This document shows, one piece after another, positions 1 to 35,809 of a stretch of DNA of 35,809 bases. The position numbers and the translations under genes are program-made. The notes below the pieces were generated by a model. The model worked only from the letters and a program-made list of their open reading frames with translations. It was not told the DNA's origin and searched no databases. The stretch spans positions 1 through 35,809 of the forward strand of contig NZ_JACJQA010000005.1 of assembly GCF_014696355.1 (NCBI RefSeq), in the 5' to 3' direction. Numbering within the stretch: position 1 is the first letter of the stretch; each line of letters begins with the position of its first letter. This DNA is from Pseudanabaena sp. FACHB-1998. GTDB taxonomy: Bacteria > Cyanobacteriota > Cyanobacteriia > Pseudanabaenales > Pseudanabaenaceae.

Positions 1-77
1 TCGATTTTCTTTAGTCCATCCAATTCAATTGACTGGATTACTTTTTGTCGTAAATCATAACTGTACGAATTTGACAT
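1..77 (-). CDS. IS630-family transposase, N-terminal fragment (runs off the window)
   Basis: The reverse strand opens with an ATG at 77 and reads MSNSYSYDLRQKVIQSIELD and a few more residues to the window edge, with no stop. The YSYDLRQKVI start followed by an I-ELDG-KK stretch is typical of the N-terminal helix-turn-helix part of IS630-family (Tc1/mariner-like) transposases in cyanobacteria. Only 25 codons are visible, so the rest of the element, its completeness and its catalytic DDE residues cannot be judged. No terminal inverted repeat could be fixed between 78 and 138. The family call rests on recognition of a short N-terminus. Confidence 0.62.
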   Translation of the reverse strand, partial: MSNSYSYDLRQKVIQSIELDGLKKI

Positions 78-138
78 TTTGCCTTTGACTCCTATATTCT
101 CCCTTTACTCTACGTCCTATTTCACTTGGCGGCAGCTA

Positions 139-171
139 TAAGAAAGGGGTGGCGTATCAAACCCTTTCTTA
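139..171. repeat. Short palindrome (10-bp stem)
   Basis: Arms TAAGAAAGGG (139-148) and CCCTTTCTTA (162-171) are perfect complements around a 13-nt loop. It is the first of three consecutive palindromes that fill the space between the IS fragment and the DUF1995 gene. Confidence 0.55.
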
Positions 172-176
172 CATTT

Positions 177-215
177 CCAAAACAAAAGCCTTGCTAAGCA
201 AAGCTTTTGTTTTGG
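177..215. repeat. Palindrome with 13-bp perfect stem
   Basis: CCAAAACAAAAGC (177-189) pairs with GCTTTTGTTTTGG (203-215). The interior TTGC/GCAA (191-194, 198-201) can extend the stem. It is the second of three palindromes in a row upstream of the DUF1995 gene. Confidence 0.7.
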
Positions 216-235
216 GATTTATAAAATTTGCCAGA

Positions 236-342
236 TTACAGCAATTCCCGCTCAAATCCAAGCTAAGAGATTTTTTGAAAGTGTTGCGAAGTAACATTTT
301 CAAAAAATCTCTTTTGGTTCGTTTGATCGGAAATTGCTGTAA
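236..342. repeat. MITE-like imperfect palindrome of 107 bp
   Basis: The element begins TTACAGCAATT and ends AATTGCTGTAA (right arm with one extra base), and the two arms stay related for about 50 nt each. The innermost 16 bp are a perfect stem (265-280 with 298-313) around a 17-nt loop. Long arms with near-identical termini and no coding capacity suggest a non-autonomous mobile element. A similar core, CGCTCAAAT-CAA followed by GAGATTTTTT, recurs near 22740. No target-site duplication was identified. Confidence 0.6.
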
Positions 343-373
343 ATTTAAAAAATTATCAGAAATTAATTGTTTT

Positions 374-1084
374 ATGACTCAACTTACTGAGCCAATTTTA
401 CTGCCCAATAGTTTAGAAGATGCCACAGAACAAGCGATCGCTGCCACCCATCAAGCGATCGCTGATGGAGCAAGTCGCGTACTCGCCGATCTGCGATTCC
501 CTGAGCTTAAAGTAAGCCCGATCGCCTACGAATTTGCAGCCAGCTTTAACAAAATCTATGGCAAGGAATGGCAAGCTATTTTTGCCGATGCGGGAGCCGC
601 CGCTTTAGCTAAGCGAGAATGGGCCGATTTAGAAGTGTCGGTACGTGGTGTAAACGAAGGTCGGCGAGCAATTCGCGAAGAAGACAAAGCTTTTTTAATC
701 GTGGAACCGACTTCGGTGGAGGTAGAACAGGTAGAAAAATTAGTGCAGCTAGCAGGCGATCGCCCCTTTGTAATGCTCAATCCGCGTCTAGAAAATAGCG
801 AAGTTGGCTTAGGCTTAGCGGCTAGACAAATGCGCGATCGCTTTTTGAGTACTTTTGAGACGGCTTATTATATTAAGCCTCTCGAATTAGGAGCTTTGTG
901 GCGTAGTTATCCGCAATCATGGCAAGTATGGGAACAGATGGAAGCAGGAATGAAACAGTTAGCGGAAGTACCTCAACGTCCATCCAGTGATGATATTGAT
1001 CGCCTATTCCGTCAGAAAACAGGTAAACAATCTGGTTCCTTTTTAGGAAGATTGCAACAGTTTTTTAATGCTCTCGCAAGATAA
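374..1084 (+). CDS. DUF1995 family protein (LPA3-like)
   Basis: A 236-residue protein starting MTQLTEPILLPNSLEDATEQ. DUF1995 is found in cyanobacteria and chloroplasts; the plant members include LPA3, needed for photosystem II accumulation, and the biochemical role of bacterial members is unknown. Typical features are the N-terminal A-E-A helix followed by A-A--QAI--G, the V-LADLRFPEL segment and the later RPFVMLNPRLEN---GLG stretch. The frame stays open upstream to 149, but that part encodes only the palindromic repeat block, so the ATG at 374 is preferred. No signal peptide or membrane segment is visible. The stop at 1082-1084 is followed at once by a hairpin terminator. The family call is firm, the function is not. 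Confidence 0.82.
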   Translation: MTQLTEPILLPNSLEDATEQAIAATHQAIADGASRVLADLRFPELKVSPIAYEFAASFNKIYGKEWQAIFADAGAAALAKREWADLEVSVRGVNEGRRAIREEDKAFLIVEPTSVEVEQVEKLVQLAGDRPFVMLNPRLENSEVGLGLAARQMRDRFLSTFETAYYIKPLELGALWRSYPQSWQVWEQMEAGMKQLAEVPQRPSSDDIDRLFRQKTGKQSGSFLGRLQQFFNALAR

Positions 1085-1087
1085 CCA

Positions 1088-1114
1088 AAAAGGCGGCGCT
1101 TCGCGCCGCCTTTT
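1088..1114 (+). terminator. Hairpin terminator after the DUF1995 gene
   Basis: AAAAGGCGGCGC (1088-1099), loop TTC, GCGCCGCCTTTT (1103-1114). The GC-rich stem with a T run lies 3 nt after the stop codon and fits intrinsic termination on the plus strand. Confidence 0.8.
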
Positions 1115-1119
1115 GAAGC

Positions 1120-1154
1120 AAAAAAGAGGCGGCGCAATGCGCCGCCTCTTTTTT
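1120..1154 (-). terminator. Hairpin terminator after the DUF3352 gene
   Basis: A 16-bp perfect stem (1120-1135 with 1139-1154) with loop AAT. It has A and T runs on both sides and could work in either direction, but it lies 3 nt past the stop of the minus-strand gene at 1158. Together with 1088-1114 it separates two convergent genes. Confidence 0.8.
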
Positions 1155-1157
1155 GAG

Positions 1158-3212
1158 TTAGGGTTTAAGCCCTAAAAAGAAATCGGATTGCAAGCGATCG
1201 CTAGTTTCAGCATAGGAAAAAACAACTCCGCCCAATTTATTAATCTGATTGAGTATGGGAGCAGGTATTTCTGTGGGCTTGCCAGCTTCGGGCGGATTTT
1301 CAGGCATGGGCAAGAAATCTCTTGAGAGAATGAGGTTTGCCACTTGCTTGGCGATCGCATTGGCATTGAGATAGAAATAGCCAAAATTTGGCTGGGGCAT
1401 TTCGGCGATCGCCTCACGAAAATCTTCCGTTTCTGCCAGAGATGGCTTCGGGTTAGGGATAAAGGCAGCCGCAGTACTCGCCCCAAAGGAGAGTAGTAAA
1501 GTTTGGCGATCGCGCCAACCATAAGCAAAAGCACTTTGAGTTTTCCCTGCTTCACGATTATCAGGAAACTCAAAACTTGTTAATAAAGTTGCACCTACCT
1601 GCCGCTTTTTCACTTGTACAGTTTCTTTTCCTAGATTCGCTAAGAAATTAGTGATTTTCGCAAGAGTCGCATTGGCAACTTCAGGCTTAGAAGTGCGAAT
1701 CAGCATTCCCATCGTCACATCTGTACCAAACTCTTTGAAGGGTGATAGATCGCTCGGAAATACTGCAAAGGCATATTCACCATCAATTACCGAGATAACA
1801 TCCTTCTCAATATCAATATCTAGCCCCGAACCCACAATAAAAGGCACAAGCATTCTTAAACCTTCTACAAAAATTTTGTAGGTTGGTTGTTGTTCCGATT
1901 CTTTTACTAGCCATTGCCATTGTTGATTGAGGTCGCGACTGTTGATCGAGCCATAGACCTTGGCTGGCAAAAATGATAGCAGTCGATCGCGGGGTGCAGT
2001 ATCTTTGGGCTGAGGCGATCGCACTTCGGCAAAATAGCTATTATTTTGACTCCGAATACCTTTGGGCGTTACCCACGTAAACAGATCAAAGGTACTGTAC
2101 TGACCCAAAGTATATTTCAAGCCTCGAATATATTCTTCGCGTGAAAATCCGGGGATTTCCGAAGTTTCAGGCAAATCGGCGGCTAAAAATTCCGTCAATT
2201 TGCCAATACCCTGAAAATCACCATAACCAGCCAATAGCGAACGATTCCAAAGAGGATTATTCAGCGATCGCAAAAATAATTGATTATTTGCCAACGAGGC
2301 TTGAGGGGTTGTGGCTTCAGGGTTAGATATATCGATCATTTGCAAGATGGCTTGGCGATCGGAGGCGAGAACAGCGACTCCATTGGGTAACTTCGCGATC
2401 GCAAAACTCTTAAGTCTAAAGTCCGATAAACGAGGCAAATTTTCGGACGTATCTTCAAAGGGATTGGTGGGCGAATTCTGCTCCGCTTCATCGGATTCAA
2501 TAGAGGGATCTGGCTCTTTAGGCGCAGTAGGTTTAGCCTGTTTAAGTTTGGCAAATAGGTTATTTAAGGAAGCATTCGGCTTACTAGAAGGAGGGGGATT
2601 TGTCTCATCGACAGGCAATTGCCATTCTAGGATTTTGACATTTTGATAGGTGGTTTCGGTGGGAGATGGTAAATTGAGCTTCTTTAGTTTTTTTAGAAAA
2701 TTGGCAAATTGCTGTTCATCGTTTACTAGAGATAGAGCCGCAAAGCCAATATCAGAGCTACTATCACCCTTTCCTAAAAAGGCGATCGCCACTTCTTTTC
2801 CGAGCCAAGGTTGGATATCTTTGGTTAGGGAGAACTCTGAGGATGTGCCCATAAATCCAAGCAAGAAGCCCAGCAATTTATCAAAGGCTACCAATGGACT
2901 CTGGGTAGCTCCTGCAAAGGGAGGAAATTCTTGCCAAGAACGCAGATCTAAATCTACAACTAATAAGCCAATGGTATCGACGGGAAGTTGTTGAGCAAGA
3001 TTAAGGGAACGTTGCGTGAAGTTGCTTGTAAATGGAACAGATTGAGATTCTTTTAGGCTTGTTTTTACGGTTCCTTCAGCCTTTTCTTTGGGTAGCAAAC
3101 CTAAATAACTTAAGTTGCTTTGCGGAGTATTCAGATTATCGGCAAAAGTAGCGATCGCTGGATATGATGCCGAAACACTAGCCGCTAAAATTGTGGCAAA
3201 TAACTTCCTCAC
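1158..3212 (-). CDS. DUF3352 domain-containing exported protein
   Basis: 684 residues starting at a GTG codon (3210-3212). The N-terminus (about residues 1-24, MRKLFATILAASVSASYPAIA) looks like a Sec signal peptide, so the protein is probably periplasmic or thylakoid-lumenal. The body fits the DUF3352 family of cyanobacteria: segments such as LPVDTIGLLVVDLDLRSW, IQPWLGKEVAIAF and the later FNYLNANAIAKQ-like block near the C-terminus. A Pro/Ser/Glu-rich low-complexity stretch lies around residues 205-260, between two globular parts. The function of the family is not established. The gene stands alone, convergent to the DUF1995 gene, with palindromic elements on both sides. Confidence 0.78.
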   Translation of the reverse strand: MRKLFATILAASVSASYPAIATFADNLNTPQSNLSYLGLLPKEKAEGTVKTSLKESQSVPFTSNFTQRSLNLAQQLPVDTIGLLVVDLDLRSWQEFPPFAGATQSPLVAFDKLLGFLLGFMGTSSEFSLTKDIQPWLGKEVAIAFLGKGDSSSDIGFAALSLVNDEQQFANFLKKLKKLNLPSPTETTYQNVKILEWQLPVDETNPPPSSKPNASLNNLFAKLKQAKPTAPKEPDPSIESDEAEQNSPTNPFEDTSENLPRLSDFRLKSFAIAKLPNGVAVLASDRQAILQMIDISNPEATTPQASLANNQLFLRSLNNPLWNRSLLAGYGDFQGIGKLTEFLAADLPETSEIPGFSREEYIRGLKYTLGQYSTFDLFTWVTPKGIRSQNNSYFAEVRSPQPKDTAPRDRLLSFLPAKVYGSINSRDLNQQWQWLVKESEQQPTYKIFVEGLRMLVPFIVGSGLDIDIEKDVISVIDGEYAFAVFPSDLSPFKEFGTDVTMGMLIRTSKPEVANATLAKITNFLANLGKETVQVKKRQVGATLLTSFEFPDNREAGKTQSAFAYGWRDRQTLLLSFGASTAAAFIPNPKPSLAETEDFREAIAEMPQPNFGYFYLNANAIAKQVANLILSRDFLPMPENPPEAGKPTEIPAPILNQINKLGGVVFSYAETSDRLQSDFFLGLKP

Positions 3213-3258
3213 AGACCTAACCTCTTAATTTATTTATTCCCAAACCGTGACGGTTTTT

Positions 3259-3362
3259 TATAGCTGTTGCCATTCTTAAGGACACAAACCCAAAAGACGA
3301 GTTGCGGCGCGAAGCATCGCAACTCGCTTCTTGGGTTTTGTGTCCTAGCAAGACTGGCTATA
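3259..3362. repeat. Palindromic element with TATAGC ends (copy A)
   Basis: The 104-bp element starts TATAGC and ends GGCTATA. Its core (3279-3346) begins AGGACACAAACCCAA and ends TTGGGTTTTGTGTCCT, with an inner GAGTTGCG/CGCAACTC stem. The ends and the AGGACA-AAACCC boundary are shared with 12452-12567, and more loosely with 16761-16844. A small AAACCG/CGGTTT hairpin (3242-3256) adjoins it. Confidence 0.7.
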
Positions 3363-3389
3363 GCCATAAAAAACAAACCCAGTAAAAGT

Positions 3390-3438
3390 CTTAAGCCAAA
3401 ACACAATAGGGCTAAGCCCTATTGTGTTTTGGCTTAAG
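3390..3438 (-). terminator. Hairpin terminator of the HPt gene
   Basis: A 23-bp perfect stem (3390-3412 with 3416-3438), loop TAA, outer arms CTTAAGCCAAAACACAATAG. It lies 2 nt past the stop of the minus-strand HPt gene. Confidence 0.75.
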
Positions 3439-3440
3439 AA

Positions 3441-4586
3441 CTAATTCAAATTACAGCTAGCGATTTTGGCTAAAAGCGCCGCATACTGAGCTTGCAAATC
3501 CTTCGCTTTAGAATCCTTTGATTGATGCCAAGCCGCCAACCAAAGGGGCGTGGGGAAATGTCCATCGGGCGCAGGTTGAGAATAGTTGGCATTAGAAGCA
3601 ATCCAAGTGCCTCCTTGTCGCCAACCTACGCGATCGCTAAAGGCTTGCCAACCCTTGCTTGCTTTGTCCTCTTCAATGACCGCACCAAAAATCTTGCTAA
3701 CCTCATCAGCCGAAGTATTCCCTGCTGTATTGCCCACAGTTATGGCAGGAGATAAAACAACTGTATCGGTTACATCGGCTGGAATGAGTTTCGCTAATTG
3801 CGGAGAAACTCTGATCTCATTGACTTTTTGGGCAAGCACCTGCTCCTGAGCCTGTTTGATTTCCTTAATCAAAATGGGCGCAAGTACCCGAAATTGATTA
3901 TTCGGATTAGTTACGGCAGCTTTCACCGCCAACACCATCGCATTCCAACTCTTTAAACCAAAGCGATCGCCCATTTCCTGCAATTGGGAGCAAATGCCTT
4001 CAAGGTTTTGGCGACTACGGGGACTATCTGGCTGCTTGAATAATTCCAGCATATTCCGTAATTTCACAGGTACTTCAGTCTGGAATGCACCCAACATCGC
4101 CCTTGTATCAGCCTTAGGATCTGCTTTGGGAGCAACGGCTACTTTGGGTTCAGGAGCTTTGCCCGATATCAAGTTTTGTAAATGGTCTTTCAACTTCGCA
4201 AAGATCTGATCAGACCCAGCCATTACCGTATCCACCGCATCCTTAGTCAGACCATAGGGACTTTGGAGGTGTTCTACGAGTTCTTGTAATTTATCGAAAG
4301 CTTGGAGAAATAGAGTTTGTAAATCTTGATCGACTTGAAAATTAGTATTTTCGCGAATAACTTTAAAGTAATCTTCAAAATTATGGGCGACATGCTGAAT
4401 ACTACTAAATCCCAACATAGCCGCACCACCCTTAATGGAATGCGCCGCCCGAAAGATTTCATTCACTGACTCTGAATTACCCATGAGCGATTGCAGATCG
4501 AGCAGCCCTGACTCAATGGTTTGTAGATGTTCCTTCGCCTCTTCGATGAAGTACATCGTTATCTGCTTTTGCTTATCCTGATCCAT
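3441..4586 (-). CDS. HPt phosphotransfer protein with a C-terminal half GUN4-like domain
   Basis: 381 residues. Residues 1-135 are an HPt domain of the CheA/PilL type: the motif AAHSIKGGAAMLGF has the phospho-accepting histidine at H49. There is no kinase ATPase or receiver domain. An Ala/Pro/Lys linker (143-162) leads to a second helical region (about 163-260). Residues 312-353, WQAFSDRVGWRQGGTW followed by PAPDGHFP, match the second half of a GUN4 domain (pattern F--(K/R)(I/V)GW+-G--W...AP-GH-P in tetrapyrrole-binding GUN4 proteins). The first half of GUN4 is missing here but ends the protein encoded just upstream (4655-5242, 68 nt apart), so the two are probably co-transcribed. Inference: a phosphorelay intermediate with a composite or sequestered GUN4 module. 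A PilL-N-type split chemotaxis role is an alternative. The HPt call is firm; the GUN4 half is less so. Confidence 0.8.
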   Translation of the reverse strand: MDQDKQKQITMYFIEEAKEHLQTIESGLLDLQSLMGNSESVNEIFRAAHSIKGGAAMLGFSSIQHVAHNFEDYFKVIRENTNFQVDQDLQTLFLQAFDKLQELVEHLQSPYGLTKDAVDTVMAGSDQIFAKLKDHLQNLISGKAPEPKVAVAPKADPKADTRAMLGAFQTEVPVKLRNMLELFKQPDSPRSRQNLEGICSQLQEMGDRFGLKSWNAMVLAVKAAVTNPNNQFRVLAPILIKEIKQAQEQVLAQKVNEIRVSPQLAKLIPADVTDTVVLSPAITVGNTAGNTSADEVSKIFGAVIEEDKASKGWQAFSDRVGWRQGGTWIASNANYSQPAPDGHFPTPLWLAAWHQSKDSKAKDLQAQYAALLAKIASCNLN

Positions 4587-4654
4587 GACACTAACCCCTG
4601 TAATTTAGAATTTGAGCTTTTTAGGTTGCCAATAGCAACTAAAAGCGAATACAC

Positions 4655-5242
4655 CTATCCGAGAATTGAAGACATATAGATTTGATTTTGGGAGCTAAAT
4701 CCATATCGTCCTTGGCTGTATTGCTGCCATAGTTGATCGATCATTTTCAAGTCATCACAAGAAACTTGCTTAAGGTCTTCAGCAGTTAAAACAGAGCCAA
4801 TCTTTTTGCGGGCCGCTTGGCACATCACATTCCAAGTTTCCTGATTGGCTTCTTGCCACTTGCTACTAGATAGCAAATCTTGCAGTTTTGTATAGTCAAC
4901 TCCTGTACTAGAAGTAAGCTTTGCTGATGTAGAAGAAGCATATCCATTGGCAATGCCGATCGCTGCTTGGGGACGACGAAACCTCAGGGTCATCGCGCCA
5001 TTGCTTTGTCCGTCACCCAACAAAATCGCTTCGCCTGCATCCGTAAACTTGACAGAGATTTCGACTTCATCTAGTTCTAGACCATTAGCGTGAGTGGAAG
5101 AACTTTCATTGCCCAGGTGCTGAACTAAGTTCGCAAGTCTTTGAATGCTGTCTTTTATTTTAGTAGAGCTAATTGGCTTAATTGCTCCATCTTTGGCGCG
5201 ATCGCCAGCCACAAATTCAATTAGTATTTCTTCGCTATTCAT
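4655..5242 (-). CDS. TRYPCO1-like domain fused to the N-terminal half of a GUN4 domain
   Basis: 195 residues, start ATG preceded by AAGGA at good spacing. Residues 5-90 resemble TRYPCO1 (CU044_2847-type) domains: ILIEF at the start, a central helix, then LDEVEISVKFTDAGEAIL and a final TLRFRR strand. A Ser/Ala/Thr linker (91-113) follows. Residues 114-195 match the first half of GUN4: DYTKLQDLLSSSKWQEANQE, then AEDL---SCDDL-MIDQLW, then YSQGRYGFSSQNQIY. The protein stops right there, where a complete GUN4 domain continues with a W--FGDRVGWR-G-W block. That block occurs at the C-terminus of the next gene downstream (3441-4586). Whether this half can fold or bind porphyrin alone is unknown. TRYPCO1 proteins often occur in predicted conflict or effector systems, so a signalling rather than chlorophyll-biosynthetic role is plausible. 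Confidence 0.72.
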   Translation of the reverse strand: MNSEEILIEFVAGDRAKDGAIKPISSTKIKDSIQRLANLVQHLGNESSSTHANGLELDEVEISVKFTDAGEAILLGDGQSNGAMTLRFRRPQAAIGIANGYASSTSAKLTSSTGVDYTKLQDLLSSSKWQEANQETWNVMCQAARKKIGSVLTAEDLKQVSCDDLKMIDQLWQQYSQGRYGFSSQNQIYMSSILG

Positions 5243-5295
5243 GACATCCTTGTTTGGGCTAGTTACTAGATTTAAGACTATCTCTGCCTAAATAT

Positions 5296-7383
5296 TTAGG
5301 GAGAAATTGCCTCAGAACTATGAATATCTAATTCTTTATTTAAGTTGCTATTTGAGTTGGTATTTAAGTTGTTATTTAAGCTGCTGCTTAAATTGTTGTC
5401 CTTATCAATAATCTTTTCATTATTACCATTACTACCGTTGCCTAAGCTACTATTACTGGATTTTTCTTCATATTGATTGTTATCATTATGCCGACTATTG
5501 CCACTATTAGCATTGGCATTAACACTGGTGTTGTTACTATTTGTAGTGTTGGCGGAAGTATTGGTAATATTGACGGTCAGTTTAGTCGCTGTAATTCTAG
5601 CAGCGATCGCCCGTTTTGTTAGAGCCGTATTGTAAGCGGTGGTAATTGCGAGGCGATCGACCATGCCAATCACCCGTTTTGGTTGGTTGCGATCGACTAC
5701 GGGCATCTGCCGCAAATCCCTAGTAGCCATCCGTTTAAGGGCTTCGGCGAGGGATTCATCGGCAAAGGTACAAAGGACTTCACGGGTGCAGATATTTTGG
5801 ACAGTCATTTCCTCAAGGGGCGGCTCTCCCGCGGGAGCCGATAAAAGACGTTTAATATCTTGGGTGGTGAGAATTCCTTGTAAATGATTTATGTCGTCAA
5901 ATACTAAAGCGCTGTGGTGGTAGCCACTGGTAATAAATTGAGCCGCCTGTAGTAAAGGCATGGAATATTTAATCGAGGCGGGGTTAAGGGTCATCACCTC
6001 AGCGATTTTGATCTTTTCAAGGACTTCAATATCCGCAGGCAAATCTGACCATTGCATGATCATGCGATCGCCTTTGGTATTATCCAACTGATCTAGCACC
6101 CATGCACAAAGCCCAACGGCTGCCATCAGTGGCAAAACGATGCGATAGTCACGGGTCATTTCAAAGAGCAGCAATACCGATGTTAAGGGGGCGCGGACAG
6201 TGCCTGCCAAAACCGCCGCCATGCCCACGAGCGCATAGGCGGGCGAAGCCGCGATCGGAATTGAAGCAGGTAAAATGCTGGCGATCGCCTGTCCATATAA
6301 ACTGCCAAGGACTGCACCTAAAAAAATTGATGGCGCAAAAATACCACCGACAAAGCCACTACCTGAACTAATCGCGGTTAATAAAAGTTTAATCACCAGC
6401 AAAATAGCTAACAAAGGAATGGTGAAGGGGGTATCTTGCAAAATTGATTCCACCGTTTCATAGCCAATGCCGATCGCTTCGGGGAAGGTTAAAGCAATCA
6501 GACCTACACAAAAACCACCAATCAGCAATTTGACTGGCATGGAGAGCTTTTGCATAAAAGGGGCGATCGCCCACTCCCCTGCAAAAAATCTTTTGGCTTG
6601 TTTAATCGCACGGGTAAAAAGCAGGGCGACGACACTTGCCAAGATACCTAGCCCCAGATACAAAGGTAATTCCCAATAGCTACGCACCTCGTACACAGGT
6701 AAGCTAAAAGCAGGACGCTCCCCCAGACTAATTTGAGAAACCAACGCTGAGATCACCGAAGCAATAACCACCACACTGACATCGGAGTTAGGGCTAGACT
6801 TATTGGTGCGATAGGAGTCGCGCAATAACACCTCAAGGGCAAAAAATACGCCTGCGATCGGGGCATTAAAACCTGCGGCTAAACCTGCGGCTCCACCCGC
6901 CCCAATCAATAGACGAATCCGTTCGCTGGAAAACTGCATCATTTGCCCCAGCAATGAGCCAATGTTGCTCCCCAATTCCACGCTTGGTCCCTCAGGTCCC
7001 AAGGAAGCCCCCGATCCTAGAGATAACGCCGCCGCCAAAGTTTTTAGAGGAATTTGGGAGTAGGGAAGTTGTCCCACATCGCGGGCAACGGATTGGGTGT
7101 TGTTCGATGCTCTTGCCTCAGCTTGATCTAAACGAAAGCGCACAAAACTAACCACCAACGCCCCAAGCATTGGCACAAATAAAACAGCCCAAGCCCACTT
7201 ATTACTCAAGACTACGGCTAGATCGTGCCAGTAGAGTTCTTGAGCAAGGAGGATAAGCTTACGAAATAAAGTTACACCAGTGCCACTGATCACCCCGACA
7301 GCGATCGCTGACACAAGCATGACCGTCTCCGCAGATGGCTGAAGACGGTTTAAGAAAGTCACCAATAAGCGGGAAAGCGACAT
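5296..7383 (-). CDS. ClC-family chloride channel or Cl-/H+ antiporter with two CBS domains
   Basis: 695 residues from the ATG at 7383; an in-frame TTG further upstream (7440) is less likely. The transmembrane core shows the ClC signatures GSGASLGPEGPSVELG, with the gating glutamate at E131 (G-x-EGP), and GSGFVGGIFAPSIFLGA-LG. The classical GSGIP segment is not recognisable. About ten hydrophobic helices span residues 20-440. Two CBS domains follow: EVMTLNPASI to GILTTQDIKRLL, and CTREVLCTFADESLAEAL to VIGMVDRLAI; these usually bind adenine nucleotides. The last roughly 93 residues (DNA 5296-5577) form a tail very rich in Asn and Ser, unusual for the family and probably disordered. The gene follows zam on the same strand with an 84-nt gap. 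Confidence 0.93.
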   Translation of the reverse strand: MSLSRLLVTFLNRLQPSAETVMLVSAIAVGVISGTGVTLFRKLILLAQELYWHDLAVVLSNKWAWAVLFVPMLGALVVSFVRFRLDQAEARASNNTQSVARDVGQLPYSQIPLKTLAAALSLGSGASLGPEGPSVELGSNIGSLLGQMMQFSSERIRLLIGAGGAAGLAAGFNAPIAGVFFALEVLLRDSYRTNKSSPNSDVSVVVIASVISALVSQISLGERPAFSLPVYEVRSYWELPLYLGLGILASVVALLFTRAIKQAKRFFAGEWAIAPFMQKLSMPVKLLIGGFCVGLIALTFPEAIGIGYETVESILQDTPFTIPLLAILLVIKLLLTAISSGSGFVGGIFAPSIFLGAVLGSLYGQAIASILPASIPIAASPAYALVGMAAVLAGTVRAPLTSVLLLFEMTRDYRIVLPLMAAVGLCAWVLDQLDNTKGDRMIMQWSDLPADIEVLEKIKIAEVMTLNPASIKYSMPLLQAAQFITSGYHHSALVFDDINHLQGILTTQDIKRLLSAPAGEPPLEEMTVQNICTREVLCTFADESLAEALKRMATRDLRQMPVVDRNQPKRVIGMVDRLAITTAYNTALTKRAIAARITATKLTVNITNTSANTTNSNNTSVNANANSGNSRHNDNNQYEEKSSNSSLGNGSNGNNEKIIDKDNNLSSSLNNNLNTNSNSNLNKELDIHSSEAISP

Positions 7384-7467
7384 GGTGGGAAACTCTTGGG
7401 GAGTGAGGGGAACTAGGAGTATTTGACTGGGACATACCAACTAGTGAACTGTCCCAGTCTGGCAAAA

Positions 7468-9771
7468 CTATTCTACAGACGGAGTGTCAATTTCTTCGGT
7501 GATTTCTAACTCAAGTTCCGAAGTATTAGCATTGTCGCGATCGCCTTCGCTGTTTACGACTGCGACTAAGTCAATTTGTTGACGGTAATAATCAACACCC
7601 TTGACCTGCACTTCCACGCGATCGCCGAGGCAATACTGACGACCACTACGACGACCAACTAGTAATGTTGAAGCCCTAGCCCGACCCTTACCATTAATCA
7701 AAGGAAATTCGTACCAGTCATCCTTAAGTGAACTGACATGAACTAATCCTTCCACTAAGAGAGATTCAATTTCTACAAAGAAGCCGTAGGACTGCACGCT
7801 GGTAATAATGCCATAAAAATTACCGCCAGTATGCGATCGCATAAACTCCGCTTTCCGCAATCCATCGAGATCAGAAATGGAACGATGGTATAAAGCATCC
7901 GCTTGATTTAGTCTAGGTAAAACCGCTTCTAAATCTTCGATTAACTGACGCTCAGTTTCAGGAGGTAACACACTCCAATTAACCTGTCCGTGAGCGCTAG
8001 AACTGCGAAGATTTACGCCATCTTTAATCCGAATACTACGGCGATCGCGTCCTTCCTCAAATAGAGTATGTAAGGTGCGTTGAACGAGCAAGTCTCCATA
8101 ATGATTTTGAGGGAAGACTCCATGCAAATAGGAATGTTCCTCTAAGCCCAAACCAAAATGCATGGCAGGAGTCATCACATATTCATTCGTTTTGAACATT
8201 GAGAGCAATAGATATTTGAGAATATCGCGAGTTGCTTCCTGTTCCAATTGATTAACCTGTAGCAGAATGCGGTGTAAATCTGCAATCTGAATCTGCTCAG
8301 GATTCTCAATCTGCGTAGAAATACCCATGCTTTCGAGCAGTTTCGTCCAGTCGTCAACCTTGCCTTGGTCGGGAGGGATTTGACGTACATAAATTGCAGG
8401 AATCGCCAAGGATTGTAGATGGGAAGCGATCGCCTTATTAGCCAAAATCATTACTTCCGTAACTGTACCCAAAATCGGCAAGGTCAATGGAACTACAGTT
8501 AATCCACGAACTCCCTCATCCGCTTCTTGGGAAGGGATTTGGGGCAAAACTAAGCGAATCGAATTAGAACGCTCTTGCAGTAAACCGCCAACCTTCGCGA
8601 TCAAATGTACTAATTCTTCTACTTCCGTATCAATTTCTTGACTAGGTGCATCTTCGTCTACCGTTACCTTGCCATCTAGAATTTGTTGCGCTCTTTGATA
8701 GCTTAAATTAGCCCGCACTAAAATCGCTGAAGGCTGAATCTCAAAGGAAATCATATTGCCTTCATGATCTAATTTAATCAACACAGACATCGTCAGATAT
8801 TCAGGCTGATTAAATACATTCATCTCAGGCAACATCGGCAAAATCGTATCACCCAAGAAAAATGACCTCAGACGCTTCCGTGCTTCTAAATCTAAGGGAG
8901 AACCAGAAGTTACATAGGTGGCGACATCAGGAATATGTACGCCCAATTCCCATCCCGTTTCCACCTGAACTAACGAAATCGCCGCCGCATTGCCAATTCT
9001 CACGGTCAAGGTTTTACGCAAGTCCAAACGGTGCTTAAGATCTGCCTTTCTCACCCCACGAGGCAAACTTGCGGCAGCGGTTAAAGCTTTAGCACTAAAT
9101 CTTCTGGGCAAATTATGTTTGCAACATACCAAATCAATATCATTAGTTGATTCCGCATCATCGCCTAAAATCTGCAAAATCCGCCCAATGGGTAAATGAT
9201 TACCCAGCGAAAATCGCACCATTTCTAAATGCACCAGTTTACCTACCGAGACACTCAAGTCTGGAGTTTCATCATCAGGAGTTAACTCCACTTCAAACAA
9301 CAAACGGTCGTCCAGAGGCACAGCTCGGTAGCTACCATCGGTCAATTTCACAGTTGACAATAAAGTAGGATTAGATCGCTCTAAAATCAAGCGAACCTCT
9401 CCCTCAGGCGATCGCCTCCTGACCCCATCCTTAGTAACTCTTACTAATACGCGATCGCCATTCCAAGCGTTGCTTAAACGACTTTCGCGTACATAGATAT
9501 CTTCAGCACCCTCGACATCTTGAATAGCAAAGCAAAAACCTTTACTAGAGCAGCGTAAACGACCTTCTATCAGCCCTTCTTCTTGAATGCGACGATATCT
9601 GCCTTTATCCTTTTCGAGAATGCCAATTTTTTCAAGCGCATCAAGAGCAACTTGGAGCTTACGAACGCTTTTGCTATCGTCACTGATCCCAAGTTTTTTT
9701 TCGATCGCTTTAGGCGTAACTAGCTTGTCATCAGAGAAATTGTCTAACAGTTGAGTAATCGAGAATTCCAT
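7468..9771 (-). CDS. zam: Zam-like RNB-family (RNase II/R) protein with a degenerate active site
   Basis: 767 residues in the layout of RNase R: an N-terminal winged-helix part (1-60), cold-shock-like segments (65-200), an RNB domain (about 235-570) and a C-terminal S1 domain (650-738, YGIITSVQSYGFFVEIESLL). Around residue 254-266, where active enzymes have DPADAKDFDDA with four metal-binding aspartates, this protein reads TLTVRIGNAAAIS. The second active-site region, normally SPIRRY-DLLVHR, reads FPQNHYGDLLVQR and lacks the catalytic arginine pair. It should therefore not be a working exoribonuclease. This matches the cyanobacterial Zam clade, RNB proteins with degenerate active sites linked to acetazolamide resistance, pigmentation and redox-sensitive cysteines. 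Cysteines are present at 74, 80, 216, 217 and 714. The RNB family is certain; Zam orthology is likely. Confidence 0.85.
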   Translation of the reverse strand: MEFSITQLLDNFSDDKLVTPKAIEKKLGISDDSKSVRKLQVALDALEKIGILEKDKGRYRRIQEEGLIEGRLRCSSKGFCFAIQDVEGAEDIYVRESRLSNAWNGDRVLVRVTKDGVRRRSPEGEVRLILERSNPTLLSTVKLTDGSYRAVPLDDRLLFEVELTPDDETPDLSVSVGKLVHLEMVRFSLGNHLPIGRILQILGDDAESTNDIDLVCCKHNLPRRFSAKALTAAASLPRGVRKADLKHRLDLRKTLTVRIGNAAAISLVQVETGWELGVHIPDVATYVTSGSPLDLEARKRLRSFFLGDTILPMLPEMNVFNQPEYLTMSVLIKLDHEGNMISFEIQPSAILVRANLSYQRAQQILDGKVTVDEDAPSQEIDTEVEELVHLIAKVGGLLQERSNSIRLVLPQIPSQEADEGVRGLTVVPLTLPILGTVTEVMILANKAIASHLQSLAIPAIYVRQIPPDQGKVDDWTKLLESMGISTQIENPEQIQIADLHRILLQVNQLEQEATRDILKYLLLSMFKTNEYVMTPAMHFGLGLEEHSYLHGVFPQNHYGDLLVQRTLHTLFEEGRDRRSIRIKDGVNLRSSSAHGQVNWSVLPPETERQLIEDLEAVLPRLNQADALYHRSISDLDGLRKAEFMRSHTGGNFYGIITSVQSYGFFVEIESLLVEGLVHVSSLKDDWYEFPLINGKGRARASTLLVGRRSGRQYCLGDRVEVQVKGVDYYRQQIDLVAVVNSEGDRDNANTSELELEITEEIDTPSVE

Positions 9772-10020
9772 GAGGCGAGGGTCGAGCGATTGGTTAAAGT
9801 GGGTAAATTGAAGCAGTCAAGGAGCAACACATTAGCAGTCTACAGATCAAAATCAGAGCATCAGCACTGAAAATCATCGTAATGTAGTGATTTGGACATT
9901 TATAACTTAGACTTTCAATTCCTCAAGATTCGACTTATCAAAACGGATCGAAGGGAATTAATCGACTTTTGCAATACATGTCTTACGATAGCTCTGCGAT
10001 AACATTACAAATTTAAGTCT

Positions 10021-10072
10021 CAGAGTAATTGATAAAGTATGGATCGAGAAGCATACTTTATTAATTACTCTG
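10021..10072. repeat. AT-rich hairpin with 21-bp stem
   Basis: CAGAGTAATTGATAAAGTATG (10021-10041, one base over 20 with one G-T mismatch) pairs with 10052-10072 around a 10-nt loop. There is no GC-rich apex or T run, so it is not a typical terminator. Confidence 0.6.
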
Positions 10073-10264
10073 AATATCTTTCCAAGAGAAATTTCGGTAA
10101 CCTCTTTAGAAAGCTTAACTCTGATTTCTTGTAATATTTAGATAGTTGAAGCAGTTTATGAATTTGCAGAGTTAGCTTATACAGTGTTCCCCTACTTCTA
10201 TTATTTTATCTCAATTAATCCAGTAAATATTTTATCAACCCAATTTTATTTTCTTGGCTATTGG

Positions 10265-10338
10265 GATGCAGCTTCATAATCTCTTTTTGGCAAATAATTT
10301 AGATGCAGCTTTATAATCCCTTTTCGGTAAATAATTAG
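10265..10338. repeat. Two-copy tandem direct repeat, 37-bp unit
   Basis: Unit 1 (10265-10301) starts GATGCAGCTTCATAATC and unit 2 (10302-10338) starts GATGCAGCTTTATAATC. Both continue with a T-rich stretch, GG-AAATAATT. The units differ at a handful of positions. Confidence 0.7.
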
Positions 10339-10412
10339 TGGTTGCTTCGCCCCGCACCACTAATCATTACAGGGTAGATGTGGCGCGAGCTAAGCCCTCG
10401 CCACATCTACCC
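10334..10412. repeat. Pair of GC-rich hairpins
   Basis: The first hairpin is ATTAGTGGT (10334-10342) with ACCACTAAT (10356-10364). The second is GGGTAGATGTGGCG (10372-10385) with CGCCACATCTACCC (10399-10412), and its stem can extend inward with one mismatch. They resemble the gene-end hairpins elsewhere in the window but do not directly follow a gene. Confidence 0.65.
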
Positions 10413-10607
10413 AAAGCATTATTCCCCCACTCCCGAATGACACGGAAGCCGTATTCAATCACCGTAAGTATGTCTATGGGTAATAGGAATCCTGATATTG
10501 ATATGATATATTAATTTCCTACGCCCTAAGTATAGTTTAAACGCAAATACCTAGGGAATGTGTCGATCAACACTTAACTTTTTACTGCTACTATTGCTAC
10601 ATTTATT

Positions 10608-10637
10608 TTGGTTAGTTGTACAGACTAAATGTATAAT
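10608..10637 (+). promoter_or_regulatory. Predicted sigma-70 promoter of the porin gene
   Basis: TTGGTT (10608-10613) and a perfect TATAAT (10632-10637) are 18 bp apart. Transcription would start near 10645. A TGAGGA sequence at 10648-10653 could act as ribosome binding site, though it is 13 nt from the ATG, longer than usual. Confidence 0.5.
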
Positions 10638-10666
10638 TGCTACATTGTGAGGAAAATTTAACTTAA

Positions 10667-12349
10667 ATGTCTAACTTATCTAAGAAAAATTACAGCGTAG
10701 TAATTTCTGCGGCTGTAGCGGCTTCTGCTCTTATCAGTGGTGCAGCCAATGCACAAGCACAAGCTTCCCCTAAATCCGTAAATGCTGACAGCCTTGTTGA
10801 GCAAGTCCAATTGCGTCCCAGTGCAGTTGCTCAAAATGTAACTTCAGTATCTCAACTCAGCGATGTTCGTCCTACCGATTGGGCTTTCACCGCATTACAG
10901 TCTTTGGTAGAGCGTTACGGTTGTATCGCTGGATACCCCGATCGCACCTTCCGTGGCAAACAAGCTACTAGCCGCTACGAATTTGCTGCTGGTTTGAATG
11001 CTTGCTTAGACAAGATCAACGAAATTATCTCCGCAGGTTTAGCTGACAAGGTCAGCAAAGAAGACCTCGCTACTTTGCAAAAGCTTCAAGAAGAGTTTGC
11101 TTCTGAACTGGCAACCCTTCGTGGTCGTGTAGATGCTCTTGATGCTAAGACTGCTAAGCTCGAAGCTCAACAGTTCTCCACCACCACCAAGCTACGCGGC
11201 GAAGCTATCTTCGGTCTTGCGGCTGCTTCCGACGGTACTCCTTCTGGTGGTCCTCTAGACAAGACAAACACTATTTTCAGCTACCGTGTGCGTCTTAACT
11301 TAGATACCAGTTTCACTGGTAAGGACTTGTTAAGAACTCGCCTCCAAGCTAGCAACACTCCTAACATTGGTACTGCATTAGATACTAATCCTGGTACTGC
11401 AAATGCTAGTCGTTTGTCATTTGAGAGTGGTCGCTCAGACAATACTTTTGAAATCAATCGCTTGTACTATCGCTTCCCAGTAGGTGAAAGCCTAACCGCT
11501 TACATTGCACCAATTGGGGCAACTGAAGACATCATCAATCCTCTAAATCCCCTAGAAAGCGATAGCCAAGGTACAATCTCTCGCTTTGGTCGTTTTAGCC
11601 CCTTGATTCGTATTGCTTCTAGTGGTGGTGCTAGTGGTCTAGCAGTTGCTGGTTTTGACTTGAAATTCACCAAGGATGCAAACCTGCAAGTTGCATACAG
11701 CGCATCTAATGCTGCTGCTGCTGCTGGACAAGGTGGTGTAACTGGTGGAGACACTAAGATTATTGCTCAGTTGGTTTACAAGCCTTCTGATAGTTTTACT
11801 CTTGGTGCTGGTTATGCAAATGCTTATACCGCTTCAGGCAATAATGTTGGTCTAAGTTCAGGTTTGAACGTTGATGGTACTGGCGCAGCTCCTATTGTTG
11901 GTGTTCCTGCTCTTCCTGCTGGCACAATTACTGGTTACAAGAGCAATACTATTGTAGGTAGTCTAATTTGGGATATCACCAAGAAGTTCACCTTTAATAC
12001 ATGGGGTTCTTATACCTTTGTCGATTCTACTACCAATAACGCAACCTCAGTTTCAGGTAACTTTACTAGCTGGGCAGCAGCTCTTTCTGGTAAAGACTTG
12101 TTTGGCGAAGGTGATTTAGCCGCTATTCTTTTTGGACAACCTCTGAGCCTTAACAGCCTAACAGTAAATGGTACTGGCGTTAATCTCGGCGGTCTCAGCA
12201 AAACTTATCAGCTTGAAGCTCTCTATCGCTTCCGCGTTTCCAAGAATATCACCATCACTCCTGGAGTATTCTTTGTATTCAACCCTGGTAACCTTTCCGC
12301 TAACGGTACTTCAACCGTTGGTGTAATTCGTACCACCTTCTCCTTCTAA
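10667..12349 (+). CDS. SLH-domain outer-membrane porin (OprB/iron-uptake porin family)
   Basis: 560 residues. The N-terminus has a signal peptide (roughly 1-30, ending ANAQAQA). An SLH domain covers about 62-122 (VRPTDWAFTALQSLVERYG, GYPDRTFRGKQATSRYEFAA) and anchors the protein to peptidoglycan-linked polymer. A coiled coil follows (about 130-170, with LQKLQEEFASELATLRGRVD), then a beta-rich barrel to the end. The C-terminus GVIRTTFSF ends in an aromatic residue, as expected for Bam-assembled barrels. This architecture is that of the major cyanobacterial outer-membrane porins (SomA/SomB-like); substrates are inorganic ions in characterised members. It has its own strong-looking promoter and a hairpin terminator, so it is probably monocistronic and highly expressed. 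The exact solute is unknown. Confidence 0.9.
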   Translation: MSNLSKKNYSVVISAAVAASALISGAANAQAQASPKSVNADSLVEQVQLRPSAVAQNVTSVSQLSDVRPTDWAFTALQSLVERYGCIAGYPDRTFRGKQATSRYEFAAGLNACLDKINEIISAGLADKVSKEDLATLQKLQEEFASELATLRGRVDALDAKTAKLEAQQFSTTTKLRGEAIFGLAAASDGTPSGGPLDKTNTIFSYRVRLNLDTSFTGKDLLRTRLQASNTPNIGTALDTNPGTANASRLSFESGRSDNTFEINRLYYRFPVGESLTAYIAPIGATEDIINPLNPLESDSQGTISRFGRFSPLIRIASSGGASGLAVAGFDLKFTKDANLQVAYSASNAAAAAGQGGVTGGDTKIIAQLVYKPSDSFTLGAGYANAYTASGNNVGLSSGLNVDGTGAAPIVGVPALPAGTITGYKSNTIVGSLIWDITKKFTFNTWGSYTFVDSTTNNATSVSGNFTSWAAALSGKDLFGEGDLAAILFGQPLSLNSLTVNGTGVNLGGLSKTYQLEALYRFRVSKNITITPGVFFVFNPGNLSANGTSTVGVIRTTFSF

Positions 12350-12360
12350 GGTTTAGAGTT

Positions 12361-12411
12361 AACTCAATAAAAAAGGAGAGGCGCAAAGCGCCTCTCCTTT
12401 TTTATTGAGTT
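12361..12411 (+). terminator. Terminator hairpin of the porin gene
   Basis: A 24-bp perfect stem (12361-12384 with 12388-12411), loop AAA, GC-rich apex GAGAGGCGC, and T run on the 3' arm. It starts 11 nt after the porin stop codon. Confidence 0.85.
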
Positions 12412-12451
12412 TATTGAAAGCTCACTCTAAATAGCACTTTCACAAACCATT

Positions 12452-12567
12452 TATATCAAAGTAAGAGTTAGCCATTACAAACCAAAACCCAAAAAGCGAG
12501 TTGCGGCGCGAAGCGCCGCAACTCGCTTTTTGGGTTTTATGTCCTAAGCAAAACTTACTTTGTTATA
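12452..12567. repeat. Palindromic element with TATA(A/T)CAAAGTAAG ends (copy B)
   Basis: The 116-bp element has ends TATATCAAAGTAAG and CTTACTTTGTTATA. Inside lies a 26-bp perfect hairpin (12484-12509 with 12513-12538, loop GAA), starting AAAACCCAAAAAGCGAGTTG. The right part TTTTATGTCCTAAGCAAAAC is shared with copy A at 3259-3362 and, in its outer part, with 16816-16844. It is probably a non-autonomous mobile element. Confidence 0.75.
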
Positions 12568-12612
12568 GGATTGCTATAGTAAATTTGGTAAGCATTCCTT
12601 GGAGTTTTAGCG

Positions 12613-13038
12613 ATGACGGTACTATATGAGCAAGATTATGGACTCTGGGCTGAACAGATGGCTGATCTTTTATCAGAAGGTCGGTTCGCAGAGTTAGACA
12701 TCGAGAATTTAGTAGATGAGGTACGTGACTTGTCGAAGCGAGAACGCGATCGCCTATTGAGTAGCGTGCGATTGATTGTACATCATTTACTCAAATGGGA
12801 TTATCAACCAGAACTCAGATCTAGAAGTTGGCAAGTCACTATTCAACGCGAACGCCTTCATATAATTCGTTATTTGAAAGATAGCCCAAGCCTAAAGCGA
12901 TATCTAACCGATGAATGGTTAGCTGAAACTTATGTGATTTCTAGCTTAAATGCAGAAAAAGAGACTGGTTTAGAGTTTCCAGACGATTGTCCATACTCTA
13001 TTCAGAATGTATTGGAACGTCCGATTAGTTTAGAATGA
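12613..13038 (+). CDS. DUF29 family protein
   Basis: 141 residues with the DUF29 pattern: YEQDYGLWAEQMADLLSEG at the start, then DIENLVDEVRDLSKRERDRL, VRLIVHHLLKWDYQP and SWQVTIQRERLHI. The family is very abundant in cyanobacteria and its function is unknown. The protein is soluble, mostly helical, and complete. It lies 45 nt downstream of repeat copy B and converges on the nblB-like gene (6 nt between stops), with no hairpin between them. Confidence 0.88.
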   Translation: MTVLYEQDYGLWAEQMADLLSEGRFAELDIENLVDEVRDLSKRERDRLLSSVRLIVHHLLKWDYQPELRSRSWQVTIQRERLHIIRYLKDSPSLKRYLTDEWLAETYVISSLNAEKETGLEFPDDCPYSIQNVLERPISLE

Positions 13039-13044
13039 TCGCCC

Positions 13045-13728
13045 TTAACTCAACAATAATCTAGTTGCTTCAGCTACTTGTAAGACAGGATCATTCGCAA
13101 GTTTTTCTAGCCCTGCTTTAGCGTCATCACCACCCAGATGGGCGAGAGATTGAGATACACGATGTCGCACTTGCCAATCGGGATCGTCGATGAGATTCAG
13201 TAAGATATTCACAGCTTCTGGGTTACCTAGATCACCAAGAGAGCCGATCGCCGCAATTTTGACTAATTCATTTGGGCTTTGTAAGGCTTCGGATAAAAGT
13301 TCAAATCCTTCAGGAGCGCCTAGCTCACCGATCGCCGCAATAATACTAAACTGAAACATCCAATCATTCGTAGAATGGTAGGCAGTTTTAAGCAGGTCAA
13401 AAGCTTGGGTAAGTTGTAGAGAACCCAGAGAATCGGCAGCGGCGGCTTTGACATCCATCTCAGGATCGTTTAGTAGGCGATCGCTTAAAATTTCGAGAGA
13501 CTTTTGCTTATCAATTTGTCCTACTGACCCCAGTTGACTCACAGCGTCATAGCGAATACGGGTATTAGGGTCGATCGCTGCGGTTAGAAGTAAATTAAAA
13601 CGTTCTGAAATGGGAAGAGAGCGACTAGCATGGACGGCTTTCATCCGAAGGCTCACATCATCCGTGGCTAGTTGCTCTCTTAGGGATTCAAAGGTAAATT
13701 CAAATTTAGGTTCCGACGTTTCGCTCAC
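13045..13728 (-). CDS. nblB: HEAT-repeat protein, NblB-like (phycobilisome degradation)
   Basis: 227 residues made almost wholly of HEAT repeats. Examples are TRIRYDAVSQLGSVG, VKAAAADSLGSLQL, FSIIAAIGELGAPEGFELL, VKIAAIGSLGDLGNPEAV and the DPDWQVRHRVSQSLAHLGG repeat near the C-terminus. Length and repeat order fit NblB, which helps dismantle phycobilisomes under nutrient stress and is related to bilin lyase subunits of the CpcE/CpcF type. No lyase partner gene is nearby. Because HEAT proteins of this kind are similar to one another, the NblB name is a likely rather than certain assignment. The gene is preceded on the same strand by a 76-residue unknown 17 nt away, suggesting an operon. Confidence 0.7.
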   Translation of the reverse strand: MSETSEPKFEFTFESLREQLATDDVSLRMKAVHASRSLPISERFNLLLTAAIDPNTRIRYDAVSQLGSVGQIDKQKSLEILSDRLLNDPEMDVKAAAADSLGSLQLTQAFDLLKTAYHSTNDWMFQFSIIAAIGELGAPEGFELLSEALQSPNELVKIAAIGSLGDLGNPEAVNILLNLIDDPDWQVRHRVSQSLAHLGGDDAKAGLEKLANDPVLQVAEATRLLLS

Positions 13729-13745
13729 AAGAAAATCTCGCTGTA

Positions 13746-13976
13746 TTAATAAGCTAACGTTTCCAGTGTCTCACGTAAATAGCTCCGCACGAGATCATCA
13801 AGAGTACCTTCGGCAGAAACTACAAGGTCTTTAGAATCTCCCTGTCTAGTTTTTTGCCATTTATCGAATCCAGAACTTGTCGTAATTACTTCCTTGAGAT
13901 GGCTCCAGACTTTAGGATCTTTTGCTGCTTCATGCAAAGGGAGAGCCAATTCGTTAATTGTTGATGATAAGTTCAT
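13746..13976 (-). CDS. Small hypothetical protein upstream of nblB
   Basis: 76 residues from the ATG at 13976, chosen because AGGAAA lies just upstream; an in-frame extension to 14021 lacks such a site. The sequence begins MNLSSTINELALPLHEAAKD and looks soluble and helical (DDLVRSYLRETLE near the end). There is no signal peptide, cysteine or recognised motif. It ends 17 nt before the NblB-like gene and is probably co-transcribed with it. The function is not recognised. Confidence 0.6.
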   Translation of the reverse strand: MNLSSTINELALPLHEAAKDPKVWSHLKEVITTSSGFDKWQKTRQGDSKDLVVSAEGTLDDLVRSYLRETLETLAY

Positions 13977-14157
13977 AGATGTTTCCTGAGCTTTATTAGA
14001 GATTACGATGGCTTGCCACAAATACAGTAATTCAAAAATAAGACTGAATGCTCTGTATTATGGACTTAACAGTACTAATTTTATCACTTCAATAAAGGAG
14101 CTGTAGATTTAGAATTAAATGTATATCTATAGATAGAAATCAATTATTTAAATCTTT

Positions 14158-14562
14158 ATGACCACTTCAAATCCTTTAATTGATCCTAATATTGCATCAC
14201 AGGCTACAGAACTAAATCCAAGCTATGCAATACCTGCTGTTCTAGTATTATCAGGTATACCGATTGCTTGGTTTCAACCAATTGCTGCGGGAGTAGTTTC
14301 AATTTTTGGAATATTCTTAGCTTATCAAGCAGCGACCATTCGTTTAGTATTTACCGCAACAGATTTAGAGGTTTATCGATCGCAAGAAAAATTCCGTACT
14401 TTCCCCTACCAAGAATGGCAAGATTGGAAAGTTTTTTGGTTTAGTTTTCCAGTTTTGTTCTATTTCAAAGAAATTAAAAGTATTCACTTCTTGCCTGTTT
14501 TATTTGATGCCAAATTGCTAAAAGCTAGCCTTGAAAAACATATCCCTCTACAGAAAAATTAA
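14158..14562 (+). CDS. DUF3119 family membrane protein
   Basis: 134 residues. Two adjacent hydrophobic segments (about 22-42 and 43-64) are followed by a soluble domain with VFTATDLEVYRSQEKFRTFP, YQEWQDWKVFWFSFPVLFYF and IHFLPVLFDAKLL. This is the pattern of DUF3119, conserved in cyanobacteria and plastids with unknown role. It is a PH-like membrane-associated fold by resemblance only. A 25-bp hairpin follows. Confidence 0.8.
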   Translation: MTTSNPLIDPNIASQATELNPSYAIPAVLVLSGIPIAWFQPIAAGVVSIFGIFLAYQAATIRLVFTATDLEVYRSQEKFRTFPYQEWQDWKVFWFSFPVLFYFKEIKSIHFLPVLFDAKLLKASLEKHIPLQKN

Positions 14563-14586
14563 TTACATCCCTTGGCGCTAATGCTG

Positions 14587-14645
14587 AAACCAGATAAATT
14601 TTTGAGAAGATAGCAAAGCAATCTTCTCAAAAATTTATCTGGTTT
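14587..14645 (+). terminator. Hairpin between the DUF3119 and FGGY kinase genes
   Basis: A 25-bp perfect stem (14587-14611 with 14621-14645), 9-nt loop AGCAAAGCA, outer arm AAACCAGATAAATTTTTGAG. It ends 5 nt before the kinase ATG, so it may act as a terminator for DUF3119 and also shape the kinase leader. The outer CAGATAAAT is shared with the hairpin at 19839-19889. Confidence 0.65.
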
Positions 14646-14650
14646 TTATA

Positions 14651-15967
14651 ATGAACTATTTCTTAGGAATTGATTTTGGAACGTCGGGGGTAAGGGCGAT
14701 CGCCATAGATCGCCACCTAGAAATTAGAGCGCTCTCAAGGTGTGATTACAACATTCGCGACTGTGAAACTTGGAAACTTGCTCTAGATGAAGTAATTATC
14801 AGCTTACCGTCGCAGATTAGGCAAAATATCAAAAAAATAGTCATTGATGGGACTTCGTCAACGGTGTTAATGAGCGATCGCTTTGGGGAAGTAATCACGC
14901 CGCCCCTGATCTATAGCGATTCTTGTAAACCCGAAATTTTAGAGCGCGTTAAAAAAATTGCCCCGTTAGATCATTTTGTTGGTAGTTCGACCTCCAGTTT
15001 TGCCAAGTTAATTTCTTTGTTAGATAGAGAGGAGGTGAATTTAGCACAGCTAATTTCGAGCAGTAATTCTCTTTATTTTTTACATCAGGCGGACTGGTTA
15101 AGTTATTTACTGCATGGCAGGTTGGGAATTAGCGATTTCCATAATGTGCTGAAGCTTGGCTATGACATGACAAATTTAATTTATCCTGATTGGCTGAAGA
15201 ATTGGGCTAAAAAAAATCCTGCTTTGGTTTTGCCAGAAATATTTGCTCCAAGTACGAATTTGGGCAGGATTCAACAGGAAATGGCGGCGAAGTTTGAGTT
15301 ACCCGTGGATTGTGCGATCGGGGCAGGAACTACTGATAGTAATGCTGCATTTCTCGCGGCAGTTGGTAAGGCAAAGCCTGAAATTGGGACAGCCGTTACT
15401 TCCCTCGGCTCGTCCATGGTGTTGAAAGTATTAAGCGATCGCCCTGTCAATAATGCACATTACGGTATTTATAGTCATCGCTTTGAGCATCCTGATTTAG
15501 GTTGCTTGTGGTTAGTGGGTGGGGCTTCTAATGTGGGTGGGGCTGTACTCAAGCAGTTTTTTACGGATGAGCAGTTACAGGCTTTCAGCGATCGCATTAA
15601 TCCCAACATTCCTAGTCCTTTGGATTATTATCCTTTGACAAAAAGTGGCGATCGCTTTCCCATAAACGATCCCCACCTCGCCCCAAGGCTAGAGCCACGT
15701 CCTGATGATCCCGTGGAATTTTTACATGGTTTATTAGAGAGCATGGCAAGGATCGAAGCACAGGGTTATACCCTATTAGCACAGCTAGGTGCGTCTCCTG
15801 TACATCATCTCTACACCGCAGGTGGGGGCGCAAAGAATCTGGTTTGGACAAAAATACGCGATCGGCTACTAAACCAACAACTTCAGATTTCTATGCAGCA
15901 AGCGCCACAAACTGAGGCAGCCTATGGCGCTGCCTTACTGGCTAGCGTTAATAATCCAAACCCGTAA
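14651..15967 (+). CDS. FGGY carbohydrate kinase, D-ribulose kinase-like (SePSK/XK-1 type)
   Basis: 438 residues, about 50-60 shorter than classical xylulokinases, which fits the cyanobacterial/plant SePSK/AtXK-1 group shown to phosphorylate D-ribulose. The ATP-binding loop LGIDFGTSGVRAIAID has Asp at residue 8. The catalytic-base region is GAGTTDSNAAF (D229), and the C-terminal adenosine motif is LYTAGGGAKNLVWTKI. The start ATG lies 5 nt after a strong hairpin and has no Shine-Dalgarno-like sequence, so translation may be leaderless or unusual. The last codons and the stop TAA lie inside the next hairpin. Another FGGY substrate (xylulose, glycerol) cannot be excluded from sequence. Confidence 0.82.
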   Translation: MNYFLGIDFGTSGVRAIAIDRHLEIRALSRCDYNIRDCETWKLALDEVIISLPSQIRQNIKKIVIDGTSSTVLMSDRFGEVITPPLIYSDSCKPEILERVKKIAPLDHFVGSSTSSFAKLISLLDREEVNLAQLISSSNSLYFLHQADWLSYLLHGRLGISDFHNVLKLGYDMTNLIYPDWLKNWAKKNPALVLPEIFAPSTNLGRIQQEMAAKFELPVDCAIGAGTTDSNAAFLAAVGKAKPEIGTAVTSLGSSMVLKVLSDRPVNNAHYGIYSHRFEHPDLGCLWLVGGASNVGGAVLKQFFTDEQLQAFSDRINPNIPSPLDYYPLTKSGDRFPINDPHLAPRLEPRPDDPVEFLHGLLESMARIEAQGYTLLAQLGASPVHHLYTAGGGAKNLVWTKIRDRLLNQQLQISMQQAPQTEAAYGAALLASVNNPNP

Positions 15968-16004
15968 AGTTGCGCCCCTGCGGGGCGCAACTTTACGGGT
16001 TTGG
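15956..16004 (+). terminator. Hairpin terminator containing the kinase stop codon
   Basis: A 23-bp perfect stem (15956-15978 with 15982-16004), loop TGC, arm CCCGTAAAGTTGCGCCCC. The stop TAA (15965-15967) lies within the left arm. Nearly the same hairpin occurs at 32345-32397. Confidence 0.75.
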
Positions 16005-16060
16005 TATAATTTGGTTTCATAATGGTTTAGGCGTAGCCGTAACCCAAATAACGAGAGATT

Positions 16061-16744
16061 ATGATTACCCCACTCAAGCGCAGAAACTTTGACGAGTTGA
16101 TCCCCGCAGTACCAACCTCAGAGCAGTATCAATATTATTGGGGGGATGGTCAGAGCGTATTTCGGCGTGTTGCGATTTCGATCGCCAGTGTGATTGTGTT
16201 TACGCTCTTGTATAACCGTGTTCACGAAAATAACCCCAGTAGTTTTGCGGCTCTGGTGATGTTTGTCTGTGCTGCTTTAGGTGGCTTGTACTGGATGTTA
16301 GAACCTGTAGCTTTGGCAAGTATTCGTAATGCCAAGCTGAGAAAATTTGCCTATTGTGGTTTTTGGCAGGCGGAAGTTTTGGAGGTATATATCTCGCAGG
16401 AAGTGCTAGCGCGTGCGGAGAAGGTAAATTCGAGGGGGCGGATGGATGTTAGCTATGATGCGGAAAGTTTTTTAAACATTGAGCTAGGTGATGAGACGGA
16501 TTTTGTAACCACTTTACGGTTGCCAATGAAAAGGGAACTAAAGCGGATCAAACCCGAACAAACTGTATATATGCTGCTATTTTCTAACGATCGCCGTTTT
16601 GGTCGCGTCAGTCGTCAAACCTCTGACGCTTATATTCCTCAATACAATATTTGGGTGGGAGACTATCCCTATTTGCGTCGTGATAGTTTTATTGATCTGA
16701 CTAAATATATGGTAAAGCGATCGCAGAGAGTTACTAATTCGTGA
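16061..16744 (+). CDS. Conserved hypothetical membrane protein
   Basis: 227 residues. The N-terminal part is cytosolic (1-34), two transmembrane helices follow at about 36-52 and 61-80, and a soluble C-terminal domain has VEVYISQEVL-like strands, a Gly/Asp-rich middle and the segments TVYMLLFSNDRRFGRVSRQT and YNIWVGDYPYLRRDSF. I do not recognise a domain. The two-helix hairpin plus beta-rich cytosolic domain suggests a membrane-anchored regulatory or scaffold protein. It lies alone between two hairpins. Confidence 0.6.
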   Translation: MITPLKRRNFDELIPAVPTSEQYQYYWGDGQSVFRRVAISIASVIVFTLLYNRVHENNPSSFAALVMFVCAALGGLYWMLEPVALASIRNAKLRKFAYCGFWQAEVLEVYISQEVLARAEKVNSRGRMDVSYDAESFLNIELGDETDFVTTLRLPMKRELKRIKPEQTVYMLLFSNDRRFGRVSRQTSDAYIPQYNIWVGDYPYLRRDSFIDLTKYMVKRSQRVTNS

Positions 16745-16760
16745 CTCCTTTTTTAGAGTT

Positions 16761-16844
16761 AAAAGTGAAAATATAAGCGGTGGTACTTTGTACCACCGCT
16801 TATATTTTCACTTTTATGACTTGAACAAAAATTACCTTGCTATA
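16761..16844. repeat. Hairpin with a conserved right end (copy C of the palindromic family)
   Basis: A 26-bp perfect stem (16761-16786 with 16790-16815, loop TTT), arm AAAAGTGAAAATATAAGCGG. It serves as the likely terminator of the gene ending at 16744. To its right, 16816-16844 ends ATTACCTTGCTATA. In reverse complement this aligns position by position with the right end of copy B at 12539-12567, although the stem sequences differ completely. The matching left end is not clear. Confidence 0.65.
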
Positions 16845-16927
16845 ACTAAAATCAATTAATTTCTTGCATAAAGATTTTGATCCCAAAGCTTAAGAAACTT
16901 GGAATATGTGCGCTATGGCACTGCTAG

Positions 16928-16959
16928 TCGTGGGACGATCCCCTAGTCTGGGATCACGA
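16928..16959 (+). promoter_or_regulatory. Small hairpin in the leader of the DUF1830 gene
   Basis: GATCCC (16937-16942) pairs with GGGATC (16950-16955) around a 7-nt loop, with TCG/CGA outside. It lies about 40 nt before the ATG at 16996 and could be leader structure; nothing more specific is recognised. Confidence 0.3.
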
Positions 16960-16995
16960 TTTGAAATAGTTACGGACTAAGCAGGATTTAAAAAA

Positions 16996-17346
16996 ATGAA
17001 TAATATTCAAGCACGCAAGTTAAACCAACAAGGATTAGAAAGTCAGCTTAATCGTTTAACTTGTATTTATCGCAACGAAAGTAACTATATCCAAATCATT
17101 CGCATATCTGACCATACAGGAAGCTTTTTGGAAAGAGCAGTTATGTCTAATCAATGTCTTCAGTTTGATGCTCAGGGGGATGCATTACTAGAAGTTCATG
17201 AAAGGTCAATGTTTAGTACACTTCATTGCGATACGATCCCTTGTTATCAACTAGCGATTACCGCAGGGATAGATAGAAATCAAAGAATGTTTGCTAAGGA
17301 AACCGAAATAGATATGCAACACGACATCCTTGCCGTCGCTGCATAA
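16996..17346 (+). CDS. DUF1830 family protein
   Basis: 116 residues. The core (about 24-90) fits DUF1830: CIYRNESNYIQIIRI, then GSFLERAVMSNQCLQFDAQG, then ALLEVHERSMFSTLHCDTIP. The domain is small, beta-rich and found almost only in cyanobacteria; its role is unknown. Here about 20 residues precede the domain and a polar tail follows it. No membrane segment or signal peptide is visible. Two hairpins follow before the homoserine dehydrogenase gene. Confidence 0.8.
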   Translation: MNNIQARKLNQQGLESQLNRLTCIYRNESNYIQIIRISDHTGSFLERAVMSNQCLQFDAQGDALLEVHERSMFSTLHCDTIPCYQLAITAGIDRNQRMFAKETEIDMQHDILAVAA

Positions 17347-17360
17347 AATTTTAAAATATC

Positions 17361-17401
17361 AAAAAGGTAAAAGCATCGCAAAGCGATGCTTTTACCTTTT
17401 T
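17361..17401 (+). terminator. Terminator hairpin of the DUF1830 gene
   Basis: A 19-bp perfect stem (17361-17379 with 17383-17401), loop AAA, ending in a T run. It lies 14 nt past the stop codon. Confidence 0.85.
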
Positions 17402-17437
17402 TAGGGAGTTGCGGCGCTTCGCGCCGCAACTCCCTAA
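17401..17437. repeat. Second hairpin with GAGTTGCGGCGC stem
   Basis: TTAGGGAGTTGCGGCGC (17401-17417), loop TTC, GCGCCGCAACTCCCTAA (17421-17437), 17 bp perfect. The inner GAGTTGCGGCGC also forms the stem core of copy B (12484-12538) and, in part, of copy A. Confidence 0.75.
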
Positions 17438-17508
17438 CTTATAGGGCGCTAAAAAAACTACAATAAAAGCTAATAGAAATCGACGATTACATAAGACAAA
17501 TTAAGACT

Positions 17509-18804
17509 GTGACATATAAAGTTGGACTTCTCGGATTAGGAACAGTTGGCGCTGGTGTAGCCAAAATATTCCAAGACCCTAATGGTCGCCATCCTTTACT
17601 TCCTGACATCGAAATTGCCCGTGTGGGGGTACGATCACTCAATAAGCAGCGTGATGTGGCGATCGCTCCCAATATTGTTACAGATGACTTGGAATCTATA
17701 GTTAATGACCCTAACATCGATATTGTCGTTGAGGTAATTGGCGGGATCGAGCCAGCAAAAAGTTTAATTCTCAAAGCGATCGCCAATGGAAAGCATGTCG
17801 TTACGGCAAACAAAGCGGTAATCGCTAGACATGGCAACGAAATTTTTGCTGCTTCTAAACAAAAAGGCGTATATGTAATGTTAGAAGCGGCGGCTTGTGG
17901 CGGCATTCCCGTGATCCAAGCGCTCAAACAAAGTCTGGGTGGTAATCGCATTAGTGAGTTGACTGGTATTGTCAATGGCACAACCAATTACATTTTGAGT
18001 CGGATGTATTTTGAGGGAGCCGATTTTGATGCAACTCTCGCTGAGGCGCAAAAATTAGGCTATGCCGAAGCTGATCCTACTGCCGATGTGGATGGCTATG
18101 ATGCAGCCGATAAGATGGCGATCTTAGCAAGCTTGGCTTTTGGCGATCGCGTTAAACTTGAAGACATTTATCGTGAAGGTATTCGCTCGATTACCAGTGC
18201 GGATATCGGCTATGCCAAGGAATTAGGATTCACGATTAAGCTCTTGGGTATTGCCAGAAGGGTGGAGACGAAGAATGAGCGCAATCTCGAAATTCGCGTC
18301 CATCCTACGCTCATCCCGATCCAGCATCCACTGGCGAATATTCATGGCGTAACCAATGCGGTACGGATTGAGGGAGATCCCATTGGGGAAGTTGTATTTT
18401 CAGGGCCAGGAGCAGGTTCAGGGGCAACGGCTAGCGCGGTAGTTGCCGACATTATTAATGTGGTGGCGGCTCTGAAGTCTCTACCCAATCAAATTAATCA
18501 ACTGATGGGATGTTCCCATGAACACTATGCCCAAATTGCTCCCATTGAAAATACGGTGACCCAGTTTTATGCGCGGTTACTGACCCATGACAAACCCGGG
18601 GTAATTGGGGATCTGGGTACAGCCTTTGGCAAGCACCATGTCAGCTTGAACGCGATTTTGCAAAAAACAACTGTCCATGATGGCTTAGCGGAAATTGTCG
18701 TAGTTACGCAAAAAGTGAGCGAGTATAATTTCCAACAAGCGATCGCGGCTATTCGGGAGTTATCGACATTACATAGTATTCCCACAGTACTAAGAGTTCT
18801 GTAA
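17509..18804 (+). CDS. hom: Homoserine dehydrogenase
   Basis: 431 residues from a GTG start (17509-17511). It catalyses NAD(P)H-dependent reduction of aspartate semialdehyde to homoserine, the branch point to threonine and methionine. The Rossmann motif is GLLGLGTVGAGV (residues 6-17). The catalytic region includes HVVTANKAVIARHG, and the family signature around TADVDGYDAADKMAILASLA is intact. A C-terminal ACT domain (from about residue 350, QFYARLLTHDKPGVIGDLG) indicates threonine feedback control, as in other monofunctional cyanobacterial Hom proteins. It stands alone; thrC and thrB are not in the window. No clear ribosome binding site precedes the GTG. Confidence 0.97.
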   Translation: MTYKVGLLGLGTVGAGVAKIFQDPNGRHPLLPDIEIARVGVRSLNKQRDVAIAPNIVTDDLESIVNDPNIDIVVEVIGGIEPAKSLILKAIANGKHVVTANKAVIARHGNEIFAASKQKGVYVMLEAAACGGIPVIQALKQSLGGNRISELTGIVNGTTNYILSRMYFEGADFDATLAEAQKLGYAEADPTADVDGYDAADKMAILASLAFGDRVKLEDIYREGIRSITSADIGYAKELGFTIKLLGIARRVETKNERNLEIRVHPTLIPIQHPLANIHGVTNAVRIEGDPIGEVVFSGPGAGSGATASAVVADIINVVAALKSLPNQINQLMGCSHEHYAQIAPIENTVTQFYARLLTHDKPGVIGDLGTAFGKHHVSLNAILQKTTVHDGLAEIVVVTQKVSEYNFQQAIAAIRELSTLHSIPTVLRVL

Positions 18805-18810
18805 ATAGAG

Positions 18811-18833
18811 AAAACGGCATTCTATGCCGTTTT
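18811..18833. terminator. Terminator hairpin after hom
   Basis: AAAACGGCAT (18811-18820) pairs with ATGCCGTTTT (18824-18833), followed by a T run. It is shared with the convergent gene ending at 18835. Confidence 0.85.
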
Positions 18834-18834
18834 T

Positions 18835-19212
18835 TCATACGCCAACAGGGACTTTATTTTTTATGTACTTATTTAATTCCGATTCTAGATTTTGATTGCT
18901 GCGTTGGGCTTCCCATGACTCAAAGCCGAACCTGCCAAAGAAGTCCCATTTACCAGACATGGAGTTTTCATCTTCGGCGATCGTCCCGTTGTAATTAACC
19001 GAAGCGAGTTTCTTATTGGCATCTACATAGGTTTTGACAAACCTAATCTTGCGCCCAATCACCTCTCCCTGAACTGTTGCCTCACCTAATCCACCATCAT
19101 CTAAAATATTTCCGAAAATAGTATTACCGTTTTGGACAAATGTTGCTTCAAAACGGGTGGGATTTTCCTGTTGCCAGTAAGTGCCAAGCCAAGTACCGCT
19201 AATGTTAGCCAT
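18835..19212 (-). CDS. Hypothetical beta-rich protein
   Basis: 125 residues beginning MANISGTWLGTYWQQENPTR. Alternating strands with Gly turns (NGNTIFGNILDDGGLGEATV, then VNYNGTIAEDENSMSGKWDF) suggest a small beta-barrel of the lipocalin or avidin-like kind. The C-terminal about 25 residues are polar and probably helical. There is no signal peptide, so it is likely cytosolic. No family name is recognised. It lies 67 nt upstream-side of a membrane protein gene on the same strand. Confidence 0.62.
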   Translation of the reverse strand: MANISGTWLGTYWQQENPTRFEATFVQNGNTIFGNILDDGGLGEATVQGEVIGRKIRFVKTYVDANKKLASVNYNGTIAEDENSMSGKWDFFGRFGFESWEAQRSNQNLESELNKYIKNKVPVGV

Positions 19213-19279
19213 AAAGGTTCTGCGATTTAATAAGGAATCAGATTTTTGTTCAAAGTTCTATCGAGAGCAGTTGCTGTAT

Positions 19280-19795
19280 TCACTGGGAAGATGTTAGCCG
19301 ATCGCGAAAAGCTTTACCGATCGCAGGCGTGAGCAAAATTACTAGGGCGATCGCACTACCGATCGCAATATAGGGATTTAGAAGGATCAGTCGCGAGATC
19401 GGTGCGGAAGTATCGACTTGAAGAACTTCATCGAAAACTGTGGGTATTTCTAAGAGTTTAGTTGCTGAGGGTGGCGAAATCCAACCTAAACAGGTCGCGA
19501 TCGCGGGAAACATTACGGAGCTAAAGAGAAAAATACTGAGAAATCTTGCCCAAGATTTTAAATGCCATAGCCCGATCGCTAGGGCGATTGGCACGACACC
19601 AAATCCCAGAAAGGCAATACCTGAAACTAACTGGAGGTTAATAGAACTACTATCTACTAGGGGAGAATAGCTCTCTATCAAGCGATAGATATAGAAATTA
19701 AGTAGGCGATCGCTAATTAATAAGACGCTATTTCCAATCATGGCAGTCGCCAAAATCGTAATGGCAATAGGACGTTGAGATGATTTTGTTTTCAT
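19280..19795 (-). CDS. Hypothetical four-helix membrane protein
   Basis: 171 residues with hydrophobic segments at about 9-28, 56-76, 83-105 and 142-160, and a polar loop between the third and fourth. The sequence RPIAITILATAMIGNSVLLI marks the first helix. No domain is recognised. It precedes the beta-rich protein gene (18835-19212) on the same strand with a 67-nt gap, so a two-gene operon is possible. A hairpin at 19839-19889 lies upstream, between it and the P-type ATPase gene. Confidence 0.6.
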   Translation of the reverse strand: MKTKSSQRPIAITILATAMIGNSVLLISDRLLNFYIYRLIESYSPLVDSSSINLQLVSGIAFLGFGVVPIALAIGLWHLKSWARFLSIFLFSSVMFPAIATCLGWISPPSATKLLEIPTVFDEVLQVDTSAPISRLILLNPYIAIGSAIALVILLTPAIGKAFRDRLTSSQ

Positions 19796-19838
19796 ATATT
19801 TTCCTGATAGATACAGCCTGTTTAGTTTTTGGGTAGTT

Positions 19839-19889
19839 CAGATAAATCTTGAAAAAGCTTGCGAAACAAGCTTTTTCAAGATTTATCTG
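19839..19889 (-). terminator. Terminator hairpin of the P-type ATPase gene
   Basis: A 23-bp perfect stem (19839-19861 with 19867-19889), loop CGAAA, arm CAGATAAATCTTGAAAAAGC. It lies 27 nt past the ATPase stop on the minus strand. The outer CAGATAAAT matches the hairpin at 14587-14645. Confidence 0.7.
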
Positions 19890-19916
19890 GATTTCAAGAA
19901 AGCACCAAGCGCTAGA

Positions 19917-22430
19917 TTACGGTTGGCTGAGATAGCGTGGCAAATGACGGAGTAATTTGCTAGATTGCAACATTCTCAAAACGTAATAACAGGAAGTTGG
20001 TAAGAAAATTATCATTGTCCAACCAAACTGATCGGGAACTTCTACTTGAAAAAATGCGGGAAATCCCAACATCAGGACTATGGATAATCCGACCGAGACA
20101 ATACCCAAAATAGAAGCTGTTAAATTTTTGAAGAAGGTCTTGATTTTCCAGATAGAAATATCCGTAAGACTCCAAAAGACGAAGAGACAGAAAATTGTGC
20201 CAATGAGCGTACTCACACATTGGGCTTGTCCCCTAGCAATATCTTGGAAAGCATCGGAATTGATCATCGCTGAACCATTGGGAACCTTAAGCAAAGCCCA
20301 TCCACTGAAGTAATAGGACATTACATATCCAATGGTCATGGCGATCGCGCCGAATATTCCTGCAAGGGAGCTATAGCCCAACACGTCACGCAGGAAATTT
20401 TCCAGTCTTCGAGGTTTTAGCCAACCAAAGGCAATCCAAATAGTCGGGAAGCCTACCACTGCCATCGTAATAATCGTCATGTGACGTGGCTCAATGGGAA
20501 ATGGAAGTTGCACAAATCCTACAAAGGAAATTGTCAAAATCACCATAATGTTTTTGGTGAGATAGAGCAAAGCAGAAGAGAGAATTTTTTGCTTAATGTC
20601 ATCTCCTGCACTAAAAGCCTGTGGCAAAGCGGAGAGGTTATTATCTAACAACACAATATCCGCAACATCTTTGCTAATTTGTGCGCCGTCATTCATCGCG
20701 ATCGCCAATTGCGCTTCCTTAAAGGCAGGCACATCATTGACACCATCGCCGACCATGCCCACATAGCCACCCCGCTTCACCATGGCGGAGATGAGGCGGC
20801 GCTTCATGTCGGGAGTGATCCTCCCGAAAACTGAGCCATAGGCAGCCGAACGGCTAAAGGTGGCGTTATCCATTGCTTCTAGAGTCTTTTGGGTGAATAC
20901 GGCATCAGCAGGAACCGCGATCCCGGCCTGTCGAGCGATCGAAGTAACGGTTTCGACACTATCGCCAGAAATTACTTTGAGGCGAATATTTTGATTTTGT
21001 AATTCCGCAATTGTCTCAATTACATCGGGACGCAAACTATCTTCTAGTAAAACAATGCCCCGATCGCGTCGATTATTGGGCAAGGCAGGATTTTTTTCAG
21101 AGGTATCAATCCCCTCTTCACTGGTTACCACGGCGATCGCCCGTAGCCCCTGTCTTGCATATTGCTTTGCCTCCTCCTGCATTTCTGAACTCGTGAATAA
21201 AATTTCAGGCGCACCGACCATAATCGTTGTGCCAATATCAATGACGATCGCGCCCCATTTGCGACTAGAACTAAAGGGAACTTCACTCACAAATTTAGCG
21301 AGCGATCGCGGTTGATCGGTATAGGCTGCCATTGCCTTAGCACTGCTATTTTGCGTTCCCATGAGGTTGGTATATAGCGCAATGAGTTCGCGCAGAGAAT
21401 CCTCATCGGTATCTCCTAAAGGAATGATTGACTTCACAACTAGCTTGTTTTGGGTCAAGGTTCCAGTTTTATCGGTGCAGAGAATCCGCACACTATTCAT
21501 TGAATCCACTGCATTGATTTTTTGAATGAGCGTCCTTCTTTTACTGATTTCCACTGCGCCGATCGCAAAGGCGACACTGATCGATAGCACTAGTCCTGCG
21601 GGAACAAAACTATTGATAATTACCGATGCATAGCGAATCGTATCCACCATTGTTCGCCCCGAATTGAGGCTAGAGGCAATGTGTAGGAAAGCAGCCACAA
21701 TAAGCACAAGAATAAAAATCTCCACTAAGATATCAATCTTTTTCTGGAGGGGCGTAAATACGCGCTTATATACCCGTGATGACTGCGATAGTTTCACCGC
21801 ATAGCTTTCATTGCCAATCTTGTCGGCACGAAATACACAACTCCCAGCCAAACAAAAGGAACCAGAAAGCACAATATCGTCTAGTTGCTTCGCCACGGGA
21901 TCGGACTCTCCTGTTAAGAGTGATTCATCCATTTCCACATTTTGCGAAATTAAGACCGCCCCATCGACAGGGGCGCGATCGCCTGGGTTTAGCTCAATCA
22001 AATCATCCCGTACTACCTCGCCCACAGGAATTTCTTGGGATTGACCATCTCGCCGCACTTTGACCTTCTGCACGGACAGCAGAGCTAATTTATCTAAGGT
22101 CATCTTCGCTTGAATTTCTTGGGTAACTCCCACCAGAATATTCATAAATACCGAAAAGCCCGAAAAAATAGCGTCAGTAATTTGACCTAAGATCATTAAC
22201 AGGATTAAAACCACCCCAAAGGTAACGTTAAATAAAGTAAAAACGTTTTCTTGGAAGATATCCTTGTAGGTGCGACTCGATCGCATGACCACGACGTTAA
22301 TATCACCACGTCGCTTTCTGTCCGCTACTTCAGCCTCAGTTAAACCGAGATCTGGATTAATGTCGATCTGATCTGAGGCGATCGCTGGTAAGTCTGGCGT
22401 GTTTGCTGATGTAGGTTGAGACATAGACAC
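19917..22430 (-). CDS. Cation-transporting P-type ATPase (CtpE-like)
   Basis: 837 residues with all core P-type elements: actuator loop LLTGESDP (171-178), phosphorylation motif CTDKTGTLT with Asp at 320, hinge MVGDGVNDVPAFKEA, and about ten membrane helices. The helix before the P domain has FVPAGLVLSISVAFAIGAV. It thus lacks the CPC motif of heavy-metal pumps and the PEGLP of SERCA-type pumps, and resembles mycobacterial CtpE, which is implicated in calcium uptake. The N-terminal GLTEAEVADRKRRGD is the usual cation-ATPase N-terminal motif. Substrate is therefore probably Ca2+ or another divalent cation, but not proven. It is divergent from thiS, with an 87-nt shared promoter region. Confidence 0.88.
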   Translation of the reverse strand: MSMSQPTSANTPDLPAIASDQIDINPDLGLTEAEVADRKRRGDINVVVMRSSRTYKDIFQENVFTLFNVTFGVVLILLMILGQITDAIFSGFSVFMNILVGVTQEIQAKMTLDKLALLSVQKVKVRRDGQSQEIPVGEVVRDDLIELNPGDRAPVDGAVLISQNVEMDESLLTGESDPVAKQLDDIVLSGSFCLAGSCVFRADKIGNESYAVKLSQSSRVYKRVFTPLQKKIDILVEIFILVLIVAAFLHIASSLNSGRTMVDTIRYASVIINSFVPAGLVLSISVAFAIGAVEISKRRTLIQKINAVDSMNSVRILCTDKTGTLTQNKLVVKSIIPLGDTDEDSLRELIALYTNLMGTQNSSAKAMAAYTDQPRSLAKFVSEVPFSSSRKWGAIVIDIGTTIMVGAPEILFTSSEMQEEAKQYARQGLRAIAVVTSEEGIDTSEKNPALPNNRRDRGIVLLEDSLRPDVIETIAELQNQNIRLKVISGDSVETVTSIARQAGIAVPADAVFTQKTLEAMDNATFSRSAAYGSVFGRITPDMKRRLISAMVKRGGYVGMVGDGVNDVPAFKEAQLAIAMNDGAQISKDVADIVLLDNNLSALPQAFSAGDDIKQKILSSALLYLTKNIMVILTISFVGFVQLPFPIEPRHMTIITMAVVGFPTIWIAFGWLKPRRLENFLRDVLGYSSLAGIFGAIAMTIGYVMSYYFSGWALLKVPNGSAMINSDAFQDIARGQAQCVSTLIGTIFCLFVFWSLTDISIWKIKTFFKNLTASILGIVSVGLSIVLMLGFPAFFQVEVPDQFGWTMIIFLPTSCYYVLRMLQSSKLLRHLPRYLSQP

Positions 22431-22517
22431 ACAGGTATCGTTTTAGTATTGAAGTATAAGATCTCTCAGACAATTCTCTAAGACAATATTAAAAATCAGA
22501 ATTTAAACTTAATATCT

Positions 22518-22721
22518 ATGATTACATTGCAAGTAAATGGTGATGATTGCACATGCGCGTCAAATCTTAATATGATCGAATTGCTGAAACATTTAGGATT
22601 AAATCCTCGCTTAGTGGCGGTGGAATACAATGGCGAGATTTTACATCGTCAACTTTGGGAAAATACTATTATCCAAAACAGCGATCGCTTAGAAGTAGTA
22701 ACTATCGTAGGTGGCGGCTAA
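22518..22721 (+). CDS. thiS: ThiS sulfur carrier protein
   Basis: 67 residues of ubiquitin-like fold, starting MITLQVNGDD and ending in the diagnostic Gly-Gly (VTIVGGG). The C-terminal glycine is adenylated and thiocarboxylated to donate sulfur to the thiazole ring of thiamine, with ThiG and ThiF-type partners. LLKHLGLNPRLVAVEYNGEI is characteristic. No other thiamine gene lies beside it in this window. A palindrome-containing region follows. Confidence 0.93.
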   Translation: MITLQVNGDDCTCASNLNMIELLKHLGLNPRLVAVEYNGEILHRQLWENTIIQNSDRLEVVTIVGGG

Positions 22722-22736
22722 ATATTCCATCGTTTT

Positions 22737-22867
22737 GCGCTCAAATTCAAACCGAGAGATTTTTTACAGCCATTACGGGGCTTAGTTTTCAATTCATTAA
22801 GAAGGAATCAGAAGATAGAGAGAAAATTTTGAAAGCGCCGCTTTGCGGCACTTTCAAAATTTTCTCT
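22737..22867. repeat. Degenerate repeat core plus hairpin after thiS
   Basis: CGCTCAAATTCAAACCGAG followed by AGATTTTTT (22739-22766) resembles the arm of the palindrome at 236-342. Further right is a 23-bp stem with one mismatch (22819-22841 with 22845-22867, loop TTT, arm AGAGAAAATTTTGAAAGCGC), the probable thiS terminator. Confidence 0.5.
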
Positions 22868-22978
22868 AGACCTGTTGACGTATCGTAGAAGACTAATGTA
22901 TTTGGCTAACTTAAGCCAAAATACGGATATAAAAAGTTTTTTACAGACTACGTTCAGCAAGATCCAAGCTAAATCTAC

Positions 22979-25900
22979 ATGCTTGAAAATACAGCTAATC
23001 CAGAAAACCAAAAATTCAGAAAAGTCTCAATCCGATTACTAATGACTTTTCCGTTTATTCTTCAAATAATTGCGGCTGTATGGACGATTGGATATTTCTC
23101 TTTTCAAAATGAACAAAAAAAAGCTAATGATTTTAGTAGTAAATTAAGAGCTAATACGATTAGAGCTTTAAAACAAGAAATTAATGATTACTTGCGATCG
23201 CCAATACAGGCGGTCAAGCTGAATATTCAAGCTCGGAAATCCGATCCCATTGACACACAGTTGTCTTCGGATATTATTCAGCAATTCAAGAGATTATCCA
23301 ATGTCTTTTCCACGATAGATGATATTAATGTAGGGGATAAAGGGGGCAACTACATTGGTCTCACTCGTCAAGACAATGGATTTATATTAAAAATCACTGA
23401 TGAATTTCCAAAGGTAAGTTGGTATCAATCCAATCCTAACGGAAGCTTGATTTCAGGGAATTCCAAGGATTTAAATTACGATCCCCGCACTAGTCTTTGG
23501 TATCAAAAAGCGATCGCTAATAAAGACTTGGTATGGACTGATATTTATCTACTGGCTAATAGCAAAGATCTGGGTATTTCTGCCACTCAAGCTCTTTTTG
23601 ATAACCAAGGTAATCCACGCCATGCGATCGCCGCAGGTTTAAATTTAAGCAAAATTAGCGAACTTCTTGGGAAAACTCAGTTCACTCCTTCCAGTCAAAT
23701 TTTTATCATTGAGAAATCAGGTTTGATGGTAGCCTCATCCATAAAAATGACTCCATTAACTATCAAACAGGGGGAAGATTTTCAACGAATTAAAGCCAGT
23801 CAAAGCGATAATCTGGTTATTCGAGAAACCATAGTTGCTACTAAAAATCAGCTTGGCAAACTAGAGGAGATTGGCGGTATGGCTCAGCTAGAAATCGATA
23901 TCCCTCAAAGTATTAATGGCAACACAAATCAAGAGAAACAAATTATAGAAATATATCCCTATCGAGATTCTGCGGGATTAGACTGGTATATTTTTATTGT
24001 TATTCCTGAGTCAGATATTCTCTCAAAGGCATACGACGGGGCGAATTTTATTCTGTGGTTATGCATTTTTGTTGGTGGTATTTTAATCATTTTAGGTATT
24101 CTGACCACTCGATTAATTGTTAAACCAATCTTCCAATTACGAGATGTTAGTTTAGCGATCGCCTCTGAAAAGTTCGAGCAGCCGATCCCCACTTCTCGAA
24201 TTGCCGAAATAAGTATCCTCGCGCAGTCTTTAGATTGCATGAGATTGCAGCTAAGTCAATCTCGCGAACAATTACAGGATTATTCGCGATCGCTAGAACG
24301 TAAGGTCGAAGAACGGACAAGTGAACTAGAAAATGAAATACGCGATCGCATCGCTATTCAAAATGAATTGCAAGAGAAAGCAGTTATAGTCAGCCAACAC
24401 TATCAAGTTTTGAATAGTCTGGCTAAGGAAGAATCAATCCTTAGAGGCAATCTAGATATTTGTGTGAAAATGCTCACTGAAGCGGTATCCAAAACGCTTA
24501 AGGTTGAGCGTAGTAGTATTTGGCTGGGTAAAGGGGACAAAGAAAATTGGACTTGCTTAGATTTGTTCCTATTAAGCTCAGAGACTCATGCTACCGAATC
24601 TAATTCCATACCGAAAACTGTTCAGTATCTGGGGAAATTAAAAACTGAGTTAGCGATTTCCGTCAATGATGCTTTAAATGACGATCGCACTAGTGAGCTA
24701 ATTGATGATTATCTTATTCAGCTTGGTATTACCTCAATTTTAGAAATACCTCTGCGCCAGAATAACGAATTGGTGGGAATGCTTTGTCTTGAGCATACGG
24801 GCGAACCGAGAAATTGGTCTTTGCTCGACCAAAGTTTTGCTCGCTCAATTGGTGATCTCGTAGCTCTGGCGATCGAAAGTGCAAATCGTCAATTAGCAGA
24901 ACAACAACTAAAAGAGAGCGAAGAACGTTGGCAATTAGCCCTAGAAGGAAATAATGATGGTATTTGGGATTGGAACTGTCAGACCAATGAAGCATTTTAT
25001 TCGCCTCGCTACCAGACAATGCTGGGTTATGGGGAAAATGAATTAGTTCCTCATGCTGATACATGGCACAGCCTTATTCATCCTGAAGATTTAGAATTAG
25101 CAATCAACACTACAAATGACTACCTCGACAAAAAGACATCTACTTATGTGCTGGAGCATCGATTACGTTGCAAAGATGGCAGTTATAAATGGATTTTGGC
25201 GAGGGCAAAAGCTCTATTTAATGAACAGGGCAAACCGATCAAAATGATTGGCTCTCATACAGATGTCACCGATCGCCGTAGGTATGAAGAAGAGTTACAG
25301 AAACGTGCGGCTACCCTTAGCTTACATAACCAAGTTTTAGCAAAATTAGCGGGAGACGAGAAGCTGCGATTAGGAGATTTAAAGGCAAATATTAGACTTT
25401 TAACCGAAACACTTGCCCAAATCCTTAATACCGAAAGAGCCAGTCTTTGGATGGCAAAGCATAAGAGTGTTTATTGGGAATGTTTAGATCAATTTATCTT
25501 GAGTTCTCATCAACATATCACTGAGCCAGACTTAGCGATCGCTAATTATCCTAACTATCTTGCCTCATTACAATCTGAATTGGTACTACCTATTACTGAC
25601 GCAATCACCGATCCGCGAACCTGTGAGCTTGCCACCGATTATCTCTCAGTATTGGGGATTAAATCTATGCTAGAAATTCCCATTCGTCGAGATGAAATGA
25701 CGATCGGTGTGTTGTGCATTGAACATACAGGATACTTCCGAAAATGGACTTTAGAAGAGCAGAGCTTTGCTAGGTCGATTGGCGATTTAGTAATTCTCTC
25801 GATCGAATCTTCTAACAGAAATCTCGCGGAGCAGCAGCTAAAAGAAAGCGAAAAACGTTGGCAACTAGTGCTAGAAGGCAATAACGATGGGATCTGGGAT

Positions 25901-27718
25901 TGGGACTGCACAACCAATGCAGTGTTTTTCTCTGCTAGATATAAGACGATGTTGGGGTATACAGAGAACGAACTAACTCCAGATGTTGATTCTTGGATTA
26001 AGTTAGTACATCCCGAAGATTTTAATCGGGTGATGTCTACGGTCGAAAGCTATTGGGCGGGAGAAATTCCTCACTACATCGCCGAGCATCGAGTCCGTTG
26101 TAAAGATGGCTCTTACAAATGGATTTTAGCGAGGGGAATGGCTCTTTTTAATAACGGAACGCCCATCAGGATGATTGGCTCGCATACAGACATCACGGCT
26201 CGTAAGCAAGCTGAGTTTGAACTTGCTAAGGCAAAAGAGGATGCAGATTCGGCAAATAGGGCTAAGAGCGAATTTTTAGCAAACATGAGCCATGAATTAA
26301 GAACGCCCCTTAATGGCATTCTTGGCTATGTGCAGATTTTGCAACGCGATCGCAATTTAAACCCTAAGCAAATCGAAGGCATTAATGTGATCAGGCAATG
26401 TAGCCATCATTTGTTGAATCTAATTGCGGATATTCTGGATTTATCAAAAATTGAAGCCCAAAAGATGGAGTTAATTGAAAGTGATTTTCATCTTCTCGGT
26501 TTCTTGCAAGGTGTTGTCGAAATTTGTGCGGTTAGGTCAGAGCAGAAAGGCATCACATTTACCTATTTGTCTTCGGGTAATTTGCCCGTTGGGATCATTG
26601 CCGATGATAAGCGTCTCCGCCAAGTTCTACTAAATTTAATCGGTAATGCGATTAAATTTACGGACAATGGCGGTGTTACCTTTAGGGTTGAGGCAATCGC
26701 CCCAGATATTACTTATTCAGATTTAGGCGATCGCCAGATTCAAAATATACACAAAATTCGATTTCAAGTGGAAGATACAGGGATTGGGATCAGTAGAGAA
26801 CTTCTAGAAAATATATTTTCCCCCTTTGAGCAAGCAGGTAATTCGCAATCAAAATCTGAAGGTACGGGTTTGGGTTTAGCAATTAGCCAAAATATTGCGG
26901 CTCTTATGGGCAGTTCCATACAGGTTAAAAGTGAACTAGGAAAAGGTAGTACATTTTGGCTTGATTTAAATTTAAAAGCGACAAATGTTGACTTCGATTG
27001 CATCCAAACTAATAGCCAATCTAAACAACGCAAAATCATAGGATTTGAAGGCAGAAAGCAAACAGTTTTATTGGTTGATGATAAGTGGGAAAATCGGATG
27101 GTGTTAGTAAAGTTACTAGAAGAAATTGGATTTTCGATTGTTGAGGCAAATAATGGCAAAGAGGCTCTAGATATAGTGTCCGAGGTAAAACCTGATCTGA
27201 TTATTACTGATTTAGTTATGCCAGTGATGGATGGTTTTGAAATGATTCGACAATTTAGGCGATCGCCCGAGTTCCATAATGTGGTCATTATCGTTACTTC
27301 GGCAAGCGCATTTAGTAAAGATGAAAATCAAAGTCTGGAAATAGGAGGTAATGATTTTTTACCTAAGCCAATTCAATTTGACAATTTGCTAAATAAAATC
27401 AAAGAGCATCTCCAAATAAACTGGATATATGAAGAAATAAAACCATCTCAAGGTTCTAACCTATTAGAAAATAATTCAACTAATGAAATTTCTACAATCA
27501 ATCAAAAAACTATGAAAGCTCCACCAACTTCCGAAATAGAATTTCTTTACGATCTGGTAATGCAAGGGAATATTAATGGCATTATTGAACGTTCCATCGA
27601 CCTTGAAAAGCAAAGTCTTAATTTCGCACCTTTTGCTCAGGAGTTACAAAAGATGGCAAATGATTTTCAAATCAAGAAAATAAAAGAATTTATTAAGTCT
27701 TATAGCAATCCTCAATGA
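22979..27718 (+). CDS. Hybrid sensor histidine kinase (dCache-HAMP-GAF-PAS-GAF-PAS-HisKA-HATPase-REC)
   Basis: 1579 residues. Order: TM helix (about 21-42), periplasmic dCache-like sensor (45-350), TM helix (355-378), HAMP (about 380-430), coiled coil, GAF 1 (470-640), PAS 1 with PAC (650-770), GAF 2 (780-950), PAS 2 with PAC (960-1076), HisKA with NMSHELRTPLNGILGY (H1105), ATPase with N box NLIGNAIKF and G boxes EDTGIGIS and GTGLGLAIS, and a receiver with phospho-acceptor D1411 (IITDLVMP). A roughly 60-residue helical tail follows. GAF 1-PAS 1 and GAF 2-PAS 2 are about 310 residues apart and clearly a tandem duplication (WQLALEGNNDGIWDW versus WQLVLEGNNDGIWDW). GAF cysteines typical of bilin binding are not obvious. 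All kinase residues look intact. The REC-GGDEF-EAL gene 75 nt downstream is the likely partner. Confidence 0.95.
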   Translation: MLENTANPENQKFRKVSIRLLMTFPFILQIIAAVWTIGYFSFQNEQKKANDFSSKLRANTIRALKQEINDYLRSPIQAVKLNIQARKSDPIDTQLSSDIIQQFKRLSNVFSTIDDINVGDKGGNYIGLTRQDNGFILKITDEFPKVSWYQSNPNGSLISGNSKDLNYDPRTSLWYQKAIANKDLVWTDIYLLANSKDLGISATQALFDNQGNPRHAIAAGLNLSKISELLGKTQFTPSSQIFIIEKSGLMVASSIKMTPLTIKQGEDFQRIKASQSDNLVIRETIVATKNQLGKLEEIGGMAQLEIDIPQSINGNTNQEKQIIEIYPYRDSAGLDWYIFIVIPESDILSKAYDGANFILWLCIFVGGILIILGILTTRLIVKPIFQLRDVSLAIASEKFEQPIPTSRIAEISILAQSLDCMRLQLSQSREQLQDYSRSLERKVEERTSELENEIRDRIAIQNELQEKAVIVSQHYQVLNSLAKEESILRGNLDICVKMLTEAVSKTLKVERSSIWLGKGDKENWTCLDLFLLSSETHATESNSIPKTVQYLGKLKTELAISVNDALNDDRTSELIDDYLIQLGITSILEIPLRQNNELVGMLCLEHTGEPRNWSLLDQSFARSIGDLVALAIESANRQLAEQQLKESEERWQLALEGNNDGIWDWNCQTNEAFYSPRYQTMLGYGENELVPHADTWHSLIHPEDLELAINTTNDYLDKKTSTYVLEHRLRCKDGSYKWILARAKALFNEQGKPIKMIGSHTDVTDRRRYEEELQKRAATLSLHNQVLAKLAGDEKLRLGDLKANIRLLTETLAQILNTERASLWMAKHKSVYWECLDQFILSSHQHITEPDLAIANYPNYLASLQSELVLPITDAITDPRTCELATDYLSVLGIKSMLEIPIRRDEMTIGVLCIEHTGYFRKWTLEEQSFARSIGDLVILSIESSNRNLAEQQLKESEKRWQLVLEGNNDGIWDWDCTTNAVFFSARYKTMLGYTENELTPDVDSWIKLVHPEDFNRVMSTVESYWAGEIPHYIAEHRVRCKDGSYKWILARGMALFNNGTPIRMIGSHTDITARKQAEFELAKAKEDADSANRAKSEFLANMSHELRTPLNGILGYVQILQRDRNLNPKQIEGINVIRQCSHHLLNLIADILDLSKIEAQKMELIESDFHLLGFLQGVVEICAVRSEQKGITFTYLSSGNLPVGIIADDKRLRQVLLNLIGNAIKFTDNGGVTFRVEAIAPDITYSDLGDRQIQNIHKIRFQVEDTGIGISRELLENIFSPFEQAGNSQSKSEGTGLGLAISQNIAALMGSSIQVKSELGKGSTFWLDLNLKATNVDFDCIQTNSQSKQRKIIGFEGRKQTVLLVDDKWENRMVLVKLLEEIGFSIVEANNGKEALDIVSEVKPDLIITDLVMPVMDGFEMIRQFRRSPEFHNVVIIVTSASAFSKDENQSLEIGGNDFLPKPIQFDNLLNKIKEHLQINWIYEEIKPSQGSNLLENNSTNEISTINQKTMKAPPTSEIEFLYDLVMQGNINGIIERSIDLEKQSLNFAPFAQELQKMANDFQIKKIKEFIKSYSNPQ

Positions 27719-27792
27719 GTCATAAGAAACACAAGCTGATAACAAGGAGCTTAATCACCCTGCCTTTCTCGCAAATTATTTAAATTAAAGTG

Positions 27793-29661
27793 ATGAATAC
27801 TAAAAACATGTCGAATAAAGAAATATTAGGTAAGATATTAATCGTCGATGATAATCCGAATAATCTTAAGGTTTTATCTGGAAGTTTAGCTAATAATAAT
27901 TGGGAAATTTTAGTTGCTGTTGATGGGGAAAGTGCGATCGAGCAGGCTATTTATGTTAGACCAGATCTCATTTTTTTAGATGTCATGATGCCAATTATGG
28001 ATGGGTTTTCAGCTTGTAAAATCTTAAAAAGCACGCCAGAAACCAGCAAAATCCCCATCATTTTTATGACTTCTCTTTCTGACACCTTAGACAAGGTTAA
28101 GGGATTTGAACTAGGAGCCGTAGACTATATCACGAAACCCTTTGATCGCGATGAAGTTGTCGCTAGAGTAAATACCCATTTACAAGTTAGTTTTTTAACA
28201 AGGCAAATACAGGAAAAAAATCAACAACTGCAAAGCTTTGCTCAAGAATTAGAGAATCGCGTTAACGAGCGAACAATGGAGCTTTCGGGAGCGCTTTCTG
28301 ATTTACAAAAAGCTCAGGCTCAATTATTGCAAAGAGAACAAAGACTTGCCTATGAAGCTTTTCACGATACGCTTACAGGTTTACCAAATCGAGCTTGGTT
28401 GATGCAACGTTTGCAATATTTAACTACCCAAAATCAACTTTATGCGGTTCTATTTACCGATCTCGATCGCTTTAAAGTAATTAATGACAGTCTCGGTCAC
28501 TTAGTCGGTGATGAGTTACTTCAGCAAGCTACGCGCAGACTGAGAGCCTCTTTGCCCTCTCGTGCTAATGTTTCTAGATTTGGTGGCGATGAATTTATCA
28601 TTCTCTTTGAAGATATTCAAAATCTTGAAGAAGCAACCGATCTAGCCGATCATATTCAAATGGAGCTAGCCAATCCTTTTAAGATCCACGATTACGAACT
28701 ATTTGTCAGCATCAGTATCGGTATTACTATTGGTTCTCAGGATTATCAACAGCCTGAAGATATTCTTAGAGACGCGGATATTGCCATGTATCAGGCTAAG
28801 CACAAAGGACGTGGACGCTATGATGTGTTTAACCCTGATATTCGGGAGGTGGCGATCGCCCGATTAGATCTCGAAAATGATTTACGGCGGGCGATCGAAC
28901 GTCAAGAATTTTGTATGTACTATCAGCCCATCTTTTGTTTGCAATCTAATCAAATTCGTGGCTTTGAATCTTTAGTACGCTGGAATCATCCCTCAGGAAA
29001 GTTAATATCTCCATCTAAGTTTATTCCCATCGCCGAGGAAATTGGTTTAATCAACTCTTTGGGTTGGTGGGTGTTGCGCGAGTCCTTGAGTCAATTCCAA
29101 ACTTGGTGTAAATACTTTCGCGATCGCGATGGAGTTAACCATGACTTCCTTAACTCTCTATGGATAAATGTAAATATTTCACCAATTCAACTTAAACAGG
29201 TAAACTTCGCTCAAAATGTTCAACAGATTTTAGATGATTGTCAACTGCCGAGTAATTGCTTGAAACTGGAAATTACGGAAAGCTGCCTTCTAGAATCCTC
29301 TAGCATCGAATCGATCGCCCTTGAACAATTAAAGAGCCTCAATATTAAACTTTGTATTGACGACTTCGGCACGGGATACTCTTCGTTAAGTCGTTTGCAC
29401 GAACTACCGATTCACACCTTAAAAATTGATCGAGCCTTTGTCAAAGATCTGGAAGCCAACTCTAACAACAGCATTATTAACACAATCATTAATCTCGCCC
29501 ATGGTTTACATATGGATGTAGTTGCCGAAGGAATTGAGTCAGAAGAACAAAAACAAATTTTGCGATCGCTTTCTTGTGACTATGGGCAAGGATACCTTTT
29601 ATCACAGCCTCTAGACGCGAAGGCTGCAAAATATTTGCTTGAATCGTGCAGCTCTTGCTAA
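27793..29661 (+). CDS. Response regulator with GGDEF and EAL domains (cyclic di-GMP)
   Basis: 622 residues from the ATG at 27793; a GTG directly in front (27790) is an alternative. The receiver domain covers about 12-125 with phospho-acceptor D63 (LIFLDVMMP). A coiled coil (140-185) leads to a GGDEF domain with an intact RFGGDEF motif (264-268), so diguanylate cyclase activity is possible. The EAL domain starts GFESLVRWNHP: Leu-after-Ser replaces Ala, but the metal-binding Glu (392) is kept, as are KLEITES and CIDDFGTGYSSL. Phosphodiesterase activity is thus also possible. The gene directly follows the hybrid kinase on the same strand and is probably controlled by it. Confidence 0.95.
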   Translation: MNTKNMSNKEILGKILIVDDNPNNLKVLSGSLANNNWEILVAVDGESAIEQAIYVRPDLIFLDVMMPIMDGFSACKILKSTPETSKIPIIFMTSLSDTLDKVKGFELGAVDYITKPFDRDEVVARVNTHLQVSFLTRQIQEKNQQLQSFAQELENRVNERTMELSGALSDLQKAQAQLLQREQRLAYEAFHDTLTGLPNRAWLMQRLQYLTTQNQLYAVLFTDLDRFKVINDSLGHLVGDELLQQATRRLRASLPSRANVSRFGGDEFIILFEDIQNLEEATDLADHIQMELANPFKIHDYELFVSISIGITIGSQDYQQPEDILRDADIAMYQAKHKGRGRYDVFNPDIREVAIARLDLENDLRRAIERQEFCMYYQPIFCLQSNQIRGFESLVRWNHPSGKLISPSKFIPIAEEIGLINSLGWWVLRESLSQFQTWCKYFRDRDGVNHDFLNSLWINVNISPIQLKQVNFAQNVQQILDDCQLPSNCLKLEITESCLLESSSIESIALEQLKSLNIKLCIDDFGTGYSSLSRLHELPIHTLKIDRAFVKDLEANSNNSIINTIINLAHGLHMDVVAEGIESEEQKQILRSLSCDYGQGYLLSQPLDAKAAKYLLESCSSC

Positions 29662-29734
29662 ATCATCGAAAATAAGAACGCTATAATCTTGTCATAACAA
29701 TTTTACAGATATCTTCGGCATCTGAACATTAGCT

Positions 29735-30814
29735 ATGATCGCAACATCACAAGTTCCCGCTACCGTCCTGACAGGCTTCCTTGGCGCAGGCAAAACCACT
29801 TTACTAAATCATATTCTTACGGCTGAACATGGCAAAAAGGTTGCTGTCATTGTTAATGAATTTGGCGAAATCGGTATCGATCAGCAATTAGTAATTGGTG
29901 CTGACGAAGAAATTTTTGAGATGAATAATGGTTGTATTTGCTGCACCGTGCGTGGCGATCTAATTCGGATCATTGGCAACCTGATGCGCCGCCGCAACAA
30001 ATTTGATCACCTCCTCATTGAAACCACAGGTTTAGCCGATCCTGGCCCCGTGATTCAAACTTTCTTTATGGATGAAGATATTCATCGACAAGTGGAGCTT
30101 GATGCGGTGGTCACGGTGGTGGATGCTAAGCACGTCCAACAACATTGGGGCGATCGCGAAGTTCTGGAGCAAATTGGCTTTGCGGATGTAATTTTGCTCA
30201 ACAAGACCGATCTAGTTACTTCTGCGGAACTAGACGAACTCGAAGCAAAAATCAAGCATTTGAATGTTTTAGCAAGAGTTGATCGGGTTCAGCTAAACCA
30301 AGCTAATACCGAAAATATTGAAGACAGCATTAACAAAGTTCTCAATGTTGGTGGGTTTGACCTTGATCGAATCCTTGAGAAGAATCCTGAATTTCTTGCT
30401 GCTCAAATCAAAGATGATCACGACCATGAGCATCACGACCATGAACACGAGCATCATGAGCATGATCACGACCACCATGAACATGAGCATCACGAACATC
30501 AACACCATATCCATGACGAGGAAGTCGGCTCGGTCAGCATCTTAGAAGCTGGCTCCGTCAATCCTTACAAGTTTCAAGCATGGATCAGCGAGTTATTGAG
30601 AACTCAAGGTCAAGATATTTTTCGTTCTAAGGGAATTATCAATTTCTCTGGTTCTGAGGAGCGTTTGGTATTTCAGGGTGTGCATATGCAGTTTGATGCC
30701 ACGCGCGATCGCCCTTGGAAAGAAAACGAACTTCGCAAAAATCAATTAGTTTTTATCGGTAGACATCTGGAAGAGGCGAAGTTGCGCGAAGGTTTTCTAG
30801 GTTGCTTGATTTAA
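29735..30814 (+). CDS. COG0523 (CobW/ZNG1-type) GTPase metallochaperone
   Basis: 359 residues. A Walker A GFLGAGKTT lies at 14-22, the metal-binding CxCC in GCICC (66-70) and the guanine-specificity NKTD at 156-159. Between the GTPase and the C-terminal CobW_C domain lies a linker (229-260) with 19 histidines in 32 residues, alternating with Asp and Glu; this is a likely zinc or nickel store. The C-terminal domain shows IINFSGSEERLVFQGVHMQFD. Such proteins deliver zinc or other metals to client enzymes, often under zinc starvation. No Zur operator of the usual palindromic type was seen in the 73-nt leader. A TATAAT at 29682-29687 may be its -10 box. Confidence 0.92.
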   Translation: MIATSQVPATVLTGFLGAGKTTLLNHILTAEHGKKVAVIVNEFGEIGIDQQLVIGADEEIFEMNNGCICCTVRGDLIRIIGNLMRRRNKFDHLLIETTGLADPGPVIQTFFMDEDIHRQVELDAVVTVVDAKHVQQHWGDREVLEQIGFADVILLNKTDLVTSAELDELEAKIKHLNVLARVDRVQLNQANTENIEDSINKVLNVGGFDLDRILEKNPEFLAAQIKDDHDHEHHDHEHEHHEHDHDHHEHEHHEHQHHIHDEEVGSVSILEAGSVNPYKFQAWISELLRTQGQDIFRSKGIINFSGSEERLVFQGVHMQFDATRDRPWKENELRKNQLVFIGRHLEEAKLREGFLGCLI

Positions 30815-30816
30815 TA

Positions 30817-30853
30817 TCAAAGGAAGAAATGGCTACGCCATTTCTTCCTTTGA
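30817..30853 (+). terminator. Terminator hairpin of the COG0523 gene
   Basis: TCAAAGGAAGAAATGGC (30817-30833), loop TAC, GCCATTTCTTCCTTTGA (30837-30853), 17 bp perfect, beginning 2 nt after the stop codon. Confidence 0.8.
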
Positions 30854-30878
30854 AAAACCTTACTGGGATTGCTAGATC

Positions 30879-30933
30879 AAAGCCCAAGAAGAGAAGGTCT
30901 GCGCTAAGCGCAGACCTTCTCTTCTTGGGCTTT
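30879..30933 (-). terminator. Terminator hairpin of desA
   Basis: A 26-bp perfect stem (30879-30904 with 30908-30933), loop TAA, arm AAAGCCCAAGAAGAGAAGGT. It lies 20 nt past the desA stop on the minus strand. The left flank TTGCTAGATCAAAGCCC resembles the inner flank of copy A (TTGCTAGGACACAAAACCC in reverse complement). Confidence 0.8.
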
Positions 30934-30953
30934 ATTAATAGACTTGATGTTAA

Positions 30954-31994
30954 CTAAGCTGATTTAGAGGCAGTATCAACTTCATCAAAAGCTTTATAGC
31001 ACTTCTCCGCATCATAAATATGGCAGCGATCGCCAATATCTTTCATTAACTCCCATGAGAACTTAGTCTTGTACATATATTGTCCCCAATTCTCATCAAG
31101 AGACTTATGTGCTAGACGTAGATTATAGGAAGGAATACCCGTAGATACGTGGTGAGGAACATGCACGTTAATGTCGTGACATAGAATTTCCACCCAAGCA
31201 GGATAGTCGCAATGCACAGTACCAGTTAACTGATCAGTAGCCGCAATCCATTTGTCCTTATCCTTAAATTGGATATCGGGCATGGTGTGGTGAACAATTG
31301 TGAAAGTACTCATCCAGAAGTGATATACCAACCAAGGCATCAAGAAGAAGCTAATAAATCCTGTAAAGCCTGTGGTGTAAATCAAAACAGGAATCGCGAT
31401 CGCCGCAAAAGCAATTACTAGGCGATAGGAAAACTTTACTTGCTCTTGCTGACGCTCAGGATAGATACTGGCGTTGAAGTGTAAGTTAGCCCAATGAATA
31501 ATCGAACCAATCCACCAATAACGGGTACGAATTAGACGATAGATATTGGTAATTAAACCTTTGCCCTGTTCATATTCTTCAACGGTGAAAGGATACCAAG
31601 CATTATCTTCACCCATTTTATTGGTATGCAAGTGGTGATGATCATGCTTGAAGCGCCAGCCGTGGAAGGGATAGAGCAATGGTAAGAAAGCGATATGTCC
31701 GACGAGGTCGTTAACCCAATTTTTGTTAGAAAATGAGCGATGTCCACAGTCATGACCAATTACAAACCAACCCGTGAGAGCCGTACCTGTAAAAATCCAA
31801 GCGAAGGGTAGTAAGTACCAAGGCGAAAAGGCAATACTTGCGTAGCCTAATGCGGCGGCTGTTAGGGATAGTAAAACTCCAAACCAAGCTTTGAGAGGTT
31901 TTTTCTCAAAATACTCAGAAGGTATAGTTTTGATGATGTCGCGAAGAGTTGTCTCAGGTGTAAGAGTATGTGAGGAATTTTGTATGGCAACCAC
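30954..31994 (-). CDS. desA: Delta-12 acyl-lipid fatty acid desaturase
   Basis: 346 residues, GTG start at 31992-31994. DesA introduces the second double bond (delta-12) into membrane-lipid C18 chains, using ferredoxin as electron donor, and is a key cold-acclimation enzyme. The three histidine boxes are intact: HDCGH (81-85), HDHHH (117-121) and HVPHH (278-282). Segments such as [20 protein letters not shown] and [17 protein letters not shown] match cyanobacterial DesA closely. Four or so membrane helices flank the boxes. The GTG overlaps the stop of the preceding 60-codon gene by one base (TAGTG), so translation is probably coupled. GGGAG about 10 nt upstream could be the ribosome binding site. 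Confidence 0.95.
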
Positions 31995-32176
31995 TACTGA
32001 GCACTCCCTACTGCGGTCAAACGTTGACTGCTCAAGCTTTGCAATTGCTGTAAAAGAACATCGATATCTGATTGTAATTCAGCCAGTTCTGCTTGAACTT
32101 CTTCAGAATATAGTTTTTTGGCGGTTACGTTCAATGAAAAAATCTCTTTTGTTGGGGCTTCAGTTTGTTTGCTCAT
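31994..32176 (-). CDS. Small hypothetical protein translationally coupled to desA
   Basis: 60 residues from the ATG at 32176 ([20 protein letters not shown]); an in-frame GTG at 32206 is less likely. The second half is a probable coiled coil ([20 protein letters not shown]). No motif is recognised. Its TAG stop overlaps the GTG start of desA by one base, which strongly suggests that it is a real, co-expressed gene. Codons read as normal for the neighbourhood. Confidence 0.65.
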
Positions 32177-32344
32177 ACTTCTTTTAAAACGCTGCAATAA
32201 CACCACAAAAATATTTATGACTCAGATTCTAGCTTATGTTATGTGTATTTTTGTATATCCATAAACATATTTAATGAGTAATTATACGGATCAAGTTTTC
32301 TTCTTTGCTTTTACTGTTAATTAAGTGCTTGCGCAAAATAAATT

Positions 32345-32397
32345 ACTAAAACCCGTAAAGTTGCGCCCCTACGGGGCGCAACTTTACGGGTTTTAGT
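32345..32397. repeat. Hairpin nearly identical to 15956-16004
   Basis: A 25-bp perfect stem (32345-32369 with 32373-32397), loop TAC, arm CCCGTAAAGTTGCGCCCC shared with the hairpin at the end of the FGGY kinase gene. It is not next to a stop codon here (the nearest is about 70 nt away). Confidence 0.75.
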
Positions 32398-32426
32398 TCG
32401 TAATTAATCATGCTTAGCCACTTCCC

Positions 32427-32465
32427 AAGAATGAGTGATGGCGCTTCGCGCCATCACTCATTCTT
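32427..32465 (-). terminator. Terminator hairpin of the secreted unknown
   Basis: AAGAATGAGTGATGGCGC (32427-32444), loop TTC, GCGCCATCACTCATTCTT (32448-32465), 18 bp perfect. The right arm overlaps the stop codon of the minus-strand gene by one base. Confidence 0.8.
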
Positions 32466-32872
32466 TAATACTTAGTGCCGATGGGTGTATCCGCAAATAA
32501 AATCGGGGCGATCGCGGCGGCTGAGCCAAGGCGATCATCAGCATATTCTTCGAGGCTGTAGTACTGATCCATGCGATCGCATAAGCCTTGGGGATTCAAG
32601 CTTTGGATATTGTGACTAATGATGTAGCTTTGCGCCGCCGAGCCACGAAAGGCGGCAAAGGCTTCTTCGCAATAGGCTAGCTTAGATTCTGGCGCAGCAA
32701 CAAGCCAATCGGAGCCATGCATATTGCCACTCAAAATTGGCTGACCATGAGCGGGAATAACAACCCGCCGTTCGGCAGCGATCGCTTGACCACTTATGTC
32801 AAGGCAGCAGACAATCAGGATAATAGTGACAAACAAGGTTTTAAATGCATGGGAAAGTGGATTTGGGTGCAT
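32465..32872 (-). CDS. Hypothetical secreted protein
   Basis: 135 residues from the ATG at 32872; an in-frame TTG at 32902 is less likely. Residues 1-33 form a signal peptide with a hydrophobic core (LFVTIILIVCCLDI) and an AIA-type cleavage site, so the mature protein is periplasmic or extracellular. The mature part has three cysteines (in YCEEAF, GLCDRM and the signal core), an AAFRGSAAQSYIISHNIQSL helix-strand region and ends GTKY. No family is recognised. It stands alone between hairpins and the long leader of pipX. Confidence 0.58.
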   Translation of the reverse strand: MHPNPLSHAFKTLFVTIILIVCCLDISGQAIAAERRVVIPAHGQPILSGNMHGSDWLVAAPESKLAYCEEAFAAFRGSAAQSYIISHNIQSLNPQGLCDRMDQYYSLEEYADDRLGSAAAIAPILFADTPIGTKY

Positions 32873-32902
32873 AGGTCGCTCGAATTTTGCTCGCAAGATC
32901 AA

Positions 32903-33286
32903 TTATGTCAAGGGCTTCACGATTTATTTTAAGAATTTTAAACAAAACGCGAATTAATAGGTTTTTGCCGCAAAAGCAGTTAAGGTTTGATAACATTTTC
33001 TGATTAATCACACCAAACCCACCAAAATATTAATCGCAATTTTGCCGAATAGGTTGTATTGTCTAAATTTCTGGGAGTTTTTAAGATTTTCTTAAATGTC
33101 CAATGATGAAGCTTTTGCTAAACTCATGTTATCTGCGATACAGAAAAAATTCACGCCTTTTAAAGGATTTACCTTTATAAATAAGTTTTCAGCACAAATC
33201 AAGATTTGTGCAGGAATTGTTATTTAGCCTTTCTTTCAACTGCTTTTTCTCTCTAGAACATTTATCAAATTTTTCAAGCCCGCCAA
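32903..33286. other. Upstream region of pipX without a gene
   Basis: About 380 AT-rich bases between a minus-strand gene and pipX. It holds a short perfect hairpin GCACAAATC/GATTTGTGC (33192-33211) and must carry the pipX-ispE promoter. No GTA-N8-TAC NtcA site was found by eye. A 43-codon open frame at 33096 is not convincing. Confidence 0.4.
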
Positions 33287-33556
33287 ATGTCCGAACATTA
33301 TCTAAATCATCCTACTTTTGGCTTGCTATCTCGCCTATGTAGAGTAGATGAGTTTCGTAGTTTGTTTACAACTCTCTACGCACAAAGGTTATTCTTCCTG
33401 ATTACCAATAGTCCTGAAGGTGTCCAATTTGAGCCTGTTTCGCGAGCCGATGCCAAGCTGATGGTCGAGAATCAAATGCGATCGCTGCGTCGTGGTGGAT
33501 CTGACACAGATCAAAAAAATCTTCACCATATATACAAGAGAACTTTTTCACAATGA
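33287..33556 (+). CDS. pipX: PII-interacting protein PipX
   Basis: 89 residues with the PipX hallmarks: YLNHPTFGLLSRLCRV at the N-terminus and ELFTTLYAQRLFFL-like FRSLFTTLYAQRLFFLITN, then FEPVSRADAKLMVENQMRSL and the C-terminal helices. PipX binds either the nitrogen regulator NtcA (as co-activator when 2-oxoglutarate is high) or PII (when nitrogen is plentiful). The N-terminal Tudor-like (KOW-related) fold and length are normal. The stop TGA overlaps the ispE start by four bases (ATGA), so expression of the two is coupled. Confidence 0.95.
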   Translation: MSEHYLNHPTFGLLSRLCRVDEFRSLFTTLYAQRLFFLITNSPEGVQFEPVSRADAKLMVENQMRSLRRGGSDTDQKNLHHIYKRTFSQ

Positions 33557-34461
33557 CCTCGCGTATTTCTCTTAAATCTGCTGCAAAAATTAATCTTTAT
33601 CTGGAGATTACGGGAAATCGACCTGATGGTTATCACGATCTGGTAATGGTGTTGCAGAGTATTGATCTATGCGATCGCCTAGATATTCGGAAAATTGGTA
33701 CGGATGAGATTCAAGTAACCTGTAATAATCCTGAAGTACCATGCGATCGCACCAATCTGGTCTACAAAGCTGCCGCCCTGATGCAGAGCGTCTATCCCGA
33801 TATTGGTGGCATCGAAATTGCGATCGATAAGCAAATTCCGATGGGGGCAGGGCTAGCAGGTGGTTCATCGAATGCGGCAGCCGTTTTAGTGGGGATTGAT
33901 CGCCTTTGGGAACTAGGGCTTACGCAATCGCAACTTTGTGATTTTGCGGCGCAGTTAGGCTCGGATATTCCGTTTTGTGTGACGGGTGGAACGGCTCTCG
34001 CCACAGGTCGCGGCGAAGTTCTTTCGCCACTGCCCGATCTCAAGGATTTAGTTCTCGTAATTTGTAAACCCCGCCAGATTGCGATCGCGACGGCATGGGC
34101 TTATCAAACTTTCCGTTCACAGGGTTTACTGGCGACTAGCCAAGTTAAAAATCAAAATTTATCGAGCCAAATGGTGGCGGCGATCGCCTCAGGTGGTGAG
34201 TCCACTGCGGTTAAGCTATCGCGATTTCTCTATAACGATTTAGAAAGAGTGGTTTTGCCAGCCTATCCTGAACTTCATGCTCTTAAAAATAGGCTGCTGG
34301 AGCAAGAATGTCTTGGAGCAATGATGTCAGGCTCAGGATCGACCATATTTGCGATCGCGGCGGATTTAGATCGTGCCCAAAAAATTGCCGAAGCTATCCA
34401 GACTGATGATATCGATGTATGGGTAGGCAAAAGTTTAGTTAGATCGATTTTCGATGTTTAA
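33553..34461 (+). CDS. ispE: 4-diphosphocytidyl-2-C-methyl-D-erythritol kinase
   Basis: 302 residues. IspE phosphorylates the 2-hydroxyl of CDP-ME in the MEP pathway, which supplies isoprenoids for carotenoids and the phytyl tail of chlorophyll. GHMP-kinase motifs are clear: AKINLYLEITGNRPDGYHDL at the N-terminus, the ATP-binding PMGAGLAGGSSNAAAVL, and near the end GAMMSGSGSTIFAIA. The ATG lies inside the pipX stop region (overlap of 4 nt). Termination occurs in a hairpin that overlaps the stop codon (34460-34498). Confidence 0.96.
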   Translation: MTSRISLKSAAKINLYLEITGNRPDGYHDLVMVLQSIDLCDRLDIRKIGTDEIQVTCNNPEVPCDRTNLVYKAAALMQSVYPDIGGIEIAIDKQIPMGAGLAGGSSNAAAVLVGIDRLWELGLTQSQLCDFAAQLGSDIPFCVTGGTALATGRGEVLSPLPDLKDLVLVICKPRQIAIATAWAYQTFRSQGLLATSQVKNQNLSSQMVAAIASGGESTAVKLSRFLYNDLERVVLPAYPELHALKNRLLEQECLGAMMSGSGSTIFAIAADLDRAQKIAEAIQTDDIDVWVGKSLVRSIFDV

Positions 34462-34498
34462 AAAAAGTTGTCGGCGCTTCGCGCCGACAACTTTTTTT
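34460..34498. terminator. Bidirectional terminator between ispE and the dipeptidase gene
   Basis: AAAAAAAGTTGTCGGCGC (34460-34477), loop TTC, GCGCCGACAACTTTTTTT (34481-34498), 18 bp perfect with A and T runs on both flanks. Its outer bases belong to the stop codons of both convergent genes. Confidence 0.88.
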
Positions 34499-35207
34499 AG
34501 CTAACGCCGCCATAGATCGCCAGTTGCTCATGGCTAATCCATGCCCACAGTTGATCGCCATAGGAAAAGTGCCACCATTCATTGGGATGTCTGACAAATC
34601 CACCATGGGTCATGACTTGGCTTAATAACTCGCGATGGCGATGAAACTCTACGGCTTGAGCATTGCGAAAACTAGCAAAGTAATTCGGTAAAGAGCGATC
34701 GCTAATTTCATCAATTGGTGAACCCATATCCACAGGAATCATGCCTTCGGGAGAATGCTCGTAAAGGGTGACATCGATCGCTGCTCCTGTGCTGTGGGGC
34801 GGCGGCGTTCGCGGATCATCGCTAGGAATTGCCCAAAATTTCATCACCTCTTCCATGAGCGCATTTTTCTGTTCTTCAGTAAGGGCGGTAATATCTAGCC
34901 CCTTACTGGCGGCTAGCTGAGCAAAACTATAATCCACCATAAATTGCTGCACAGGAATCGGGCGATAGGCATCAAAAAGGGCGATTTTCCAATTAGAGTG
35001 CAGGATTTGCAGGTAAGCTTGGGCTTTTTGCAATCTTTCTAAAATGCCTTGTCGCACCCAAAAAGGAGAGCGATCGCCATAGGGTGCTTGCAAGGACACA
35101 TAGGGATGGGGATCGATGGTGATCATGGCATTGAGAGAATTGGCGGCGATCGCTACTAATGGTTCACCACAATCAGAGATCGGGATACTTTGATAAGGCT
35201 TTGACAT
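34497..35207 (-). CDS. D-alanyl-D-alanine dipeptidase (VanX-like, M15D)
   Basis: 236 residues. Zinc ligands are visible as H138 and D145 in HSTGAAIDVTL and H213 in EWWHFSYGDQ, with the catalytic Glu at 210. The DAYRP motif holds the conserved Arg (82). VanX/DdpX enzymes cleave D-Ala-D-Ala and serve in peptidoglycan turnover or, in vancomycin-resistant bacteria, resistance. With no vanA or vanH gene nearby, a cell-wall recycling role is likely. No signal peptide is seen, so the enzyme is probably cytosolic. It is divergent from the NUDIX gene. Confidence 0.9.
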   Translation of the reverse strand: MSKPYQSIPISDCGEPLVAIAANSLNAMITIDPHPYVSLQAPYGDRSPFWVRQGILERLQKAQAYLQILHSNWKIALFDAYRPIPVQQFMVDYSFAQLAASKGLDITALTEEQKNALMEEVMKFWAIPSDDPRTPPPHSTGAAIDVTLYEHSPEGMIPVDMGSPIDEISDRSLPNYFASFRNAQAVEFHRHRELLSQVMTHGGFVRHPNEWWHFSYGDQLWAWISHEQLAIYGGVS

Positions 35208-35264
35208 GATGTGTGATAGGTTCTGATGAAACTAAATTCGCGATCACAAACTAAAATAAGCAAG

Positions 35265-35690
35265 ATGAACAAAATTGGCTGTAAGGCAATGTGTGTGTGT
35301 TCTTACAAGGAATCTATATTAGTAGCTAGGGGTGAAGACTCTCAAAATGGCGCAATATTCTATAGACCTTTAGGCGGCTCGATTGAATTTGGGGAAACGA
35401 GTCAAAACGCGATCATTAGAGAAATTAAAGAGGAAATAGGGGCTGACCTTATCGACGTAAAACTATTGGGAGTTTTAGAAAGCTTGTTTGATTTTGAGGG
35501 AGAACGTGGTCACGAAGTGGTGTTTATCTACGATGCCCAACTTGTTGATAAAAAGCTTTATGCAGAGAAAACAATTATTGGACAAGAAACAGATGGTTCG
35601 GAGATTGTTGCCACATGGCAAAAGCTTGACTATTTCGTGGCGCAAGGGAGATTAGTCCCAGAAGGATTGTTAGATTTATTAACCCGATGA
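35265..35690 (+). CDS. NUDIX hydrolase
   Basis: 141 residues from the ATG at 35265 (MNKIGCKAMCVCSYKESILV), chosen because related NUDIX proteins begin only a few residues before the first strand; an upstream ATG at 35226 adds 13 residues. The Nudix box GGSIEFGETSQNAIIREIKEEIG fits G-x5-E-x7-REU-x-EE-x-GU with the metal-binding glutamates intact. The substrate (a nucleoside diphosphate linked to another group) cannot be predicted. The C-terminal RLVPEGLLDLL is typical of this subgroup. It is divergent from the dipeptidase gene. Confidence 0.88.
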   Translation: MNKIGCKAMCVCSYKESILVARGEDSQNGAIFYRPLGGSIEFGETSQNAIIREIKEEIGADLIDVKLLGVLESLFDFEGERGHEVVFIYDAQLVDKKLYAEKTIIGQETDGSEIVATWQKLDYFVAQGRLVPEGLLDLLTR

Positions 35691-35777
35691 ACAAATGAGA
35701 GTGTAAAGTGAAATGTGTAAAGTCTGGGATGTATGCAGAGAGATAATCTAGCCACACAATAACTAACACAAAAACCG

Positions 35778-35809
35778 ATGAATATTCGCAAAGAATTGCT
35801 AGATGAATT
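35778..35809 (+). CDS. IS256-family transposase, N-terminal fragment (runs off the window)
   Basis: An ATG at 35778 opens a frame reading MNIRKELLDE to the window edge. KELLDE after a short N-terminus is the usual beginning of IS256-family (Mutator-like) transposases in cyanobacteria. The upstream GTGTAAAGTGAAATGTGTAAAG (35701-35721) could be part of the left terminal repeat. Only ten codons are visible, so the call is tentative. Confidence 0.45.
   Translation, partial: MNIRKELLDE

Follow-up and report, generated by a model that had tools for sequence, protein, structure and literature searches.

The closest described counterparts of the locus analyzed here are pairs of translationally coupled genes whose stop and start share one base (-1 nt; TAATG, TGATG, or TAGTG) and that use termination-reinitiation; in such pairs, an internal Shine-Dalgarno motif is typical, though not required. 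In the systems tested, reinitiation was nearly abolished by a gap of 20 nt, according to the accessible part of PMC10666635. In cyanobacteria, co-directed overlaps represent <10% of pairs, and 40% of overlapping pairs carry the motif, compared with about 20% or less of leading genes, as reported in the accessible part of PMC6728339. Regulatory leader peptides, which act by attenuation or ribosome stalling, offer another comparison: as here, a short ORF lies immediately upstream of a gene that may be regulated. The desA genes of cyanobacteria, whose products carry an FA_desaturase domain as does the one described below, provide the third. In other cyanobacteria, this desaturase is cold-induced.

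We analyzed a window of 35,809 nucleotides from Pseudanabaena sp. FACHB-1998 (NZ_JACJQA010000005.1, positions 1 to 35,809), in which a gene of 60 codons directly precedes desA. The arrangement is of an ordinary and well-supported kind, not a new kind of system. The two genes would quite probably form an operon in which desA is started by termination-reinitiation at the small-gene stop. Unlike in known coupled pairs, the upstream gene here encodes a protein of 60 codons that is located elsewhere in many relatives, and it is from the sequence that we infer that the two genes share a transcript, that their translation is coupled, and that their products might be functional partners.

The stop/start junction and its internal motif

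The desA gene (30954-31994, minus strand) has a GTG start and a TAA stop and encodes an acyl-lipid desaturase of 346 aa that matched FA_desaturase in Pfam (E 1.9e-31). We take it to be the cyanobacterial delta-12 acyl-lipid desaturase. With a threshold of E <= 1e-90, it had a single match per genome in 103 of 104 genomes. The small gene (31994-32176, minus strand; ATG start, TAG stop, 60 aa) belongs to a phylum-wide family of small helical, coiled-coil-like proteins. At the TAGTG junction (31992-31996, minus strand), the small-gene stop (31996-31994) and the desA start (31994-31992) have base 31994 in common, exactly as described in the first-pass annotation, which had also proposed looking for the small gene beside desA in related genomes. 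It was found there, with an identical TAG/GTG overlap, in 26/26 genomes of the genus. Members of three other genera (G005, G006, and G001) have a TAATG overlap with an ATG start. The one-base overlap between the two genes was seen only in the family of the window (f1).

In 25 of the 26 loci, the stretch between the previous in-frame stop and codon 37 of desA has no in-frame ATG, GTG, or TTG other than the desA GTG; the remaining one (L025) has one additional in-frame start, 36 nt upstream. No in-frame start occurs at codons 2-37 in any of the 26, and the next one, where present up to codon 40, is codon 38. Upstream of this start, a Shine-Dalgarno-like motif for desA, GGGAG (32004-32008, minus strand), lies within the Gly-Ser codons of the small gene. 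It is present in 29/29 coupled loci (the 26 from Pseudanabaena plus G005, G006, and G001, hence four genera) and is always 7 nt from the small-gene stop and 9 nt from the desA start. The two codons, GGG and AGT, are identical in 26/26 genomes of the genus, while most core codons vary synonymously. The motif was found in 0/64 rows of family copies without the one-base overlap (56 distinct genes, eight of which are present twice), and a related tetramer occurs in the last 25 nt of 8 of these 64 rows. In L089, TAGTG is present, but the desA start is ~1.3 kb further on and GGGAG is absent. GGGAG thus accompanies the coupled arrangement and was absent from every other copy examined, so the desA motif best accounts for the Gly-Ser ending of the small protein.

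The pair therefore resembles described -1 nt overlap pairs in its same-strand stop/start overlap, its internal Shine-Dalgarno-like motif, shared by four genera, and its single in-frame start near the stop (no alternative in 25/26). From the overlap, the single start, and the conserved internal motif, coupling is probable. One promoter upstream of the small gene would probably drive both genes, as suggested by the one conserved upstream block described below, and the small gene would yield a helical protein of its own. Ribosomes ending at the TAG would then be held at the GTG by GGGAG in the last codons and would start desA, and the output of DesA would thereby be tied to translation of the small gene.

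The GGGAG motif could equally serve independent initiation of desA. The two genes might then be compactly packed without coupling, with desA initiating by itself from GGGAG and an adjacency that reflects inherited synteny of no regulatory meaning. Among co-directed conserved pairs, only one other arrangement is commoner than the one-base overlap according to the accessible part of PMC10666635, and the absence of a selected masking of the desA start is also consistent with packing. In predicted folds of 27 loci, the desA start was paired (0.10 unpaired). In 23 distinct windows around the junction, the start codon was 0.07 unpaired natively vs 0.17 after synonymous resampling (mean rank 0.34, a mild difference), and the GGGAG motif was 0.27 unpaired in both cases (mean rank 0.57 among shuffles). 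With no clear excess over synonymous resampling, the idea that RNA structure masks the desA start was rejected. Packing without coupling nevertheless appears unlikely to us, since the overlap and the motif are kept in 29/29 loci of four genera, though relatives have spacers of ~50 to 485 nt. Inspection by eye of the junction in the 26 loci of the genus showed no slippery run that would allow a programmed frameshift joining the two frames.

The small gene and its protein

The family-level sample comprised 38 genomes, 26 of the genus of the window and 12 others of f1, and the small gene was searched for with a threshold of E <= 0.01. It was detected in 33/38, including 26/26 of the same genus, where the ORF is 60-69 aa long and always directly ahead of desA. 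Among the 19 named records of small-gene copies, 15 are from Pseudanabaena, and the rest are from Phormidium tenue, an Oscillatoriales MAG, and two uncultured cyanobacteria. A codon comparison of the 26 genus genomes gave a pooled pS of 0.39 vs a pN of 0.08. The median dN/dS was 0.13 over 318/325 pairs, the 7 other pairs being outside the pS filter and identical and near-identical strains being kept in the set. Changes in the protein core are mostly synonymous. The small ORF is thus a genuine coding gene whose protein core is under purifying selection.

Its product might nevertheless be functionless if the ORF mainly regulated desA by being translated, as a leader or attenuator peptide does. 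The position ahead of desA and the overlap agree with such a role, as do codons 1, 2, 4, 5, and 6, which are identical in 26/26 genus genomes, and codon 3, identical in 25/26. Since these first codons are near-invariant, part of the constraint on the small gene acts at the RNA level. However, the core of the small protein is under purifying selection, and no Rfam family matched in the window. Unlike known leader peptides, the small protein is conserved and is also encoded away from desA or where desA is undetected, and no attenuator was recognized.

Across the 386 genomes sampled from the phylum, a profile built from the genus and its near relatives (A1) matched 76 and a wider profile (A2) matched 113, two of them more than once. 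The members read are 49-103 aa, counted from the first ATG. Among 81 distinct family sequences, columns 34, 37, 41, 44, 48, and 51, with a 3-4-3-4-3 spacing, are 89-100% hydrophobic; column 45 is likewise hydrophobic in the family alignment. The window protein was modeled as one helix (residues 6-59) with a mean pLDDT of 79 overall and values of 97 and 96 in residues 31-50. A heptad a/d hydrophobic repeat in a predicted helix supports a coiled coil, in agreement with the likely coiled-coil peptide proposed at first pass.

Every Pfam or NCBIfam match of the window protein was below the curated cut-off. The 22 other A2 members gave weak matches only, judged by E-values alone, with a best E of 0.0013 against Pfam among the matches listed (25 of 33 families) and a best E of 0.011 against NCBIfam. 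Among solved structures, the closest was at E 0.53, which is chance level, and no solved relative was found. A literature search, with most subscription journals outside its reach, returned no title or abstract start on the small gene, and the accessible part of PMC8557916 contained nothing relevant. We found neither a curated family nor a function for this small protein, which is widespread in cyanobacteria and whose tie to membrane-lipid desaturation is testable.

Distribution and neighbors across the phylum

In the sample of 386 genomes, desA was called at E <= 1e-90 (104 genomes) and the small gene with profile A2. Both genes were found in 98 genomes, the small gene only in 15, desA only in 6, and neither in 267. 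This co-occurrence is not independent evidence, because the shared ancestry of the genomes is uncorrected. The arrangement in the window is not the rule for cyanobacterial desA: only 18 of the 98 genomes with both have the small gene ahead of it, on the same strand and no more than 3 kb away. These 18 belong to five families: four are of the genus of the window (f1), 11 are the f11 genomes with desA, all of which are linked, and f9, f27, and f28 contribute one each. In the other 80, the two genes are on one contig but apart (42) or on different contigs (38).

These patterns weigh heavily against a leader peptide. Homologs of the small protein are found phylum-wide and 80/98 are not beside desA; the small gene persists in G033, where it is ~98 kb from desA on the same contig, and in 15 genomes in which no desA was detected at E <= 1e-90. 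Because the small protein occurs away from desA, a leader peptide specific to desA is unlikely, and we consider a functionless one very improbable. The candidate leader or regulator of the first-pass annotation is thus retained in part: a real gene stands beside desA, and the overlap and motif fit coupling, but a dispensable regulatory peptide is not supported, as the protein is phylum-wide, beside desA in only 18/98 genomes, and present in 15 genomes without detected desA. In genome annotation, the small ORF should be dismissed neither as spurious nor as merely a leader.

A conserved coiled-coil protein could instead be a dedicated DesA partner or assembly factor that binds the desaturase or its electron donor, the overlap setting the stoichiometry. 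According to the accessible part of PMC10666635, E. coli pairs at -8 to +10 nt are enriched for complex subunits (30.4% vs 6.8%). The small gene is also linked to desA in five families, and in f11 this holds for all 11 genomes with desA; the strong co-occurrence (98/15/6/267), although confounded by shared ancestry, points the same way. We regard such a partnership as rather unlikely, given the 15 genomes with the small gene only, the 6 with desA only, the 80/98 in which the genes are not adjacent, and the equally persistent presence of another neighbor, thrC (21/42 loci). Broader still is the distinctly improbable proposal that the family is an unrecognized accessory factor (for assembly, stability, or electron transfer) of cyanobacterial membrane desaturases, which would have been first encoded with desA, the coupling being fixed in Pseudanabaena.

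A divergent threonine synthase gene, thrC, was found near the small gene in 21 of the 42 loci examined (L076-L085, L088, L089, L100, L102-L104, L106-L108, L111, and L115), the 42 including two, L094 and L095, that hold no small gene. These loci come from several cyanobacterial families, and the identity of thrC was checked in one representative (TIGR00260, E 7.8e-102). On the other side of the small gene, desA is present in 12 of the 21. Among the 20 unlinked small-gene copies examined, with no desA in the fetched region, thrC was near 9, and four f7 loci of these 20 have thrC and lack desA. The proximity of thrC in several families suggests an old neighborhood, as packing without coupling would have it.

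Within f1 but outside the genus (12 genomes), the overlap was found in 3, a gap of 47-52 nt in 2, the small gene away from desA in 2, and no small gene in 5 (E <= 0.01). The two genomes with the gap, G036 and G037, keep the neighborhood and have no GGGAG; coupling is therefore not essential to the small gene-desA pair. In G034, the two genes are on different contigs. In both G033, with no desA nearby, and G001, where desA is coupled, the gene ahead of the small gene encodes an acetyltransferase domain, and this supports orthology. Outside f1, 130-485 nt (1.3 kb in f28) separate the small-gene stop from the first possible start of desA, and the spacer to the likely desA start is about 240-485 nt in other families.

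Judged from this distribution, the link between the small gene and desA is old. The simplest history would be an old thrC/small gene/desA neighborhood that was broken in many lineages, and the overlap probably arose by loss of the spacer before desA in the Pseudanabaena lineage. Spacers of ~240-485 nt, of ~50 nt, and the one-base overlap provide a natural series in which to follow how translational coupling originated, and do so in a phylum reported to have few overlaps. In f11, the spacers of L080-L085 contain conserved blocks, and several have an inverted repeat, CTCGTCTGCC...GGCAACGAG, shortly before desA (by eye); these may be a leader RNA element.

Upstream region and flanking sequences

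A block upstream of the small gene (32216-32290, minus strand) is conserved in most of the 26 genus genomes, and in the window it contains a hexamer, TAGAAT (32231-32226), that looks like a -10 box when inspected by eye. The stretch behind it is conserved too (TTTGTGGTGT... in the window; GTGGTGTGATC...AAGGAAGT in most others). We read the conserved block, the leader, and the first small-gene codons as a candidate operon promoter and translation start. No clear -35 box was seen in the block, and a consensus promoter scan found no site in it; over 30800-32900, the scan found 5 sites vs 5.0 expected, including one weak match within the small gene (32134-32107, minus strand). An RpaB/HLR1-like site was discarded as a candidate: the window had 16 matches with <=3 mismatches vs 18.5 expected, none of them at 32216-32290.

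Convergent with desA is a CobW-family GTPase gene (29735-30814, plus strand) whose product has a long His/Asp/Glu-rich stretch (HDHEHHDHEHEHHEHDHDHH...). An ORF of 145 codons (32465-32902, minus strand) precedes the operon in the same orientation and had no Pfam or NCBIfam match; by eye, L006 and L091 have relatives of it ahead of their small gene. The window also contains many perfect palindromes with arms of 17-27 nt separated by 1-3 nt, such as those at 30879-30933, 32345-32397, 32427-32465, 30817-30853, 15956-16004, 12484-12538, and 16760-16816, and several of them flank the small gene-desA operon. Those at 32345-32397 and 15956-16004 have the same arm, AAACCCGTAAAGTTGCGCCCC, and may thus belong to a dispersed family of palindromic repeats.
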